Made by a program: the position numbers and the translations under genes. Of a stretch of 64,000 bases of DNA, positions 1 through 64,000 are shown one piece after another; positions within the stretch are counted from its first letter, which is position 1; each line of letters begins with the position of its first letter. Below the pieces are notes generated by a model that worked only from the letters and a program-made list of their open reading frames with translations, ran no database searches and had not been told where the DNA came from. This DNA comes from Edaphobacter aggregans DSM 19364 (GTDB lineage: Bacteria > Acidobacteriota > Terriglobia > Terriglobales > Acidobacteriaceae), in assembly GCF_000745965.1 (NCBI RefSeq), contig NZ_JQKI01000018.1, forward strand, positions 2,345 through 66,344. The letters are read 5' to 3'.

Positions 1-150
1 AACGCGGCGTGGAAGAGGTTTCTTGCGGACCCTGAGTGGATCGAGATCAAGAAGGTGACGGCGGCGAGATGGGGTGACCTGGTGGACGAGGTTCACGACC
101 GCTCGCTGGATCTGTTGCCTTATACGCCTAAGCCGTCTCAGGTGCCTTGA
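1..150 (+). CDS. NIPSNAP-family protein, 3' end only
   Basis: The left edge cuts this gene; only the last 49 codons and the TGA are present, read in frame from base 1. The protein end is nearly identical to residues 87-135 of the complete NIPSNAP-like protein at 806-1213 (His for Gln in the EV(H/Q)DRSLDL stretch), and the DNA differs at only a few bases. The two are therefore a recent tandem duplication with a unit of about 1,063 bp. The NIPSNAP fold is a small dimeric alpha-beta barrel; its function in bacteria is mostly unknown. The first half of this copy lies outside the window, so I cannot say whether it is intact. Confidence 0.8.
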   Translation, partial: NAAWKRFLADPEWIEIKKVTAARWGDLVDEVHDRSLDLLPYTPKPSQVP

Positions 151-154
151 AGCG

Positions 155-250
155 GTTCGAGCTTCGCTCGAATGCCCACCTTAGACGCTTCGCGCCGAAG
201 ATGGGGCACCCGTTCGTTGGTTCAGCGCCAGATGTGGGCCACCCGTCCGG
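155..250. repeat. REP-like palindromic repeat, copy 1
   Basis: It begins with the perfect hairpin TTCGAGC-TTC-GCTCGAA (156-172), followed by GCCCACC and a second dyad around GCGCCGAAG, then ATGGGGCACCC and GTGGGCCACCCGTCC. The same ordered words recur at 1335-1425 and, partly, at 47920-48000. It follows the NIPSNAP stop by 5 bases. It may act as a mobile REP-type unit or a transcript-end structure; which is not known. Confidence 0.75.
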
Positions 251-460
251 ATGCAGGGGCCTGCGGAGTTGGCGACTGATATGCGAGGGTGTCACCGGGC
301 AAGAGAGCAAGAATGCAGAGAATCGTCCACACAGATCGGGACACTGCGCCCTTCGAATACATAGGCACCTCCCCTGTCTTCGTACGGAGTGCGGCCCTCG
401 CCAGATCGGCTTCGGGCCTTCGAAGCTATGATCCCAGCTTTCCGGAATGGCAGAGAGTAC

Positions 461-499
461 TTCCCGGGATGTCAATGTTAGGGAGGACATTCCCGGGAG
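461..499. other. Long imperfect hairpin in a noncoding stretch
   Basis: TTCCCGGGATGTC (461-473) can pair with GACATTCCCGGGAG (486-499) with one bulged T and a 12-base loop. It lies in the gene-free stretch 251-527 between REP copy 1 and composite repeat A. I see no gene in that stretch. No U-tract follows, so it is not an obvious terminator. Confidence 0.45.
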
Positions 500-527
500 G
501 TCTACTAGTAAAACCCCTAGTTGCATC

Positions 528-776
528 GGGGGCAGCGAAGCACTACCCCCCGTACTTTTTTGTGCAAAGTCTTCAAAGATTTAGAGTTAGGTCTCGACTT
601 CGGTTCGGGCTGCGGGTTTGAAGTGTGCTAAATAGCGAAAGCCCCGGGGATCTCCGGGGCTTTGTGGTTCTTCTTACTTATTTAAAGTGTAGCGGATTGG
701 AGGTAATTAATCGGCAACTTGTTTCTCTTTTAGTTTCAGGGAGTTGCGCGATATTGGGGCTTGACAGGTTTTAATG
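528..776 (+). repeat. Composite noncoding repeat, copy A
   Basis: Ordered modules shared with copies B (26760-27205, minus) and C (47560-48045): a C-run followed by TTTTGTGCAAAGTCTTCAAAGA (545-566), an inverted-repeat hairpin (638-663), then GTAATTAATCGGCAACTTGT (703-722), GTTTCAG (733-739) and GGCTTGACAGG (758-768). The 3' modules found in B and C (TTTTGCTGGG and the GGGGCTAAAGCCCC hairpins) are missing here, and the NIPSNAP gene starts instead. The function is unknown; no protein is encoded. Confidence 0.75.
638..663 (+). terminator. Hairpin of composite repeat A, terminator-like
   Basis: AAAGCCCCGG and CCGGGGCTTT form a perfect 10-bp stem with a 6-base loop, with short T-rich sequence after it. 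Equivalent hairpins sit at the same place in copies B and C, so it is part of the repeat and not tied to one gene. Confidence 0.6.
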
Positions 777-805
777 GATTGCCTCGGCCGGTCGAGGGGG
801 TATTC

Positions 806-1213
806 ATGTGGTTGAGAGCGTTGTTGATGGCGGGTTTGTGGGTCTTCGGGTGCGCGGCGGCGTGGGCACAGAGGCCGGTGTATCAGCTGCGCATCTACAA
901 GCTACACGCCGGAAATGAGCCGCACTTCCACGAACGCTTCAGCGAGCAGTGCATGCCGATCATGCGGCGCTATGGCTTCGATATCGTGTTCACGAGCGAG
1001 ACGGGAGAGCCCGGGCACAAGGAGTTTGTCTATCTGCTGCGATGGAAGGATCGCGATACGCAGAACGCGGCGTGGAAGAGGTTTCTTGCGGACCCTGAGT
1101 GGATCGAGATCAAGAAGGTGACGGCGGCGAGATGGGGTGACCTGGTGGACGAGGTTCAGGACCGTTCGCTGGATTTGTTGCCTTATACGCCTAAGCCTTC
1201 TCAGGTGCCTTGA
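806..1213 (+). CDS. NIPSNAP-family protein, probably exported
   Basis: A 135-residue protein. I chose the ATG at 806 because GAGGGGG lies 5 bases upstream and the resulting N-terminus (MWLRALLMAGLWVFGCAAAWAQ) is a good signal peptide; a longer frame from 761 has no ribosome site. After cleavage the chain reads PVYQLRIYKLHAGNEPHFH, the beta-strand start typical of NIPSNAP domains, followed by the YLLRW and AAWKRFLADPEW blocks of the family. Family members form small dimeric alpha-beta barrels; the ligand or reaction is unknown. It is the downstream member of a tandem pair with the truncated gene at 1-150. The promoter region is composite repeat A. Confidence 0.8.
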   Translation: MWLRALLMAGLWVFGCAAAWAQRPVYQLRIYKLHAGNEPHFHERFSEQCMPIMRRYGFDIVFTSETGEPGHKEFVYLLRWKDRDTQNAAWKRFLADPEWIEIKKVTAARWGDLVDEVQDRSLDLLPYTPKPSQVP

Positions 1214-1222
1214 ACTAACTCT

Positions 1223-1363
1223 GCTGGCTACGAGGCCGCTCTGGCTGCGTATGAGAGTGAGGATTATAAGAAGGCGCTGGCGGTGCTTGGGCCTGAGGTG
1301 GAGAGGGATCTTCGGATTGCTGAGGGGGCCCAGGTTCGAGCTTCGCTCGAATGCCCACCTTAG
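1223..1363 (+). pseudogene. Remnant of a TPR/Sel1-like repeat protein
   Basis: Directly after the NIPSNAP stop, in the same frame, an open stretch without a start codon reads AGYEAALAAYESEDYKKALA and on to VLGPEVERDL. This is the helix-turn-helix pattern of a tetratricopeptide/Sel1 repeat (AYxxxDYxxAL). It then runs into the REP-like repeat and stops at TAG 1361. No upstream or downstream part of the gene is present, so I read it as a fragment stranded by rearrangement. The assignment rests on one repeat only. Confidence 0.5.
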
Positions 1364-1425
1364 GCGCTGCGCGCCGAAGATGGGCCACCCCATCTGTGGT
1401 TGGGTTAGATGTGGGCCACCCGTCC
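1335..1425. repeat. REP-like palindromic repeat, copy 2
   Basis: The same hairpin TTCGAGC-TTC-GCTCGAA (1335-1351) as at 156, followed by GGCGC-TGC-GCGCC (1363-1375), ATGGGCCACCC and GTGGGCCACCCGTCC. It ends where AT-rich sequence begins, so it marks the edge of the inserted-looking segment at 1427-2171. Confidence 0.75.
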
Positions 1426-1426
1426 T

Positions 1427-1618
1427 TTATACAAATGTTTCGTCGAGCAAGTGTTGAAGAACCGTCTCTTGATAGTTCGTCTTGTAAACATCTTTGAAAT
1501 ACTTAAAATGTCCACTAAATTCTTGCACCCATTGATCAAGAATCACGAGTTTCTGTTTCGAATACATTCTTCGAAACATCGTGAACGATTGCTGCTTATT
1601 CAACTCAAGTACTTGCAT
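1427..1618 (-). CDS. Small hypothetical protein, AT-rich region
   Basis: An open frame of 63 residues from the ATG at 1618; a TTG at 1642 would add 8 residues and overlap the stop of the upstream broken gene (1639-2171). It has a charged, helical-looking sequence (LNKQQSFTMFRRMYSKQK, VQEFSGHFKYFKDVYKT) with no family I recognise and no clear ribosome site. Base composition is visibly AT-richer than the surroundings, as in the neighbouring broken gene, which suggests both arrived together. It could be the tail of a longer lost gene. Confidence 0.35.
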   Translation of the reverse strand: MQVLELNKQQSFTMFRRMYSKQKLVILDQWVQEFSGHFKYFKDVYKTNYQETVLQHLLDETFV

Positions 1619-1638
1619 GTCGTTCAAGATGGGTTGAT

Positions 1639-2171
1639 TCAAAAGTTTGTCTGAAATCCGGAGGCAACGGGGCCTTTTTTCTTGCTTTCCTCGTCGTATG
1701 CGAGCGCTACGGCTTCAATTCTGGTGCCATTTACTTCGCCTACTTTTATGCTGTACTCAATTGCTCGTTTCAATTCGATAACGATATGATTCGCTGAATA
1801 TTTTTGCTCTCTTCCGCGTTGAAGGTTCAGCTCAAATTGACCGTGTAAACTCCGAACGCCAACATTCTCGGGTATTTCGTAAAACACCTCGCGCCGCTGG
1901 TTGAAATAGTGAAATAGTAGTCAAACTTTTCAAATTTGAGCTTTTGCACTAGTGGCCAACAGTGTTTTTCCTCTTGCGATGAAAAAACACGGAAGATTGT
2001 AAGAGCTCGTCCCAGTTCGTCATACAGTGAGGCTTCCGCTCTCCTAGCGTCTAGTCTTCTAAGGTGACGTATCTTCATGGGTTCGAGAACAAATGCGGAA
2101 ATAAGACCAAGTGTGACGCCAACGCCTACGCTCAGAATTGTCTTGAGCCATTCAGACATCAATTCCTCCAC
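1639..2171 (-). pseudogene. Membrane-anchored hypothetical protein, frameshifted
   Basis: The N-terminal frame (from 2171) starts MEELMSEWLKTILSVGVGVT, a single membrane helix followed by a basic, helical cytosolic region; it runs off frame near residue 85. The downstream frame (to 1639) continues smoothly as FYEIPENVGVRSLHGQFELN. At the junction the 8-base word GAAATAGT is present twice in tandem (1903-1910 and 1911-1918). Removing one copy joins both parts into a single 174-residue reading frame (YYFNQRREVFYEIPENV). The break is therefore a short tandem duplication. I do not recognise the family. The region is AT-rich compared with its flanks. Confidence 0.65.
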
Positions 2172-2191
2172 TTACGATTATTCGTTGTCGT

Positions 2192-2221
2192 AACAAGAAG
2201 CCCCGCCGGACGGCGGGGCTG
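2192..2221 (-). terminator. Terminator of nrdJ
   Basis: AGCCCCGCCG-GA-CGGCGGGGCT (2199-2220), read on the minus strand, is a strong GC stem followed by TTCTTGTT. It lies 40 bases after the ribonucleotide reductase stop codon and can also stop transcripts coming from the left. Confidence 0.75.
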
Positions 2222-2260
2222 TTCTTGCGCGCGAAGCGCGTTTCGCCGTCCCGCGAAGGA

Positions 2261-5521
<3,261 letters not shown>

Positions 5522-5779
5522 GGGGAGGTTTCTCCTTCTCGTTCTGAATTGGATGCCCGGAGCGGCAGATCCTCCGGGGGGTGCTGGCCCAGACTCACGA
5601 TCAAGGTGAGAGCGCGAGAGCGGGGCGAAATCTAAAATTTTGGGCTCCAGAGCGCTGGCTGGTTGAGGCCGGCCGGGAAGCTGGCGGCGACCTGAGTCGA
5701 ACGGGCTGAAGTCATGCGGAACTGCTTTCGGGGTTGGCGGGGTACTTCTATGGTGCCTACGTCTCCCCTTGCAGTCGTG

Positions 5780-5808
5780 AAAGTACCGCCCCTTATGGGG
5801 TGTGTCAA
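5780..5808 (-). promoter_or_regulatory. nrdJ promoter (sigma70 type)
   Basis: On the minus strand TTGACA (5808-5803), a 17-base spacer and TACTTT (5785-5780) make a near-consensus promoter pointing at nrdJ. Transcription would start near 5773, giving a leader of about 250 bases. Confidence 0.7.
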
Positions 5809-5815
5809 GTATAAA

Positions 5816-5831
5816 GCACAACATGTAGTGT
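5816..5831 (-). promoter_or_regulatory. NrdR-box-like operator
   Basis: On the minus strand ACACTACATGTTGTGC matches the NrdR consensus (acaCwAtATaTwGtgt) at 13 of 16 positions by my count and ends 7 bases upstream of the -35. NrdR normally binds two boxes; I could not find a convincing second one. Confidence 0.5.
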
Positions 5832-6117
5832 TGGCTGTGGGAATACCCCTGTTTACACGGTGTTCATTGAAAAGAATCGACGGAAATCCATGATTCTGCT
5901 GTGGAAGTCGCGAAATCGGCGCTTTTGGGGCGGGAATCGGCGACGTCTTTTTGCAGGGATTTTCCGGCCAACGGGTACAGCTTTCGGTGCACTTGTTAAG
6001 GGTAGGGGCCGGAGGGGTAAACCGCAAGGCGCAGGAGTAGTGCAGAGCCTGTGGATGGGGGTGGAAGGGGTGGAAAAACGGGACATAACTGCGTGCCACC
6101 CTCTTCGCAGGATCGAC

Positions 6118-9100
6118 CTAGGGCCGATTTTGCGGCGGCGAGGTTTTCGGCCGTTCCGGCACGTGGCGGTCGAGCCAGGCGAGGACTCGTTCGGAGCGGG
6201 CGTAGTGTTGGCCGAGGCGGCGGTAGCTTTCGAACTGGGACTCGGAGAACCACTGGTCGGCGGTGGAGGTGTTGGGGAAGGTGGGGTTCTCTTTGCGGAA
6301 GTTGACGAGGTCGGCGGGGAGGTCGCGGGTGTAGGCGGACTTGATGTAGAGGACTTGGCCAGTGGCTCCGTTGGAGTAGCGGATGGTTCCGGCGATGCAG
6401 TTCTGGGGGCTGGCCGGGGGGTCGCCTGTGGGCTCGAGCAGCGTGAGGTCGATGGTGATCTCGGCGCCGTGGTCGATGCGGCACTTGCGGATGGCCATGC
6501 CGATGCCCTGGAAGGAGAGGTCAGCGTCCTGCTCGGCGTCGCAGATGACGATGGTGGAGCAGTGGCGGCGCACGAGTTCGTACAGCCCCATGTTTTCGAA
6601 GTGGCCACCGTCGGTGAGGTAGACGAAGGCGGCCGCGTCGTTGACCGTGCCGAATAGCTCGGCGGCGAGATAGAAGAGTCCGAACCACGGCGAGGAGGGA
6701 TTGCTGAGGCGGGCGCGCAGGCGGAAGCGTTTGTGGCGCGGGTTGCGAATCCAGAGGCCGAGCCGGACGTTAAAGATGGTCAGCAGGAAGGCCATGGTCG
6801 GGCTGGAGTGAAACCCCCAGTTGGGGCTCATGGCGGCGCCGGAGGTGGCGACAGCGGTGGCCATGCGCGGGCCTCCGTCCTGGTAGGCGAAGCTGCGGGT
6901 GGGGGTGAAGCCGTTGAACTGGATGCGGTCGGAGTCGGTCTCGGTCCAGCCTACGTCGTAGCCGCAGTAGAGCGGGGTGAAGATGAAGGATGCGCCTTTG
7001 CGCTCCTGGTAGGCGAGGTCCTGGCCGAAGGAGAGGTTGAGGGTGGTGTTGAAGATGGGGAACGGTCCTTCGTAGGTGGGCGGCTGGGGTTCGGGGAGGC
7101 GGGGGTTAGGGCCGCAGGACGGCGCCCAGAGGGAGCGAAGGGCAGGCGCGTTGAAGCGGACGGGGAGAAGATCGACGAGGCGAAAGCGTTTGTCGCTGGC
7201 GGCGAATCCAGTGAAGCGGTTGGCGCGGCGATCGGGGTTGCTGGCGCCGGCGTAGCAGCGTGCGATGCGGTCGCGGTAGAAGGCGTGGAGCGAGAACTCG
7301 TTGATGTCGATGCGCCAGCCGAAGAGGACAGCCGCGCCGGCGAGGACACCGAGAAGGACGAGGAAATCGAAGTGCGGCAGGATCTGGTTGCCGAGGCGTG
7401 CTTCGATCACCAGGAGCGCCTTCTCGACTACCCAGGAGAGTGTGAGGACGAGGCCGGCGATGAAGACCGGAGGCCCGATAAGGATGAGCTTGTCGAGCAC
7501 GGCAGTGAGCGTCGGCCGCTGTTGTCCGCCCTTTCCCGCGGTTCCGCTGGTCAAGCTGCTCTTGCCGGCCAGTACGCTGGCGAGCGTTGTGCCGATCCAT
7601 CCGAGCCAGAGCGGCTTGCCGACGTGGGCGACGTGAAAGAGCCAGGAGACGAGGCCGGGGCCCAGGAGCGAGCTTCCGGTGAAGGCGAACCAGACGATGC
7701 AGGTGAGGAAGCTCCAGGCGCGCAGGCGGGCGAACCACTCGCGAACGGACTCGTCGACGAGGTTGCCGACGAGGCCGCCGGCGATCTCGATCGAAACGAA
7801 GACGACGGTGACTCCGGCCCAGGGAAGCAGAGGGATGGCCGCGCGGGTGACGTCTTCGAGCGGAAGGAAGAAGGAGGCCACGAAGATGACGAGGCGCGAG
7901 AGATTGATCAGCACGTAGGCGCAGCCCACGGCCCCGGCCATGCCGAGCAGGACGATCAGCCGCCTCCAGTTTCGCGGGATGGAGCGCGCTGCGGAGAGCA
8001 CGAGCAACGCGATGCCGGCCAGCATGGAGGTAAAGACCCAGGAGGTGGAGGTGTCCTCATCGAAGTGATGGAGGATGCTCCACCAGTGGAAGGAGTAGGC
8101 GCTCTGCCATGCGCGGAGGTTGTCGAGCGCATCGGGTTCTCCGGGCGGCGGGAGTGTGGGCTTGGCGGGGTCGGTCGTCTTCGGCGCGGTCTTCGGAGCG
8201 AGTCGATGAAGGTGGCTGATGTAGTGGCGCGTGCTGGCCGGAACGATGCCGGTGTTGCGCGGCCAGTCCACGATGTCGACGACGCGAGCGTCGAAGTCCG
8301 GCAGGCGGACGCCGCTCCAGAAGGAAGCTCGGTAGAGGTACGGGCAGAGGGCGAGGACGGAGATGACGATGGGGAGATAGACGAGGCCCATGACTCCAAT
8401 CTGCCCGAGGCCACGCTCCTCCTGCGGATTGCAGTGCGCTGCGGGAGGGTGCGTCATCTGCGTGAAGAAGATGACTCCGGAGGCGAAGAGGAAGCCGACG
8501 AAGATGATGGACGCCGTGACGAAGCCGTGGTCGAGCAGGAAGTGCGCAAACCGGCCGCGCGAACTGAGGTAGAAGTGGGGTATGAGAAGAACGAGCAGTA
8601 GCGACGCGATGAGCACGATCTGGTTGAGGAAGGTGTTGCGCAGCCAGATGGCGAAGGCGACCCAGGTGTCGGCGCTAAAGAGGCCGACCTGCGGAGTGAG
8701 GTAGTTAGAGTAGCGCCTGAGCCAACGGAGAGGCTCGGGCCAGAAGTCGCGCTTTGAGGGAGGGCCGGGCAGCGGCTCCAACTGCTCCTTAACCTTTTCG
8801 ATGTTCTCGCAGGAGATCCACGAGGCGAGGAACTGGTGGATGTAGCCTCCTCCGGAGACGGTTGAGAGATAGTCGAAGGACTTGAGTCGGTTGACGGAGG
8901 CGAGGCCCTGAAGGATGCCGAGATTGAACGTGGCGCTGCGAATTCCTCCTCCGGAGAAGCAGATTCCGCTGAGCTTGAGTTCCGCGGCGACAGCGTAGGC
9001 GTCCTTGGCGGAGTCTTCGGGCGGCCATCTGCCGAGTGCGGCGAGCTCCTGCTCGAGGAGCCACTTGCCCGGCGGGTATTCGATGAGCGTGGCGATGCGG

Positions 9101-9354
9101 GCCTGCGCATGAGGATAGCGGTAGAGAAGGACGGCGATCTGCTCGGTAGTGGCAGTGGCCTCGACGGGCTCATCGCGAAAAGCCTGAATCCAGGCGGAGG
9201 TGAAAGCAACTTTCTCCGCGGCGGTGAGGAGCTTGTACGCCTCGTGTGCGCGCATCTCCTGGGCGAGACGAACGCAGTAGTCGCGCGCGGCCTCGTCGCG
9301 CAGCTGCTCCTCGAGGATGTTGGGATTGATCGTGCGGCCGTCTGGCTTTGCCAT
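6118..9354 (-). CDS. Giant membrane patatin-like phospholipase
   Basis: A 1,078-residue protein. The start is ATG 9354 (MAKPDGRT), with AAGGAG 5 bases upstream. Lipid acyl-hydrolase features of the patatin fold are visible: an oxyanion loop SGGGIRSATFNLGILQG (134-150), the nucleophile elbow STVSGGG (164-170, serine in place of the usual GxSxG centre) and the catalytic aspartate in DGGHFENMGL (915 onward). Between them lies a long insert with about nine or ten hydrophobic helices (for example VLIASLLLVLLIPHFYL and FVTASIIFVGFLFASGVIFF), so the catalytic domain is split by a membrane domain of several hundred residues. Likely an inner-membrane lipase acting at the membrane surface; the substrate is unknown. 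It stands alone, with no partner gene close by. Confidence 0.8.
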   Translation of the reverse strand: MAKPDGRTINPNILEEQLRDEAARDYCVRLAQEMRAHEAYKLLTAAEKVAFTSAWIQAFRDEPVEATATTEQIAVLLYRYPHAQARIATLIEYPPGKWLLEQELAALGRWPPEDSAKDAYAVAAELKLSGICFSGGGIRSATFNLGILQGLASVNRLKSFDYLSTVSGGGYIHQFLASWISCENIEKVKEQLEPLPGPPSKRDFWPEPLRWLRRYSNYLTPQVGLFSADTWVAFAIWLRNTFLNQIVLIASLLLVLLIPHFYLSSRGRFAHFLLDHGFVTASIIFVGFLFASGVIFFTQMTHPPAAHCNPQEERGLGQIGVMGLVYLPIVISVLALCPYLYRASFWSGVRLPDFDARVVDIVDWPRNTGIVPASTRHYISHLHRLAPKTAPKTTDPAKPTLPPPGEPDALDNLRAWQSAYSFHWWSILHHFDEDTSTSWVFTSMLAGIALLVLSAARSIPRNWRRLIVLLGMAGAVGCAYVLINLSRLVIFVASFFLPLEDVTRAAIPLLPWAGVTVVFVSIEIAGGLVGNLVDESVREWFARLRAWSFLTCIVWFAFTGSSLLGPGLVSWLFHVAHVGKPLWLGWIGTTLASVLAGKSSLTSGTAGKGGQQRPTLTAVLDKLILIGPPVFIAGLVLTLSWVVEKALLVIEARLGNQILPHFDFLVLLGVLAGAAVLFGWRIDINEFSLHAFYRDRIARCYAGASNPDRRANRFTGFAASDKRFRLVDLLPVRFNAPALRSLWAPSCGPNPRLPEPQPPTYEGPFPIFNTTLNLSFGQDLAYQERKGASFIFTPLYCGYDVGWTETDSDRIQFNGFTPTRSFAYQDGGPRMATAVATSGAAMSPNWGFHSSPTMAFLLTIFNVRLGLWIRNPRHKRFRLRARLSNPSSPWFGLFYLAAELFGTVNDAAAFVYLTDGGHFENMGLYELVRRHCSTIVICDAEQDADLSFQGIGMAIRKCRIDHGAEITIDLTLLEPTGDPPASPQNCIAGTIRYSNGATGQVLYIKSAYTRDLPADLVNFRKENPTFPNTSTADQWFSESQFESYRRLGQHYARSERVLAWLDRHVPERPKTSPPQNRP

Positions 9355-9593
9355 GAACGCTCCTTGAAAAGGATGCATGCTGCCTTACGTTCGCTGATGA
9401 GAACGGAGGAGCACGGGAGGAGTTCTGTGGGCCCAGGAGAAAAGGAGAGCAAGAATTAAGGAACGATACCAGGGGGATGCGCATGCGCAGCATGGCACGT
9501 ACCGCCGCAGTAACGCTGAGGCGTGGAAGATCTGGACTATCTTGCACCGCCCGTGTTTCACTAGCAGGAGCCACGTTTCTATACTTGGTGGCG

Positions 9594-10040
9594 TTAGTCC
9601 TTAATGCGTTGGAGCATCTTACGGCAGATAGCCTGCCAGTCCTTGTCTTTCATTCCAGAAACCTTCGAGGTGAGCACTCCCATCAGAGCCGCATTGGCCC
9701 TGACATCGTAGCTCCCCGAAGCCTCCATACTCTCAAAGATCAACAGAATGTCCCTGATGGCGATATCGTCTGCACTGGCGTTTAGCTGATCCGTCAGGAA
9801 AGGCACCGCCGACGCTCCCCTCTCCGCAATCGGCCGCGCCAGTTCCGTAGCGGGCAGCTCTTTAACATCATTTCCGTATCTGAATATTTTGTATTGATCA
9901 GCCAAGGGGTATTGGCGCAGGCGGCTAACTCGGTCGCATGCCGGCTTATCGAAGAAGCTCTTTTCGAGACGATGATCCCAACACCCGAGCATGATGAAGC
10001 AAGCCAGAGTTAGAGTGATAGACCTCATTGCTTTGGACAT
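9594..10040 (-). CDS. Small secreted or lipoprotein-like hypothetical protein
   Basis: A 148-residue protein. I chose ATG 10040 (MSKAMRSITLTLACFIMLGCW), with AAGGAG 8 bases upstream; two further in-frame ATGs lie just upstream. The N-terminus is a signal peptide ending in MLGC, which resembles a lipobox although the -3 residue is unusual. The mature part has no motif I recognise; LARPIAERGASAVPFLTDQL looks like a HEAT-like helical repeat. It begins 20 bases after the HNH nuclease stop on the same strand, so they may be co-transcribed, but nothing links their functions. Confidence 0.7.
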   Translation of the reverse strand: MSKAMRSITLTLACFIMLGCWDHRLEKSFFDKPACDRVSRLRQYPLADQYKIFRYGNDVKELPATELARPIAERGASAVPFLTDQLNASADDIAIRDILLIFESMEASGSYDVRANAALMGVLTSKVSGMKDKDWQAICRKMLQRIKD

Positions 10041-10060
10041 CCGCATTTCTCCTTGCACGC

Positions 10061-10603
10061 CTAGGTTCCTGCTTTACCCTCCAAGGGCCCAGTTGCCCCG
10101 GTTGCGCGGATGAAAATTTCTGTGCGGCCGGGGCTGTTCTGTCTCTTCATGCGTGCGCGAAGCTGCGCGGTCGCCTCACGGTGGCAGAGCAGGCAGAGAG
10201 TGCGGATGTTGTCGAGGTCGCACTGGCCGCCGCCCTCGGCAACGGGAAGGATGTGGTCGGCGTCCCACAGGCTGCGGCGGCTGGTGACGGTCTTCATGCC
10301 GTAGAGGCGAAGGCCGGCGGCCCGCGCAGGACCGCGTGCGCGCTTGAGCGCGGCGTAGGCGGCGACGGTGTCGATGTGGCAGACGGCGCAGCGGCCGCGG
10401 TCGCGGGCGAAGACCTGATCGCGGAGGTAGCCGGGGTCGGTGCGCAGGCGCCACTGGTGAACGCAGTAGTCGCTGCAGAAGGTTCGGCGGCGCTTGGCGA
10501 GGATCTCGAGATCGCACCAGCGGCAGAGCGGCAGGCCGTTGGGGCCGGTGGGGAGCTCATGCCGCGAGGCTCGGCCGCCGGCGAGTGTGCGGGGGAGGCG
10601 CAT
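10061..10603 (-). CDS. HNH endonuclease
   Basis: A 180-residue protein from ATG 10603 (MRLPRTLAGG); an in-frame extension of 13 codons exists. It has an N-terminal zinc-knuckle-like CRWCD...FCSDYC, then an HNH core: CAVCHIDT, WDADHILPVAEGGGQCDLDNIRTLCLLCHREAT. The DADHI histidine and the paired CxxC/CxxCH motifs are those of zinc-stabilised beta-beta-alpha metal nucleases. Free-standing HNH proteins of this size may be restriction-type, homing or housekeeping nucleases; no methylase, integrase or toxin gene is beside it. The ribosome site is weak, so the exact start is uncertain. Confidence 0.85.
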   Translation of the reverse strand: MRLPRTLAGGRASRHELPTGPNGLPLCRWCDLEILAKRRRTFCSDYCVHQWRLRTDPGYLRDQVFARDRGRCAVCHIDTVAAYAALKRARGPARAAGLRLYGMKTVTSRRSLWDADHILPVAEGGGQCDLDNIRTLCLLCHREATAQLRARMKRQNSPGRTEIFIRATGATGPLEGKAGT

Positions 10604-10619
10604 GGATCTCAGGATAGAG

Positions 10620-10907
10620 TCAGACCTCGAAGTCGACCTCAAGAGGATCGATGAGGGGCATCAGCCAAGCCAGCAGCTTCCGGTGGACGGGATGGTCGTT
10701 GCAGGCCTCGAAGCTCGCCCGATCGGCGAACTTCATGACGCCCCCAAGCTCTTATCCCTGCGAGCGGGGAGAGATGTTGGGTCCGACCAGCGTCTCGACG
10801 AGGCCGGGAATCTGCCCTTGAAGCGACTGTATCTCCCGGATCGCGTGCTCTTTCTGGTCTGAAGTGACTCCGGGCTTCCAACGAAAGGCGAAGGTGTGAA
10901 TGACCAT
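10620..10907 (-). pseudogene. Dabb (stress-responsive A/B barrel) gene with a nonsense codon
   Basis: From ATG 10907 the frame reads MVIHTFAFRWKPGVTSDQKE, IPGLVETLVGPNISPRSQG, then TAA (10754-10752), then continues in the same frame as ELGGVMKFADRASFEACNDH, PVHRKLLAWLMPLIDPLEV and a normal stop at 10620. This is a full-length (95-codon) Dabb domain whose conserved aromatic after QG is replaced by a stop. Dabb proteins are small dimeric barrels of mostly unknown function. Either this is a recent nonsense mutation or a base error (TAA for TAC/TAT). It is divergent from the thioredoxin-fold gene at 10974. Confidence 0.7.
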
Positions 10908-10973
10908 GACGCCAGTGTAACGAGGCTCCGCTTAGAATGGGTCGAACGAATTCTTGAACAGCAGAGAGGGCCT

Positions 10974-11546
10974 ATGTCGAGGACGCAATCGACGATGGTG
11001 GAGTTGGGAACGGTGGCTCCGCCTTTTGAGCTGAGGGATGTGGTAACCGGCAAGGCCGTGGGGCGCGACGACGTCGCAGGAGAGATGCGCGGGCTGCTGG
11101 TGATGTTCCTCTGCGTGCACTGCCCGTACGTGAAGCACGTGGAAGAGGAGCTCGCGAGGATCGGGCGCGACTACGAAGGAAAGATCGGCATCGTTGCCAT
11201 CTCGTCGAACGATGTCGTGGCGTATCCGCAGGACTCGCCCGAGGAGATGAAGAAGCAGGCTGAGCGGCTGGACTTCCGTTTCCCTTACCTGTACGACGAG
11301 ACGCAGGAGGTGGCGCGCGAGTACGATGCAGCGTGCACGCCGGACCTGTTTCTGTTCGACGGCGAGATGAAGCTGGTCTATCGCGGACAGCTGGACGACA
11401 GCCGGCCGCGTCGTGGGGACTATGGCAACGACATTCCTGTAACCGGCAAGGACCTGCGCGCGGCGATCGATGCTGTGCTTGTAGGCAAGCGGCCCGACCC
11501 GAACCAGCGGTTCGCCGTAGGATGCAATATCAAGTGGAAGGAATAG
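10974..11546 (+). CDS. Thioredoxin-fold (AhpC/TSA-type) redox protein
   Basis: A 190-residue cytosolic protein. ATG 10974 has AGAGAGGG about 5 bases upstream; a longer frame from 10896 has no ribosome site and overlaps the Dabb remnant. The sequence runs VAPPFELRDVVTGK (peroxiredoxin/TlpA-like N-terminal strand), LVMFLCVHCPYVK with a CVHC redox motif at residues 47-50, IVAISSNDVVAYPQDSPEEM and ACTPDLFLFDGEMKLVYRGQLDD with the cis-proline TPD. It matches the widespread thioredoxin family protein of about 190 residues that acts as a thiol reductase or peroxidase; the partner is unknown. It lies 13 bases upstream of the carbonic anhydrase gene and is likely in the same transcript. Confidence 0.88.
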   Translation: MSRTQSTMVELGTVAPPFELRDVVTGKAVGRDDVAGEMRGLLVMFLCVHCPYVKHVEEELARIGRDYEGKIGIVAISSNDVVAYPQDSPEEMKKQAERLDFRFPYLYDETQEVAREYDAACTPDLFLFDGEMKLVYRGQLDDSRPRRGDYGNDIPVTGKDLRAAIDAVLVGKRPDPNQRFAVGCNIKWKE

Positions 11547-11559
11547 GAGCGGAGACGCT

Positions 11560-12210
11560 ATGGACACTGTGCTGGAGAAGCTGAAGGAAGGAATTCTGCG
11601 ATTTCAGTCTGAGGTCTATCCGGAGCAGGCGGAGACCTACCGCAAGGCGGCGCGTGAGCCGCAGCGGCCGGCGGCGCTGTTTGTGACCTGCGCGGACTCG
11701 AGGATCGACCCGGAGCTGATTACGCAGACCGGCCCCGGTGAGCTCTTCGTGACGCGCAACATTGGCAACCTCGTCCCCGCATACGGCGAGATGATGGGCG
11801 GCGTCAGCGCGGTGGTGGAGTACGCCGTCAGCGCGCTGAAGGTGAAGCACATCGCCGTCTGCGGCCACAGCGACTGCGGCGCGATGAAGGCGCTGCAGCA
11901 TCCGGAGAGCCTGGAGCAGATGGCCACGGTGAAGCGCTGGATGCGCAACGCCGAGGCGGCGCTGAGCGTGGCCGACTCGCTGGCCGTGCCGGATGAGAAA
12001 CCGAGCGAGCGCCTGCAGAGGCTGACCGAAGAGAACGTGCTGCTCCAGGTGCAGCACCTCAGAACCCACCCTTCGGTCGCCGGTGCCGTAGCGCGCGAAG
12101 AGCTCACGCTCTCCGGATGGATCTACGACATCGGGACCGGTGAAGTACGCATCTCCGAGAACGGTGAGCGAACCTTTCGCTCCGTCTCGAAAGAGAGCTC
12201 GAAGGCATGA
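11560..12210 (+). CDS. Beta-class carbonic anhydrase
   Basis: A 216-residue zinc enzyme interconverting CO2 and bicarbonate. Zinc and catalytic motifs are clear: CADSR at 44-48 (Cys ligand and Asp-Arg dyad) and HSDCGAMKAL near residue 105 (His and Cys ligands). RNIGNLVP and the closing SGWIYDIGTGEV are also family signatures. ATG 11560 follows GGAG (11547-11550). Its last codon overlaps the next start (ATGA at 12207-12210), so translation of the bestrophin gene is coupled to it. That pairing suggests the anhydrase feeds or drains bicarbonate handled by the channel. Confidence 0.95.
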   Translation: MDTVLEKLKEGILRFQSEVYPEQAETYRKAAREPQRPAALFVTCADSRIDPELITQTGPGELFVTRNIGNLVPAYGEMMGGVSAVVEYAVSALKVKHIAVCGHSDCGAMKALQHPESLEQMATVKRWMRNAEAALSVADSLAVPDEKPSERLQRLTEENVLLQVQHLRTHPSVAGAVAREELTLSGWIYDIGTGEVRISENGERTFRSVSKESSKA

Positions 12211-13115
12211 TCGTTCCGCAGACCAGGCGGCTCGTCTTCCTCACGATAAAGTACGTCGGTCTGCAGCTGCTTGGCCTCGTTGCGTACGATGTGGCGATCG
12301 TGATCCTGTACCAAGCGGGATACCTGAAGTGGACGGCGCTCGAGCAGATTCCGCTGTCGCTGTTCGGCTCGGTGATCGGCCTCATTCTTGCCTTCCGCAA
12401 CAGCTCATCGTACGGACGATGGTGGGAGGCGCGCACACTCTGGGGGTCCATCGTGAACAACTCGCGCAGCTGGGCGCGCGCTGTGACCACGGTGATGTGC
12501 GGGGATGGCGATCGCGAATTCGCACAGGTTCGAAGGCAGATGGTCTACTACCAGATTGCGTGGGTTCATGCGCTGCGCCAGCACCTGAGGCTTCTCGAGC
12601 CGTGGGGGGAGATTGCCGGAGTGCTCACACCGGAGCAGATCGACGAGCTGCGAGGGCAAAAGAACGTACCCGTAGCGATCCAGCAGAGACAGAGCCTGCT
12701 GCTGCGGAGAGCACTCGATGTCGGCTGGATCGACATGGCCCAGTGGCATGCGATGAACCAGAGTCTCAATGATCTGGTCGACGCGCAGGGCGGCGCCGAG
12801 CGCATCAAGAACACTCCCATGCCGCGACAGTACGATTATCTTCCCCAGCTTTGCACGCAGGTATTCTGCTTTCTGCTTCCGCTGGTGATGGTATCCGCCC
12901 TGGGGTGGTTCACGCCGCTGGGCTCAACCCTGGTGGGCTTCATCTTCCTTGCGCTCGACAAGATCGGGCGCGATCTGGAAGATCCCTTCGACAATACCCT
13001 CCACGATATTCCGCTAACGGCGATGTGCCGGACGATCGAGATCAATCTGCGGCAGATGCTGGGCGAGACGGAGCTTCCTCCTGAGGAAAATCCGGTGGAT
13101 GGAGTGCTCTGGTAG
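12207..13115 (+). CDS. Bestrophin-like anion channel
   Basis: A 302-residue membrane protein of the bestrophin family (UPF0187), which forms pentameric anion channels conducting chloride or bicarbonate. Evidence: an N-terminal helix (VFLTIKYVGLQLLGLVAYDVAIVILY), the conserved block PLSLFGSVIGLILAFRNSSSYGRWWEAR with its RNSSxYxRWWEAR signature, and LVGFIFLALDKIGRDLEDPF, where the FxxLDxIGxxxExPF motif of the family is plain. The start overlaps the carbonic anhydrase stop by four bases. The gene ends 3 bases before the corA stop on the other strand. Confidence 0.93.
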   Translation: MIVPQTRRLVFLTIKYVGLQLLGLVAYDVAIVILYQAGYLKWTALEQIPLSLFGSVIGLILAFRNSSSYGRWWEARTLWGSIVNNSRSWARAVTTVMCGDGDREFAQVRRQMVYYQIAWVHALRQHLRLLEPWGEIAGVLTPEQIDELRGQKNVPVAIQQRQSLLLRRALDVGWIDMAQWHAMNQSLNDLVDAQGGAERIKNTPMPRQYDYLPQLCTQVFCFLLPLVMVSALGWFTPLGSTLVGFIFLALDKIGRDLEDPFDNTLHDIPLTAMCRTIEINLRQMLGETELPPEENPVDGVLW

Positions 13116-13118
13116 CGA

Positions 13119-14006
13119 TCACAGCCACTTCATTCGGCGGAGAATCAGCAGCAGGGCGACCGTCGAGACGACGATGAGCCCGCTGACGTAGAGCGCGGCG
13201 TGCGGAGAATCCTCAAAGGGAAGGCCTTTGAGGTTCATGCCGTAGATGCCTGAGATGGCGAGCGCCGGCAGGGCGATGGTGCCGAGCACGGTGAGCACCT
13301 TCATCACTGCGTTGGTGCGATTCGAGACCGACGACAGATAGATATCGAGCGTGTTGTTGAGCATGTCGCGCTGTGTCTCGACCGAGTCGAGAAGGCGCGC
13401 GACGTGGTCGTAGGTGTCGCGAATATACAGTTGATGCTCGGCGTCGATGATGGTGTTGGGGTCGCGCTGCAGGTGCAGGCTGGCGTCGCGTGTATTGACG
13501 AGCACGCGGCGCAGATCGATCAGATCCCGCTTGAGGGCGAAGACCCGGTTCAGAATTTCGGGCGAGGGCGAGTCGAAGACTGCATCCTCAAGTTTGTCGA
13601 TGTACTCGTCGAAGTGATCGATCGCCGTGAAGTAGTGGTCGACGATGGTGTCTAGGATCAGGTAGAGCAGGCGCGCCGGATGTGCATCGTCGCCGTCGCG
13701 GCGTGCGCGCTCGAGAGCCTCGCGGGTCGCAGGGCAGTCAGGATCATCGACGACGGTGATGAGGAAGTCCTTGCCGGCGAAGACGTCGATCGTCGAGAAG
13801 GCTGGCATCTCTTCACCGGGGTTATCGGGATCGGGGTGCAGAAATACGGGCTTGAAGACGGCGAAGGTGTAGAGCGCGCCGCTGTCAACCTTGACGCTCT
13901 CGTCCTGGCTGCGCACGTCTTCGACGTGCAGCGGGTGAAGGTTGTACTGGCGTGCGAGCTCATCGAGCCGGGGATCGTGCAGGTCTTCAAGCTGGTACCA
14001 GGGCAT
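13119..14006 (-). CDS. corA: CorA-type magnesium/divalent cation transporter
   Basis: A 295-residue pentameric Mg2+ (or Co2+/Zn2+) channel of the inner membrane. The first 230 residues form the cytosolic funnel with the long helix (EILNRVFALKRDLIDLRRVL). Two membrane helices close the chain; the first ends in the diagnostic YGMN (ISGIYGMNLKGLPF) selectivity loop, and the second is AALYVSGLIVVSTVALLLIL, followed by the basic tail RRMKWL. Length and topology are standard. It is convergent with the bestrophin gene. The upstream neighbour on the same strand is the ABC ATPase, 70 bases away. Confidence 0.95.
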   Translation of the reverse strand: MPWYQLEDLHDPRLDELARQYNLHPLHVEDVRSQDESVKVDSGALYTFAVFKPVFLHPDPDNPGEEMPAFSTIDVFAGKDFLITVVDDPDCPATREALERARRDGDDAHPARLLYLILDTIVDHYFTAIDHFDEYIDKLEDAVFDSPSPEILNRVFALKRDLIDLRRVLVNTRDASLHLQRDPNTIIDAEHQLYIRDTYDHVARLLDSVETQRDMLNNTLDIYLSSVSNRTNAVMKVLTVLGTIALPALAISGIYGMNLKGLPFEDSPHAALYVSGLIVVSTVALLLILRRMKWL

Positions 14007-14076
14007 AGCGAGTATCTTTCCATTCTTGTGCCGTTCCGGGCGAGCAGAGCCGGTTGAGCCCGGCCGCCGGACGCAA

Positions 14077-14856
<780 letters not shown>

Positions 14857-14892
14857 GAGTTACCTTGAGTTTATCGTGAGTGGAACCCTTTG

Positions 14893-15501
14893 ATGATGAT
14901 GGGAATGAGCTGGGGCGAGCTTTTCCTGCTGGCGCTCGCCGCCTGGACCGCGGTGGGAGCGCTGGGAGTTACCGTGTCGTTGGCGCGGGGAGAGCGCACC
15001 CAAGCGAAGAGGCACATGGGCTGGATAGCGGCCGTCTGGCTCCTGTACCTGGCGATGCTCCTGACCGTATCGCTGACCGCCCGACCTCGCGAAGTGGCAG
15101 ACGGAAAGGATCAGTGCTTCCACGAGATATGCCTTGCCGTCGTGAAGACGGACGTGATGCCGGGCTACCTGGCACAGAACGGCGAGCGCGTGGTGCGGGC
15201 GACGGTCCGGATGACCAATCGGTCCGCCGTGAGGGCGCGCCGCGATACCGGACTGCGCGCGTACCTGATCGACGCGCAGGGCCGCAGCTGGCACGAGGTT
15301 CCAGGACTGGAGGGCGTGCGGCTGACGGCAACCGTCGCTCCGCGGGGCTCAGTCATGAGCCAGCCGGTGTTCAAGGTGCCACAGGATGCCACGGGCCTCG
15401 GGCTGGTCTTCACCCATGGCCGCGGCCTGCCCGGCGCACTGGTGATCGGAGGCCCCGACAGCCTGCTGCACCCCCTCGTCATCGTCCCGTTGCGGCTCTA
15501 A
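14893..15501 (+). CDS. Membrane-anchored hypothetical protein
   Basis: About 202 residues. The N-terminus has two hydrophobic helices (GELFLLALAAWTAVGALGVTV and WIAAVWLLYLAMLLTVSL) joined by a basic loop, followed by an exported beta-rich domain (VVRATVRMTNRSAVRARRD, YLIDAQGRSWHEVPG, GLGLVFTHGRGLPGALVIG). The pattern resembles DUF4352-like extracellular beta-sandwiches that follow an anchor, but I cannot name the family with confidence. Several in-frame starts (TTG 14890, ATG 14893, 14896, 14899, 14905) are clustered, so the exact first residue is open. It is divergent from the ABC ATPase, with 36 bases between the starts. Confidence 0.7.
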   Translation: MMMGMSWGELFLLALAAWTAVGALGVTVSLARGERTQAKRHMGWIAAVWLLYLAMLLTVSLTARPREVADGKDQCFHEICLAVVKTDVMPGYLAQNGERVVRATVRMTNRSAVRARRDTGLRAYLIDAQGRSWHEVPGLEGVRLTATVAPRGSVMSQPVFKVPQDATGLGLVFTHGRGLPGALVIGGPDSLLHPLVIVPLRL

Positions 15502-15632
15502 GCGACGCTCTGCCCTCAGTTCCGTTGACAATGTAGAGACACAAAAAACGAGAGAGATTTCTTTTTTTCTGCAAAAGATTGCGAATTGAAGCGACTTAGC
15601 GCTGCATCCTCCACATTTCAAAGGGCCATGAT

Positions 15633-15648
15633 TGGCATAGCAATTGCA
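15633..15648 (+). promoter_or_regulatory. Sigma54-type promoter ahead of the Fap-like locus
   Basis: TGGCAT-AGCAA-TTGCA matches the -24/-12 consensus TGGCAC-N5-TTGCA with one mismatch and exact spacing between the GG and GC doublets (10 bases). Transcription would start near 15660, leaving a leader of about 318 bases before the first gene. A sigma54 promoter needs an enhancer-binding activator, which I do not see encoded here. Confidence 0.6.
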
Positions 15649-15659
15649 CTTAACGGTCC

Positions 15660-15977
15660 CCGTGCTGTACGGGCTCATTCCACGACGACCTCGGGCTGGA
15701 TGCGACGTGGAGACGACACGACAAATGAATACCTTGAAGGGCTTCTGGCACGACTGGGATTACGAACGCAACTGATTGCAATTTGCCGGTTGCCTGCTGT
15801 TTTGCTCTTTTCCGGTTTCCTTGAGTTGAAGCCCTGAAGCAGATCCAGACACGCGATGCCCTGCCGCAAATGTTCCATGCGGAATACAGCGGCGTTTTGC
15901 TGGGCATCGGATTGGCCACTATGCGGCACGCGCCGCATAGACGGTGGAGCTTCGTCAACCAAGCCCTGGAGGCAGAA
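15660..15977 (+). other. Long leader of the Fap-like locus
   Basis: The stretch between the sigma54-like promoter and the first start codon has no convincing gene. It contains a perfect hairpin, CTATGCGGC-ACGC-GCCGCATAG (15919-15940), 37 bases upstream of the start. The hairpin could tune translation or stability. I recognise no known riboswitch class. Confidence 0.45.
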
Positions 15978-17240
15978 GTGAGAAAACTTGTTATCACACT
16001 AGTTGCAGCCTTAGTCGTCTCTGGCACGTCGTATGGTCAGAGCAATTCCAACGCAGGTACGGCGAAGAAGCAGAGCAAGACCAAAGCCCTGCGTGACAAC
16101 CAGATGGATCGCGTGACTGCGGCCGGCGAGGAAAATACGGCGGCGGCAGCCAACAACTCCACCGTGACGGAGACCAATACCGGATCCGTGACCGTAGGTG
16201 GAAGCGTATTGCAAGGAGCTGCTGGCATCAATATCGTCAACTCCTCCGACGCCTTGGTCGCCAATGGCGTTAACGTAGTCAGCGCTACCGCTGGTGGTGC
16301 TGACGTTAGCCAGAGCAACGACATCTCCCAGGACAGCGCGCAGACGGCGAAGATCAAAGGCTACACCCGCGGAGCCAATATCCACGCAACGCTCTCGAAG
16401 TCTTCCGACGTTACGAAGAGCTTCTCGAGCAGCAGCAGCCTCGATACGTCCGTCGACGCGTCGAAGACGCATGATAAGAGCCTGACTCTCAGCCACGAGA
16501 AGACTGCGAGCCTGTCGACCGACTTCAGCTCCAGCCACGACTCGTCGCTGGATAAGACCTCGAGCAAGTCGGCTTCCCTGAGCGCGAGCAAGAGCTTCGA
16601 CAAGTCGTCGGACAAGTCTCTGTCCGCTTCAGCCACCAACAACAAGTCGACGGATGCGTCGTTGTCCGCATCGGCTTCGAAGTCCCCCGACTCGTTTGAC
16701 GCCTCGCTGGACGCCTCGTTCAGCAAGTCGCATGACAAGTCGGCCTCGCTGGATGCTTCGTCCAGCAAGTCGGCCAGCAAGTCGGCTTCCCTCGATGCCT
16801 CGTTTTCGTCGGATAAAGCCTTCTCGAAGACCAACTCGAGCAGCAAATCGGCGAGCCTGGACGCAAGCAAGTCCACCCACGACACCGCGGCCGCGACCGA
16901 CAGCAAGAGCTCCACTTTCTCCGCGAGCCTCTCGAAGTCCAAGTCGAAGTCGTTTGACAGCCACTCGGTCAAGAGCCTGGACGCCACGCTTGACGTTGCC
17001 GGTGCAGTCTCCGTCGATTCCATATATGGCAAGAACATTGCCGTGGATGGATCGACAGTGACGGCGACCAACACCTACACGGTTGATCTCTCTGGCAGCG
17101 CGATGCAGGACGCCAAGGCGATCAACATCGTCAACGCAGCTGGCGGCATGGTTGCCAACGGCGTCAACGTGGCCCGTACGGCGAACATGAACTATTCTCC
17201 GTCGATCTGCCAGACCAACACCATCAGCCAGACCCGCTAA
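15978..17240 (+). CDS. Putative Fap-like fibre (functional amyloid) subunit
   Basis: A 420-residue secreted protein. Start GTG 15978 has GGAGG 5 bases upstream and gives the signal peptide VRKLVITLVAALVVSGTSYGQ. Two copies of a strand-rich unit flank the chain: repeat 1 near residues 60-127 (STVTETNTGSVTVGG, then AAGINIVNSSDALVANGVNV) and repeat 2 near 358-420 (STVTATNTYTVDLSG, then AKAINIVNAAGGMVANGVNV). Between them lie some 200 residues made almost only of Ser, Lys, Asp, Ala and Leu (KSASLDASxSKS units). Repeats separated by a variable linker, N-rich GVNV strands, and the C39 protease and barrel genes behind it fit the FapB/FapC fibril subunits of Pseudomonas. Only one C-terminal Cys (ICQTN) is present, not the CxxC of Fap proteins. 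Function is inferred. Confidence 0.65.
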   Translation: MRKLVITLVAALVVSGTSYGQSNSNAGTAKKQSKTKALRDNQMDRVTAAGEENTAAAANNSTVTETNTGSVTVGGSVLQGAAGINIVNSSDALVANGVNVVSATAGGADVSQSNDISQDSAQTAKIKGYTRGANIHATLSKSSDVTKSFSSSSSLDTSVDASKTHDKSLTLSHEKTASLSTDFSSSHDSSLDKTSSKSASLSASKSFDKSSDKSLSASATNNKSTDASLSASASKSPDSFDASLDASFSKSHDKSASLDASSSKSASKSASLDASFSSDKAFSKTNSSSKSASLDASKSTHDTAAATDSKSSTFSASLSKSKSKSFDSHSVKSLDATLDVAGAVSVDSIYGKNIAVDGSTVTATNTYTVDLSGSAMQDAKAINIVNAAGGMVANGVNVARTANMNYSPSICQTNTISQTR

Positions 17241-17313
17241 CGCGAGGCGGGTGTGCGAGGCAGATCGCCTCTCACACCCGTTCGCTGCTCTTCACTGGAT
17301 TCAAGGAGTGGTT

Positions 17314-17751
17314 ATGCGACGAATTCTCGTGATAGCGGGCGTGATGCTGCTGAGTTCGGCGGGCCTCGCCCAGACCGCGACCCCAACCAGGGTTCCGGTC
17401 GGGGCTCAGACCAGGGCCAAACCCATGCCGATGAGCGACGCTGCGCTGGACAAGGTAACGGCCGGAACCGTCTCGGCCGGTGTCTCGGACGGCGTAGTGA
17501 AGTTCCAGGGGCAGACACCGACACCGAACGGGCTGGTCTCGAGCAGCGGTTCGCTTGCTCTTCAGGGCAGCTCCATCACCAACACCACCACCGGTACGCT
17601 GAGCATCAGCGGCAACGCACAGCAGAATCTGAGCTCGCTGGTGAACATCAACGCAGTGAACTCGAAGATCAACGTCCTGATGAATTTCAACATCAACATC
17701 AACTCGACCGTGGGTACGCTCACGCAGTCGAACCTGAAGGGAATACACTGA
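17314..17751 (+). CDS. Small secreted companion of the Fap-like fibre protein
   Basis: A 145-residue protein from ATG 17314 with AAGGAG 5 bases upstream; signal peptide MRRILVIAGVMLLSSAGLAQ. The mature chain has MSDAALDKVTAG (about residues 41-52), which lines up with LRDNQMDRVTAAG of the large fibre protein, then beta-rich Gly/Ser/Thr/Asn sequence (GSSITNTTTGTLSISGNAQQ, SLVNINAVNSKINVLMNFNI). Size and composition fit a minor fibril component such as FapA/FapB, but direct homology is not proven. Its stop overlaps the next start (TGATG at 17749-17753), so it is co-translated with the protease gene. Confidence 0.6.
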   Translation: MRRILVIAGVMLLSSAGLAQTATPTRVPVGAQTRAKPMPMSDAALDKVTAGTVSAGVSDGVVKFQGQTPTPNGLVSSSGSLALQGSSITNTTTGTLSISGNAQQNLSSLVNINAVNSKINVLMNFNININSTVGTLTQSNLKGIH

Positions 17752-18452
17752 TGCACTTTCCGTCTCATTGGTTCAAGGGCTTGACCGGGACGCTCGTCAT
17801 CCTGATGGCGGGCGTCTCCCTTTGCCCTTCTTCCGCGCCGGCTCAAACCAGGGCCGACGCGGGAGTTCTTGGGGCTACCAAGAAGGTTCGCAGCATGAAA
17901 GAGATTCGCGGCGAGCGTGTCGTGCGGCAGAAGTGGGAGATGAGCTGCGGAGCCGCCGCATTGAGCACGTTGCTGACCTACGAGTTCAAAGACAACACAC
18001 CGGAGACCGCGATCGTCGTGTGGATTCTGCATCGCGTAGATCCGGTGCGGGTAAGAGCGCGCGGCGGCTTCTCGCTGCTCGACCTCAAACGCTTCGCACA
18101 GGCCCGCGGCTACACCGCCGAGGGCTTCACCGGCATGTCGATGGAGGAGCTTGCAGCCGAGAAGTCCTCCGTCATCGTTCCCATACGGATTAAAGGCTTC
18201 GATCACTTCGTCGTCGTCCGAGGCATCGCCGACGGTCGCGTGGATATCGCGGACCCGGGCTTCGGCAACATCACGATGCGTGTCGATCGCTTCCAGACGT
18301 TGTGGAAGGAGGGGATCGTCTTCATCGTGCATCCTCCGAGCGATCTGATGATGACCGAACAGAAGCCCCTGATGTCCTCGCAGATCGTTCCGGACGCAAC
18401 CATTATTCAGCGGGGCATCGGGACGGCACTCCCGGCCAACATGCTCTATTAG
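17751..18452 (+). CDS. C39-like cysteine peptidase (FapD-like)
   Basis: A 233-residue protein with a signal peptide or anchor (LTGTLVILMAGVSLCPSSAPAQ) and a papain-like C39 fold: catalytic Cys in QKWEMSCGAAALSTLL, His in IKGFDHFVVVRG and Asp in VDIADPGFG. C39 peptidases cleave after double-Gly-type leaders; free-standing exported members occur in Fap amyloid operons (FapD), where they sit just before the outer-membrane exporter as here. The start ATG 17751 overlaps the stop of the preceding gene. A candidate substrate site is the VTAG/VTAAG motif shared by the two upstream proteins. The catalytic set is complete; the role is inferred from context. Confidence 0.8.
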   Translation: MHFPSHWFKGLTGTLVILMAGVSLCPSSAPAQTRADAGVLGATKKVRSMKEIRGERVVRQKWEMSCGAAALSTLLTYEFKDNTPETAIVVWILHRVDPVRVRARGGFSLLDLKRFAQARGYTAEGFTGMSMEELAAEKSSVIVPIRIKGFDHFVVVRGIADGRVDIADPGFGNITMRVDRFQTLWKEGIVFIVHPPSDLMMTEQKPLMSSQIVPDATIIQRGIGTALPANMLY

Positions 18453-18514
18453 CAAAACGCAGTTCCGTCATGCAGAGTCTCGGTGCAGTCTTCAACAGGG
18501 GAAAGGCGGGCTCG

Positions 18515-19930
18515 ATGTCGCAACAACGGGTGAGAAGATACGGCGCGAGGCTGTTGTGCGTCGCGGTATTGCTGTGGGCCGCAGGCATCGCATCGGCGGA
18601 ACAGGCGGGCGAGGGCGGACAGAGCCCCCAGGCAGAGCACACTGCACAGGTCGAGGTGGCACAGGCACAGCAGGTGGCACAGGCGCAGCAGGCGCCGGCG
18701 CAGGCCCAGCAGACCTCCGCTCAGGCCCCGGCGCGGATACAGGATCCGATGGCCGTCGCCATCAATCAGCGTCTCCAGGATGCTCTGCGCGAACGCGACG
18801 CCATCATCCGCAATCTGCTGGAGCGCGTGCAGGAACTGGAGTGGAGGGTGAATGGAGGCTTCACCACCTCACCGAAGGATATGATGGCGGTGAATCCGGG
18901 AGCGAGCGGCCAGCCAGGCTCGAACAGCCCGGCCGTGCGCGTGGGAGCGTCGTCATCGGTGACCTCCGTGGTCACCAACTCTGGCTATGACGCCGAGGAA
19001 CGGCAGGCGACACAGGCGCTCGACCAGGCGCTGATCGTGCGCGGCGGCCTTCTGCTGCCCAACGGAACGTTGGAGATCGACCACTCGACCTCGTACTTTA
19101 ACTCGTCCTCGGACCGCATCAACATCAACGGCTTCGCTATTCTGCCCGTCCTCGTCGTCGGCGATATCGCGTCGCAGCGCATCCGCAAGGACCTGCTGCT
19201 GCCCACCTTCAGCACGCGCCTGGGCCTGCCCTACCGGCTGCAGTTCGAGGCCTACGTCCCCTACGGTTATGAGGTCTTTCGCACGGTCGATGCCAACAAT
19301 CTGCAGACCTCGCAGAGCACCTTCGGGCTTGGCGATCTCACCTTCGGGCTCTCGCGGCAGCTTGTCTTCGAACACACCAAATGGCCTGACCTGCTGGCAA
19401 ACGTGCGCTTCAAGACGACCACCGGCGTCGACAGTTTCAACCTCAGCAGCAGCCAGACCGCCCTGGGAACGGGCTTCTACGCCGTACAGGGCAACCTCAC
19501 CGCGGCCAAGTCCAACGACCCGGTCGTCTTCTTCGGAAACCTCTCCTACACGGCGAACCTGAACGGAACCCACACGGTCTCTGCGAACGATCCGAACAAT
19601 CCCGATCTGAAGATCCCCGGTCACTTTGAACCGGGCGACTCGGTCGGCTTCCAGCTCGGGTCGATCCTTGCATTGAACCCGGAGACCTCGATGACCATCG
19701 GCTGGGACCAGCGCTTCACCCGTTCGACGACTCTGAACGGGCAGAACATTCCTGCGTCGTATCTCGTCGAGGGCTCGCTGCGTCTCGGTGCCTCGTACCT
19801 CTATGCGCCAGGCAGGACCATCGACCTGAGCTTCGGCGTGGGACTGACGCCGGACACTCCTAACCTCCAGTTCTCGGTTGGACTCCCGTTCCGCCGCGCG
19901 CTGTGGAAACCCAAAGCCCGCGTGTACTGA
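18515..19930 (+). CDS. Outer-membrane beta-barrel with N-terminal coiled coil (FapF-like)
   Basis: About 471 residues from ATG 18515 (MSQQRVRRYGARLLC); ATG 18470 in the same frame is an alternative. Order of parts: signal peptide (LLCVAVLLWAAGIASA), a Gln/Ala-rich linker (QAQQVAQAQQAPAQAQQ), a predicted coiled coil INQRLQDALRERDAIIRNLL with ERVQELEWRV, then a barrel of alternating strands ending in FSVGLPFRRALWKPKARVY with the aromatic outer-membrane-type C-terminus. The layout (signal, coiled coil, roughly 300-residue barrel) is that of FapF, the trimeric amyloid secretion pore. It resembles generic MetA-pathway/transporter barrels too, so the assignment leans on the operon. Confidence 0.7.
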   Translation: MSQQRVRRYGARLLCVAVLLWAAGIASAEQAGEGGQSPQAEHTAQVEVAQAQQVAQAQQAPAQAQQTSAQAPARIQDPMAVAINQRLQDALRERDAIIRNLLERVQELEWRVNGGFTTSPKDMMAVNPGASGQPGSNSPAVRVGASSSVTSVVTNSGYDAEERQATQALDQALIVRGGLLLPNGTLEIDHSTSYFNSSSDRININGFAILPVLVVGDIASQRIRKDLLLPTFSTRLGLPYRLQFEAYVPYGYEVFRTVDANNLQTSQSTFGLGDLTFGLSRQLVFEHTKWPDLLANVRFKTTTGVDSFNLSSSQTALGTGFYAVQGNLTAAKSNDPVVFFGNLSYTANLNGTHTVSANDPNNPDLKIPGHFEPGDSVGFQLGSILALNPETSMTIGWDQRFTRSTTLNGQNIPASYLVEGSLRLGASYLYAPGRTIDLSFGVGLTPDTPNLQFSVGLPFRRALWKPKARVY

Positions 19931-20125
19931 ACCGCGACGCGTTTCCTGTGGCTCAAGCAGCCGGGGAAACATCGGAAGACAGGGAAAATCACAATCTGAT
20001 GACAACTCCGTGACACTTATCCGTCGCGGCGAGGCTAGTGTGGTTTCGTCGCTGGGTAAGTGCGACTCTCCTCCCCGTTGCGGAGAGAGGACGACCTTGT
20101 TCCTGCACAGGTTTTCCGTTCTTTT

Positions 20126-20169
20126 GGCGATGGAGTATGCATTGGGCGATGCTCCATCGCCTTTTTTTT
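20126..20169 (+). terminator. Terminator downstream of the Fap-like locus
   Basis: GGCGATGGAG (20126-20135) and CTCCATCGCC (20152-20161) form a perfect 10-bp stem with eight Ts after it. It lies 196 bases after the barrel gene stop. It is read on the plus strand and so ends that transcript before the convergent gene at 20174. The rest of 19931-20173 shows nothing else I can support. Confidence 0.85.
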
Positions 20170-20173
20170 GCGC

Positions 20174-20590
20174 TCAAGCCGGAGCGCTGCCCGCCGAGAG
20201 TAGCGAGTGAAGCGTCAGGTCCTCAATAAAACTGATCTCCAACCGCAGCGTCAGGATCTGGCCCAGGTCGGCCACCGTTGCTGCGTTCTTCCGGCAGTTG
20301 CACTGGTCCGTGAGGGCAAGGGGCGAGGCGCGCGTCAGCTCAAGCCCCGCGGCGATGATGGAGCCGTAGAGATCGACGATAGAGCGAAGCTGCACCTCCA
20401 CACGGAACTCAACGGCGCTCGCCGAGAGCGTGCGCCGGTCGAGCACCCAGCCGCCGCAGTCTGCCAGCGCGCCGAGAACGTCAGGAAGCACATTGGCGCG
20501 GTCGTCGTAACTGAAGCTCTGGAGGTCGAGCGTTGGCAGGAAAGGCTTCTGGCTGCCGGGCTTGGAGTCATGCGTCATTACGCTCTTCAT
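20174..20590 (-). CDS. Conserved-looking hypothetical protein
   Basis: About 138 residues from ATG 20590; ATG 20578 is equally possible, and neither has a strong ribosome site. The sequence is globular and alpha-beta in feel (FLPTLDLQSFSYDDRANVLP, LGALADCGGWVLDRRTLSAS, AVEFRVEVQLRSIVDLYGSI, LGQILTLRLEISFIEDLTLH). Alternating strands and the closing acidic helix suggest a small ferredoxin-like or ACT-like regulatory domain, but I cannot assign a family. It is divergent from acpS. Confidence 0.6.
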   Translation of the reverse strand: MKSVMTHDSKPGSQKPFLPTLDLQSFSYDDRANVLPDVLGALADCGGWVLDRRTLSASAVEFRVEVQLRSIVDLYGSIIAAGLELTRASPLALTDQCNCRKNAATVADLGQILTLRLEISFIEDLTLHSLLSAGSAPA

Positions 20591-20644
20591 CGGAGACCGG
20601 GGCTTGAACCGTGATGATCGCCGCGGTACGGTGGTCATGTGACG

Positions 20645-20704
20645 GATGCGCAGGACAACGATGCGCAGATCACAGACGCGCAATTCAAAGACACGCAAAC
20701 GGAG
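20645..20704. repeat. Four imperfect 15-bp tandem units upstream of acpS
   Basis: GATGCGCAGGACAAC, GATGCGCAGATCACA, GACGCGCAATTCAAA and GACACGCAAACGGAG follow one another. The spacing of 15 keeps a reading frame (DAQxx repeated) from a GTG at 20639 that runs 33 codons into acpS in another frame. Probably a degenerate repeat; a short upstream ORF is possible. Confidence 0.4.
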
Positions 20705-20712
20705 GCGGACAG

Positions 20713-21123
20713 ATGGTTCTTGGGCTGGGCACGGACATGATCGAGATCGCGAGGATCGAGGAGAGCATCCGCCAGTTCGGTCAGCGGTTTCTCGATCGTG
20801 TCTACACGCCTGAAGAAATCGCCTACTGCCAGCGCAAGAAGAAGCACGCCGCCGAAAGCTTCGCCGCGCGCTTCGCCGCCAAGGAGGCCGGTGCCAAGGC
20901 ACTCGGCACCGGCATCAGCCGCGGCATCAGCTGGAAGGAGCTTGAGGTGCGTCGCGAGCCGAGCGGCCGCCCCACGCTCCACCTCAGTGGACGCGCACTC
21001 GAGCGCGCCTCGGAGCTCGGCATCCGGCGCCTCTCGCTCTCTCTGACCCACGGCCGCGAGACAGCCCTCGCCATCGTCGTCGCCGAGGATGGATGTGGTG
21101 CCGATGCCATAAACTCCTTCTAG
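20713..21123 (+). CDS. acpS: Holo-[acyl-carrier-protein] synthase
   Basis: A 136-residue enzyme that transfers 4'-phosphopantetheine from CoA to the serine of acyl carrier protein. Family blocks: MVLGLGTDMIEIARIEESI (Mg2+-binding Asp), RFLDRVYTPEEIAYC, and ESFAARFAAKEAGAKALGTG with the catalytic FAAKEA helix, then the C-terminal LSLTHGRETALAIVVAE. I chose ATG 20713 because GGAGG lies 7 bases upstream and MVLGLGTDMIEI is the usual N-terminus; longer frames are not conserved. The next gene begins 13 bases downstream. Confidence 0.95.
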   Translation: MVLGLGTDMIEIARIEESIRQFGQRFLDRVYTPEEIAYCQRKKKHAAESFAARFAAKEAGAKALGTGISRGISWKELEVRREPSGRPTLHLSGRALERASELGIRRLSLSLTHGRETALAIVVAEDGCGADAINSF

Positions 21124-21136
21124 GAGACCTCCTCGT

Positions 21137-22450
21137 TTGACCGGCCAACAGACCCTCATCGCTCGCGCAGCCCTCGGTGTCCTTGCCGGCGCGTCCTCCT
21201 TTGCAGCCCTCTCCAGCCCCCGCCTCCAGCGCCTCACCGCCCCTCGCTTCGACCGCGTCGTGACCGCGGCCTTCCTCGTCAGCCGCCTCGGCCTATTCTC
21301 GATCATCTTTCTCGTCTTCCGCCTCACGCCCCGCGGCGACATCCCGGCCTACTACTGGACCGAAGCCCGCAATGTACAGGAGGGCCTGCTTCCCTATCGC
21401 GACTTCGCTTCCAGCTACGCCCCGCTGCACCCCTACCTCGACAGCCTGACCATCGCCCTCTGGCACACTCCGCTCGTCATCATCCTTCTCGCAATCCTGA
21501 TCGAGGCCGCGCTTCTTCCGCTCTGGCTCCGCTTCGGGCGCACGCTGCTGGCCGAGCAGCAGCTGCGCACGGGCGCCCTGCTCTACCTCGCCAGCGCCGT
21601 TAGCCTCCAGTTCGTCACCATCGACGGTCAGGACACGGTCATCATCGGCGTTCTGCTCACCCTCGCTCTCTATCACCTCGCAAAGCAGCGGACGCTCTTC
21701 TCAGGAGCCTCCGTCGGCACAGCCGTCGCCGCCATCAAGTTCCTCCCTCTCATCTACGCCCCTGCCTTCTTTCTGGCTATACCTCGCCGGTGGCGCTGGG
21801 CGGCAGGCTTCCTTCTCCCCGTCCTCGCCGTCTACGGGGCGTTTACGGCGATGCGCCTGCCCATCTTCACGCCTCTCCGGCTGGAAGGAAACATCAAGAG
21901 CGCTGGCAACCTTCCCTTTCTGGTCGAGTCAGTCTTCGGGGTCACGCTTCCCTCGCGGCTCTGGGATGCGCTTTTGCTCGCTGTCTTTGCTGGAATCTTC
22001 CTCGTCGTCGTCCGTGCCAGCCGCAACTCCGGCGCGCCCGCACGGCTGCGCGTCATCGCCTTTGCCACCGCAGCTGTGACCCTAGCCCTGCTCCTGTTCT
22101 CGAAGAAGTCCTGGCCACCCTACCTGATGCTCTCGTTCTTCCCAATCTGCCTGCTGGTCGATGTCCGGCGCAGGGTCCAGACCCTGGGCTTCGTCTTCTT
22201 CAGCCTCGTCGCCGTCATCGAGCACAGCTACTGGGCCTCCCTTCTACACGAGCTCACTGCGCAGGAGCTCCACCAGGGCCTACTCTCCGGCCAACCGACC
22301 TATCTCGTCTTTCTGGGGCTTCAGATTCTGCTCGCGGCCGGCTACGGATGGCTGCTGGCGGCATCCGTCGGGCGCATTGCATCCTCCCCCGAAGCCACCC
22401 TGCCCACCGAGACGGCTCCCGAACCGCTGGCGGCCGCCAGCCATAGCTAG
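21137..22450 (+). CDS. Polytopic membrane glycosyltransferase-like protein (GT-C, GT87/DUF2029 type)
   Basis: About 437 residues, starting at TTG 21137 with AGGAG 10 bases upstream. At least nine hydrophobic helices are visible (VVTAAFLVSRLGLFSIIFLV, VIILLAILIEAALLPLWL, TVIIGVLLTLALYHLAK). The first outer loop, RGDIPAYYWTEARNVQEGLL PYRDF followed by SSYAPLHPY, has the Asp and Tyr-rich pattern of polyprenyl-phosphate-mannose-dependent GT-C enzymes, and AAIKFLPLIYAPAFF resembles the GT87 KxxP region. It probably adds a sugar to a lipid or glycan on the periplasmic face; donor and acceptor are unknown. The acidic loop is not enough to separate GT87 from related families. Confidence 0.65.
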   Translation: MTGQQTLIARAALGVLAGASSFAALSSPRLQRLTAPRFDRVVTAAFLVSRLGLFSIIFLVFRLTPRGDIPAYYWTEARNVQEGLLPYRDFASSYAPLHPYLDSLTIALWHTPLVIILLAILIEAALLPLWLRFGRTLLAEQQLRTGALLYLASAVSLQFVTIDGQDTVIIGVLLTLALYHLAKQRTLFSGASVGTAVAAIKFLPLIYAPAFFLAIPRRWRWAAGFLLPVLAVYGAFTAMRLPIFTPLRLEGNIKSAGNLPFLVESVFGVTLPSRLWDALLLAVFAGIFLVVVRASRNSGAPARLRVIAFATAAVTLALLLFSKKSWPPYLMLSFFPICLLVDVRRRVQTLGFVFFSLVAVIEHSYWASLLHELTAQELHQGLLSGQPTYLVFLGLQILLAAGYGWLLAASVGRIASSPEATLPTETAPEPLAAASHS

Positions 22451-22527
22451 CGGGGCCCCCTGCGACCCGCATCTTCTGGTCCGCCATACCTTAACTCTCG
22501 AACTCTCGCTCCTCAGCAAGAACCTCG

Positions 22528-22556
22528 TTGACTCCCCATCCGTCCTCGGCTATTCT
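22528..22556 (+). promoter_or_regulatory. Promoter of rplM-rpsI
   Basis: TTGACT (22528-22533), a 17-base spacer and TATTCT (22551-22556) form a strong sigma70-type promoter. Transcription from about 22563 leaves a leader of some 325 bases (22563-22889) before rplM; the leader has no gene, and I could not identify a known ribosomal-protein leader structure in it. Confidence 0.7.
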
Positions 22557-22889
22557 TAAATCTCGCGCAGTCTCGCGTCTGCACGACTGTGGGGGTAGTA
22601 CGCCTCCGGTCGCGGCGGGATATCGTGGTGGATCCACCTGGGGCAGGTAATTCGCCCCCAAAGCACCCACACCTCAGGCCCCGAAACCAAGGCTCTGTGC
22701 GCAGCCTCAGACGATCGGCTTTCACGTGTTTGGGAGAACATCATCTCCCTGTCGCAGATTCCTTTCGTTAGGGACGTTTTTCGGTTCGTTACAGGCTTTC
22801 GCTTCAAACAGGCAGCACCCATTCGTTCCACCATTCTTCCGCAGCACGCCGAACAAGGAAGACGGCAGAAGTAAGGAGTAAACAAGACG

Positions 22890-23324
22890 ATGTCCACCAG
22901 GATTCCGAGCGCGAAAGAGATTCAGCGCAAGTGGTTTGTCCTCGACGCCAGCGGCAAGACGCTTGGCCGCCTCGCCACCCAGGCAGCGAACGTGCTGTCC
23001 GGCAAGCTCAACCCGCTCTACACGCCCTACATCGACACCGGCGACCACGTCGTGATCATCAACGCCGAGAAGATCGTTCTCACGGGGCTCAAGGCTGACC
23101 AGAAGCTCTATCGCCGCTACACCGGCTTCCCCGGCGGTCTTCGCGAAGAGTCCTTCGTCAAGCTGCTCGAGCGCCGCCCCGAGGCCATCGTCGAGCAGGC
23201 CGTCAAGGGCATGCTGCCGAAGTCGAAGCTCGGCCGCCAGATGGCCACCAAGCTGAAAGTCTACAAGGGCGACAAGCACCCGCACCTGGCCCAGAAGCCA
23301 GAGCCGCTCGCAGTGACCGCCTAA
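22890..23324 (+). CDS. rplM: Ribosomal protein L13
   Basis: A 144-residue large-subunit protein. Recognised by [69 protein letters not shown] and [11 protein letters not shown]. Length is normal. ATG 22890 follows AAGGAGTAA. It is the first gene of the canonical rplM-rpsI pair. Confidence 0.98.
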
Positions 23325-23335
23325 GTTTTGTTAAG

Positions 23336-23399
23336 GGCACGGCTTCAGCCGTGCCGAGAGAGTTTTGAATCAACGATGGGGCTTTATAGCCCCTGAGGT
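23336..23399. repeat. Two hairpins in the rplM-rpsI gap; fragment of the composite repeat
   Basis: GGCACGGC-TTCA-GCCGTGCC (23336-23355) is followed by GGGGCT-TTAT-AGCCCC (23378-23393) and TGAGGT. Read on the minus strand the second one, ACCTCAGGGGCTATAAAGCC, matches the ACCYCAGGGGCTAAAAGCC module of composite repeats B and C. No T-tract follows either hairpin, so the operon is probably read through. Confidence 0.6.
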
Positions 23400-23421
23400 T
23401 CTAGAAGGTTCAAGGAGCATC

Positions 23422-23817
23422 ATGGCAGATCTCGTCCAGTACTATGGCACCGGCCGCCGCAAGAGCTCGATCGCGCGCGTCTTCCTGCGCCCGGGCAGCG
23501 GCAAATTTTCCGTCAACAAGAAGGACGTTGACGTCTACTTCGTTACCGCGCAGCAGCGCGCCGCCGCCAAGCGTTCGCTCGGCATCAACGACATCGGCGA
23601 GACCTTCGACGTCATCACCACCGTTCGCGGTGGAGGCGTGATGGGTCAGGCCGACGCCGTCAAGCTCGGCATCGCCCGCGCGCTCATGCAGTTCAACCCC
23701 GAGCTCCGCAAGGCGCTCAAGAGCGAAGGCCTCGTCACTCGTGACTCGCGCGCCAAGGAGCGCAAGAAGTACGGACAGAAGGGCGCTCGCGCACGGTTCC
23801 AGTTCTCGAAGCGCTAA
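23422..23817 (+). CDS. rpsI: Ribosomal protein S9
   Basis: A 131-residue small-subunit protein. ATG 23422 ([16 protein letters not shown]) has AAGGAG 4 bases upstream. Signature blocks: [54 protein letters not shown] and the C-terminal ARFQFSKR whose basic tail reaches the P-site tRNA. The frame could extend 19 codons upstream, but that part is intergenic repeat sequence. Confidence 0.98.
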
Positions 23818-24027
23818 GAGAGCTTTCCAGCGGATTCTTCTGCTGGTGCCCTTCGCCTCTGAGAACAATCGCTTTGGCAGGGGCCTGATCTGCACGATCG
23901 GGCTCCTGTTCGCATCACCCGCGGGACGGGCCTCACCTGCGGCAAGGAGTCCAATCTCCCCTGCGGGGGATAAATCCGGGTCCCGGATGTGCACACTCCG
24001 ACAAGGGCCTCAACCAAGGAGCTCAAT

Positions 24028-24945
<918 letters not shown>

Positions 24946-24996
24946 GCCCCCAGGCACCGTATTTGCAGTGCCGTAACCGTCATCTGGTTTCATCAA

Positions 24997-25028
24997 GGGG
25001 GCGCGGGACAGATCCCGCGCCCCCTTTT
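24997..25028 (+). terminator. Strong terminator between rpsB and tsf
   Basis: GGGGGCGCGGGA-CAGA-TCCCGCGCCCCC is a perfect 12-bp stem (24997-25024) followed by TTTT. It is placed 51 bases after rpsB and 37 bases before tsf, so it should reduce tsf relative to rpsB transcripts or mark a processing point. No separate tsf promoter is evident in the short remaining gap. Confidence 0.75.
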
Positions 25029-25064
25029 CCTGAATCACGCTCTACACCAAGAAGGGAAACATCA

Positions 25065-25727
25065 ATGTCTGAGACCGCTGTGAAGATCGATGCAAAACTC
25101 GTCAAGGAACTCCGCGAGAAGTCCGGTGCCCCCATGGGCGACTGTCTGAAGGCGCTCCAGGAGGCCAAGGGCGACATGGAAGAAGCCTTCGTCGTCCTCC
25201 GCAAGCGCGGCATGGCATCGGCCGCCAAGAAGGCCTCGCGCACCACCAACGAGGGCTCGGTCGGAACCTACATCCACGCCGGCGGAAAGATCGGCGTCCT
25301 CGTCGAGCTTAACTGCGAGTCCGACTTCGTCGCCCGCACCCCTGACTTCCAGGAGCTGCTCCGCGACATCGCCATGCACATCGCCGCCGCCGATCCGCGC
25401 TACGTCCGCCGCGAGGACGTCACGGCCGAGGACATCGAGCGCGAGAAGGAGATCTACCGCGCCCAGGCTGCCTCCACCGGCAAGCCACCCGCGATCATCG
25501 AGAAGATGCTCGAGGGCAAGATGAGCAAGTTCTACGAGGAGGTCTGCCTGCTCGACCAGCCCTTCATCAAGGAGCAGTCGCACACCATCGCGCAGATCAT
25601 CTCCACCCGCGTCGCCAAGCTCGGCGAGAACATCTCCGTCCGCCGCTTCGCGCGCTTCAAGGTAGGCGACCCCAACTGGACCGTCGCCACCACCGCCCAG
25701 ACCGCGTCGGAAGAGCCAACGGCATAA
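25065..25727 (+). CDS. tsf: Translation elongation factor Ts
   Basis: A 220-residue GDP/GTP exchange factor for EF-Tu. ATG 25065 has GAAGGGA upstream and yields the conserved N-terminal UBA-like domain ([36 protein letters not shown]). Core blocks follow: [29 protein letters not shown] and the dimerisation-type helix region [20 protein letters not shown]. At 220 residues it is the shorter Ts form found in many phyla. It is followed at once by a terminator; pyrH, usually next, is 1.5 kb away. Confidence 0.97.
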
Positions 25728-25755
25728 GCCAACCTCCGAATCCGCAGGATTCAAC

Positions 25756-25787
25756 GAGCCCGGGCGACAGCCCGGGCTCTTCTTTTT
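25756..25787 (+). terminator. Terminator of tsf
   Basis: GAGCCCGGGC-GACA-GCCCGGGCTC (25756-25779) is a perfect 10-bp stem followed by TTCTTTTT. It ends the rpsB-tsf transcript. Confidence 0.9.
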
Positions 25788-25806
25788 GCACAGGTAAAAG
25801 GACCGA

Positions 25807-25970
25807 TCATTCTACTGTCTGTCTTTCGTAAACTTGTCTGATTAGGAGCCGAAGAGGTCCGTTCGGTTTAGCAGATAGCGTCGCTCCTGCCGGGACCTTA
25901 CCGTGCGTGAGTGCGTCAGAGCCGTCCAGATTCATTTCCGTGTACTGCTGTACCTGTGGGAACTCCACGC
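25807..25970 (-). pseudogene. Possible C-terminal remnant of an unknown protein
   Basis: On the minus strand an open stretch without a start reads VEFPQVQQYTEMNLDGSDAL, THGKVPAGATLSAKPNGPLR and LLIRQVYERQTVE before a TGA at 25809-25807. The MNLDGSDALTHG wording looks protein-like rather than random, but I cannot name the family. It could be the displaced tail of the broken gene just upstream (25998-26485). Confidence 0.3.
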
Positions 25971-25997
25971 GGAGAGTTGACCCTGAAATACTTGTTA

Positions 25998-26485
25998 CTA
26001 AGGTCTCATGTTCTGTGGTCGACGCTGCCGTGCTTTTCCAACCACCGGCGAATCCTGTAGACCAGACGTGCGCACAAAGGTGATGGTTTTGGTTTCCTTC
26101 GTGCCGTCCTCATGGATTCGGGTTGAAGTTTGCGTTAGCGTCTTCCCATCTGAAGAAATCTCTTGGTGCGATTTCGCGCCAATCTTGCCGTTTTCTTTCA
26201 ACATCGTATCCAATTCTGTCGCCGTTGCCCGAGTGCACGTGACGGTAATGCGATCAATCTTCGGATATTTTTTGCCGTCACAGAAAAATCGATAACTGTA
26301 ATTTCCATTGTCGATCTCGTAACCGTTCTGCTGAGAATCGTCATCGTGAAGGTTGGCCCTATTCGCGGACTCTTCGCGACGTTGAGCTTCCATGTAGCGT
26401 TCCATGCATTGTCCTTTGCTGAGCACGGTGTAACACTCGCCAAAGTCGATAGGAGGCCTGCGAGGACCATCGATCGTACCTTCAT
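25998..26485 (-). pseudogene. Small secreted hypothetical protein, frameshifted
   Basis: The frame from ATG 26485 gives a signal peptide and the start of a mature chain (MKVRSMVLAGLLSTLASVTP, CSAKDNAWNATWKLNVAKSP), similar to the TWKxNxAKS opening of small secreted proteins common in Acidobacteriota. The frame is lost near 26320-26345, and the protein-like sequence continues in another frame (NGYEIDNGNYSYRFFCDGKK, ISSDGKTLTQTSTRIHEDGT) to the stop at 25998. I therefore read it as one gene of about 160 codons broken by an indel. Function unknown. Confidence 0.55.
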
Positions 26486-26539
26486 GCCTCTTATGATGAG
26501 GCACCATCGATTGACGCAGCAACAGAAAACATCTTCGAC

Positions 26540-26743
26540 TCAAGCAGGCCACCGGCGTCATCGATCGCAAGACCGGCGAGGTCAAGCGCGAGGGCCTCAT
26601 CAAGCCTGGAATCGGCGCACTGCTACAAGCGCCTCCCCGAGGTGCTCGCAGCACACGGCTCAACCATCCGCGTCCTGCACACGCTCACTCCCCTCGGAGT
26701 AGCGATGGCTGGATCCAACGACTTCGATCCCTACAAGGATTGA
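26540..26743 (+). pseudogene. Gene fragment, possibly RtcB-like C-terminus
   Basis: Two adjacent open stretches in different frames read RLKQATGVIDRKTGEVKREG and then AHCYKRLPEVLAAHGSTIRV-LHTLTPLGVAMAG, ending FDPYKD at TGA 26741. The second resembles the end of RtcB RNA ligases (YKxIDEV...VxHTLxPLGVxxG), though short and without start or catalytic part. It is a remnant interrupted by a frameshift; the name is tentative. Confidence 0.3.
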
Positions 26744-26759
26744 CTCTTCCGAAAAGAGG

Positions 26760-27205
26760 GGCCGGGCATCTCTGCCCAGCCACTGCGAAGCGAAGAATCC
26801 CAGTATTCTGCCTTTGCCTTTGTTGCTGTTGCCGTTGCTTCTGAGGTAGCCCGGGCCTCTAAGGATCCCTGCAATAAGAGGGCTTTTAGCCCCTGAGGTA
26901 TGCCCTCCTATCCGCCGCCATTCCCCAAAAAACCCAGCAAAATCGCCTGTCAAGGCCCAATTTGGCATATCTGTATGAAACCAAACGAGATATAAAGTGC
27001 CGATTAATTACGCTCCACCTGCCACACTGGATTTGTAGGCAAGAAAAGAGCCCGGCCAATGTGCCGGGCTCTTTTTATCTGCTCATAAGCCATTTCGTTT
27101 CAATATTTTTACCCATAAACCCTTATCTTTGAAGATTTTACCTTGTGGAAATCACATAAGTTCATGAAAACATGAGGCTTGCAAATATACCCTTGGGGGG
27201 GGTCC
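26760..27205 (-). repeat. Composite noncoding repeat, copy B
   Basis: Read on the minus strand from 27205: a G/C-run hairpin (27191-27210), AAAATCTTCAAAGATAAGGG, the 13-bp stem hairpin (27044-27075), GTAATTAATCGGC (27011-26999), GGTTTCAT, GGCCTTGACAGG (about 26958-26947), CGATTTTGCTGGGTTTTTTG, GAGGGCATACCTCAGGGG with CTAAAAGCCC, then GGGCTACCTCAGAAGCAACG and hexamer units (GCAACA/GGCAAA) to about 26790. The same modules appear in the same order in copy C on the opposite strand. It fills the space between tsf and pyrH and contains no ORF I would call. Confidence 0.8.
27044..27079. terminator. Hairpin of composite repeat B, bidirectional terminator-like
   Basis: AAAAGAGCCCGGC (27044-27056) pairs perfectly with GCCGGGCTCTTTT (27063-27075) and is flanked by A- and T-runs, so it could stop transcription in both directions. 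It is the counterpart of the hairpins at 638-663 and 47648-47678. Confidence 0.65.
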
Positions 27206-27282
27206 CCCAACAGTCAGTTCGGGCAAGCGCCTCGAACTCGAACAGACAGCGTCATTTAAGGCCTATCCACGCCATGCGATAC

Positions 27283-27301
27283 TTGTACATAGCATGTACA
27301 A
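27283..27301 (+). promoter_or_regulatory. Perfect palindrome overlapping the pyrH start codon
   Basis: TTGTACAT-AGC-ATGTACAA has 8-base perfect arms and a 3-base centre; the second arm begins with the pyrH ATG (27294). In RNA it would fold the start codon into a stem; in DNA it could be an operator. No clear Shine-Dalgarno sequence precedes this start. Confidence 0.5.
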
Positions 27302-27998
27302 AAGAGTCCTCCTCAAGCTCTCAGGCGAAGCTCTGGCCGCAGGCCGAGGCTTCGGTATCGACGCCGTTTTCATCCACAAAGTAGCCGAAGAACTCGCAGC
27401 CGTTCATGCCCTCGGCTGCCAGGTCGGAATCGTCGTCGGAGGAGGTAACTTCTTCCGCGGCGTCGCCCAGCAGGCCATTGACATGGATCGCGTCGCCGCC
27501 GACCACATGGGAATGCTCTCCACGGTCATCAACGCCATTGCCCTGCAGGACGCCATCGAAAAACGAGGCATCTACTGCCGCGTCATGAGCGCCATCGAGA
27601 TGCATCAGGTAAGCGAGCCGTACATTCGCCGCCGCGCCATTCGCCACTTCGAAAAAGGCCGCATCGTCGTCTTCGCCGCTGGCACTGGAAACCCGTTCTT
27701 TTCTACCGACACCGCAGCCGCGCTGCGTGCCATGGAGATCAAGGCCGATATTCTGCTCAAGGCAACCTCGGTCGACGGAATCTATTCGGCCGATCCCAAG
27801 AAAGTGCCCGATGCCGAGCGCTTTCCGCAGATCACTTACAACGACATTCTGCGCCTCAATCTAGGCGTCATGGATACGACAGCCGTCTCGCTCTGCCGCG
27901 ATAACAACATGCCCATGATGGTCTTCAGCATGCGCGAGCAGGGCAACATCGTCCGCGTCGTCTCCGGCGAAAAGATCGGCTCGCTCGTCACTGCCTGA
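27294..27998 (+). CDS. pyrH: UMP kinase
   Basis: A 234-residue hexameric kinase converting UMP to UDP, allosterically regulated by GTP/UTP in bacteria. Blocks: [80 protein letters not shown], and the C-terminal [20 protein letters not shown]. Length is normal. The ATG at 27294 lies in a palindrome and lacks a strong ribosome site, so translation may be controlled. frr, the usual downstream gene, is absent here. Confidence 0.96.
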
Positions 27999-28074
27999 AA
28001 AACACGCTCCGCGTTCTTCGATTCTCCGCATCAAACGCCATCGGAAGCGCGTCCTAAACATACAGGATCGAACT

Positions 28075-29211
28075 TTGGCCTCCACCGCAACGACGCCGCT
28101 GGTCAAGCCGGCACGCAAGCCGCCGCTGCCTGCACTTACAGGCATTCGCACGCTGCTCGCGTTCAACATCGTCCTCTTTCACTTCACGCCTCCTCATCTC
28201 GGCCCGATTCGCCCCTTCGTCGAACACGGATTCGTCTTCGTCAACGTCTTCTTCCTGATCTCAGGCTTCATCCTCTCGTATAACTACTTCGATCGCGGCG
28301 CAAACCTGAACAAACGCGACTTCTGGTTCGCCCGCTTCTCGCGCCTCTATCCTGTCTATCTGCTGGTCCTGATCCTCTCCTTCAGGATGCTCGAGAACGA
28401 ATGGTACGCGCGCTCGCACACCGAGTTCTGGCAAGGCCTCGTCCTCTCGCCACTGCTGCTGCAAGGCTGGAGCCCGTCGCTGGCCACCTTCTGGAACACC
28501 GTTGCGTGGACGCTCTCCTGCGAGGTCGCCTTCTACGCTGCCTTTCCCTGGTTGATTCGCCTTCCGTGGCCGCGCAAGCCATCGCGCCTCATCCTGCTGA
28601 TCCTCGCGCTCTGGATCGTGAACCTCGCTCCGGCTGTGCTCTACATGCTGCGCAACCCAGATCATCTGACTGAGCCGATCACGCGATACACCTCGACCAC
28701 GCTGATCCGCTTCCTGAAGTACACGCCGCTGCCCTACGCTGCAACCTTCCTCGCAGGAGTCGCACTCTCGCGCCTGCAGCTGACGACAACAGTCACAGAA
28801 CGCCAGCGCCTTGCGATGGCCGCGGCGGCTCTCACTGCGCTCTTCCTCTTCTTCTATCTGGTGTCACCGCACGTTCCGTATCTCATCATTCACGGAGGAC
28901 TGCTGCTGCCGCTCTTCGCCGCGCTCGTCTTCGGACTCAGCGGACCGCATGCAATCTCGTCCGTCTTCTCGTGGGGACCGCTTCTGCTGATCGGCGAGAG
29001 CAGCTACTGTCTTTACCTGCTCCACTTCAACGTCTTTCAGCTGATCCACATGTACCGTCTGCCGGAACGGCTGCATGTCGCGGCGCTCGACCCGTGGATC
29101 TCTTACGCAGCGCTCATCGTGCTCTCAATCGTCGTCTACCGCTTCGTCGAGAACCCTGCACGAAAGACGCTGCTGCGCCTCTTCCCTCCTGCCTCGCGCA
29201 GGCCTGCCTGA
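28075..29211 (+). CDS. Membrane acyltransferase (OafA/YrhL-type, acyltransferase 3)
   Basis: About 378 residues, start TTG 28075, though the ribosome site is weak. Acyltransferase-3 features: LPALTGIRTLLAFNIVLFHF (the His of the first helix), FVNVFFLISGFILSYNYFDR, KRDFWFARFSRLYPVYLL (RfxRLyPxy motif), WTLSCEVAFYAAFPWL and the final FVENPARKTLLRL. Around ten membrane helices. Such enzymes acetylate sugars of O-antigen, exopolysaccharide or peptidoglycan. No glycan cluster is next to it, so the acceptor is unknown. Confidence 0.92.
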   Translation: MASTATTPLVKPARKPPLPALTGIRTLLAFNIVLFHFTPPHLGPIRPFVEHGFVFVNVFFLISGFILSYNYFDRGANLNKRDFWFARFSRLYPVYLLVLILSFRMLENEWYARSHTEFWQGLVLSPLLLQGWSPSLATFWNTVAWTLSCEVAFYAAFPWLIRLPWPRKPSRLILLILALWIVNLAPAVLYMLRNPDHLTEPITRYTSTTLIRFLKYTPLPYAATFLAGVALSRLQLTTTVTERQRLAMAAAALTALFLFFYLVSPHVPYLIIHGGLLLPLFAALVFGLSGPHAISSVFSWGPLLLIGESSYCLYLLHFNVFQLIHMYRLPERLHVAALDPWISYAALIVLSIVVYRFVENPARKTLLRLFPPASRRPA

Positions 29212-29236
29212 AGCAGGAGTTGCTTCGGGAGATGCG

Positions 29237-29273
29237 GAAAGGCCTCGCTTCCGAAGCGAGGCCTTTCGTTTTT
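29237..29273. terminator. Bidirectional terminator
   Basis: GAAAGGCCTCGCTT-CCG-AAGCGAGGCCTTTC is a perfect 14-bp stem followed by GTTTTT. It separates the convergent acyltransferase gene and the beta-propeller gene and can serve both. Confidence 0.9.
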
Positions 29274-29288
29274 GAGTTTGTCAGGAGC

Positions 29289-30539
29289 TTATGGATTGAC
29301 GACCTGCGTTGCATGCGCGCCGTTTGCGACTGCAACAACACAGCTTGGAGTTCCGGTCGCCGGAAACGGCGTGTTCTGGACGTTCTTCAGCGTTCCGTTG
29401 TGCGGATCCAGCTGCAGGCCGGTGGTCGTGTTGTCGAGGTTGTTCGACGAGTAGAGGTAGATTCCCAGCGCCGGCTCGATCGCGAGGCACGTAGGTCCAG
29501 TTCCCACCTTGGTGGAACCCGAGCCAACCGAGCCGACCGGAGCTCCAGTCGGCTGATCGATGGCATACGCACTGACCGTGTTGTCGTTGAAGTTGGAGAC
29601 ATACAGGAACTTGCCCCGCGGATCGACCGTCACCGCAACCGGAAGCAGTCCGGTGGCGAACGGCGAGTTCTGCATGGCCTGCAGGATGCCGCCCGCAAGG
29701 ACGACGCTGGCGTAGAGCTGATTGGTCGCGCGATCCGTGACGTAGACGAAGCGCGAGGTCGGGTCTTCGGCGATCGCGCTCGGAACCGTTCCTGCTCCGT
29801 AGCCTTTTGCAACCGTCCTTCCGCTTGCATCGGTCGAGATCGTCGTGGGCCCAATCGGAGTCAGCGCTCCGGAGGTGGAGTTCTGCGAGAACGCCAGAAG
29901 CTGTCCGAACGGCGAGGCCGAGCCGACCGCAGGCTCCGCATCGATCACGTAGACGAAGTTGTTGAAGTCGCTGGCGACGACTCCCACCGGATTGTTGCCC
30001 AGAAGCAGATTCGCGGGCGTGCCCAGCGAGTTATCCGAGTTGACGGGGAAGATGTTGACTCCGCCCGGACCAGGATTCGCCGCCGAATACCCGGTCTGAT
30101 AGGTATAGGTGACGTATAGGAACTTGCCCGCCGGGTCGATGGCCGCGGCCGTCGGATGGCTTCCCGTATTGTAGGTGTTCTTCGAGGTCAGCTTTCCGTC
30201 GCTGGCAACAGCGAACACCTGCACGGTCGAGTCGCCCTGGTTGATCACATAGAGGAAGAAGCCCGCGGGAGCGGTAATGATGGCGACGGGAGTGTTGCCA
30301 GCTGCGACCGGCGATCCCGGCAAGGGGACCAGAGCGCCGGACTGATAGTCGGCAGCGTATTCGTTGATGCCACTGGACGACGTTGCATAGACGTAGGCGA
30401 CCGTGTAGTCGCGGGTGCATGCGGTGAGGCCAACCACCGCGCTCAGCAGCGCCGCCGAGGCAGACCGTGCGATCACGGAGGCCGGCGTTGCGGCCTTCCC
30501 TCTGGACATCGATCCGAAGATCTTTCCTGTCAAACTCAT
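29289..30539 (-). CDS. Beta-propeller lipoprotein, lactonase/YVTN family (paralogue 1)
   Basis: A 416-residue protein from ATG 30539 with AAGGA 7 bases upstream. It has a basic N-terminus, a hydrophobic stretch and the lipobox VVGLTAC, so it is probably lipid-anchored. The mature part is a series of blades with repeated motifs DPAGKFLYVTY, DPTSRFVYVTD, DPRGKFLYVSNFNDNTVSAY and EPALGIYLYSSN, the pattern of 6-phosphogluconolactonase-like and YVTN propellers. Soluble lactonase activity is not implied; exported members may bind ligands or cell-surface partners. It is the third in transcription order of three similar genes (28-33 kb). Confidence 0.88.
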   Translation of the reverse strand: MSLTGKIFGSMSRGKAATPASVIARSASAALLSAVVGLTACTRDYTVAYVYATSSSGINEYAADYQSGALVPLPGSPVAAGNTPVAIITAPAGFFLYVINQGDSTVQVFAVASDGKLTSKNTYNTGSHPTAAAIDPAGKFLYVTYTYQTGYSAANPGPGGVNIFPVNSDNSLGTPANLLLGNNPVGVVASDFNNFVYVIDAEPAVGSASPFGQLLAFSQNSTSGALTPIGPTTISTDASGRTVAKGYGAGTVPSAIAEDPTSRFVYVTDRATNQLYASVVLAGGILQAMQNSPFATGLLPVAVTVDPRGKFLYVSNFNDNTVSAYAIDQPTGAPVGSVGSGSTKVGTGPTCLAIEPALGIYLYSSNNLDNTTTGLQLDPHNGTLKNVQNTPFPATGTPSCVVAVANGAHATQVVNP

Positions 30540-30609
30540 CTGTTTCCTTCATCCCGGCGGTTTCGCCCGCCGTCTTCCATCAAGTCTAACGTCACACTCT
30601 GCTACCGGA

Positions 30610-31833
30610 TCAACGTCCCGGAATGGCCGGCACCGTCACCAGGCAGGAGGGTAAAAGGTTCGCCGTAAAGGGCGTGTTCTGAATCTGCCTCAGGCTTCCA
30701 TCGGACGCGCTCAACTGCGTTCCCGAGACGGAGTTGCTCAACTGGTTGGAGGCATAAAGATAGATGGCATGCGTCGGCGAGCCCGTGCTGGGAGCGCCGA
30801 TGATCGACAAGCACGTCGGGCCAGTACCGACCTGTACGCTCGTGGCAACGCTGGACGGAACCGGTGCGCCGTTGGCAGCAAAGGTGTATCCGTTGATCGA
30901 CCCCGCACTGTAGCTTGCGACGTAGAGATACTTGCCGCTCATGTCGATCGTCATGCCCGCGGGCGCGGAGTCAGTCTTCGCCGTCGCGATCAGGCTGGGT
31001 ACGCCGTCGGCGGCAATCGAGTAGCCTATGACCGCGTTCGAGGCACTGTCAGTCACGTAGAGATGGCTCGCCGCTGCATCGATGATGATTCCCGCGGCGT
31101 TCACGCCGGACTGGAATCCGGTCGAGGGCACGTTGCCCGGATTGATGGTCACGCCAGGCAGCGGAGTCAGCATGCCATTACTCGTGTTCGCCGAGAAGCC
31201 GAAGAGGTTCGCCGTGGTCGCGGAGTCCTGCGCGATGACGTAGACGAAGTGATTCTTGCTGGTGGCGGTGATCTTCACCGGATTGCGCCCCAGATTGAAC
31301 GTCGAAGGCGAGCCGAGCGAGCCGTCACTATTGATTGGGAAGATGGTCACGCCGCCGGGACCGGGATTCGCCGGAGTGTAGAGCTGCTGCAGCGAGCCGT
31401 CAGGAAGGATCGTGTTCTGGTAGGTGAAGGTGACGTAGAGGAACTTGCCCGCGGCGTCGATGGAGGCATCCGTGGCAAAGCTGCCGGTGATGTTGTAGGT
31501 CTTCTGCGGGTAGATCTTGCCGTCGGTTCCGATGAGGAAGTGAACGACGCTGGAGTCGTCGCGATGGATCACGTAGATGGAGAGGTTGTCCGGCGAGGCG
31601 ACCACGGTCACGGGATTCTTTCCGCCCGAGGGGATGGGGGAGTTGGCGAGCTGCACCAAGGAGCCCTGCTGGTAGTCAACCTTGTAGCCGTTGACGAGGC
31701 CGGCCGTAGACTGCGCCGTGGTGGCGTAGACATAGCCGACCGTGTAGTCGCGGCCGCACGCCGTCAGGCCGAGCCCCATCGCCACGGACACAATCGAGGC
31801 TATCGCTCTTTGGCCCACTGTCTTCAACGTCAT
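30610..31833 (-). CDS. Beta-propeller lipoprotein, lactonase/YVTN family (paralogue 2)
   Basis: A 407-residue protein from ATG 31833 with AAGGGA 6 bases upstream. Signal peptide and lipobox: SIVSVAMGLGLTAC, then GRDYTVGYVYATT, which matches TRDYTVAYVYATS of paralogue 1 almost word for word. Blades contain SPDNLSIYVIHRDDSSVVHF, DAAGKFLYVTFTYQN and DMSGKYLYVASYSAGSINGY. It is spaced 70 bases from paralogue 1 and 97 from paralogue 3, so a common transcript is likely. Function unknown beyond the fold. Confidence 0.88.
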   Translation of the reverse strand: MTLKTVGQRAIASIVSVAMGLGLTACGRDYTVGYVYATTAQSTAGLVNGYKVDYQQGSLVQLANSPIPSGGKNPVTVVASPDNLSIYVIHRDDSSVVHFLIGTDGKIYPQKTYNITGSFATDASIDAAGKFLYVTFTYQNTILPDGSLQQLYTPANPGPGGVTIFPINSDGSLGSPSTFNLGRNPVKITATSKNHFVYVIAQDSATTANLFGFSANTSNGMLTPLPGVTINPGNVPSTGFQSGVNAAGIIIDAAASHLYVTDSASNAVIGYSIAADGVPSLIATAKTDSAPAGMTIDMSGKYLYVASYSAGSINGYTFAANGAPVPSSVATSVQVGTGPTCLSIIGAPSTGSPTHAIYLYASNQLSNSVSGTQLSASDGSLRQIQNTPFTANLLPSCLVTVPAIPGR

Positions 31834-31930
31834 GCGATTCCCTTACTCCAATTGCCGATCATCTCCACAGACCCTGGCTGATTCCCAAGCCAAGGCTGCG
31901 GCACTGTGCTGTTCCGTTGATCTGCCCCGG

Positions 31931-33181
31931 CTAGTTGACGTTTCCGCTGAGCGTCAGGCAGGTTGGCTGCCCAACCGTCGGGAACGAAGAGCCACGCGTC
32001 AGTTCTCTCAGCTCGCCGGTGTTGGAATCGATTCGCCTACCAGTGAGCGTTCCATCAATATTGTTCGAGGTGTACACGTACTGATTAGTCGGATCCTCGA
32101 CCATGCACATCGGCCCTGCGCCGACAGCATACGGATTGCCCGCAGAGGGGCTTCCTCCGGTACCGAGCGGAAAGACCTTGCCGGTCGTCGCATCGATGGT
32201 GAAGGCCGAGATGGAGCTGGTCTTGTTCTGTGGGTCGAGCGACGACTCGTTCAGCACATAAAGCGTCTTGCCCTTGTTGTCCGCCATCGAGTAGACCGGG
32301 TTCGAGGTGAGCGGAAGGTTGTTGACAGGTCCTCCGGTCAGGGTGTTCAGCGAACATGCCGCTGATCCTGTTCCCACGGTGTAGGGCAGGATGCGGCCGC
32401 CCGGGCTATCAGACGTCGGCGCGGCATCGGTGAGATAGACGTAGTTCCCGCTGGTGCTGATCGAGGTCAGGTTGCCGGCGCCGGTCGTGATGGTCGAGTT
32501 CGCCGTTAGCGTAAGCTGCCCGTTCGAGCCTACGGCATAGGGGAAGACGGTCTGATTACCCGAGTCGACGGTAAAGACGCAGCCGCCGGAGACGCGCATC
32601 ATCAGAGGCTTGGGTCCAACCGGGAAGAAGGTCAGCTGCGTCTGGTTGCTGTCCTTGATCTGCTGATTGGGAACCAACTGCAGGCGGCCCGTATTCTGGT
32701 CGATGGCAAAAACCGTGATGTCGCCCAGTCCATTCGGATTCGGATACTCCGGCGTGTCCGGATAGAGCGTGTCGAGCACGTAGAGGAAGCCGCCGGTCGA
32801 GTCGACCGTCGCCCACACAGGAGTCGATCCGCGACTGGTGAAGGACTGCTGGAAGGTCAGAACACCGTCGCCGCCCACGCTGTAGAGCGAGATATTGCCG
32901 CCAGTCGTGGCGTCGCCCTTATTGACGATGTACACGTATCGGCCGCCTGGCTTGAGGGCGATGGAGACGGGATTGGTTCCGTTGGAGCTGAAGGGCGAGC
33001 GTACGACCTGCGTGAGGTTGCCGGTGAAGTCGTCGACTTTGAATCCGCCGATCTGGTTGTACTGCGTGCCGAGAACCCAGATGAATGCGATCGTGCCACC
33101 GCCGCACGCCGTCATGCCCAGACCCATTGCAACGGACACTACCAAGGCCATTGAAACCCGGCCAATCCTGCTCAACCTCAT
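31931..33181 (-). CDS. Beta-propeller lipoprotein, lactonase/YVTN family (paralogue 3)
   Basis: A 416-residue protein. I chose ATG 33181 (MRLSRIGRVSMALVVSVAMG) with AAGGAA 6 bases upstream; the frame extends 59 codons further but without conserved sequence. Signal peptide ends in the lipobox GMTAC. Blades: LKPGGRYVYIVNKGDATTGG, DSTGGFLYVLDTLYPD and EDPTNQYVYTSNNIDGTLTG. It is more divergent than paralogues 1 and 2, whose leader words it shares (VSVAMGLG). It is first in transcription order of the three-gene set. Confidence 0.87.
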   Translation of the reverse strand: MRLSRIGRVSMALVVSVAMGLGMTACGGGTIAFIWVLGTQYNQIGGFKVDDFTGNLTQVVRSPFSSNGTNPVSIALKPGGRYVYIVNKGDATTGGNISLYSVGGDGVLTFQQSFTSRGSTPVWATVDSTGGFLYVLDTLYPDTPEYPNPNGLGDITVFAIDQNTGRLQLVPNQQIKDSNQTQLTFFPVGPKPLMMRVSGGCVFTVDSGNQTVFPYAVGSNGQLTLTANSTITTGAGNLTSISTSGNYVYLTDAAPTSDSPGGRILPYTVGTGSAACSLNTLTGGPVNNLPLTSNPVYSMADNKGKTLYVLNESSLDPQNKTSSISAFTIDATTGKVFPLGTGGSPSAGNPYAVGAGPMCMVEDPTNQYVYTSNNIDGTLTGRRIDSNTGELRELTRGSSFPTVGQPTCLTLSGNVN

Positions 33182-33369
33182 GCGCTTCCTTAATCCTCGC
33201 CGGCGCCGGCTTCCTGCGCCGCCTGTTGCGAGCAAACTCTTTAGGGATAAATTCCTCTGCCAATTGTAGAAGGAGAGAGGAGTTTGTGCCACCTTCGGGT
33301 CATGGAATCCTCCATTCCACCATGCTCTTCGGCGCCGAGAGTCTGTCTTCGAGGGCAAGTTTCCGACGG

Positions 33370-33395
33370 AAAGCCCGGACCGAAGCCCGGGCTTT
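33370..33395 (-). terminator. Terminator of the M13 peptidase gene
   Basis: AAAGCCCGG (33370-33378) and CCGGGCTTT (33387-33395) form a perfect 9-bp stem, with TTTCC following on the minus strand. It lies 27 bases after the M13 peptidase stop codon. Confidence 0.65.
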
Positions 33396-33421
33396 GTATC
33401 GGAGATGGAGCGGTTCCTCTG

Positions 33422-35488
33422 TTACCAGACGCGGCAAGCGTTTGCCGGCATCATCGGCTGACCCACCTTGCACCCAAAGGCCTTGCCGAACTCATCGAAG
33501 TTCTGCACCGAGCCGTTGGCACGCCATTCGCCGGAGGAGTGCGGATCGGTCTTCGCCCGCAGCCGCGCCGACTGTTCGGTCTGGTTCTGGCACCACACCT
33601 GTCCGAAGCTGAGAAAGAACCGCTGCGCCGGAGTGTAGCCGTCGATCTTCTCGGTGGTCGACGCGTTCTGCTCGGCGAGTGAATCCATCAACGCCTTGTA
33701 CGCGATGCGCAGGCCGCCGTTGTCGGCGGTGTTCTCGCCGAGCGTCAGCTTGCCGTTGAGGTTCTGCCCGGGAGCGACCTCGAAACCCGAATACTCCTTC
33801 ACCTCGCAGTCGGTGCGCTCCTCGAACTTCTTGCGATCGTCGGCGGTCCACCACATCCTGACGTTGCCCTGCGGATCGAACTGGCTGCCCTGGTCGTCGA
33901 AGCCGTGCGTCATCTCGTGACCGATGACGACGCCGATGCCACCGAAGTTCACCGCCGGATCGATCTTGAAGTCGTAGAACGGCGGCTGCAGAATTCCCGC
34001 CGGGAAGTTGATGTCGTTCATCGACGGCCGATAGTAGGCGTTAACCGTTGGAGGCGTCATGCCCCATTCCTTCTCGTCCACGGGCTTGCCGATCTTGGCA
34101 AGATCGCGGCGATCGTTGAAGGCGGCGACCTGCTGCACGTTGCCGATGGGGTCTTCGCGCTTGATCGTCACCGACGAGTAGTCACGCCACTTCTCCGGAT
34201 AGCCGATGTTGCGCCGGAAGGCGTCGAGCTTCTTCTGTGCCTCGACCTTCGTCTCTTCGCTCATCCAATCGAGCTGCCTGATGTCCTCGGCAAGCGCCTT
34301 CTCGAGCGCCGTCACGAGCTTCTCCATGTTGTCTTTGGCGGCGGGTGGAAAGTTCTTGGCTACCCAGTCCTGCCCGACTGCCTCGCCCAGCGCGCGATCG
34401 GTTGCAGCGGTGCAACGCTTCCATCGCGGAGTCTGCTCCTTCTGCCCGGCCAGCGTCGCCGCGTAGAAGTTGAAGTTCTCCTCGACATAGGGATCGCTCA
34501 GATTGGGGGCGAAGCGATGGACTGTGTGCCAGCGAAGATAACTCTTCAACGCATTCACGTCCGCTGTATCGATCTGGTGATTCAGCGCCTTGAAGAACTC
34601 GGGCGCGATCACATTGACCGTCGTGAGACTGCCCTGCTTCTTGGCAGCGAGATACACCTTCCAGTCGAAGTCCGGCGTCAGCGCCTGCGCCTCGGCGATG
34701 GTCTTGATGTGGTAAACATTGGCGGGCGTGCGACGATCGACGCGCGACATCGACGCCTCGGCCAGTGCCGTCTCGATCGCAAGAACGCTCTGCGCTTCCT
34801 TTGCGGCCTGCTCGGGAGTGTCGCCCAACAACACGAACATCTTCGTCACATGAGCGACATACTGTTCGCGAAGCTTCCTGGAGCGCTCGTCCGAGTTGAG
34901 ATAGTAGTCCCTGTCGGGCAGTCCAAGGCCTGCCTGATCCAGCTCACCGATCTGCTTGGTGGAGTCCTTCTGATCCTGGCCTGACCCGAAGCCGAAGAAG
35001 TAGTCCACACCATATTTATCCTCCGTCGTGCCCAGCAGCGTAGCCAGCTTCTTCCGATCGTTCCACTCGGCGATCGTCTTCAGCACGGGCTCGATCGGCT
35101 TCGCCCCCAGCTTGTTCGCCAGGTCGGCATTCATGCAGGCGGCGAAGTAGTCGCCGTACTTCTTCTGCAACGTTGTCTTGGGCGCGTCAGCCGCGGCCTT
35201 CAGCTCCGAGTAGAGCAGATAGTTGTTGTACTCCGACAGCTCGTTGAAGCGGCCCCAGCGGACCTGGTCGGACGGAATTGGATTGTTTTTTAACCAGTTC
35301 CCGCAGGCGTACTTATAGAAGTCGGTGCACGGATCGGCGGTGGTATCGATCGCAGAGAGATCCATGATGATGGGCTTCTTCGGCGCGGACTTCGGACCCG
35401 AAACATCTTCTGCTGGCGAAACGGCAGACAACAGGCCAGCGGCCAGCATCAAGGCAGGGACAACGGACTTCAACGAATTGACGTTCAT
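33422..35488 (-). CDS. M13 family zinc metallopeptidase (neprilysin/PepO-like)
   Basis: A 688-residue exported peptidase. ATG 35488 has GAGGAG 4 bases upstream; signal peptide SLKSVVPALMLAAGLLSAVS. The zinc site is intact: VIGHEMTHGFDDQGSQFD (HExxH), the third ligand in GENTADNGG, and the substrate-binding NAYYRPSMNDINFPAGILQP. The C-terminus CRVW is the family-typical CxxW. M13 enzymes cleave small peptides in the periplasm or at the surface. A single gene with its own terminator; no operon partner. Confidence 0.95.
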   Translation of the reverse strand: MNVNSLKSVVPALMLAAGLLSAVSPAEDVSGPKSAPKKPIIMDLSAIDTTADPCTDFYKYACGNWLKNNPIPSDQVRWGRFNELSEYNNYLLYSELKAAADAPKTTLQKKYGDYFAACMNADLANKLGAKPIEPVLKTIAEWNDRKKLATLLGTTEDKYGVDYFFGFGSGQDQKDSTKQIGELDQAGLGLPDRDYYLNSDERSRKLREQYVAHVTKMFVLLGDTPEQAAKEAQSVLAIETALAEASMSRVDRRTPANVYHIKTIAEAQALTPDFDWKVYLAAKKQGSLTTVNVIAPEFFKALNHQIDTADVNALKSYLRWHTVHRFAPNLSDPYVEENFNFYAATLAGQKEQTPRWKRCTAATDRALGEAVGQDWVAKNFPPAAKDNMEKLVTALEKALAEDIRQLDWMSEETKVEAQKKLDAFRRNIGYPEKWRDYSSVTIKREDPIGNVQQVAAFNDRRDLAKIGKPVDEKEWGMTPPTVNAYYRPSMNDINFPAGILQPPFYDFKIDPAVNFGGIGVVIGHEMTHGFDDQGSQFDPQGNVRMWWTADDRKKFEERTDCEVKEYSGFEVAPGQNLNGKLTLGENTADNGGLRIAYKALMDSLAEQNASTTEKIDGYTPAQRFFLSFGQVWCQNQTEQSARLRAKTDPHSSGEWRANGSVQNFDEFGKAFGCKVGQPMMPANACRVW

Positions 35489-35674
35489 GACGCTCCTCAA
35501 ATGAAACGATTCAACTCTGTTACAGAAAGTTAAACCCTGCTGTAAGGGTAAAAGAAAAGACGTCTTCTACAGAGAGAGGATGAGGCTCTCCAGTGCTGCA
35601 TGGTTAGCGGCTCGTCACAAAAAAAGACAAAAGCTGGAAGATTGGAGCGATTGTGACGCATCCAGGCGCCTTAC

Positions 35675-36760
35675 CTAAAAGATCTTCATATGGATCGTCA
35701 GATATTTCTTTGGATCCTTGCGAATGGCCGTTACCAGGTCCGAGCTGTTGATCATAAGATTGTTCATGTTCGTGTGCAGGGAGTCCTCAGTGGCCAGCTT
35801 GCCCAGCGTGCCCTTGCCCTGATTGATGCCCGTAACCAGCTGGTCGACCTGCGTGACGGTGTTCTGCAACTGCTGGCGGAACTGGGGATCCTTGGCGATG
35901 TAACCAAGCCCTCCCTTACCCGCATCCGCATCGGCCATCAGAGAGTTGGCGTGCTTCAGCGTCGAGTTCAGGTTGTCGAACAGCGAGGGATCCTTGAGCA
36001 GCTTGCCCGCCGTTCCTTTCCCGCTGTCGAGCTCGTTGGCGATGTTGTCAAGCCTCGCCGCCGTGTCGTTCAAACGGTTGTACAGCGCATCGTCGCTCAC
36101 CAGCTTGCCGATGGTTCCCCTGCCGTTGTTCACGTTGACCGTCAGCTTGTGCAGTTCGTCGACGGTGCCGTTGACTTTGTTGTAGAAGTCGGGACTGTTG
36201 ATCAGCTGGCCGATCGACCCCTTGCCGGATTGAAGGTTGTCGACGATCGTGTTCATCTTGGCCAGAATCACATTAAGGCTCTCGATGGTTCCCTGGCTCG
36301 CCTTGACGACATCGGTCAGGCTCGGGGTCTCGAGCGTCCTCAACTCATCGCCGTCGCGCAGAGGCGGACCGACGGCGAACTGACTGTTGATGTCGACCAC
36401 CGTATCTCCGAGGACACCGACCGTTGTCAGCGATGCCTTCGAATCCTTCCTAAGTTCCTCTGCGTACTTCTCATTCAGCTTCATGACGACACGCACGGGC
36501 GTCAGCTTACGCTCCGGCGTCGAGACGACGGTGACGGTCTTTACGGTGCCGATCGTTACGCCCTGCAGATTGACCGCCGCGCCCGGCTTCAGACCGGCGG
36601 AGTTCTCAAAGTAGGTCACAATGGTCAGCTTACGCGAGAAGATTCCAAGGCCGGCCGAGCTTGTCATCAGGAACAGCAGTGCGACCAGGATGATCGAAGC
36701 CACCAGGACAATGACGCCTATCTTCAACTGCGACCATCGGACCTCCTGCTGGCTCGGCAT
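35675..36760 (-). CDS. MCE/MlaD-domain lipid transport protein
   Basis: A 361-residue protein: a single N-terminal membrane anchor (LKIGVIVLVASIILVALLFL) followed by an MCE domain (TYFENSAGLKPGAAVNLQGV-TIGTVKTV) and then a long helical region with heptad-like repeats (GKGSIGQLINSPDFYNKVNG, GRGTIGKLVSDDALYNRLND, GKGTAGKLLKDPSLFDNLNS). These repeated 'G-G-G-L-D-N' units probably form the helical barrel of the hexameric lipid tunnel. Usually such a gene is beside mlaE (permease) and mlaF (ATPase); here neither is adjacent, so the complex must be completed from elsewhere. Confidence 0.92.
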   Translation of the reverse strand: MPSQQEVRWSQLKIGVIVLVASIILVALLFLMTSSAGLGIFSRKLTIVTYFENSAGLKPGAAVNLQGVTIGTVKTVTVVSTPERKLTPVRVVMKLNEKYAEELRKDSKASLTTVGVLGDTVVDINSQFAVGPPLRDGDELRTLETPSLTDVVKASQGTIESLNVILAKMNTIVDNLQSGKGSIGQLINSPDFYNKVNGTVDELHKLTVNVNNGRGTIGKLVSDDALYNRLNDTAARLDNIANELDSGKGTAGKLLKDPSLFDNLNSTLKHANSLMADADAGKGGLGYIAKDPQFRQQLQNTVTQVDQLVTGINQGKGTLGKLATEDSLHTNMNNLMINSSDLVTAIRKDPKKYLTIHMKIF

Positions 36761-36927
36761 AGCACTCCTTGAGAATCAGTGTGCCGGGATTCACTCCATC
36801 GGAGCAACACCCCGGGGTCATCGTCTGCGCATCATGCAGGTGGCTGACAATTCAGAGGATACATTAGTCCCCCTTCGACACGTCGCGATGGCGCGATCAC
36901 GTACGAAATGAGTCATGGAACGCTGCA

Positions 36928-38619
36928 TCAGTGTTCGAGTTGGACGGGGCTTGGCTGCTGACCGAAGCTGGTCTGCAGCAGTTTTGGAATCGGCTTGGGG
37001 CGACGTCGGCGCGGCGCGGGGGAGGTCGCCGGATCGAGCCGGTAAAGAATGAGCAGATTGCGCTCCGGGTCATCCATTGCGGGGAAGGAGGCGACCCGCT
37101 GCAGGCGGTAGAGGGGCGTGAGCGCATCCATCTTGTCGTCGTCGACCTGGTTCCAGGCGACGTACCAGCCGGGCTGGTACTGGCGCACGCGGTCGGACAA
37201 CTCCAGCGTTCCGAAGTCGTCACAGATCGACGGCAACCCCGTCATCAGCGAGAGGTCGGAGCCGCTGATCGAGAGCACCAGAGAACTATGCGTGTGGTCC
37301 GTGGAGACGATCTCGCGAATACGATCGGCGGCATCGGCGAAGGTGTACTCCGGATGGACGGCGTAGTGAATGGTCTGGCGCGCGTCGGCAATCGCGACCA
37401 CTGCCACGGCGACCACCGCTATGCAAGCGGCCAGATGGTGCAGTGGTGCGATCAGATCGCGACGGTTCCAGATGCTCTCGAAGACGATCGCAGCCAGCAA
37501 TGTCAGAGGGACTGCGACGACGAGGTAGTACCGCGGCTGCAGATTGTTGTGATAAGCGAGAAACGCGGCATAGCCAGCCGCCCAGAGCAGGAGCGCGGGA
37601 ACCAAAGGGTTCCGAAGCAAACGCGGCTTGAAGAATAACGCCATGACGACTGCCAGAAGCGAGAGCGGATAGAGAAGGCGCCCAATCCATATGCCATCGA
37701 CGAAGGTGTCCCGCAGCACCTCGAAGGCGTTTTCGCCGGTAATTCCGGTGTAGGCGTTCGCGCTGAACAGATACTTGTAGTCGCTGAGAAAATGTGGCCG
37801 GACGATGAGGCCATAGTAGGCGGCCCACGCCACGGCAGCCAGCCCGAGAGCCGGAACTCCGATCCTCAGGAAGGGCCGTAGTCGATATCCGGCGCGCGCA
37901 AACAATATCCACGCGACAGACGGAAACAGAAAGACGGCTGTGGTCTTGGTGAGGACCATCAGGGGCAGCAGAAGCCCGAGGGCCACGATGGGCGCGATGC
38001 GTCGCAGGCGAGGCGGCCATGAGATCGGCCTTCCTTCGTCTGCTACGACATAAGACGAAGCCAGCAGCGCCAGCAGCGTAAGCAGAATCAGCATCGGCTC
38101 CAGGATGGCGAGCCTGCTGAAGGCGTAGCAGAAGGGACTGACCGCGAGCAGAAGCACGGCGATGGCGGCAGCAAGCGAAGGGCTGCGCCGACGCTCTCGA
38201 TCGAACGCAAGGGCCTGCCAGCGGCGGACAAGAAGGTAGACGCTGACCAGGATCAGGGCGAAGATGCCGACCGCGAGAGCACGCGCGGCGACGACGTTGA
38301 CCCCGGTGAAACCGAAGACGACGGATTCGACCAGCGGCCAGACCGGAAGAGCGGCAGCGGGATTGAAGTCGCCGGGAACGTACCAGTGCCCGCGCTGGAA
38401 GTGGCGAATCGCGGCGTCGCCGTACCAGCCCTCATCCGTGTATTTAGACCAGTCCATCCAGGGGGAGTGATTCGGGAAGTCCGCACGGAGATGGACAGCA
38501 TGCAGAACGAAGAAACAGGCTGCCGCAACAAGTAGAAGGAACTCCACGAGCTTACTTGCGCTGGAGAATTCGGTCGCTCGCTGGGCCGGGATGGAAGGAG
38601 CCGATGTGGGCCGTGTCAT
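36928..38619 (-). CDS. GT39/ArnT-type membrane glycosyltransferase
   Basis: About 563 residues from ATG 38619; upstream in-frame ATGs exist and no start has a good ribosome site. The first periplasmic loop carries the Asp-Glu motif of the PMT/ArnT clan (DWSKYTDEGWYGDAAIRHF), followed by roughly ten to eleven membrane helices and a C-terminal soluble domain (EYTFADAADRIREIVSTD). The family transfers a sugar from polyprenyl phosphate to lipid or protein at the periplasmic face. The Pro/Arg/Lys-rich C-terminal tail (PRRRRPKPIPK) is unusual. It could take part in envelope glycan assembly with the polymerase-like gene at 39997-41511. Confidence 0.85.
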   Translation of the reverse strand: MTRPTSAPSIPAQRATEFSSASKLVEFLLLVAAACFFVLHAVHLRADFPNHSPWMDWSKYTDEGWYGDAAIRHFQRGHWYVPGDFNPAAALPVWPLVESVVFGFTGVNVVAARALAVGIFALILVSVYLLVRRWQALAFDRERRRSPSLAAAIAVLLLAVSPFCYAFSRLAILEPMLILLTLLALLASSYVVADEGRPISWPPRLRRIAPIVALGLLLPLMVLTKTTAVFLFPSVAWILFARAGYRLRPFLRIGVPALGLAAVAWAAYYGLIVRPHFLSDYKYLFSANAYTGITGENAFEVLRDTFVDGIWIGRLLYPLSLLAVVMALFFKPRLLRNPLVPALLLWAAGYAAFLAYHNNLQPRYYLVVAVPLTLLAAIVFESIWNRRDLIAPLHHLAACIAVVAVAVVAIADARQTIHYAVHPEYTFADAADRIREIVSTDHTHSSLVLSISGSDLSLMTGLPSICDDFGTLELSDRVRQYQPGWYVAWNQVDDDKMDALTPLYRLQRVASFPAMDDPERNLLILYRLDPATSPAPRRRRPKPIPKLLQTSFGQQPSPVQLEH

Positions 38620-38875
38620 GGACAATGCAAACCTGAAACAGTTCAGACATGATGCAGAAAAAGTACTGCACTGCCACAGGTGAATCAGCGACATGCAGTT
38701 CAGAACTCGGAGCACGAAAATTGGGGCAGATCAAGGCTTCATGGCCTGCTTCCCTGCCGATCCATACGCGTACCGGGTGACGCGTGCGGGGCCCGCAGGT
38801 GACTGCCCGTAACAAGGGTAAGTCGAAAGCATCGAGGGTGCAAGACTAACTTATGAAGCGGCTTACCCCGGCGGT

Positions 38876-39967
38876 CTATTCGTAGGCTAGTGCGTCGATC
38901 GGGTCTTTGCTGGCCGCCTTGTATGCCGGGTAGACAGCCCCCAGCAATGCGCCGGTAAACGCAATCACGACGGCCTTCCATACCCATGGCAGGTTGATCA
39001 CGAAATCCAGCGTTGGGAAGCGCGCCTCAAGCCCCGCGCTAAGGGCATAGCTGCCCACGACACCGAGCGCGATGCCAACCGCTGCGATCGTGCCGGTCTC
39101 GCGAAGCACCAGCGCAATGATGTAGAGACGGGACGCTCCCAGAGACTTCAGGATGCCGATCTCGCGCGTTCGCTCCATCACCGCCGTGTACATCGACTGG
39201 AAGATCACGAGAAATCCAATCACCAGCGCGATACCCACCACCACATTGATGGCCGTGCTCATGTACGGCAGCCTGGTCGGCGAGATGGCGGAGAGATACT
39301 CCTCGGCGGTCGCCACGTTGTACTGGCTCATCCCAGGGGTCGCGAGAATGGCTTTGCGGACATCCTCTTGGTACTTCGGAGGATCGTCTGTTCTCAGATA
39401 AAACAGCGAGGCCTTGCCCTGGGTCCCTGTCAGGTTGCCCATCGTGTCGATTGGAACAAACTTGCGCCCTCCCTTGCCGTGCTCAACGATGCCGCTGATG
39501 CGGAAGGTATGATTGAGGATCGAGATCGTGTCCCCGACCTTCTTGCCGGTCGCGCTGAAGTCATCCACGATCACGTCATCCGGCCCTTGAAACGGTCCGC
39601 CGGAGATGAAGGTGAACGGCTGAAGATCGTTGAAGCTCTTGTAGTCGACGCCGTAGATGCTGTCGAGCGACGCATTCAGCTGGATGTTCACAGGCGCGGC
39701 CACTGCCACATGAGGAATCTTCGCGACCACATCGGCGACCTTGATTGACGCGGCCGCCGAGCTCATCCCCAGAAAATTATTCGTCGTCGCCGGCCGGACG
39801 ATCATGTCCATGCCGATGCCGTTCTGCCGCGCCTTGAAGCCGCTGATCTTGCCCAGCAGGATCGCCGTGATCGAGAGAATCATGATCACCTCGATGGCAA
39901 TGGCAAGCGCGCTGATGAGGGAACGGAGGGGCCGGTGGACAAGATTGCCGATGACAAGTTTATTCAT
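38876..39967 (-). CDS. FtsX-like ABC transporter permease (MacB type)
   Basis: A 363-residue permease with one N-terminal helix (SLISALAIAIEVIMILSITA), a large periplasmic domain (about residues 45-255) and three C-terminal helices in the FtsX domain (VVVGIALVIGFLVIFQSMYT, EIGILKSLGASRLYIIALVL, and VVIAFTGALLGAVYPAYKAA ending DPIDALAYE). The ERTREIGILKSLGAS signature is typical. It needs a LolD/MacB-type ATPase; the one encoded at 14077-14856 is a candidate, but distance makes this only a guess. Substrate unknown. Confidence 0.92.
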   Translation of the reverse strand: MNKLVIGNLVHRPLRSLISALAIAIEVIMILSITAILLGKISGFKARQNGIGMDMIVRPATTNNFLGMSSAAASIKVADVVAKIPHVAVAAPVNIQLNASLDSIYGVDYKSFNDLQPFTFISGGPFQGPDDVIVDDFSATGKKVGDTISILNHTFRISGIVEHGKGGRKFVPIDTMGNLTGTQGKASLFYLRTDDPPKYQEDVRKAILATPGMSQYNVATAEEYLSAISPTRLPYMSTAINVVVGIALVIGFLVIFQSMYTAVMERTREIGILKSLGASRLYIIALVLRETGTIAAVGIALGVVGSYALSAGLEARFPTLDFVINLPWVWKAVVIAFTGALLGAVYPAYKAASKDPIDALAYE

Positions 39968-39996
39968 GCTGGTTCCAGTGTATGGCAGCGGGGCAG

Positions 39997-41511
39997 TTAC
40001 TGGCCGATGCTTTGCGACGGAGCAGGCCGGTTACGCCGCGGTATGCTGCGGATGGGTGCGATGCGGCGAACGGTAACCTGTTCGGGTCCCTTCGCAAGGG
40101 TCCCGAAGATCGGCATGAGATACGTTGCCGACAGCGCTGCCACGATGAGTCCGAAGCTCATGTAGCCAAGCGCGTAGATGATGCCGCTCAGCATCCCCTC
40201 CGGCGCAATGTGGGCAAAGAAAGCGATCATCAACAGCCCCCAGGGAGATGTTCGTGTATCTCCGCAGAGCGAATCGAAGACGGTGAAGAGCATGATCCAG
40301 AGCAACGGTGCGATAAGAAAGATACCCAGCCACCGGGCCATGTGGTAAGCCTCGCCGGTGGGACTGAAGGAGATGCCCGTCGTGACGTCATCGTCAGCGA
40401 GGCCGCCCGTCTCGTGGGCGTACAGATTACCGAAGTTGAGAGATGGCTTATTTGGCCATATAAACCGCGGAAGGAGGTTTGCAAATCCCATGGTTACGGG
40501 TGAGAGTCCAAAGGTTCCCTTCTTATCCGTAAGGTCGACAAGGGAATCATCCACTGAGATCATCTGAAGGCGATCGCCAAATCCCTGCGGAGTATTGAAG
40601 TAGCCCTGGATTCGGTTTGAGTAGTCATCCTGCGCCATGAGTGTGTACTTGTTTCGAACGTCTTCGAGATTGCCCAGAAGTTCCAACGATACCTTCGCCC
40701 GGCCCGATACAGTGTCAACGGTGACGTTCTTTCCGAATTGCGAATAAGGCACAAAGTAACGAACCATGAGGAAGATCACCAAAACAACACTAGCGACCTG
40801 AAGACGCGACATCCGATAACCCTGCGAGCCGGCAGCCACCAGCCAGCATGCGACTGGAGTAAAGATTCCCTCCTTGGAAAAGCCCAGGAGCCCAAGGGCA
40901 AGGATAGATGCGCCGGAGATGAGCACCGGCAAACCCATGCTGCTTCTACCGCCGCTCCGGCGTATTTGATGAATGACGCCCAGAATCATCGCCATGGGAA
41001 GAAAGCGGTTAATCTGGGCTAACGCGCTCAGGAAGCCGCCATTCTCGCGGGAAAGGAAGGTAAGAGCTGCGGTCACCACCAGACCTGTGACCAGGCAGCC
41101 GACCGTTGCGTTCTGCAGGTTGGCATCCGTCACTAAACTCCCAAGGAGGGGACGCCGAAGGGTGAGCTTAGTGCTGAAAAACACTGCGATCAACATCGCG
41201 GTGATACCGCCTACATACACCTTCATGGTCTGAAGCGGAGCAACCAGGTTGGAGTCGGCCGGTTCTCCGAGAACTGCCTTCCAGCAAAGGCCCACGATGA
41301 CTCCGAGGACCGCATAAAAAAAGACATACGCGCCCGAAGGGCGTGAGAAACCACCTGCCAGATTGAAGGCGATTCCCGCGATAACAAGAAACAGGAAGCA
41401 GCAGACCGCAAAGAGAGGCGTCGTCCCCTGAAAGAGCTGCACCGCAAACAGCACAATGGCAAAACAGACCAAGTGCCTGAGCGGGATGTGTGCTGGAAAG
41501 GGAAGGCGCAC
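39997..41511 (-). CDS. Polytopic membrane protein, polysaccharide-polymerase-like
   Basis: A 504-residue protein with about eleven hydrophobic helices in the first and last thirds and a long central periplasmic loop (residues 270-370: YSQFGKNVTVDTVSGRAKVS, LLPRFIWPNKPSLNFGNLYA). LPRFIWPNKP and GISFSPTGEAYHMARWLGIF resemble loops in O-antigen polymerase (Wzy-like) proteins, which join repeat units of surface polysaccharide. There is no conserved active site to prove it. Located upstream of the FtsX-like permease on the same strand, with 29 bases between them. Confidence 0.6.
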   Translation of the reverse strand: MRLPFPAHIPLRHLVCFAIVLFAVQLFQGTTPLFAVCCFLFLVIAGIAFNLAGGFSRPSGAYVFFYAVLGVIVGLCWKAVLGEPADSNLVAPLQTMKVYVGGITAMLIAVFFSTKLTLRRPLLGSLVTDANLQNATVGCLVTGLVVTAALTFLSRENGGFLSALAQINRFLPMAMILGVIHQIRRSGGRSSMGLPVLISGASILALGLLGFSKEGIFTPVACWLVAAGSQGYRMSRLQVASVVLVIFLMVRYFVPYSQFGKNVTVDTVSGRAKVSLELLGNLEDVRNKYTLMAQDDYSNRIQGYFNTPQGFGDRLQMISVDDSLVDLTDKKGTFGLSPVTMGFANLLPRFIWPNKPSLNFGNLYAHETGGLADDDVTTGISFSPTGEAYHMARWLGIFLIAPLLWIMLFTVFDSLCGDTRTSPWGLLMIAFFAHIAPEGMLSGIIYALGYMSFGLIVAALSATYLMPIFGTLAKGPEQVTVRRIAPIRSIPRRNRPAPSQSIGQ

Positions 41512-41878
41512 TCGATCTCTCTTGTCGATCAGCCGACTGACACTGTCAGATCTCAGGAGTAACTGGGTTTCAAGAGCATCCTGGAGGGCCGAATGCCGAT
41601 CAAGCCTTGATCATAGAAGGGGCTTCCAGTCGCGTCAAAGAAGACCAGGGACACTCGGACTGTCGCTCCATCTGCCTCGAAGTGGGATCACCACGATTCC
41701 GTGAAACAAATGACTGGAACGATTAGAGTTGCGGTAGATACTAGTTTGGTTCCGGCCGGTAACAGGCAGGGCTGTGGCTTTGACTTCACTCGAGCCCAGT
41801 TCTATTCTGCCGGAAACCGTGCAGAATCTGTGCATGGGTCACAAACAAACTGTCCTGGAGCAGCTAGAGCGAAGCAGA
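41512..41878. other. Gene-free gap upstream of the HTH gene
   Basis: I see no supported gene, repeat or terminator in this 367-base stretch. It separates the divergent polymerase-like and HTH genes, so their promoters should lie here; I found none with two good boxes. The HTH frame is open from 41774, so its start may lie inside this stretch. Confidence 0.4.
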
Positions 41879-42301
41879 ATGGAACGATTCGGCGACGAGT
41901 TGCGGATAGAGCGCGAGCGGAGGCAGGTTACGCTCGAAACTATCTGCGCGGTAACGAAAGTTTCGATCCGCCATCTGGAAGCTCTTGAGGAAGGGAAATA
42001 CTCCGACCTACCGGGCGGAGTCTTCCGTAAGGGAATCGTCCGCAGCTATCTCGGTGCGGTGGGTCTTGACGAGGCTGCATGGTTGCAGCGGTTTGAGACG
42101 ACCCTGCGCGAGATCGGTACGATTCCGTCGACGGATGACAACGACTGGGTCGAGTTTGCCGAGAACGTCCGACGAAACAGAAGCGGAGTAAAGCCCGGCA
42201 CCAGCTCCCGCTGGATGGGCGTCGCCATGATGGTGGTCATGCTTGTCGTGCTGGGATGGAGCGTGTGGAAGTTTGTCCTGCACGGCCGGCTGTTCCTTTA
42301 G
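41879..42301 (+). CDS. RodZ-like helix-turn-helix membrane protein
   Basis: About 140 residues from ATG 41879 ([20 protein letters not shown]); an in-frame ATG at 41834 is possible, and neither has a strong ribosome site. Residues 1-75 form an HTH_25 domain ([48 protein letters not shown]), and the C-terminus has one helix ([20 protein letters not shown]) with a very short tail. This is the layout of RodZ (cytosolic HTH plus membrane anchor, cell shape) without the periplasmic beta domain. It might be a membrane-tethered regulator instead. Confidence 0.7.
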
Positions 42302-42419
42302 CTGTTGGCGCTCCATCGCAGTCTGGGTTCGCCGCCAGAACACTCTTCGCAAAGGCACGCGCCATTCGCTGCGAGATTTCGCCATTGGACCGCGGAACGG
42401 TGCACGTGCCTGTTCGCCT

Positions 42420-42448
42420 TTGATACGTCGCGCACCCGCAGGTAAAAT
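42420..42448 (+). promoter_or_regulatory. Promoter of metK
   Basis: TTGATA (42420-42425), a 17-base spacer and TAAAAT (42443-42448). Transcription would start near 42455, leaving a leader of about 58 bases. Confidence 0.7.
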
Positions 42449-42467
42449 AAATGAGTTATCCCAAAGC

Positions 42468-42489
42468 GCGGACGGGGTTCCCTGTCCGC
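42468..42489 (+). promoter_or_regulatory. Leader hairpin of metK
   Basis: GCGGACGGGG-TT-CCCTGTCCGC forms a 10-bp stem (one G-U) that ends 11 bases before the AAGGAG of metK. It has a minimal loop and no T-tract, so it may affect translation or stability; no known SAM riboswitch class is evident. Confidence 0.45.
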
Positions 42490-42512
42490 AGCCTTCCCTG
42501 AAGGAGTTTCTT

Positions 42513-43679
42513 TTGGCTACACGCGAGCGTTTCCTTTTCACCAGCGAGTCTGTCACCGAGGGTCACCCGGACAAGATCGCCGACCAGATCTCTGATGCCA
42601 TTCTCGATGCCTGCCTTTCGCAGGACCCCTACAGCCGCGTGGCGTGCGAGACGCTGACTTGCACCGGCCTGGTCGTCATCGCCGGTGAGATCACCACGAA
42701 GGCTTATGTCGACTTCCAGAGCCTGGTCCGCGGTACCGTCGCGGCGATCGGGTACGACAACGCGCTGTACGGCTTCGACTCGAACACCTGCGCGGTGATC
42801 TCGACGATCAACAAGCAGTCGGGCGACATCGCGATGGGCGTCGATACCGGCGGCGCCGGCGACCAGGGCATGATGTTCGGCTACGCGACCAACGAGACCC
42901 CGGAGCTGATGCCAACGCCGATCTCGCTTGCGCACCGCCTCGCTCTGAAGCTCAGCGAGGTGCGCAAGAACGGCACGATGGCTTACCTTCGTCCCGACGG
43001 CAAGAGCCAGGTCACGGTGGAGTACGACGCGAATAGCAAGCCTGTGCGCGTGGATGCTGTCGTCATCTCTACTCAGCACGCTGAGACCGTCGGCAACGAC
43101 GAGCTGCGCGCCGATATCCTGAAGAACGTCATCCAGGCCGTCATTCCCGCCGAGCTGCTGGACGAGAACACCAAGTACCACATCAACCCGACCGGACGCT
43201 TCGTTGTGGGTGGACCGATGGGCGATACCGGCCTGACGGGACGCAAGATCATCGTCGACACGTACGGAGGCATGGGCCGTCACGGCGGCGGAGCCTTCAG
43301 CGGCAAGGACGCTACCAAGGTGGACCGTTCGGCTGCCTACATGGCGCGCTACGTGGCCAAGAACATCGTCGCCGCCGGTCTGGCCGACCGCTGCGAGGTT
43401 CAGCTTGCCTACGCCATCGGCGTCGCCGAGCCGGTCAGCGTGCTGGTCGATACCTTCGGCACCGGCAAGGTCGATGAGACGAAGCTCGAGGAGCTGGTGC
43501 GCAAGAACTTCTCGCTCACTCCGAAGGGCATCATCGAGAGCCTGCAGCTGCGCCGTCCGATCTTCAAGGCGACTGCTGCGTACGGCCACTTCGGCCGCAA
43601 GGGCGAGAGCTTCACTTGGGAGGCGACCGACAAGGCTGCTGCTCTCAAGGAGCAGGCTGCGGAACTCGTGGCGAAGTAA
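42513..43679 (+). CDS. metK: S-adenosylmethionine synthetase
   Basis: A 388-residue enzyme making S-adenosylmethionine from methionine and ATP. Start TTG 42513 with AAGGAG 6 bases upstream; the next residues ([20 protein letters not shown]) are the classical N-terminus. Motifs: [33 protein letters not shown] (the GAGDQG hexapeptide loop), [19 protein letters not shown] and [20 protein letters not shown] (P-loop-like). Length is normal. Its partner in the methyl cycle, ahcY, lies 2.4 kb downstream on the same strand, separated by a terminator. Confidence 0.98.
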
Positions 43680-43699
43680 TTGCACCAGAACGAAGAATG

Positions 43700-43737
43700 A
43701 GTAAGGGGCGAGCCCTTCGGGCTCGCCCCTTACTGTT
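43700..43737 (+). terminator. Terminator of metK
   Basis: AGTAAGGGGCGAGCC-CTTCG-GGCTCGCCCCTTACT is a perfect 15-bp stem (43700-43734), 21 bases after metK. The downstream T content is low, but the stem itself is very stable. Confidence 0.8.
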
Positions 43738-43841
43738 GTGGCCCGGAATCGACCCTTTGCGAGGCACAACGGGGAGACATCCGGATTGCATCTAAAACCT
43801 CAGTAGAATCGCCCGCCGACTGTATTTGAGACTCCTCGATT

Positions 43842-44738
43842 ATGCTGATCCGCTCCGAGTATGACATTCAGTTTCATCTTCCGGCCCCGTTGACCGTCGT
43901 AGCGATGCTGCGACTTCATCCCATTCTCGACTTTGCGATCCGCGAACCGGAGACGCTGACGATCGAACAGATCGACTTGGAGACCAGGAGAGTCCTCGAG
44001 GCCACGGAATACATCGACGGCTTCGGAAACCGATGCCAGCGCTTCACCGCGCCGATGGGAGCGTTGCGGCTGTGCGGTTCGAGCATGGTTGAGTGGTGCG
44101 AGGAGCCCGACGAGACGGGCGCAGGAGCCGTTCAGCATCCTGTGGAAGAGCTGCCCGCTGATGTGCTGCAATTCCTGTTGAGCAGCCGCTACTGCGAGGT
44201 CGACAAGATGTCGCAGATTGCCTGCGAGCTCTTCGGGTCGACTCCGACGGGATGGGAGCGGGCGACCAGGATTCGCGACTGGGTCCATGACCACGTGCGA
44301 TTCGACTACAATGCAGCGCGCCCTACGAAGACAGCTCTCGATCTCTTCACGGAGCGGGTCGGCGTCTGCCGTGACTTTCAGCATCTCGCCATCACTCTGT
44401 CGCGGGCGATGAACATTCCAGCGCGCTACGCTACGGGATATCTCGGAGACATTCGCGTGCCGTATGGCGGTCCCGGCGATTTCAGCGCATGGTACGAGGT
44501 TTATCTTGGCGGCCGTTGGTGGACGATGGATGCGCGTCACAACACGCCGCGCATCGGACGGCTGCTGATGGCAACGGGGCGCGACGCGACGGATGTGGCG
44601 CTGACGACGAGCTTCGGTGCGGCAAATCTGACGCACTTTTATGTCGAGAGCAATGAGGTGGATGCGGCGGGAGAGAAGGTTCCTCTTCCAATCGCGTCGG
44701 CCATCAGAAGTGCAATGCCTGAACCGGTGGTCGAGTAA
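43842..44738 (+). CDS. Transglutaminase-like protein
   Basis: A 298-residue cytosolic protein. The N-terminal part is a beta-sandwich-like region of bacterial transglutaminase families (SEYDIQFHLPAPLTVVAMLR). The catalytic core follows: Cys in ERVGVCRDFQHLAITLSRAM, His in SAWYEVYLGGRWWTMDARHN with the Asp of the triad (MDARH). Length is standard for the single-domain transglutaminase-like proteins often near cyanophycin or proteasome genes, which are absent here. May act as a protease or an amidase; role not known. Confidence 0.9.
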   Translation: MLIRSEYDIQFHLPAPLTVVAMLRLHPILDFAIREPETLTIEQIDLETRRVLEATEYIDGFGNRCQRFTAPMGALRLCGSSMVEWCEEPDETGAGAVQHPVEELPADVLQFLLSSRYCEVDKMSQIACELFGSTPTGWERATRIRDWVHDHVRFDYNAARPTKTALDLFTERVGVCRDFQHLAITLSRAMNIPARYATGYLGDIRVPYGGPGDFSAWYEVYLGGRWWTMDARHNTPRIGRLLMATGRDATDVALTTSFGAANLTHFYVESNEVDAAGEKVPLPIASAIRSAMPEPVVE

Positions 44739-44832
44739 CCTTCTGCGCGTGTTCGTTAGTTCGGACTATCCCTTCCACTTTGAATGAACAGAACGGAGTG
44801 TGGCGGTAATCCGCTGGTGGGAGGATACTGAC

Positions 44833-45951
44833 ATGATTGAGACCATGAGCAGGACGACAACAGCGAATTCCGTACCGAGCGTCTTCTCCGGCAAGCAGTG
44901 GCAGCAGGTGCTGGAGCGGGACGCGCGCGCCGATGGGCAGTTCTTCTACGCGGTGAAGTCGACGCGAATCGTCTGCAAGCCGAGCTGTCCGAGCCGCAGG
45001 CCGACGCGGAAGCAGGTGCAGTTCTTCCCGACACTGGCAGCGGCGCAGGCGGCAGGGTATCGGCCGTGCAAGCGGTGCGAGCCAGAGCGAACGGCTCCGA
45101 AGGCCGATCCACAGGCGAAGGTGATCGCGCAGGTGACCAAATACCTGCAGGAGCACGCTGACGAGCGGGTGAAGCTGACCGATGTGGCGAAGGCAACTGG
45201 CGTTGGACGGCTGACGATTCTGCGCGGATTCAAGCGCGTGTTCGGCGTGAGTCCGGGGCAATATGCCAAGGCGCAGCGCATGGAGAAGTTCAAGGACAAG
45301 GTAAAGCAGCCGACGATGCGGGTTACCGATGCGATTTACGATGCTGGATTTGGCTCGAGCAGCCGGTTGTATGAGAACAGCAGCGCGCGGCTGGGTATGA
45401 CTCCGCGGGAGATGCGAAACGGCGCGGCTGGCGTTGAGGTTCACTATGCCACCGCCGACAGCCCGCTCGGGCGCATGCTGGTTGCCGCAACGGACAAGGG
45501 CGTCTGCACGATTGCGTTTGGCGAGGACGATGCCGAGGTCGAGGACGTTCTTCGGAGCCGCTTCCCGAATGCAATGCTGGCCGCCGAAGATGCGAAGAGC
45601 GGCTGGCTTGCTGAGGCAGTCGCGTTCGTTACGAGCCAGATGAGCGAGCATCCTCTTGCTGCTACCTTTCCGCTGGACGTGCGTGCTACTGCGTTCCAGC
45701 AGCGTGTGTGGAAGGCGCTGCAGGAGATTCCGCGCGGCGAGACGCGGACTTACTCGGGACTGGCTGCGGAGTTAGGCGCGCCGTCGGCGACGCGGGCTGT
45801 CGCAGGCGCCTGCGCGGCGAATCCGATTGCGGTGATCGTGCCATGCCATCGCGTCGTCGGCAAGAATGGTTCGCTGACTGGATTCCGCTGGGGCGTCGAG
45901 CGCAAGCGGAGGCTGCTTGAGGCCGAGAAGAAGGCCGCGCGCGTCGTATGA
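44833..45951 (+). CDS. ada: Ada: bifunctional transcriptional regulator and O6-methylguanine-DNA methyltransferase
   Basis: A 372-residue protein. ATG 44833 has GGGAGG 10 bases upstream. N-terminal domain: a zinc site of four cysteines ([12 protein letters not shown] and [10 protein letters not shown]), of which one accepts methyl groups from phosphotriesters. Middle: an AraC-type HTH ([58 protein letters not shown]). C-terminal domain: the alkyltransferase core ending in [20 protein letters not shown], where PCHR carries the acceptor Cys. Complete and of normal length. Methylated Ada normally activates its own gene and other alkylation-repair genes; no alkA or alkB is adjacent. Confidence 0.96.
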
Positions 45952-46055
45952 GCGCAGTTAGAGTAACGGCTGAACGCGGGTCGGAAATGATATTCTTAAA
46001 AGAGGGTTCGGTTCCTGAATCCTCAACATTTTCCATAAGAAAACGAGGTGCCTTT

Positions 46056-47486
46056 ATGGCAACAGCAACCATCGACAAGGTAGCGGCGGAGTACAAGATC
46101 GCCGATCTCTCGCTGGCAGAGTTTGGACGCAAGGAGATCGACATCGCCGAGCAGGAGATGCCGGGACTGATGTCCATCCGCAACAAGTACGCTCCTTCGA
46201 AGCCGCTGGCCGGCGTTCGCGTGACCGGGTCGCTGCACATGACGATTCAGACGGCCGTGCTGATCGAGACGATGGTTGCTCTCGGCGCCGACGTTCGCTG
46301 GGCGAGCTGCAACATCTTCTCGACGCAGGACCATGCTGCGGCGGCGATCGCTGCTGCGGGTGTTCCGGTCTTCGCCTGGAAGGGCGAGACTCTGGAAGAG
46401 TACTGGTGGTGCACGGACCAGGCGCTGCGCCACAAGGGCGGGCTTGGGCCGCAGATCGTGATCGACGACGGCGGCGACGTGACGCTGCTGATCCACAAGG
46501 GCGTCGACCTTGAGAAGGGCGACGGCTGGGTCAACACTCCTTCGGGCAATCAGGAGGAGCAGGTGATCAAGAACCTGCTCAAGAAGATTCACGCCGAAGA
46601 TCCGACGCACTTCCAGAAGATTGCGAAGGAGTGGAAGGGCGTTGCAGAAGAGACGACGACGGGCGTTCACCGGCTCTACAAGATGATGGAGCAGGGCAAG
46701 CTGCTGGTTCCGGCGATCAACGTCAACGACTCGGTGACCAAGTCGAAGTTCGACAATCTGTACGGCTGCCGCGAGTCTCTGGTCGACGGCATCAAGCGCG
46801 CGACGGACGTGATGATTGCTGGCAAGGTTGCTGTTGTTTGCGGCTACGGCGACGTGGGCAAGGGCTCGTCGCGCTCGCTGCGCGGACTGGGCGCTCGCGT
46901 GATCGTGACCGAGATCGATCCGATCAACGCTCTGCAGGCTGCGATGGAGGGCTACGAGGTCACGACGATCGAGGAGACACTGGGCATCGGCGACATCTAC
47001 GTCACGTGCACAGGCAATCTCGACGTGATCACGTATGAGCACATGCAGGCGATGAAGGATCAGGCGATCGTCTGCAACATCGGGCACTTCGACAACGAGA
47101 TCCAGATGGACGCGCTGAACTCGGCTGCGGGCGTGAAGAAGCTGAACATTAAGCCGCAGGTGGACAAGTATACGCTTCCCGGCGGCAACAGCATCTTCGT
47201 GCTGGCTGAGGGCCGTCTCGTCAACCTGGGCTGCGCGACGGGACACCCGAGCTTCGTGATGTCGAACAGCTTCTCGAACCAGACGCTGGCAGCGCTGGAT
47301 CTCTGGGCGAATAAGGACACGTACAAACCGGGCGTCTACATCCTTCCGAAGAAGCTCGACGAGGAGGTTGCGCGGCTGCATCTTGAGAAGATCGGCGTGA
47401 AGCTGACGACGCTCTCGAAGAAGCAGGCAGATTACCTCGGCATTGCGGTGGAAGGGCCTTACAAGTCGGAGCAGTACCGGTACTAA
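46056..47486 (+). CDS. ahcY: S-adenosylhomocysteine hydrolase
   Basis: A 476-residue NAD+-dependent enzyme that splits S-adenosylhomocysteine into adenosine and homocysteine. ATG 46056 ([14 protein letters not shown]) is followed by [70 protein letters not shown], the Rossmann segment [20 protein letters not shown] and the C-terminal [20 protein letters not shown] and SEQYRY. The family insertion of about 40 residues found in most bacteria is present. It recycles the product of SAM-dependent methyltransferases and so complements metK. Confidence 0.98.
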
Positions 47487-47508
47487 GAGCTGTTCGAAAC
47501 GAGACTGG

Positions 47509-47540
47509 AACACCCAGGGCCCCTCTGGGTGTTTTTCTTT
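47509..47540 (+). terminator. Terminator of ahcY
   Basis: AACACCCAG-GGCCCCT-CTGGGTGTT (47509-47533) is a 9-bp stem followed by TTTCTTT, 23 bases after ahcY. Confidence 0.88.
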
Positions 47541-47559
47541 AATTCTTTTGAATGAATGG

Positions 47560-48045
47560 CTTATGCGTTTTTAGCAGGGCAAAATATTCCATTCAAAGGG
47601 TTTAAGCATCAAAATATAGAAAATAACGGACTTATCGCTTTGAAAAGAAAGAGCCCGGGATGAGTGCCCGGGCTCTTTTCTACTTCTGTATTTAGCTTAT
47701 CAAGTCGAAGGTAATTAATCGGCAACTTGTATTTCTTTTTGTTTCAGGTATTTAGGCCATTTCTGGACTTGACGGACGATTTTGCTGGGTTTTTTGAGGT
47801 ATTTGGTGGCGGGGGATGGTGAGAGGGCATACCCCAGGGGCTAAAGCCCCTTTTCTTCTGGAGCGTTAGAGACCCGGGGCTAAAGCCCCGGGCTACCTCA
47901 GAAGCAACAGCAAGGGCGGTTCGAGCTTCGCTCGAATGTCCTACTTATGCGATGAAGCCGCAGGAACGGGGCACCCGGCATCGGTGGCGCTCCGAGCGAA
48001 CTACTGAGATTCTTCGCTGCGCTCAGAATGACGGTGTAGGGAAGA
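47560..48045 (+). repeat. Composite noncoding repeat, copy C (most complete)
   Basis: Module order: GCAAAATATTCC and AAATATAGAAAATAACGG (47579-47629), hairpin AAAGAGCCCGGG/CCCGGGCTCTTT (47648-47678), GTAATTAATCGGCAACTTGT (47711-47730), GTTTCAGG (47741-47748), GGACTTGACGG (47765-47775), CGATTTTGCTGGGTTTTTTG (47778-47797), GAGGGCATACCCCAGGGG with CTAAAGCCCC, a second hairpin CCCGGGGCTAAAGCCCCGGG (47873-47892), CTACCTCAGAAGCAACAGCA, and the REP hairpin (47920-47936). It fills the whole gap between the ahcY terminator and the DUF4397 gene, together with about 100 bases of unassigned sequence. Confidence 0.8.
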
Positions 48046-48151
48046 TGGAGCGACGGGAGCGTGGGGCATCCCAGACAGCGACGGGAGCGTGGGGGCAGCA
48101 GAGACAGCGACGGGGGCTTGGGTGCAGCAGAGGCAACGACTTTGCGGCAGC

Positions 48152-48916
48152 TTAGCTGGCGGCGGTGGGGGAGACGTAGTCGGGTGCGATGATGACCTGC
48201 ATGCCTGGCGTCGTCACCAGCTGTTGGTCGATGAGGATGATGGTGGTGGCTGAGCCCGCTGAGTAGGTGACCTGCGCTCCGGTGTAGGTGGCGATGGTGT
48301 CGCTGGCGGGGATGGTTCCGGTGGGAACCATAACGAGCGTGTAGGTCCCGGTGGGGATGTATAGGTAGCCGGTGTTGGTGTTGAAGTTGATGTTGGTGGT
48401 GAGGGGCGTGACGTCGGTGAGCTTCTTGCCGGGTGGCACGAGATAGATGTCGAGAGCGCCGATGCGGGTGGCCTGGTCGATGAAGCGGAGAGCGATCTGG
48501 CCCAACGGGGCGGGCTGGCTCTGGTCCTTGAGAATCAGCTGCTGGAGGTTGGCGGCGAGGTTTCCGATCAGCACGGTGTATTGACTTCCCGTAGTGAAGG
48601 TTGCCTTGGACGAGGTCAGAATCTGCTTGGTTCCGGCTGTCGTGGCGCTCGTGGTGTAGATGCCGGGGTCGATGGGGACGTAGGACGTGATGGTTCCGAA
48701 GCCGAGGTTGTAGGCGATGGCCGCGTTGTTCTGGTAGATGTCCAGCCCCGGGGCGTCGGGCGAGGCGTCGATGATGCGGACCTGGGAGCCTGTGAGGCTG
48801 GAGACGATTCCCTGGCAGCCGGAGAGGATGAGGGCACACGCCGCTGCAGCCGTCAAAGAGACAGCTTTTTTGGCGAGGACGTGGAGCGACATACGCGGCT
48901 GGGCCGTGTTCAGCAT
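48152..48916 (-). CDS. DUF4397-domain lipoprotein
   Basis: About 254 residues from ATG 48916 (MLNTAQPRMSLHVLAKKA); ATG 48892 is equally possible and no start has a clear ribosome site. Signal peptide with lipobox LILSGCQG, then the DUF4397 pattern VRIIDASPDAPGLDIYQNNA, with a second related repeat LRFIDQATRIGALDIYLVPP. DUF4397 domains are extracellular beta-sandwiches found in several phyla, of unknown role. It is divergent from the LssY-type gene, with only about 20 to 45 bases between the two starts. Confidence 0.85.
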   Translation of the reverse strand: MLNTAQPRMSLHVLAKKAVSLTAAAACALILSGCQGIVSSLTGSQVRIIDASPDAPGLDIYQNNAAIAYNLGFGTITSYVPIDPGIYTTSATTAGTKQILTSSKATFTTGSQYTVLIGNLAANLQQLILKDQSQPAPLGQIALRFIDQATRIGALDIYLVPPGKKLTDVTPLTTNINFNTNTGYLYIPTGTYTLVMVPTGTIPASDTIATYTGAQVTYSAGSATTIILIDQQLVTTPGMQVIIAPDYVSPTAAS

Positions 48917-48935
48917 CTTAAGTCGGGGAATCAAT

Positions 48936-50246
48936 ATGAAACACTCTAAACGATTTCAAGGGGGTGGGCGATGGCGGAATCGCGTGCCATCGAGAGCGGT
49001 ACTGTTGTCGATACTGGTTCTGGGTGTGGAGCTGAGCGTTACCGGAGGGAAGGGCGAGGGGCAGACGAGCACGGTGGTTCCGCCGGCTCCCCCGGTGACG
49101 ACGCCGGTGGTGGCTCCTGTGGTCGCTCCGTCGGGCGTGACGCCGGTGGTTGGCCCGCGGGTGGAGGCGATCGTCAGCATGCGCGACAAGGACCCAAAGA
49201 GCGCAGCCGCTGTTCCCGCGCACAAGCGGAGCTACGAGTTTACGGTGAAGGACGACGACTGGATGGACACTGGCGTTGTCCTGGGGGCGGGCGAGGTGGC
49301 GAAGTTTACGGCGACGGGCGACGTGGAGATGGCGGATGGACGCACGGCCTCGGCGGACGGAATCGACCGCGGATGGAAGGACCTTCTCCGGCAGTTTCCT
49401 CTGAACCAGGCGAAGGTGGGTGCGTTGATTGGCCGCGTGAGCGATATGGGCGCCTCCGTTCCCTTCTCTATTGGAGCCTCGGATGAGGTACCTATGCCAA
49501 CTACCGGAAAGTTGTACCTGCGGGTGAATACGAGCAGCGACCTGACGTTTACGGGGAGCTACAAGGTGAAGGTGAAGTTTTCGCCTGCACCGAAGGTGGA
49601 TGCGAAGAGCGCTTCTGCCGTTCCGGCAGCTGCGATCAGCACGCTGATTGGGCCGGATGTGTTCACGGGGATTCCGCGGCGGGTCTCCGACAGCACGACG
49701 GCGCGGGCGAATCCGGGCGACATGGTGAACTTCGCGCTGGTGGGAACGAAGGAGCAGGTGGAGTCCGCGTTCAAGGCCGCGGGATGGGTCGCGGTGGACA
49801 AGTCGGTGGAGGAGGCGATCCTGAACGGGCTGCTGAAGACGCTGAACAAGGAGGCGTACACGGAGATGCCGATGAGCACGCTGTATCTCTTCGGCAGGCC
49901 GCAGGACATGTCGTTTGCGCGCGGCGATCCTCTGATGGTTGCGGCGGAGCGGCACCATCTGCGGGTGTGGCAGACGGACAGGACGATCGGTGGGCGGCCG
50001 CTGTGGGTGGGGTCGGCGACGCACGATGTCGGCTTTGAAGAGGACCAGAGGAACGGCAATGTGACGCACAAGATCGACCCGGAGATCGACAAGGAGCGGG
50101 AGTATCTGCTGCAGAGCTTCGATGCGGCGGGAGCGTTTTCGAGCGCGGCGTATGTGACGCCGACGAATCCTCTGTTGGAGGCGAGGACCGCGACGGGCGG
50201 GAGCTTTCATTCGGATGGGCGGATTGTGGTGATGGCGCTGAAGTAG
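48936..50246 (+). CDS. Secreted PA-IL-like and LssY-C-terminal domain protein
   Basis: A 436-residue protein from ATG 48936. Signal peptide (SRAVLLSILVLGVELSVTGG) followed by a Pro/Val-rich spacer (VVPPAPPVTTPVVAPVVAPS). The middle (about residues 100-215: VVLGAGEVAKFTATGDVEMA, QAKVGALIGRVSDMG, SIGASDEVPMPTTGKLYLRV) resembles the PA-IL (LecA) beta-sandwich sugar-binding fold. The C-terminal half (NFALVGTKEQVESAFKAAGW and ERHHLRVWQTDRTIGGRPLW) matches the LssY C-terminal domain seen in acidobacterial and proteobacterial envelope proteins. Its stop abuts the stop of the convergent SpoIIE-type gene. Confidence 0.75.
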   Translation: MKHSKRFQGGGRWRNRVPSRAVLLSILVLGVELSVTGGKGEGQTSTVVPPAPPVTTPVVAPVVAPSGVTPVVGPRVEAIVSMRDKDPKSAAAVPAHKRSYEFTVKDDDWMDTGVVLGAGEVAKFTATGDVEMADGRTASADGIDRGWKDLLRQFPLNQAKVGALIGRVSDMGASVPFSIGASDEVPMPTTGKLYLRVNTSSDLTFTGSYKVKVKFSPAPKVDAKSASAVPAAAISTLIGPDVFTGIPRRVSDSTTARANPGDMVNFALVGTKEQVESAFKAAGWVAVDKSVEEAILNGLLKTLNKEAYTEMPMSTLYLFGRPQDMSFARGDPLMVAAERHHLRVWQTDRTIGGRPLWVGSATHDVGFEEDQRNGNVTHKIDPEIDKEREYLLQSFDAAGAFSSAAYVTPTNPLLEARTATGGSFHSDGRIVVMALK

Positions 50247-52880
50247 CTAGCGGATGATGGAGATGAGCAGCGTCATGTCGTCGTGCTGCGGGGCTCCGGC
50301 AGTGAAGCGGTCGGCGGCATTGAGGATGCAGTGAAGCAGCTGGTCGGCGGTGCAGCCGGGCTTACCGACGAGCGTGCGCGCGGCGGCGACCATGTTGTCC
50401 TCACCCCACTCTTCGTCTGCGGAGTTCATGGCCTCGGAGATTCCGTCGGTGAAGGCGATGAGGATGTCTCCGGGGCGAAGGACGGCGTTGGCGCGCGTGT
50501 AACAGACGTCGGGGAGAATGCCGATGACGGTTCCTGTGGCCTCAAGAAGAATGCTCTCGTTGCCGCGGAGGATGATGGGCGGGTTGTGGCCAGCGTTGAC
50601 GTAGGTGAGGATGCGGGTGTGGGGGTCGTACTCGGCGTAGAAGAAGGTGGCGTAGCGGTTGGATGTGGAGGACTCGTAGACGAGGCGGTTGACGTGACGC
50701 ATCAGCGTGGCGAGGTCGCCGGGCTGGAGCTGGGCGGCTGAGCGGAGGCTGGCGCGAAGGCTCGCCATCAAGAGTGCGGAGGAGATGCCTTTGCCGGAGA
50801 TGTCGCCGAGAGCAAGGGCGAGACGGTCGCCATCGCTGGAGCTGTTGGGGAGAAGGAAGAAGTCGTAGTAGTCGCCGCCAACTTCCTGAGCGGGACGGCA
50901 GTAGCCGGCGAGGTCGACGCTGGCGAGTTGGGGATAGACCTGGGGGAAGAGGCGCTGCTGCACCTCGCGGGCGATCTCGATCTCGCGGGAGACGCGCTCG
51001 CGGTGGGCGATCTCGGTGGAGAGGCTCTCGAAGAGCTCGGCGTTCTCGAGGGCGAGGCCGGTCTGGGTGGCGACGGACTGGAGGAGCTGGCGGTCGGTGC
51101 GGGAGTAGGGCTCCTCTGAGAGCTTGGGGCCGAGTGCCATGACGCCGGCGAGGCGGTTCCGGCCGGGGAGCGGGACGAGCAGCTCGGTGGAGAGGTCGTT
51201 GAGCGTGGCGCGCTCGGCTTCGGAGGCGTCGACCAGCCAGCTTGAGGGGTCGTCACGATAGACGCTGGCGGGGGCGTGGCCGTTGGTGAGCGCGGTAATG
51301 GTGGCAGAGGTGGCGGCGAGAGAGAAGGAGCCGAGGGTGGGCGACATCGTGGGAGCGACGGAAATGCCGGTGGCGAACTGGAGGCGGTAGCTGTCGCCGG
51401 AGCGAAGGAAGACGGCGATGCGCTCGATGTGGAGTGCGTCGCCGATGCGCTGGGTGATGGTGTTGAGCAGCGGCGTGACTTCGGTGAAGTTGCGAGCCTC
51501 TTCGGAGAGCTCGGAGAGGATTCGTTCGGAGGAGTAGGCCTCGCGGAAGAAGCGCTGGTCGAGCTTCTGCTGGAGCCGCCGTGCGAGCCCGAAGCGAAAG
51601 GCGATGAAGATGCCGACGACGGCGAGTATCTTGACGATGTCGTCGATGTGATGATGGCCGGGCCCTTCGCGGAGGAATTGGCGAAGCGAGAAGGCCATCC
51701 AGACCGCGAGCAGGACTGTGATGATGCCGATGGAGCGGCGGGCAAAGGCGTACTTGGTTCCCTGCCGGATGAGGATGCGCAGGTCCATCGCACGCTGAAC
51801 GACGACCACATAGGCCAGTGCGAGCGGGAAGAGGAAGAGGATGCCGACTGCGGTGAGGACGATCCACTCCGGCACGTCCTGGCCGACGTCGGTTTTGCGG
51901 AAGAGCGCGATGATGGCAAGGATGAAGAAGGGCGTGAGTCCGATGGAGGTTCCGGCGAAGAGGATGCGCAGGCGGCGGCGCGCATCGCCGGTTGCTGTGC
52001 GGACCTTTGGCGCGAGGCAAATGAAGAAGTAAGAGATGGCAGAAAAGCTGACGATGGTTTCGAAGGTATTGATGCCGACGGCGTAGGGGGTGAGCCAGTT
52101 GCAGAGGGCGAAGTTGTACGGACGGCCAAACTCCTGAAGGAGGTCGATTGGCAACAGCAGGAGGATCGGCGCGATGAAGAGCCATTTGATCCATGGATAG
52201 CGGATGTCGATTTTGGAGCGGTCGGGGAAGTAGATGCCGAAGGCCATGAGACAGAGCGGCATCGCGGTCTGCGCGATGGCGGACCAGAACAGCGCCACGG
52301 GCTTGAGCGGACTGAGGAGATAGTAGACCGAGGTGAAGAGCGAGTTGAAGTAGGCGAGGATTCCGAGGATGAGCCAGGCGTGAGGATTGAGAGGACGAGC
52401 AAAGACGACGTAGAGGCCGGTGGCGAGGCAGAAGAAGGAGGCGGTGGTGACGACGAGCCAGACGATCCAGGCCCACAGCGGCGTAGGCACGGCGTGCATC
52501 GGACGGAGCACTACGGTTGCCGTGCGCAGGGCGACGTGATCGAGAGGGATATATTCGTCCGCCCGAAGATAGCCGAATGTCATGGTCTGGTTGGGGCGGC
52601 TGCGGCGAAGCTCCTGAACGAGGACGTTCAGTCCCGTGTAGTTGCGCTGATTGACGGTGAGGATGACGTCGCCGGGCTGGAGGCCGGCCTCTTTCGCCTC
52701 GGGCAGGACCATATTGATGGCGCTGCCACGGAAGCCGTTGAAGAACGGCGAGCGCGTCAACGAGGTGCCGTTTTTCTGCATGTTGAAGTTCTGTCGCGTG
52801 CCCAGGACGAAGTGGGTGAGCGCGAAGAAGGCTACGAGCGCGAGAAGCAGGTACTGAAGACGTGCAGATCGCTGCAGCAT
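50247..52880 (-). CDS. Membrane PP2C (SpoIIE-type) phosphatase with PDZ, helices and GAF
   Basis: An 877-residue signalling protein. Order: signal-anchor helix (YLLLALVAFFALTHFVLG), a PDZ-like domain (EAKEAGLQPGDVILTVNQRN), seven or more membrane helices (about residues 130-400), a GAF domain (VTPLLNTITQRIGDALHIER, RNRLAGVMALGPKL), a linker helix (ERVSREIEIAREVQQRLFPQ) and the PP2C domain with metal-binding motifs VGGDYYDFFLLP, LALGDISGKGISSALLM, AFTDGISEAMN and QHDDMTLL. This is the layout of RsbU-type phosphatases that act on anti-anti-sigma factors; no rsbV/rsbW homologue is adjacent. Confidence 0.93.
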   Translation of the reverse strand: MLQRSARLQYLLLALVAFFALTHFVLGTRQNFNMQKNGTSLTRSPFFNGFRGSAINMVLPEAKEAGLQPGDVILTVNQRNYTGLNVLVQELRRSRPNQTMTFGYLRADEYIPLDHVALRTATVVLRPMHAVPTPLWAWIVWLVVTTASFFCLATGLYVVFARPLNPHAWLILGILAYFNSLFTSVYYLLSPLKPVALFWSAIAQTAMPLCLMAFGIYFPDRSKIDIRYPWIKWLFIAPILLLLPIDLLQEFGRPYNFALCNWLTPYAVGINTFETIVSFSAISYFFICLAPKVRTATGDARRRLRILFAGTSIGLTPFFILAIIALFRKTDVGQDVPEWIVLTAVGILFLFPLALAYVVVVQRAMDLRILIRQGTKYAFARRSIGIITVLLAVWMAFSLRQFLREGPGHHHIDDIVKILAVVGIFIAFRFGLARRLQQKLDQRFFREAYSSERILSELSEEARNFTEVTPLLNTITQRIGDALHIERIAVFLRSGDSYRLQFATGISVAPTMSPTLGSFSLAATSATITALTNGHAPASVYRDDPSSWLVDASEAERATLNDLSTELLVPLPGRNRLAGVMALGPKLSEEPYSRTDRQLLQSVATQTGLALENAELFESLSTEIAHRERVSREIEIAREVQQRLFPQVYPQLASVDLAGYCRPAQEVGGDYYDFFLLPNSSSDGDRLALALGDISGKGISSALLMASLRASLRSAAQLQPGDLATLMRHVNRLVYESSTSNRYATFFYAEYDPHTRILTYVNAGHNPPIILRGNESILLEATGTVIGILPDVCYTRANAVLRPGDILIAFTDGISEAMNSADEEWGEDNMVAAARTLVGKPGCTADQLLHCILNAADRFTAGAPQHDDMTLLISIIR

Positions 52881-52942
52881 AGGAGTAGAAAAAGGCTGGC
52901 TGCATGGTAGCAGCCAGCCGGGGTTTTCAGCAGGGATGTTGG

Positions 52943-53250
52943 CTACTTCTTTGCAGGCTTGTTGGCGATGATCTGGTCCTTGATCTTGTCGTAGGCGCCC
53001 TGGGGCAGGAGACGAGCTGGTTCTTCGCGGAGTAGGGGCGGCCGTCGATGATGCGTTTGGAGTAGGCGTCGCCGATGCCGGGGATGGCCTTGAGTTGGTC
53101 GGGGGTGGCGGTGTTGATGTCGATCTTGTCGGTCGTCGCGGCAGTGGCGTTCGTGGCAGGCTTGGAGGCGGGGGCCTTCTGGGCTGCGAGGGAGAGCGGA
53201 ATGGTCGCGAGGAGTGTGGCGGCGAGGAGCGTGCGGCGAAGGATGCCCAT
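52943..53250 (-). pseudogene. ComEA-like helix-hairpin-helix DNA-binding protein, frameshifted
   Basis: From ATG 53250 the frame gives a signal peptide (MGILRRTLLAATLLATIPLS) and one HhH motif: DKIDINTATPDQLKAIPGIG with DAYSKRIIDGRPYSAKNQLV. After NQLVS (about 53010) the frame departs, while the expected ending PQGAYDKIKDQIIANKPAKK continues in another frame to the stop at 52943. Compared with the usual ComEA spacing after NQLVS, about ten bases seem to be missing. ComEA binds incoming DNA at the surface or in the periplasm for transformation. The break removes the last part of the domain. A base error cannot be excluded. Confidence 0.7.
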
Positions 53251-53351
53251 TGCGGGACTGGAACTCCTTTGAGATGACGGCAGGTTCACGGGAAGAGTAC
53301 GAGAGCATTTGGGTTGCGTCAATTGGCCCGATCAAGAAGTGCGCGGCCGGT

Positions 53352-53380
53352 TTGACTTCCTGCGCGGCCAACGCTAGTCT
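53352..53380 (+). promoter_or_regulatory. Promoter of the histidine operon
   Basis: TTGACT (53352-53357), a 17-base spacer and TAGTCT (53375-53380). The expected transcription start (about 53387) is only a few bases before the leader-peptide ATG at 53390. Confidence 0.75.
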
Positions 53381-53389
53381 GGAATTGCG

Positions 53390-53476
53390 ATGCGTTCGCT
53401 GAACCTCCATCACTGGCATCATCACCATCATCATGCGCAGAGCGTGTTGGCGGCTGTGTCCGGTGTGGTGAAGTAG
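53390..53476 (+). CDS. hisL: Histidine-operon leader peptide
   Basis: A 28-codon ORF whose product contains HHWHHHHHH at residues 7-15: eight His codons (CAT/CAC) in nine, then AQSVLAAVSGVVK and TAG. A His run of this kind directly before a terminator and the his operon is the hallmark of a translation-controlled attenuator. When charged tRNA-His is scarce the ribosome stalls on the run. The frame is too short to be listed as a normal gene. It begins almost at the predicted transcript start, with GGAATTGCG before the ATG as the only possible ribosome site. Confidence 0.88.
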   Translation: MRSLNLHHWHHHHHHAQSVLAAVSGVVK

Positions 53477-53542
53477 AAGAAACGCAGACCACAAGGATTC
53501 TGAAAGGCCCGCTCAACGCGCACTCCGCGAGCGGGCCTTTTT
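53442..53542 (+). promoter_or_regulatory. his attenuator: antiterminator and terminator
   Basis: Terminator: AAAGGCCCGCTC (53503-53514) pairs with GAGCGGGCCTTT (53529-53540), followed by TTTTT (53538-53542). Antiterminator: GCGTGTTGGCGG (53442-53453) pairs with CCGCTCAACGCGC (53509-53521) over 12 base pairs (one G-U, one bulged U). The second arm of the antiterminator covers the first arm of the terminator, so the two exclude each other. The first arm starts 8 bases after the last His codon. Stalling near the His run should leave it free to form the antiterminator, while free translation to the stop (53474-53476) should favour the terminator. Confidence 0.8.
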
Positions 53543-53576
53543 ACGTTTCATGCATCAGAGAGAACGGGAGATTGCG

Positions 53577-53918
53577 ATGGCTGACGCTGTAAAGATCGAC
53601 TTTGCCAAGATGGACGGACTGGTTCCGGGGATCGTGCAGGATTGGAAGACGGGCGAGATGCTGATGCTTGGCTTCCTGAACGAGACGAGCTACCAGAAGA
53701 CGCTCGAAACGGGCTTCGTCACCTTCTGGAGCCGCACGCGCGCCAAGCTGTGGATGAAGGGCGAGACCAGCGGCAACCGGCTGCGCGTGATTGAGGCCTC
53801 GACCGACTGCGATAACGATGCCCTGCTCTTTCGCGTGGAGGTGGAAGGCGACGGGCTGGTGTGCCACGAGGGCACGGTGAGCTGCTTCACCAAACCGATT
53901 GTGAAAGGAACGAAGTGA
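53577..53918 (+). CDS. hisI: Phosphoribosyl-AMP cyclohydrolase
   Basis: A 113-residue enzyme (third step of histidine synthesis). ATG 53577 ([14 protein letters not shown]) with GGGAG about 6 bases upstream. Metal and catalytic motifs: [13 protein letters not shown] (three-Asp Mg2+ site) and [10 protein letters not shown] (zinc cysteines), preceded by [19 protein letters not shown]. Only the cyclohydrolase half is encoded; the pyrophosphohydrolase hisE, often fused, is not in this window. First structural gene after the attenuator; its stop overlaps the hisG start. Confidence 0.96.
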
Positions 53919-54802
53919 TAAGCGACTCACCGAAGAAGCTGAGGCTGGGGATCCCGAAGGGCAGCCTGCAGGATGCGACGATTGCGCTGTTCGAGCGTGC
54001 AGGGTGGAACATCTTCGCGAGCGGACGGAGCTACTTCCCTGCTATCGACGACGCGGAGATCGAGTGCATGCTGGTGCGCGCGCAGGAGATGGCGCGCTAC
54101 GTGGAGCACGGCGCTCTGGACGCCGGGCTGACGGGCAACGACTGGGTGCTCGAGAACGAGAAGGACGTGGAGTATGTCACGAGCCTGACTTATTCCAAGC
54201 AGAGCCGGCAGAAGGTGAAGTGGGTGCTTGCGGTGCCGGAGGATTCGCCGTTTCAGAAACCGGAGGACCTGGCGGGAAAGATCATCGCGACGGAGTTGGT
54301 GGAGTTTACGAAGCGCTACTTCGCTGCGAAGAATATTCCGGTGACGGTGGAGTTCAGCTGGGGCGCGACCGAGGTGAAGCCTCCGATGCTGGCCGATGCG
54401 ATCGTCGAAGTGACGGAGACGGGGAGCTCGCTGCGGGCGAATCGGCTGCGCATCATCGAGACGCTGATGGAGAGCGAGACGCAGCTGATCGCGAACAAGG
54501 AAGCGTACAAGAACGAATGGAAGAAGGCGAAGATCAACAACATCTCGCTGATGCTGAATGCGGCGATTGCGGCGCAGGGTCGCGTGGGTTTGATGCTGAA
54601 TGCGCGGAAGGACGACCTGAAGCTGGTTCTTGCGGTCCTGCCTGCTCTCAACTCGCCCACCGTATCGCACCTCAGCGATCCTGAATGGGTTGCGCTGAAC
54701 ACGATTCTCGACGAGGCTGAGGTGCGCGATGTCATCCCCAAGCTTAAGGCAGCAGGCGCGACAGGGATCGTGGAGTATCCGCTGAGCAAAGTTGTTCTGT
54801 AG
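53915..54802 (+). CDS. hisG: ATP phosphoribosyltransferase, long form
   Basis: A 295-residue enzyme for the first step of histidine synthesis, condensing ATP and PRPP. Start GTG 53915 overlaps the hisI stop (GTGA). Blocks: [53 protein letters not shown] and the PRPP-binding [20 protein letters not shown]. The C-terminal 75 residues ([20 protein letters not shown] through YPLSKVVL) are the regulatory, ACT-like domain of HisG long forms, the site of feedback inhibition by histidine. So both enzyme-level and attenuation control are likely. Confidence 0.97.
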
Positions 54803-54825
54803 CTGCGGGGTTGTTCTGTAGCTGC
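54791..54825. repeat. Tandem duplication at the hisG-hisD junction
   Basis: GTTGTTCTGTAGCTGC occurs at 54791-54806 and again at 54810-54825 (period 19). The first copy contains the hisG stop codon; the second copy is noncoding. The downstream hisD start is unaffected. Confidence 0.85.
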
Positions 54826-54843
54826 TGGACGGGAGCTTGTTCG

Positions 54844-56103
54844 ATGAAGCTGGTGAAGACATATGGCCGCACCGCGAAGGCTGCCGCCGCGCTGATCAGG
54901 TCGATTGAACAGCGCGGCGCCGTCTCGACGGCGAAGGTTGAGCCTGTGGTGCGGAAGATTCTTGCCGACATTCGCAAGGGCGGCGACGCTGCGCTGCGCA
55001 GATATGCCGCGAAGTTCGACGGACTTCAAAAGACGCAGACTCTGCTGGTCTCTCGCGAAGAGATGGAGACGGCGTGGCACGCCACATCGCCTGAGTTGCA
55101 GGCGGCGATGATGATTGCGCGTGGCAACATCCTTGCGTTCGCCGAGGCGCAGATGCCGAAGGAGTGGATGATCTCGCCGGCGGACGGTGTTGGCACCGGT
55201 CAGATCGTTCGCCCCTTGGGGAGCGTTGGCTGTTATGTGCCGGGAGGCCGCTATCCGCTGCCTTCCACGCTGTTGATGACGGCGACGCCTGCGCAGGTCG
55301 CGGGTGTGGAGCGCATCGTAGTGTGTTCGCCTAAGCCTGCGCGCGAGACGCTTGCCGCGGCGTGGCTGGCGGGCGTGACGGAGTTCTATCGCGTGGGCGG
55401 CGCGCAGGCGATTGCAGCGCTCGCCTATGGGACGGAGACGATCGCACCAGTGAACAAGATCGTTGGGCCGGGCAATCTGTATGTGACTGCGGCAAAGATG
55501 CTGGTCTCTTCCGAGTGCGGGATCGATATGCCCGCGGGGCCGACGGAGATCGTCGTCACCAGCGAGCGCGGCTCGGCTGCGGGGATTGCGGCTGACCTGG
55601 TCGCGCAGGCTGAGCACGATCCTGAGACGCTTGCGGTGTTGATTACGAGCAACGAGGCTCTTGCGAAGTCTGTCGCCGCCGAAGTGAAGGTGCAGGCGCG
55701 AGATAACAACGTCGCGAAGCAGTCGCTCGCGGCTCAGGGAGCGATCTTGATCGCGGAGACGGTTGCCGGGGCCCGCGAGCTGACGAATCGTCTGGCGCCC
55801 GAGCACCTGACTGTGGACTCGCCTGCGGACTTGAAGTGGGTGCAGAACGCGGGTAGTGTCTTTGTCGGCGACTATGCACCGCAGTCGATGGGCGACTACG
55901 TCTCCGGGCCGAACCATGTCTTGCCCACCGGACGCGTGGGCCGCGTTCGCGGCGGCCTGAGTGTTCTGGACTTCGTAAAAATTATTACCGTGCAGGAGTA
56001 CAGCCGCAAAGGACTGGGTAAACTGGGTCCCCACGCGATTGCACTGGCAACGGCAGAGGGACTGACCGGCCATGCTGAGAGCGTGCAAGTAAGGATGAGG
56101 TGA
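54844..56103 (+). CDS. hisD: Histidinol dehydrogenase
   Basis: A 419-residue zinc enzyme performing the last two steps (histidinol to histidine, NAD+-dependent). ATG 54844 with GGAG 9 bases upstream. Blocks: IVRPLGSVGCYVPGGRYPLP, SPKPARETLAAAWLAGVTEF, VGGAQAIAALAYGTETIAPV, GPGNLYVTAAKMLVSSECGI, AEHDPETLAVL, and APEHLTVDSP (catalytic Glu-His). ends GGLSVLDFVKIITVQEYSRK typical. Length is normal. Confidence 0.97.
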   Translation: MKLVKTYGRTAKAAAALIRSIEQRGAVSTAKVEPVVRKILADIRKGGDAALRRYAAKFDGLQKTQTLLVSREEMETAWHATSPELQAAMMIARGNILAFAEAQMPKEWMISPADGVGTGQIVRPLGSVGCYVPGGRYPLPSTLLMTATPAQVAGVERIVVCSPKPARETLAAAWLAGVTEFYRVGGAQAIAALAYGTETIAPVNKIVGPGNLYVTAAKMLVSSECGIDMPAGPTEIVVTSERGSAAGIAADLVAQAEHDPETLAVLITSNEALAKSVAAEVKVQARDNNVAKQSLAAQGAILIAETVAGARELTNRLAPEHLTVDSPADLKWVQNAGSVFVGDYAPQSMGDYVSGPNHVLPTGRVGRVRGGLSVLDFVKIITVQEYSRKGLGKLGPHAIALATAEGLTGHAESVQVRMR

Positions 56104-56105
56104 GC

Positions 56106-57248
56106 ATGAGCATAGCCATCGAAACAGCAACCGTGAAACCGCGCCGCGCCGTTCTGGAGATGCCGGAGTATCATCCGCCGCTTGCGGGACGCGATGTACT
56201 GCGGCTGGACTTCAACGAGAACACGCTGGCGCCTTCGCCGTTGGTGATGGACCGGCTGAAGCAGATCACAGCGGAAGGCCTGACGAAGTATCCGGAGCGC
56301 GAGCCCGTCGAACGCAAGGTGGCGGCGCACCTGGGGCTTGAGCCGGCCCAGGTTTTGTTGACCAACGGTGTCGACGAGGCGATTCACCTGATGTGCTGCG
56401 CGTTTCTGGATGAGGGAGATGAAGCGCTGATCGCTACACCTTCGTTCTTCATGTACGACGTGAACATCCGCATGATGACGCGCGGACTGGTGAAGGTGCA
56501 GGCCGACGAGACGCTGGAGTTTCCCTTTGAGCGCGTGCTGGCTGCGATCTCCGAGCGGACGAAGCTGATTATCATCCCCTCGCCCAATAACCCGACCGGC
56601 GCGACAGCCAGCCGTGCGCAGTTGCTGGCGGTCGCGAATGCAGCTCCGCATGCCGTGCTGATGGCCGATGAGGCGTACTTTCACTTTCACGGCGAGACAG
56701 TGATCGGCGACACCGCGACGACGCCGAACCTGATTGTTGCACGCACGTTTTCGAAGGTGTATGGGCTGGCGAACCTGCGCATCGGGCTGTTGGCCGGAAA
56801 TGCGGAATTGTTGAAGTACTTGCGCAAGGTCAGCTCGCCGTACAACGTGAATGGCGTTGCGCTGGATTGTCTCTCGGTGGCGATTGAGGACGATGCTTAC
56901 ATCACGTGGTACGCCGACCAGATTCGTGTGGGACGCGAGCGCATGATGGGCGGGCTGGATGAGCTGGGCGTCTCTTACTTTCCCAGCGCGGCGAACTTTG
57001 TGCTCATGAAGATTGGGCCGAAGCACGCGGAGCTGGCTGCGGCGATGCGCAGGAACGGCGTGCTGGTTCGCGACCGGTCGGCTGACCCTGGCTGCGATGG
57101 CTATGTGCGGATCACGATCGGGGTGGGAGATCAGGTGACGCGAGGACTTGAGGCTTTGAGGGCCTCGCTCAACGAGATCGGCTGGAAGAGGGAGCGAGTC
57201 AGCGAGTCAGCGAGCCAGCAGGTCAGCGGAGAGAGGGAGTTCGAGTAA
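56106..57248 (+). CDS. hisC: Histidinol-phosphate aminotransferase
   Basis: A 380-residue PLP enzyme. I chose ATG 56106 with GAGG 6 bases upstream over GTG 56100 (which overlaps hisD). PLP-dependent fold type I features: [43 protein letters not shown], and the PLP lysine in [15 protein letters not shown]. The last 18 residues ([17 protein letters not shown]) are not conserved: they come from a run of 8-bp repeats (AGTCAGCG) that extended the frame into hisB, whose ATG overlaps the stop (TAATG). Confidence 0.95.
57193..57231. repeat. 8-bp tandem repeat in the 3' end of hisC
   Basis: Imperfect units AGTCAGCG/AGCGAGTC run in tandem here; a similar run lies at 61049-61092 after hisA. Period 8 is not a multiple of three, yet the frame stays open. 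Confidence 0.75.
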
Positions 57249-57844
57249 TGGCGAAGGCGCGGACGGCAACGATTAAGCGCGACACTACGGAGACGCAGAT
57301 TGCGCTGAAGCTGAATATCGACGGAACGGGCGTCTACAAGGTGACGACGGGGATACGGTTCTTCGATCACATGTTGGAGCTCTTCACGCGGCATGGGGGC
57401 TTCGACCTGACGCTTGCGTGCAAGGGGGACCTTGACGTCGATCAGCACCACACGGTGGAGGACGTCGGCATTGCGCTGGGCGAGGCGTTCAACAAGGCGC
57501 TTGGCGATAAGAAGGGGATTCTGCGCGCCGGGTACTTTGTGATGGCTATGGATGAGACGCTGGCGGTGGCGGCGGTCGATCTTTCGGGCCGTGTTGCTTA
57601 TGTGGTCGATGACAAAGTGAAGGTGCGGCTGGTTGGAGACTTTCAGTCGGAGCTGCTGGCGGATTTCTTTGATGGGTTTGCTCGTGGCGCGAAGGCAAAT
57701 GTGCATGTGAAGACGATGTATGGGCGGTCGAATCATCACAAGATCGAGGCGATCTTCAAGGCGTTTGCACGGGCGCTGCGCGGGGCTTGCTCGCGGGATG
57801 AGCGGATGGCGGAGATTCTGCCCAGCACCAAGGGATTGCTCTAA
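57248..57844 (+). CDS. hisB: Imidazoleglycerol-phosphate dehydratase
   Basis: A 198-residue Mn2+-dependent dehydratase. Metal ligands: [34 protein letters not shown], and [20 protein letters not shown]. It is the monofunctional form (no N-terminal phosphatase domain). ATG 57248 overlaps the hisC stop by one base. The TAA at 57842 is directly followed by the ATG of the next small ORF. Confidence 0.97.
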
Positions 57845-58200
57845 ATGTCTGACTTCACCGTGCGTCGCTATCGCCTTTTCTGTGCGTCGGTTATCACGAC
57901 ATTTGTTTCATTTGCAATGTACGGGACAACCAATTTCTTTTGGAGAGTGATTGGCGGAATTGAGCGCGGCAATCTCAGGAATCTCGGCTTATGGGCGTGC
58001 GTGGGATGCTTTCTTTTTCTTCTAGCACTATCTCTGAGTTTCTTCGGGGAAGGCTGGAAACGAAATATCGCAATTGCTACTAACATGCAATTGCTACTAA
58101 CATTCTGCTGCTTATCGTTTGGCAGCCGCTATTTCATTGGCTATGGCCAAACATAATCCACGGTAGGGAAGCGCAGCAATTCATCCGAGGTGATTTGTAG
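57845..58200 (+). pseudogene. Small three-helix membrane protein, disrupted by a 17-bp duplication
   Basis: Starting right after hisB, the present frame codes 103 residues (MSDFTVRRYRLFCASVITTF, LWACVGCFLFLLALSLSFFG) and stops at 58156. The word GCAATTGCTACTAACAT occurs twice in tandem (58070-58086 and 58087-58103). With one copy removed the frame continues as NIAIATNILLLIVWQPLFHW to a stop at 58198-58200, ten bases before the hisH ATG, giving a 112-residue protein with three membrane helices and clean operon spacing. So the present frame is probably mutated. The sequence is AT-richer than the his genes. No family recognised. Confidence 0.7.
58070..58103. repeat. 17-bp tandem duplication
   Basis: Two perfect, adjacent copies of a 17-base word inside the small ORF between hisB and hisH. 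The length is not a multiple of three, so it shifts the reading frame. Confidence 0.9.
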
Positions 58201-58209
58201 GTTAGGGCA

Positions 58210-58818
58210 ATGATCGAAGTCATCGACTACAAAGCGGGAAATCTGACGAGCGTACTCAAAGCGCTGAACTATCTTGGCGCGGAGACTCATGTCACGCAGT
58301 CGCCTGATGACGTGCGGAGAGCAAGCAAGATTGTGTTGCCGGGTGTGGGTCACTTTCAGGCGACGCAGTTGCTGCATGATCTTCGGCTCACCGAGGCTAC
58401 GCGGGAGGCGATTGCGCGTGGGGTTCCGTTTTTGGGGATCTGCGTGGGGTTGCAGTGGCTCTATGAGGGGTCGACCGAGGCGGAGTCGACGGATGGGCTC
58501 TGCCACTTTGCTTCGAAGTGCGAGCGCTTCCCTGCTGCCTACAATGGCGCGGAGCTGAAGTCGCCTCATGTGGGGTGGAACTCGCTTGAGGAGATTCGCC
58601 AAGACTCGCGGCTGCTGCGGGGTGTCGAGAGTGGGAGTTTTGTGTACTACACGCACTCGTGGCGTGCGCCGGTTGGTGCGGACACGGCTGCGACTACGGA
58701 GTACGGCGGGCGGTTTACGGCGGCTGTGGAGCGCGACAACGTGATGGGCGTGCAGTTTCATCCGGAGAAGTCGAGCGCCACCGGACTGCGGATTTTGACG
58801 AACTTTCTGGAGCTATAG
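58210..58818 (+). CDS. hisH: Imidazole glycerol phosphate synthase, glutamine amidotransferase subunit
   Basis: A 202-residue class I amidotransferase that supplies ammonia to HisF. Catalytic triad: Cys in PFLGICVGLQWLYEGS, His and Glu in GVQFHPEKSS. Also IDYKAGNLTSVLKALNYLG and KIVLPGVGHFQATQL. The oxyanion strand reads GICVG rather than the usual GICLG. The gene is followed one base later by the small biotinyl-like ORF. Confidence 0.96.
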   Translation: MIEVIDYKAGNLTSVLKALNYLGAETHVTQSPDDVRRASKIVLPGVGHFQATQLLHDLRLTEATREAIARGVPFLGICVGLQWLYEGSTEAESTDGLCHFASKCERFPAAYNGAELKSPHVGWNSLEEIRQDSRLLRGVESGSFVYYTHSWRAPVGADTAATTEYGGRFTAAVERDNVMGVQFHPEKSSATGLRILTNFLEL

Positions 58819-58819
58819 G

Positions 58820-59116
58820 ATGCCATTTGTTTATGAACTGACGCTCGCCGAGGAGACTCCGCAGCCGGAGTACACGCTGGTGCAGCAGCTTGTTCCTGAG
58901 GGAACGCTGGTTGGGACCGGCCAAAACCTCGCCGTGCTCTCGGACGGTGCGGCTGAGTTTCATCTGCGGGCGCCGCTGCAGGGGCTGCTGGTGGAGTGGT
59001 TCCTTCACAGCGGCGAGTTGGTTGATCCAGACTTTGCCTTGGCGCGCATCGTCGCGGAGGGCGCCGAGCGGCCTGTCTCCTCCGTCACCCCTGCGAGGTT
59101 TGCGCAGCCATGCTGA
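58820..59116 (+). CDS. Small biotinyl/lipoyl-like domain protein
   Basis: A 98-residue protein. Sequence YTLVQQLVPEGTLVGTGQNL, EFHLRAPLQGLLVEWFLHSG, ELVDPDFALARIVAEGAERP follows the strand pattern of half a biotinyl/lipoyl (hammerhead) domain (AP...G.(V/L).E......G..V..G..LA.I). The modified Lys in the usual MK hairpin is absent (HLRAPLQG), so it is not a carrier as such. It starts one base after hisH and its stop overlaps a HisF-like ATG (59110). Location in the his operon is odd; it could stabilise HisH/HisF or be a relic. Confidence 0.55.
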   Translation: MPFVYELTLAEETPQPEYTLVQQLVPEGTLVGTGQNLAVLSDGAAEFHLRAPLQGLLVEWFLHSGELVDPDFALARIVAEGAERPVSSVTPARFAQPC

Positions 59117-59172
59117 CGAAACGCATCATCGCCTGCCTAGACGCTAAGCGCGGGAGGAACATCACTTGCTGA
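59110..59172 (+). other. 20-codon ORF repeating the HisF N-terminus
   Basis: ATG 59110 reads [20 protein letters not shown] and stops at 59170-59172. The first 11 residues equal those of HisF (59166), but four of the codons differ, all silently (start ATG/TTG, AAA/AAG, CGC/AGA, CTA/TTA). It overlaps the end of the biotinyl-like ORF and the hisF start. It could be a remnant of a partial duplication or a short upstream ORF coupled to hisF. Confidence 0.6.
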
Positions 59173-59945
59173 CGAAGAGAATCATCGCCTGCTTAGACGT
59201 GCGTGACGGGCGCGTCGTGAAGGGCGTGCGGTTTGTCGACATCATCGACGCCGGCGATCCGGCGGAGCTTGCTCATCGCCATGCTGCAGCGGGCGCGGAC
59301 GAGATTGTTCTGCTCGACATCACGGCGACGCACGAGGGGCGCGGCACTCTGCTCGACACGGTGAAGCGTACGGCGGCGGAGCTGTTTGTGCCGTTCACGG
59401 TAGGTGGGGGAATTCGCAGCGCGGAAGATGCTGCGGCAGTCTTTGATGCAGGCGCGGATAAGGTGAGCATCAATTCATCCGCGATTGCGCGGCCGGAGCT
59501 GATCGGCGTGATCGGTTCGAGCTTTGGGGCGCAAGCTGTGATTGTGGCGATCGATGCTCGACGTGCGGTGAACTCCGCTGACCCTGTCGGCGAGGCCGAG
59601 GTCTACGTTGCGGGCGGACGCAAGCCTACGGGCCGCAAGGTGATTGAGTGGGCGCGCGAGGCTGAGGAACGCGGTGCCGGCGAGATTCTGCTGACCAGCA
59701 TGGACACTGACGGCATGCGCTCTGGCTTCGACTGCGAGCTGACGGCGCGGGTCTCGGAGGCGGTGCAGATTCCCGTCATTGCGAGCGGTGGAGCGGGAAG
59801 CGCGGCGCACTTTGCGGAGGTGTTTTCGCGCGGTAAGGCGGATGCTGCGCTGGCTGCGAGTATCTTTCACTTCGGCGTGACGGACTCGCGCGAGTTGAAG
59901 GCGGAGCTTCAAAAAGTTGGCGTGAGCGTACGGATGCCGTGTTAA
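59166..59945 (+). CDS. hisF: Imidazole glycerol phosphate synthase, cyclase subunit
   Basis: A 259-residue (beta/alpha)8 barrel that closes the imidazole ring with ammonia from HisH. Start TTG 59166 with GGGAGG 10 bases upstream (the leading residue is followed by [20 protein letters not shown]). Catalytic Asp residues: ACLDVRDG and [16 protein letters not shown]; also [27 protein letters not shown]. Length is normal. No stable ribosome-binding alternative was found. Confidence 0.97.
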
Positions 59946-59966
59946 CCTGATTTCCAAAACAAACCA

Positions 59967-60314
59967 GTGAAACGTATACGCCTATCTGCTCACGATCTGA
60001 GCTTGTTCCGCGCTTGCCAACTCAAAGACCGTTTAGATTGGTGCGCAACTTTCAGCACGGAGCCCCATGGTGAGGTCTACCCCTTTGTGACATGGGGATG
60101 GACTAAACCCAACGATAGATTTTACCTACGCAGTCAATTCCCCAAACTCGCCGAAATTGCAGACATATATCTAATGCATCGATCGACGGGGGGCCGCTTC
60201 TTCATTAACAGCCGAGGCGCCTATTTCCATGAATCGGAAGGAGGACCATACGACCAATTTGTTGAGTTTGTGCTCGACGCTGTAGTCTACGTGCCTCCAG
60301 CCTCAAAAAAATGA
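59967..60314 (+). CDS. Hypothetical protein between hisF and hisA
   Basis: A 115-residue protein with a GTG start at 59967 but no clear ribosome site. Sequence (LSAHDLSLFRACQLKDRLDW, TWGWTKPNDRFYLRSQFPK, FEFVLDAVVYVPPASKK) is soluble with alternating strands; I recognise no family. It is AT-richer than hisF and hisA, and sits 21 bases after hisF and 31 before hisA, so it is likely co-transcribed. It may be an acquired gene. Confidence 0.5.
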   Translation: MKRIRLSAHDLSLFRACQLKDRLDWCATFSTEPHGEVYPFVTWGWTKPNDRFYLRSQFPKLAEIADIYLMHRSTGGRFFINSRGAYFHESEGGPYDQFVEFVLDAVVYVPPASKK

Positions 60315-60345
60315 GCACTCAAATTGAGTGCGTAGAGATTACCTA

Positions 60346-61047
60346 ATGCTCATTCCATCCATCGACCTTATGGGCGGCCGTATCGTCCAGCTTGTTCAGG
60401 GCGAGAAGCTTAAGCTGGCCTTTGATGATTTTGACTACTGGATCGGACGGTTCAGCAAATATACGTTGGTGCAGTTGATCGATCTTGACGCGGCGATGCG
60501 GCAGGGGTCGAACGCGGAGTTGATCTCGCAGTTTACGTCGAAGCTTCCCTGCCAGGTTGGTGGTGGTTTGCGCACTGCGGAGGACGGCAAGCGGATGCTC
60601 GACCTTGGAGCGAAGCGGGTGATCTATGGCTCTTCGCTGTTCGGCGGCGATAACGAGGTTGATCGCAAGCGGCATCCGATGATCAATCTCGACTTTGCAC
60701 AGAAGCTGCGGGATGAGCTGGGTGAGGAGCAGCTGGTGTTCTCGGTCGATACCAAGGGGGGACAGGTCGCTGTGCGCGGTTGGAAGGAGAGCGTCGCACT
60801 GACTCCGGAGGAGGCGGTGACCTGGCTCGAGGACTACTGCGCTGCGTTTCTCTACACGCATGTCGATACCGAGGGCACGATGACGGGCTTCCCGATTGAC
60901 GTTGCGGCGATCCTGCGGGCGACGACGGCGAAGCAGTTGATCGTCGCCGGGGGCATCAAGGATCGCGCGGAGGTGGATGCGCTCGAGGCGATGGGGGTCG
61001 ATGCCGTGGCGGGGATGGCGGTGTACTCCGGGGCGATGGAGGCTTGA
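60346..61047 (+). CDS. hisA: Phosphoribosyl-formimino-AICAR ribotide isomerase
   Basis: A 233-residue barrel enzyme (fourth step). ATG 60346 (MLIPSIDLMGGRIVQLVQGE) is chosen; GTG 60328 is upstream in frame. Blocks: IPSIDLMGG (first catalytic Asp), LVQLIDLDAAM, LPCQVGGGLRTAEDGKRML, VFSVDTKGGQVAVRGWKES and YTHVDTEGTMTGFPID (second catalytic Asp). The sequence is divergent from the usual AIDLKDG...; identity is nevertheless plain. The stop is followed by 8-bp repeats and the convergent VWA gene. Confidence 0.93.
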   Translation: MLIPSIDLMGGRIVQLVQGEKLKLAFDDFDYWIGRFSKYTLVQLIDLDAAMRQGSNAELISQFTSKLPCQVGGGLRTAEDGKRMLDLGAKRVIYGSSLFGGDNEVDRKRHPMINLDFAQKLRDELGEEQLVFSVDTKGGQVAVRGWKESVALTPEEAVTWLEDYCAAFLYTHVDTEGTMTGFPIDVAAILRATTAKQLIVAGGIKDRAEVDALEAMGVDAVAGMAVYSGAMEA

Positions 61048-61048
61048 G

Positions 61049-61092
61049 AGCGAGTCAGCAAGTCAGCGAGTCCGCGAGTCGGCGAGTCGGCG
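61049..61092. repeat. 8-bp tandem repeat after hisA
   Basis: Units of GCGAGTCA/GCGAGTCG run from 61049 to 61092. They are close relatives of the repeat at the end of hisC. They occupy most of the gap between hisA and the convergent VWA gene; I see no terminator here. Confidence 0.75.
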
Positions 61093-61124
61093 AAAACTCA
61101 TTCTTTGCAGGCTAACTTGCGCGC

Positions 61125-62156
61125 TCACTCGCTGCCGCTGCTATCTGCCAGAGCGTAGTAGCCCTTGCGCGCCTGCACCTTCATGTCCTTGCCGCAAGTG
61201 ATGTTCAGAGTGCGGAAGGCTCCGTCGGCCTTCAGATTCGTTGGCGTGTAGCTGGCGAGGTACTGGGTGCGCAGCTCGTCCTGGATCTGGTAGAAGGCCT
61301 CCTGCAGCTTCTTGCCGTTGTTGCCGACGTCGATGACGCGGCCGCCGGTCTCCTTTGCGAGCTTGTCCATCTCGCCGGCGCCGGAGTAACCGAAGCCGCC
61401 GTAGAAGCCGCGGTCGGCGATGAGGATGACGTAGATGATGGCGTTGGCCTTCTGGGCAGCTTCAACGGCGGTCTTGATCGTCTCCTGGGAGCCATAGTCC
61501 TGACCATCGGTGAGCAGGACGAGGATCTTTCGGCCGGCCTCCTGGTGCAGCTTGTCGTGGGCGGCGAGGTAGACGGCATCGTAGAGCAGGGTTCCACGGG
61601 GCGTGCTGTTGCCGGTGACCGAACCGGTGCCGGCTCCGGTGTTGATGCTGGCCTTGTCGAGGGCGCGCTTGAGCTCGCGGGGAGAGTTGGTGTAGTCGGC
61701 CAGGAGGTCGACGTTGATGTCAAAGGAGATGAGGAAGGCCTCGTCCTTGGGGGTGAGGACGCCCTTGAGGAACTCGGCGCCGGCCTCCTGCTCCATGGGG
61801 AGGACGCTCTGCATGCTGCCGCTGGTGTCGAGCAGGATGCCGATGGTGAGCGGCAGGTTCTTCTCCTGGGTGAAGTTCTTGGTCTTCTGGGGCGCCTTGT
61901 CTTCGAAGATCTGGCAGTCGTCCTTATGCAGGTTGGTGATGTAGCCGTTCTTGTCGCGCACGGAAAAGTAGACATTCACCAGGTTGACGTTGACCTTGAG
62001 GGTCTGGACGTCGCCGATATCGACGGGCTGCTCACCGGCGGCGGAGCTGGCAGGGGGAGGGCCGCCGGGGGAGGGGGCTTCCTGTGCATGGAGGGCGGGC
62101 GTAAGGGCGAGGCAGGCGGCGAGAAGGACCGCGGGAGATAAGACGAGGGAACGCAT
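61125..62156 (-). CDS. VWFA-related acidobacterial secreted protein (1)
   Basis: A 343-residue protein from ATG 62156 (MRSLVLSPAVLLAACLALTP). The signal peptide precedes a spacer rich in Pro/Gly, then the family strand KVNVNLVNVYFSVRDKNGYI and KDDCQIFEDKAP, a VWA domain with an intact MIDAS (GILLDTSGSM, Thr in the T of the loop, and LLTDGQDYGSQETI), and the C-terminal IQDELRTQYLASYTPTNLKA and VQARKGYYALAD. This arrangement is the VWFA-related domain typical of Acidobacteriota. It should bind a metal ion and a partner protein outside the cell; the partner is unknown. Confidence 0.9.
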   Translation of the reverse strand: MRSLVLSPAVLLAACLALTPALHAQEAPSPGGPPPASSAAGEQPVDIGDVQTLKVNVNLVNVYFSVRDKNGYITNLHKDDCQIFEDKAPQKTKNFTQEKNLPLTIGILLDTSGSMQSVLPMEQEAGAEFLKGVLTPKDEAFLISFDINVDLLADYTNSPRELKRALDKASINTGAGTGSVTGNSTPRGTLLYDAVYLAAHDKLHQEAGRKILVLLTDGQDYGSQETIKTAVEAAQKANAIIYVILIADRGFYGGFGYSGAGEMDKLAKETGGRVIDVGNNGKKLQEAFYQIQDELRTQYLASYTPTNLKADGAFRTLNITCGKDMKVQARKGYYALADSSGSE

Positions 62157-62399
62157 GACTCTATTAGACGGGCGAAGAGCGCTCGAGGTCAGCGAAAATC
62201 CCCGCGCCTTGGAGAAATCCAGGCATCTTGAGGGCCGTGGCTTCCGGGGAGGCACAACGTCCGGGGTCCGGGTTCGTCTTAAATTCAGCAAGAGGGTGCC
62301 GGTTGGAGATAGCCGTTCGCATCCCGGCACTGGTACTCTAGTAGCTGCAAACTCAGCGCCGCCGTGGCCGCTGGGTGGAAGATTTTGTGGGGGTATCGC

Positions 62400-63743
62400 G
62401 TGGTTCGGCAAAGCGTATTGGCGGGAGCACTGGCGTTTCTTGCGCTGGGCCAGCAGGGGCAGAAGGCGACCGAGGAGGCCTCGGCGGCGCAGCAGCAGAT
62501 CCCTGACTCGCCTCGACCGCAGGTCGATCTGCCTACGGTCAATTCGCTGAAGCCGGGGATGGGGACGACGCCGATCTCGAACGGCGACCAGCCGCCCGCG
62601 GGTCAGGATCAGGCTCCGCCTCCGAGCCAGCCTTCGGCGCCCTCTGCGCCCTCGGAGACGCAAAAGCTGGACGATGGGCCGCCGCCGGAGGTTGGGGCCG
62701 ACGCCTTCAGGCTGGTGGTGCGGACGAACTTCGTCGAGGTTCCGTTCACCGTGAAGGACAATAAGCAGCGACTGGTTCCGGCAATTCAGTGGCGCGAGGT
62801 TCGGGTCTACGAGAACAACCTGCCGCAGCGCATCACCAACTTCACGGTCGATCCGTTTCCGCTCTCGGTCGCGATTGTGATCGATCAGAGCCTGACCTTC
62901 GACAATATGGCGAAGGTCAACAACTCCCTGAACGCGCTGCAGGGCGCCTTTGCGCCGTATGACGAGGTGGCGGTCTATACCTACAACAACGGACCGCAGC
63001 TGCGGACGGAGTTCACGGGATCGCAGAGCGCCCGGCTGAACTTTGCCCTGACGAACCTGAAGACAACCGGACGCGAACCCTACATGAACATGGGCGGACC
63101 GCTGGCCCAGACGACGGTGATCAACGGGAGGAACTTCGATCCAAATACGTCGCCGATCCGCAACAGCCCGCAGATGGAGCTGAAGGTCCCGAAGGAAGTG
63201 CATACGCTGAACGACGCGATCCTCGAGGCCGCCAAGGCGACGACCAAGGCGGGCAAGGGCCGCCGGCGCATCGTGTACGTGATCAGCGACGGCAAGGAGT
63301 ACGGCTCGAAGGCGAAGACCAAGGACGTGATTCACTACCTGCAGCAGAACAAGATCGCGGTATACGGCACGCTGGTGGGCGACTCGTCGCTGCCGGTGAT
63401 CGGCTTCCTCGACAAGATTCACCTTCCCATGACGATGCGGGACAACGTTCTGCCGGCGTACACGACGGCGACGGGCGGGAACACGGATGCGGAGTTCCGG
63501 CAGAAGGGCATCGAGGAGAGCTTCCAGAAGATCTTCGAAGAGGTCCGCACGCAGTACACGATCGGCTACTACACGCACGAGCCGTTTATCGACGGCAAGT
63601 TCCGGACGATCGACGTTCGCGTGCTGCGGCCGAATCTGACCGTGATCGCCAAGAAGGGCTACTACCCAACGGCGAGTGATTCTGTACCGGCCAACACCGT
63701 GACTCCGGCGAAGCCAGCCGCTGCAGCGCCTCCTCAGAACTAG
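62400..63743 (+). CDS. VWFA-related acidobacterial secreted protein (2)
   Basis: About 447 residues. I chose GTG 62400 with GGGGG about 6 bases upstream; GTG 62364 is possible. It has a hydrophobic N-terminus (VVRQSVLAGALAFLALGQQG), a long Pro/Gln/Ser-rich spacer to about residue 100, then strand FRLVVRTNFVEVPFTVKDNK and the VWA domain. Its MIDAS reads VAIVIDQSLTFD, that is D-x-S-L-T in place of the usual D-x-S-x-S, so metal binding may differ. The C-terminal EEVRTQYTIGYYTHEPFIDG and IAKKGYYPTA match paralogue (1). Divergent from it. Confidence 0.87.
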   Translation: MVRQSVLAGALAFLALGQQGQKATEEASAAQQQIPDSPRPQVDLPTVNSLKPGMGTTPISNGDQPPAGQDQAPPPSQPSAPSAPSETQKLDDGPPPEVGADAFRLVVRTNFVEVPFTVKDNKQRLVPAIQWREVRVYENNLPQRITNFTVDPFPLSVAIVIDQSLTFDNMAKVNNSLNALQGAFAPYDEVAVYTYNNGPQLRTEFTGSQSARLNFALTNLKTTGREPYMNMGGPLAQTTVINGRNFDPNTSPIRNSPQMELKVPKEVHTLNDAILEAAKATTKAGKGRRRIVYVISDGKEYGSKAKTKDVIHYLQQNKIAVYGTLVGDSSLPVIGFLDKIHLPMTMRDNVLPAYTTATGGNTDAEFRQKGIEESFQKIFEEVRTQYTIGYYTHEPFIDGKFRTIDVRVLRPNLTVIAKKGYYPTASDSVPANTVTPAKPAAAAPPQN

Positions 63744-63759
63744 CTGGGCAGCGGGAGGA

Positions 63760-64000
63760 ATGCTCGAAGCGAATGCATTGCTGGCGCTGGCGTCTGCCGT
63801 TTTGTGGGGCGGCGGCGACTTCTTTGGCGGTATGGGGGTCAAGTCTGCGGGCGGCTCGATGCGCGGCGCGCTGCGGGTGGTGCTGACGAGCCACGCTGCT
63901 AGTTTTTGCATGCTGGCCTCGATTGCGCTGGTGCGGGGCGACCGCTTCCCTTCCGGCGCTCCTCTGTACTGGGGGCTGATGGCTGGGGTGATGGGCGGGC
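63760..64000 (+). CDS. EamA/DMT-type transporter, 5' part
   Basis: Open to the right edge of the window: 80 codons from ATG 63760, right after GGGAGGA. Residues show the first helices of a drug/metabolite transporter fold (LLALASAVLWGGGDFFGGMG, SFCMLASIALVRG, YWGLMAGVMGG), with the WGxxxF pattern of helix 1 as in EamA domains. Only about two and a half helices are seen, so the class is likely but not proven. Confidence 0.6.
   Translation, partial: MLEANALLALASAVLWGGGDFFGGMGVKSAGGSMRGALRVVLTSHAASFCMLASIALVRGDRFPSGAPLYWGLMAGVMGG

Follow-up and report, generated by a model that had tools for sequence, protein, structure and literature searches.

What do four neighbouring genes of the acidobacterium Edaphobacter aggregans DSM 19364 make and export, and do they form, as a preliminary description proposed, a reduced, four-gene version of the Fap amyloid operon? 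The window (the whole stretch of DNA that was analysed, 64,000 nucleotides) carries them as a cassette spanning 15978-19930, and all four are indeed co-directed, on the + strand. Gene 1 encodes a repeat protein of two modules and gene 2 a small companion; an exported C39 protease (gene 3) and a protein with coiled coil and barrel (gene 4) follow. The left edge first given, 15633, lies upstream of the most likely start of gene 1, the GTG at 15978, which is favoured because a GGAGG stands 5' of it (15968-15972) and because orthologues start there. The start of gene 3 overlaps the stop codon of gene 2 (TGATG). The features are as follows.

15978..17240, + strand: gene 1, exported two-module repeat protein of FapC-like layout, probable GTG start (syntenic orthologues, homologous modules, variable linker)
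16089..16124, + strand: C39-type leader register in gene 1, LRDNQMDRVTAA, 3' of the Sec signal
16128..16346, + strand: module N of gene 1, Asn/Gln-patterned
16347..16976, + strand: variable Ser-rich linker of gene 1
16977..17237, + strand: module C of gene 1, homologous to module N (profile search)
17242..17285, + strand: stem-loop between genes 1 and 2, without U-run (z=-4.4)
17314..17751, + strand: gene 2, small exported protein with a module-like C-terminus, AQQNLSSLVNINAVNS...
17431..17466, + strand: C39-type leader register in gene 2, MSDAALDKVTAG
17751..18452, + strand: gene 3, exported stand-alone C39 peptidase, FapD/FilB-like, Cys/His/Asp intact
18515..19930, + strand: gene 4 (probable extent), N-terminal helix LRERDAIIRNLLER and FapF-type outer-membrane barrel
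20144..20169, + strand: terminator-like hairpin with T-run, 3' of gene 4

The export machinery gives the first part of the answer. The product of gene 3 contains a C39 domain (Pfam PF03412, E=1.3e-16) whose Cys65, His151 and Asp167 (numbering of P0003) are unchanged in all 21 relatives aligned, and its export is judged from an N-terminal Sec-like sequence; the free-standing exported protease with its catalytic set was therefore correctly recognized. So was the outer-membrane barrel after a coiled coil. Gene 4 encodes a FapF homologue (E=4e-30) that matches solved FapF structures, which removes the worry that the barrel might be nearest to an unrelated transporter, and its N-terminal helix, invariant in 10 of 10 sequences, is likely to be a coiled coil. 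A C39 gene is also present in 38 of the 40 stretches inspected around FapF-like barrels, these having been chosen mostly from the stronger matches. Membership of the FapD/FapF superfamily was tested on three features, and the cassette shows each of them: an exported stand-alone C39 protein with Cys/His/Asp, an adjacent FapF-homologous barrel with an N-terminal coiled coil (judged from the helix-like stretch), and a neighbouring exported protein bearing a C39-type leader register (a pattern composed post hoc).

Is the cassette, then, a Fap operon? Searches with the Fap family models, as had been suggested, did match, far under the cut-offs: the NCBIfam FapD model gives gene 3 101 bits (cut-off 330) and the FapF model gives gene 4 92 bits (cut-off 700). 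A control Fap operon (L143) passes all five models given, with 416 bits for FapD and 765 for FapF; an Aeromonas Fap operon (L074) also remains below the cut-offs (249 and 371). Neither FapA nor FapE is seen in the cassette, and the interval between genes 3 and 4 (18452 to 18515) leaves no room for a fapE gene; the FapE model is silent in this genome and equally silent in all control genomes. The published Fap-repeat pattern X15GX4NX3GX6NX7 (PMC3792158) has no match in gene 1 and a single one, uncalibrated against chance, in gene 2. A profile of 61 Fap repeats is not significant against the subunits (best E 0.083, similar to shuffles), and hhalign gives modules against Fap repeats a probability of 0.6-1.0%. 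The low model scores, the lack of FapA and FapE in the cassette, the failure of gene 1 in the Fap-repeat tests and a position outside Fap in the trees led us to reject the reduced Fap operon; what stands of the proposal is that the barrel is FapF-homologous and the protease FapD-like.

The trees place the cassette in a sister clade of the FapD/FapF superfamily (support 100/99 and 98/98), with members outside Acidobacteriota in Ectothiorhodospira and six MAGs. Fifteen Fap rows lie on one side of a branch (100/99 for the barrel, 87/98 for C39) without the cassette's clade, and Fil-like rows split off on a long branch of their own in both trees; the labels 'Fap' and 'Fil' come from gene neighbourhood, only L143 and L074 having been checked with NCBIfam models. 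These positions bear on whether we are dealing with a true Fap operon that has diverged by losing fapA and fapE while its repeats drifted. Such an origin would account for the same kinds of genes in the same order (repeat, repeat, C39, coiled-coil barrel) and for a weak residue-level similarity, weakly above shuffles, between the modules and Fap repeats. It is improbable given the trees, the non-significant Fap-repeat profile and a leader carried by the repeat proteins rather than by the FapE-position protein. The view that Fap is limited to Proteobacteria has also been overtaken, the accessible part of a 2018 account reporting co-located fapD/fapF homologues in five further phyla (PMC6173800). 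Acidobacterial Fap is not named in the accessible parts of published Fap accounts, and no paper on acidobacterial Fap was among the matches listed in the open literature for Fap or amyloid in Acidobacteria.

The Fil system of Acinetobacter, a name taken from NCBIfam and GenBank annotation, resembles the cassette in that, of the NCBIfam models, FilB scores best on gene 3, and FilC also matches gene 4. The scores are nevertheless far below the Fil cut-offs (FilB 117 bits, cut-off 475; FilC 51 bits, cut-off 630), and Fil-like rows branch apart. A literature search on FilB/FilC found nothing.

Within the cassette's own clade, the loci L043-L049 (Gammaproteobacteria including Ectothiorhodospira haloalkaliphila, Desulfobulbaceae and other MAGs) have homologous modules, a small protein, C39 and barrel, but in five of the seven there are two large repeat proteins, whose central region differs, and in L044 the repeat genes lie on the other strand. 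The four-gene synteny is found at 9 loci of 8 other genomes, and again in 16 acidobacterial loci, seven of which duplicate the first set and one of which is cut at a contig end. Judged from this synteny, the grouping is more than chance, and the suspicion that the genes might not be kept together in relatives is dispelled. The cassette is patchy within the genus (27 of 62 genomes), related genomes missing it at its site.

Patchiness, together with one characterized C39/barrel relative, leads to another reading, in which the exported proteins act on other or kin cells. In the accessible part of its description (PMC11798529), with which the cassette was compared, the Neisseria Nap island (NapA-C, NapP, NapF) couples a C39 peptidase and a FapF-like channel to bacteriocin-like substrates with GG leaders. 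These are small, cationic, autolysis-promoting peptides, however, whereas the products here are repeat proteins of 145 (gene 2) and about 420 residues (gene 1), not peptides under 10 kDa, and the cassette has no further gene as a possible immunity gene. We regard this reading as very improbable.

What the cassette exports is best seen in gene 1. The large repeat protein of the preliminary description is an exported repeat protein built of two modules that are homologous to each other (P0001 residues about 53-125 and 336-422) and enclose a variable linker rich in Ser. A profile of module C recovers the N modules with E=2e-15 to 1e-11 in 9 of 10 sequences; in the tenth, L022, the score is higher, as the stretch taken there extends into module C. 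Conservation in gene 1 is highest in the leader register, 75% against 28% in the linker, and the total ORF length of orthologues ranges from 238 to 703 aa. Asn or Gln occupies 10 of 23 invariant module positions (17% overall; p=0.001) and 6 of 18 invariant positions of gene 2 (p=0.03), the small companion already described; C39 and barrel proteins show no such excess at invariant positions. A gene 2 profile run on 398 Pseudomonadota genomes, with up to 10 candidates scored in each, matched only in the centre genome, weak evidence that gene 2 is rare among Pseudomonadota. A PHROGs search matched nothing.

The same export route could serve adhesins or a brush on the cell surface that are not amyloid; the modules would anchor or oligomerize, and the linker would act as a flexible stalk. 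A poorly conserved linker taking up about half of gene 1 would suit this, as would the presence of only two modules, Fap proteins having almost always three repeats (PMC12822426). The structure models are poor as well: AlphaFold gave gene 2 (A4) and a linker-poor gene 1 orthologue (A7) mean pLDDT values of 58 and 43, low-confidence models that speak neither for fibres nor for a globular fold of the repeats. On the other hand, the linker is nearly gone from the L022/L035 orthologue, which retains its modules, the Asn/Gln pattern is conserved in those modules, and gene 2 resembles a module without stalk. We hold adhesins or a brush to be unlikely, if worth keeping in mind.

The reading that we favour, export of fibre subunits, turns on a 'double-glycine'-type leader register lying directly after the Sec signal of the repeat proteins. 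The strict pattern, which like the looser one was composed post hoc from sequences already seen, is carried by all 36 of the 36 acidobacterial subunits counted, against 22 of 475 Sec-like ORFs of the background, 1.1% of shuffles and none of the 46 C39 and barrel proteins that the same operons encode; left out of the subunit count are L026, which is degraded, L037, which a contig end truncates, and seven loci repeating genomes already counted. Once the acidic position is dropped, the looser register is met in 106 of 475 background ORFs and 12.5% of shuffles. A crude signal rule recognized 10 of 19 proteobacterial substrates (10 looser, 7 strict); of the nine that it missed, L045 and L049 look incomplete, while in the other seven the register can be made out by eye, in one case with Pro at -2. 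Gene 2 of relatives outside Acidobacteriota has the same register. In classical Fap, by contrast, the FapE-position protein bears it in 14 of 15 loci (17 ORFs between C39 and barrel, 14 with the register, 11 of them strict; L154 has no such ORF), and FapB/C lack the strict form (0/24). Neighbour proteins in L155 and L156, among the loci L155-L158 called Fil-like from their neighbourhood, carry it too. This shift of the leader onto the repeat proteins suggests that the gene 3 protease may trim the fibre subunits themselves. The exact cut site is uncertain since -2 is Ala, where Gly is usual.

At the RNA level, the stem-loop at the junction of genes 1 and 2 recurs in 18 of 18 acidobacterial loci examined and is absent from the gene 2 junction in six loci examined outside Acidobacteriota (24 junctions in all, L044 being left out for its strand arrangement). 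Hairpins followed by a T-run number 4 in the region, against 3.8 expected from shuffles. Rfam has no match within 15400-20300, and a promoter scan found none.

Drawing on the homologies, synteny, leader register, modules, stem-loop and clade, all read from sequence, we consider it reasonably probable that the cassette is a FapD/FapF-type export system for fibre subunits, on a branch of its own, in which the gene 3 protease cuts the leader. Sec would export the products of genes 1 and 2. In the periplasm, the C39 protease would recognize a helical leader (hydrophobic at -12, -7 and -4, small at -2/-1) and cut it off, and the trimmed, unfolded subunits would leave through the gene 4 barrel, with the coiled coil as gate. 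Outside, they may assemble into cross-beta, possibly amyloid, fibres, gene 1 supplying the major subunit and gene 2 a minor or nucleating one. Through the stem-loop 3' of it, gene 1 probably attains a higher mRNA level than the rest of the cassette.

In Fap, FapD activity is required for FapC secretion, its target being unclear in what is accessible of a 2017 report (PMC5557850); its substrate was yet to be determined according to the accessible part of the 2018 account (PMC6173800), and a 2025 review has FapD thought to process FapE and FapF (PMC12822426). We give even chances to the idea that acidobacteria and several proteobacterial and desulfobacterial lineages share an apparently undescribed branch of the superfamily, in which it is the fibre subunits themselves that lose a double-glycine-type leader to a periplasmic C39 protease. 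If this is true, one rule would hold superfamily-wide: C39 cuts whichever exported partner bears the leader, that is, FapE in Fap, the repeat subunits here and other neighbours in Fil-like loci. As candidate cut site, the register is short and strongly conserved; it accompanies the enzyme across phyla, sits on a different partner from one sister system to the next, and makes exact mutants and a peptide assay possible for the substrate question of the C39 family. With a four-gene pathway of this kind, which would escape profile searches based on Fap repeats, a group common in soil would also have a candidate fibre for its matrix.

The cassette probably works like the Fap export system of Pseudomonas (FapA-F), yet is distinct from Fap; the available text of PMC3792158, PMC7716237, PMC5557850, PMC6363468, PMC11798529, PMC12392863, PMC6173800 and PMC12822426 forms the literature basis. 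Four genes lie in one direction at 15978-19930 of the window, which is on contig C13 of an acidobacterial assembly of 8.18 Mb (estimated contamination 7.2%).

14890-15501, left neighbour: uncharacterised gene
15978-17240, plus strand, gene 1: probable start at GTG 15978 with GGAGG upstream; Sec-like signal, short conserved leader and two homologous modules with a Ser-rich linker between them
17314-17751, plus strand, gene 2: small exported protein with a C-terminal end resembling the gene 1 modules
17751-18452, plus strand, gene 3: exported C39 peptidase whose start overlaps the stop codon of gene 2 (TGATG)
18515-19930 (probable extent), plus strand, gene 4: helix-like N-terminal stretch carrying the invariant LRERDAIIRNLLER, then a barrel
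minus strand, other neighbour: gene adjoining acpS

Residue numbering of P0001, the gene 1 protein, counts two residues ahead of the GTG. The likeness of the gene 2 end to the pooled gene 1 modules reaches a probability of 77% in a profile comparison.

Gene 4 hits the solved FapF barrel (E=5e-21 with phmmer, E=4e-30 with a profile) as well as the FapF model of NCBIfam (E=3e-26, 92 bits against a cut-off of 700), and gene 3 matches FilB of Acinetobacter (E=1e-33) and FapD (E=6e-29, 101 bits against an NCBIfam cut-off of 330). Genes 1 and 2 gave no significant match in Pfam, NCBIfam, PHROGs or PDB sequences. The positive control L143, a locus from the Pseudomonadota search, scored above the cut-offs for FapB, FapC, FapD, FapE and FapF. 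The Aeromonas Fap operon L074 falls below those for FapD and FapF, so that failing these two does not by itself exclude Fap. In trees built from 46 barrels and from 46 C39 proteins, the acidobacterial cassettes and those from outside the phylum form one clade (support 100/99 and 98/98, respectively). The 15 Fap rows lie across a branch from it (100/99 for the barrel, 87/98 for C39), and four Fil-like rows are separate in both trees. The trees are read as unrooted, and no branching order is claimed. Among named organisms, Edaphobacter modestus and the Acidobacteriaceae isolates TAA 166 and KBS 146 stand nearest to the cassette in the barrel tree.

Eight related genomes keep the four-gene synteny, at nine loci in all. 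The gene 2 alignment, run against named genomes, gave 23 loci. Sixteen are acidobacterial (Edaphobacter, Granulicella and kin) and carry the four genes in order, one of them truncated by a contig end; the seven outside (Gammaproteobacteria MAGs, Ectothiorhodospira haloalkaliphila, a Desulfobulbaceae MAG, a Deltaproteobacteria MAG and a 'Proteobacteria' MAG) combine the small protein, C39 and barrel with one or two repeat proteins. Gene 2 occurs in 27 of the 62 genomes of the genus, including the source genome, and the barrel in 17/396 genomes of the phylum (14 of the same genus, one elsewhere in the family, and two remote ones with weaker hits).

Other layouts were also seen. Ten of 40 FapF-like loci (L132, L134-L138, L142, L147, L164, L167) pair a shorter FapF-like barrel with a C39 gene that lies close by on the opposite strand; in eight of them a regulator-like protein of 440-480 aa adjoins the barrel, and the host of L167 belongs to a distant acidobacterial family. 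Plasmids of the Alphaproteobacteria Croceicoccus and Polymorphobacter (L072, L076) carry C39/barrel cassettes of another branch, with Asn-rich repeat proteins and with leader-like stretches such as ITDYELATMRGG. In an Acinetobacter record from a plasmid collection (L075) the FilB-like C39 gene reads as two ORFs.

The flanks of the cassette are common to 10 of the 15 acidobacterial loci compared, and five have none of them. At the acpS region, seven of 13 genomes (G412, G011, G426, G432, G001, G023, G428) lack the cassette, the flanking genes being 14-526 bases apart; G001 and G023 carry it at another place, as G428 does gene 2. The flank at 14890-15501 was not found in five of these 13 genomes. 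Degraded copies also occur: the usual site in G076 (L176), another of the 13, holds a remnant alone, a C-terminal piece of gene 4, and in G012 (L026) gene 4 is fragmented, genes 2 and 3 not being found adjoining. The cassette is thus accessory: it can be lost, and it occupies more than one place.

The gene 1/gene 2 junction holds a strong stem-loop that has no U-run in 18/18 acidobacterial loci (z <= -2.5 in 17, -1.5 in L022); the stem-loop is absent at six junctions outside the phylum (z -0.6 to 0.7) and has no Rfam match. Its sequence varies among loci, and its structure therefore seems to be kept. We infer that it may stabilise the gene 1 mRNA or attenuate the downstream genes.

Gene 1 resembles FapC in layout, with conserved repeats and a variable linker. 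Asn/Gln occupy 10 of the 23 invariant positions of its homologous modules, versus 17% overall (p=0.001, hypergeometric), and 6/18 in gene 2 (p=0.03); this excess is absent from the C39 and barrel proteins. Because the Fap repeat pattern is absent from gene 1 (one match in gene 2), the Fap repeat profile gives nothing significant on the subunits (gene 1 and gene 2 proteins), module likeness to Fap repeats is weakly above shuffles (seven tests, z 1.3-3.7; 1-23 of 200 shuffles equally good) and AlphaFold confidence is low (mean pLDDT 58 and 43), it is by analogy that we infer a possible amyloid nature. The naturally occurring gene 1 orthologue at L022/L035 (one locus) has 238 aa; nearly linker-free, with leader and both modules kept, it is a compact form suited to structural work.

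After the Sec signal, both subunits carry a leader, LRDNQMDRVTAA in gene 1 and MSDAALDKVTAG in gene 2, of the pattern [LIMV]x[DEN]xx[LMIF]xx[VILMT]x[GAS][GASRQK]. It fits the C39 'double-glycine'-type register at -12, -7 and -4 and departs at -2, which is Ala. The pattern, composed after the sequences had been seen, occurs in 36/36 subunits of 18 acidobacterial loci; being closely related, these subunits do not count as independent cases. None of 46 C39 or barrel proteins encoded in the same operons has it. It is seen in 1.1% of shuffles and in 22 of 475 Sec-like background ORFs, a mechanically called set in which many are not genes. The looser register of hydrophobic positions is by itself frequent (106/475 background ORFs). 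Against 13 orthologues, identity in gene 1 is highest in the leader (75%), followed by each module (58%), the signal (46%) and the linker (28%). Stronger evidence for the leader comes from the cassette's relatives in other phyla, where gene 2 shows the same register. Of 15 Fap loci, 14 show the register (11 in its strict form) on the protein encoded between C39 and barrel, and the FapB/FapC repeat proteins show the strict pattern in 0/24 and the looser one in 1/24. Neighbouring proteins in the Fil-like L155 and L156 bear the register too, as do FapA-position proteins in certain Fap loci. In L141, L143, L144, L149 and L166 the FapA-position protein, upstream of the repeat genes, bears it (e.g. 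LSDGDFASVASG). A FapA-position protein is a possible second FapD target.

In the available text of the 2017 paper (PMC5557850), the target of FapD is left open, with FapE suspected. What is most useful in the present finding is that the subunits bear the leader, since this turns the question of the FapD target into a direct assay.
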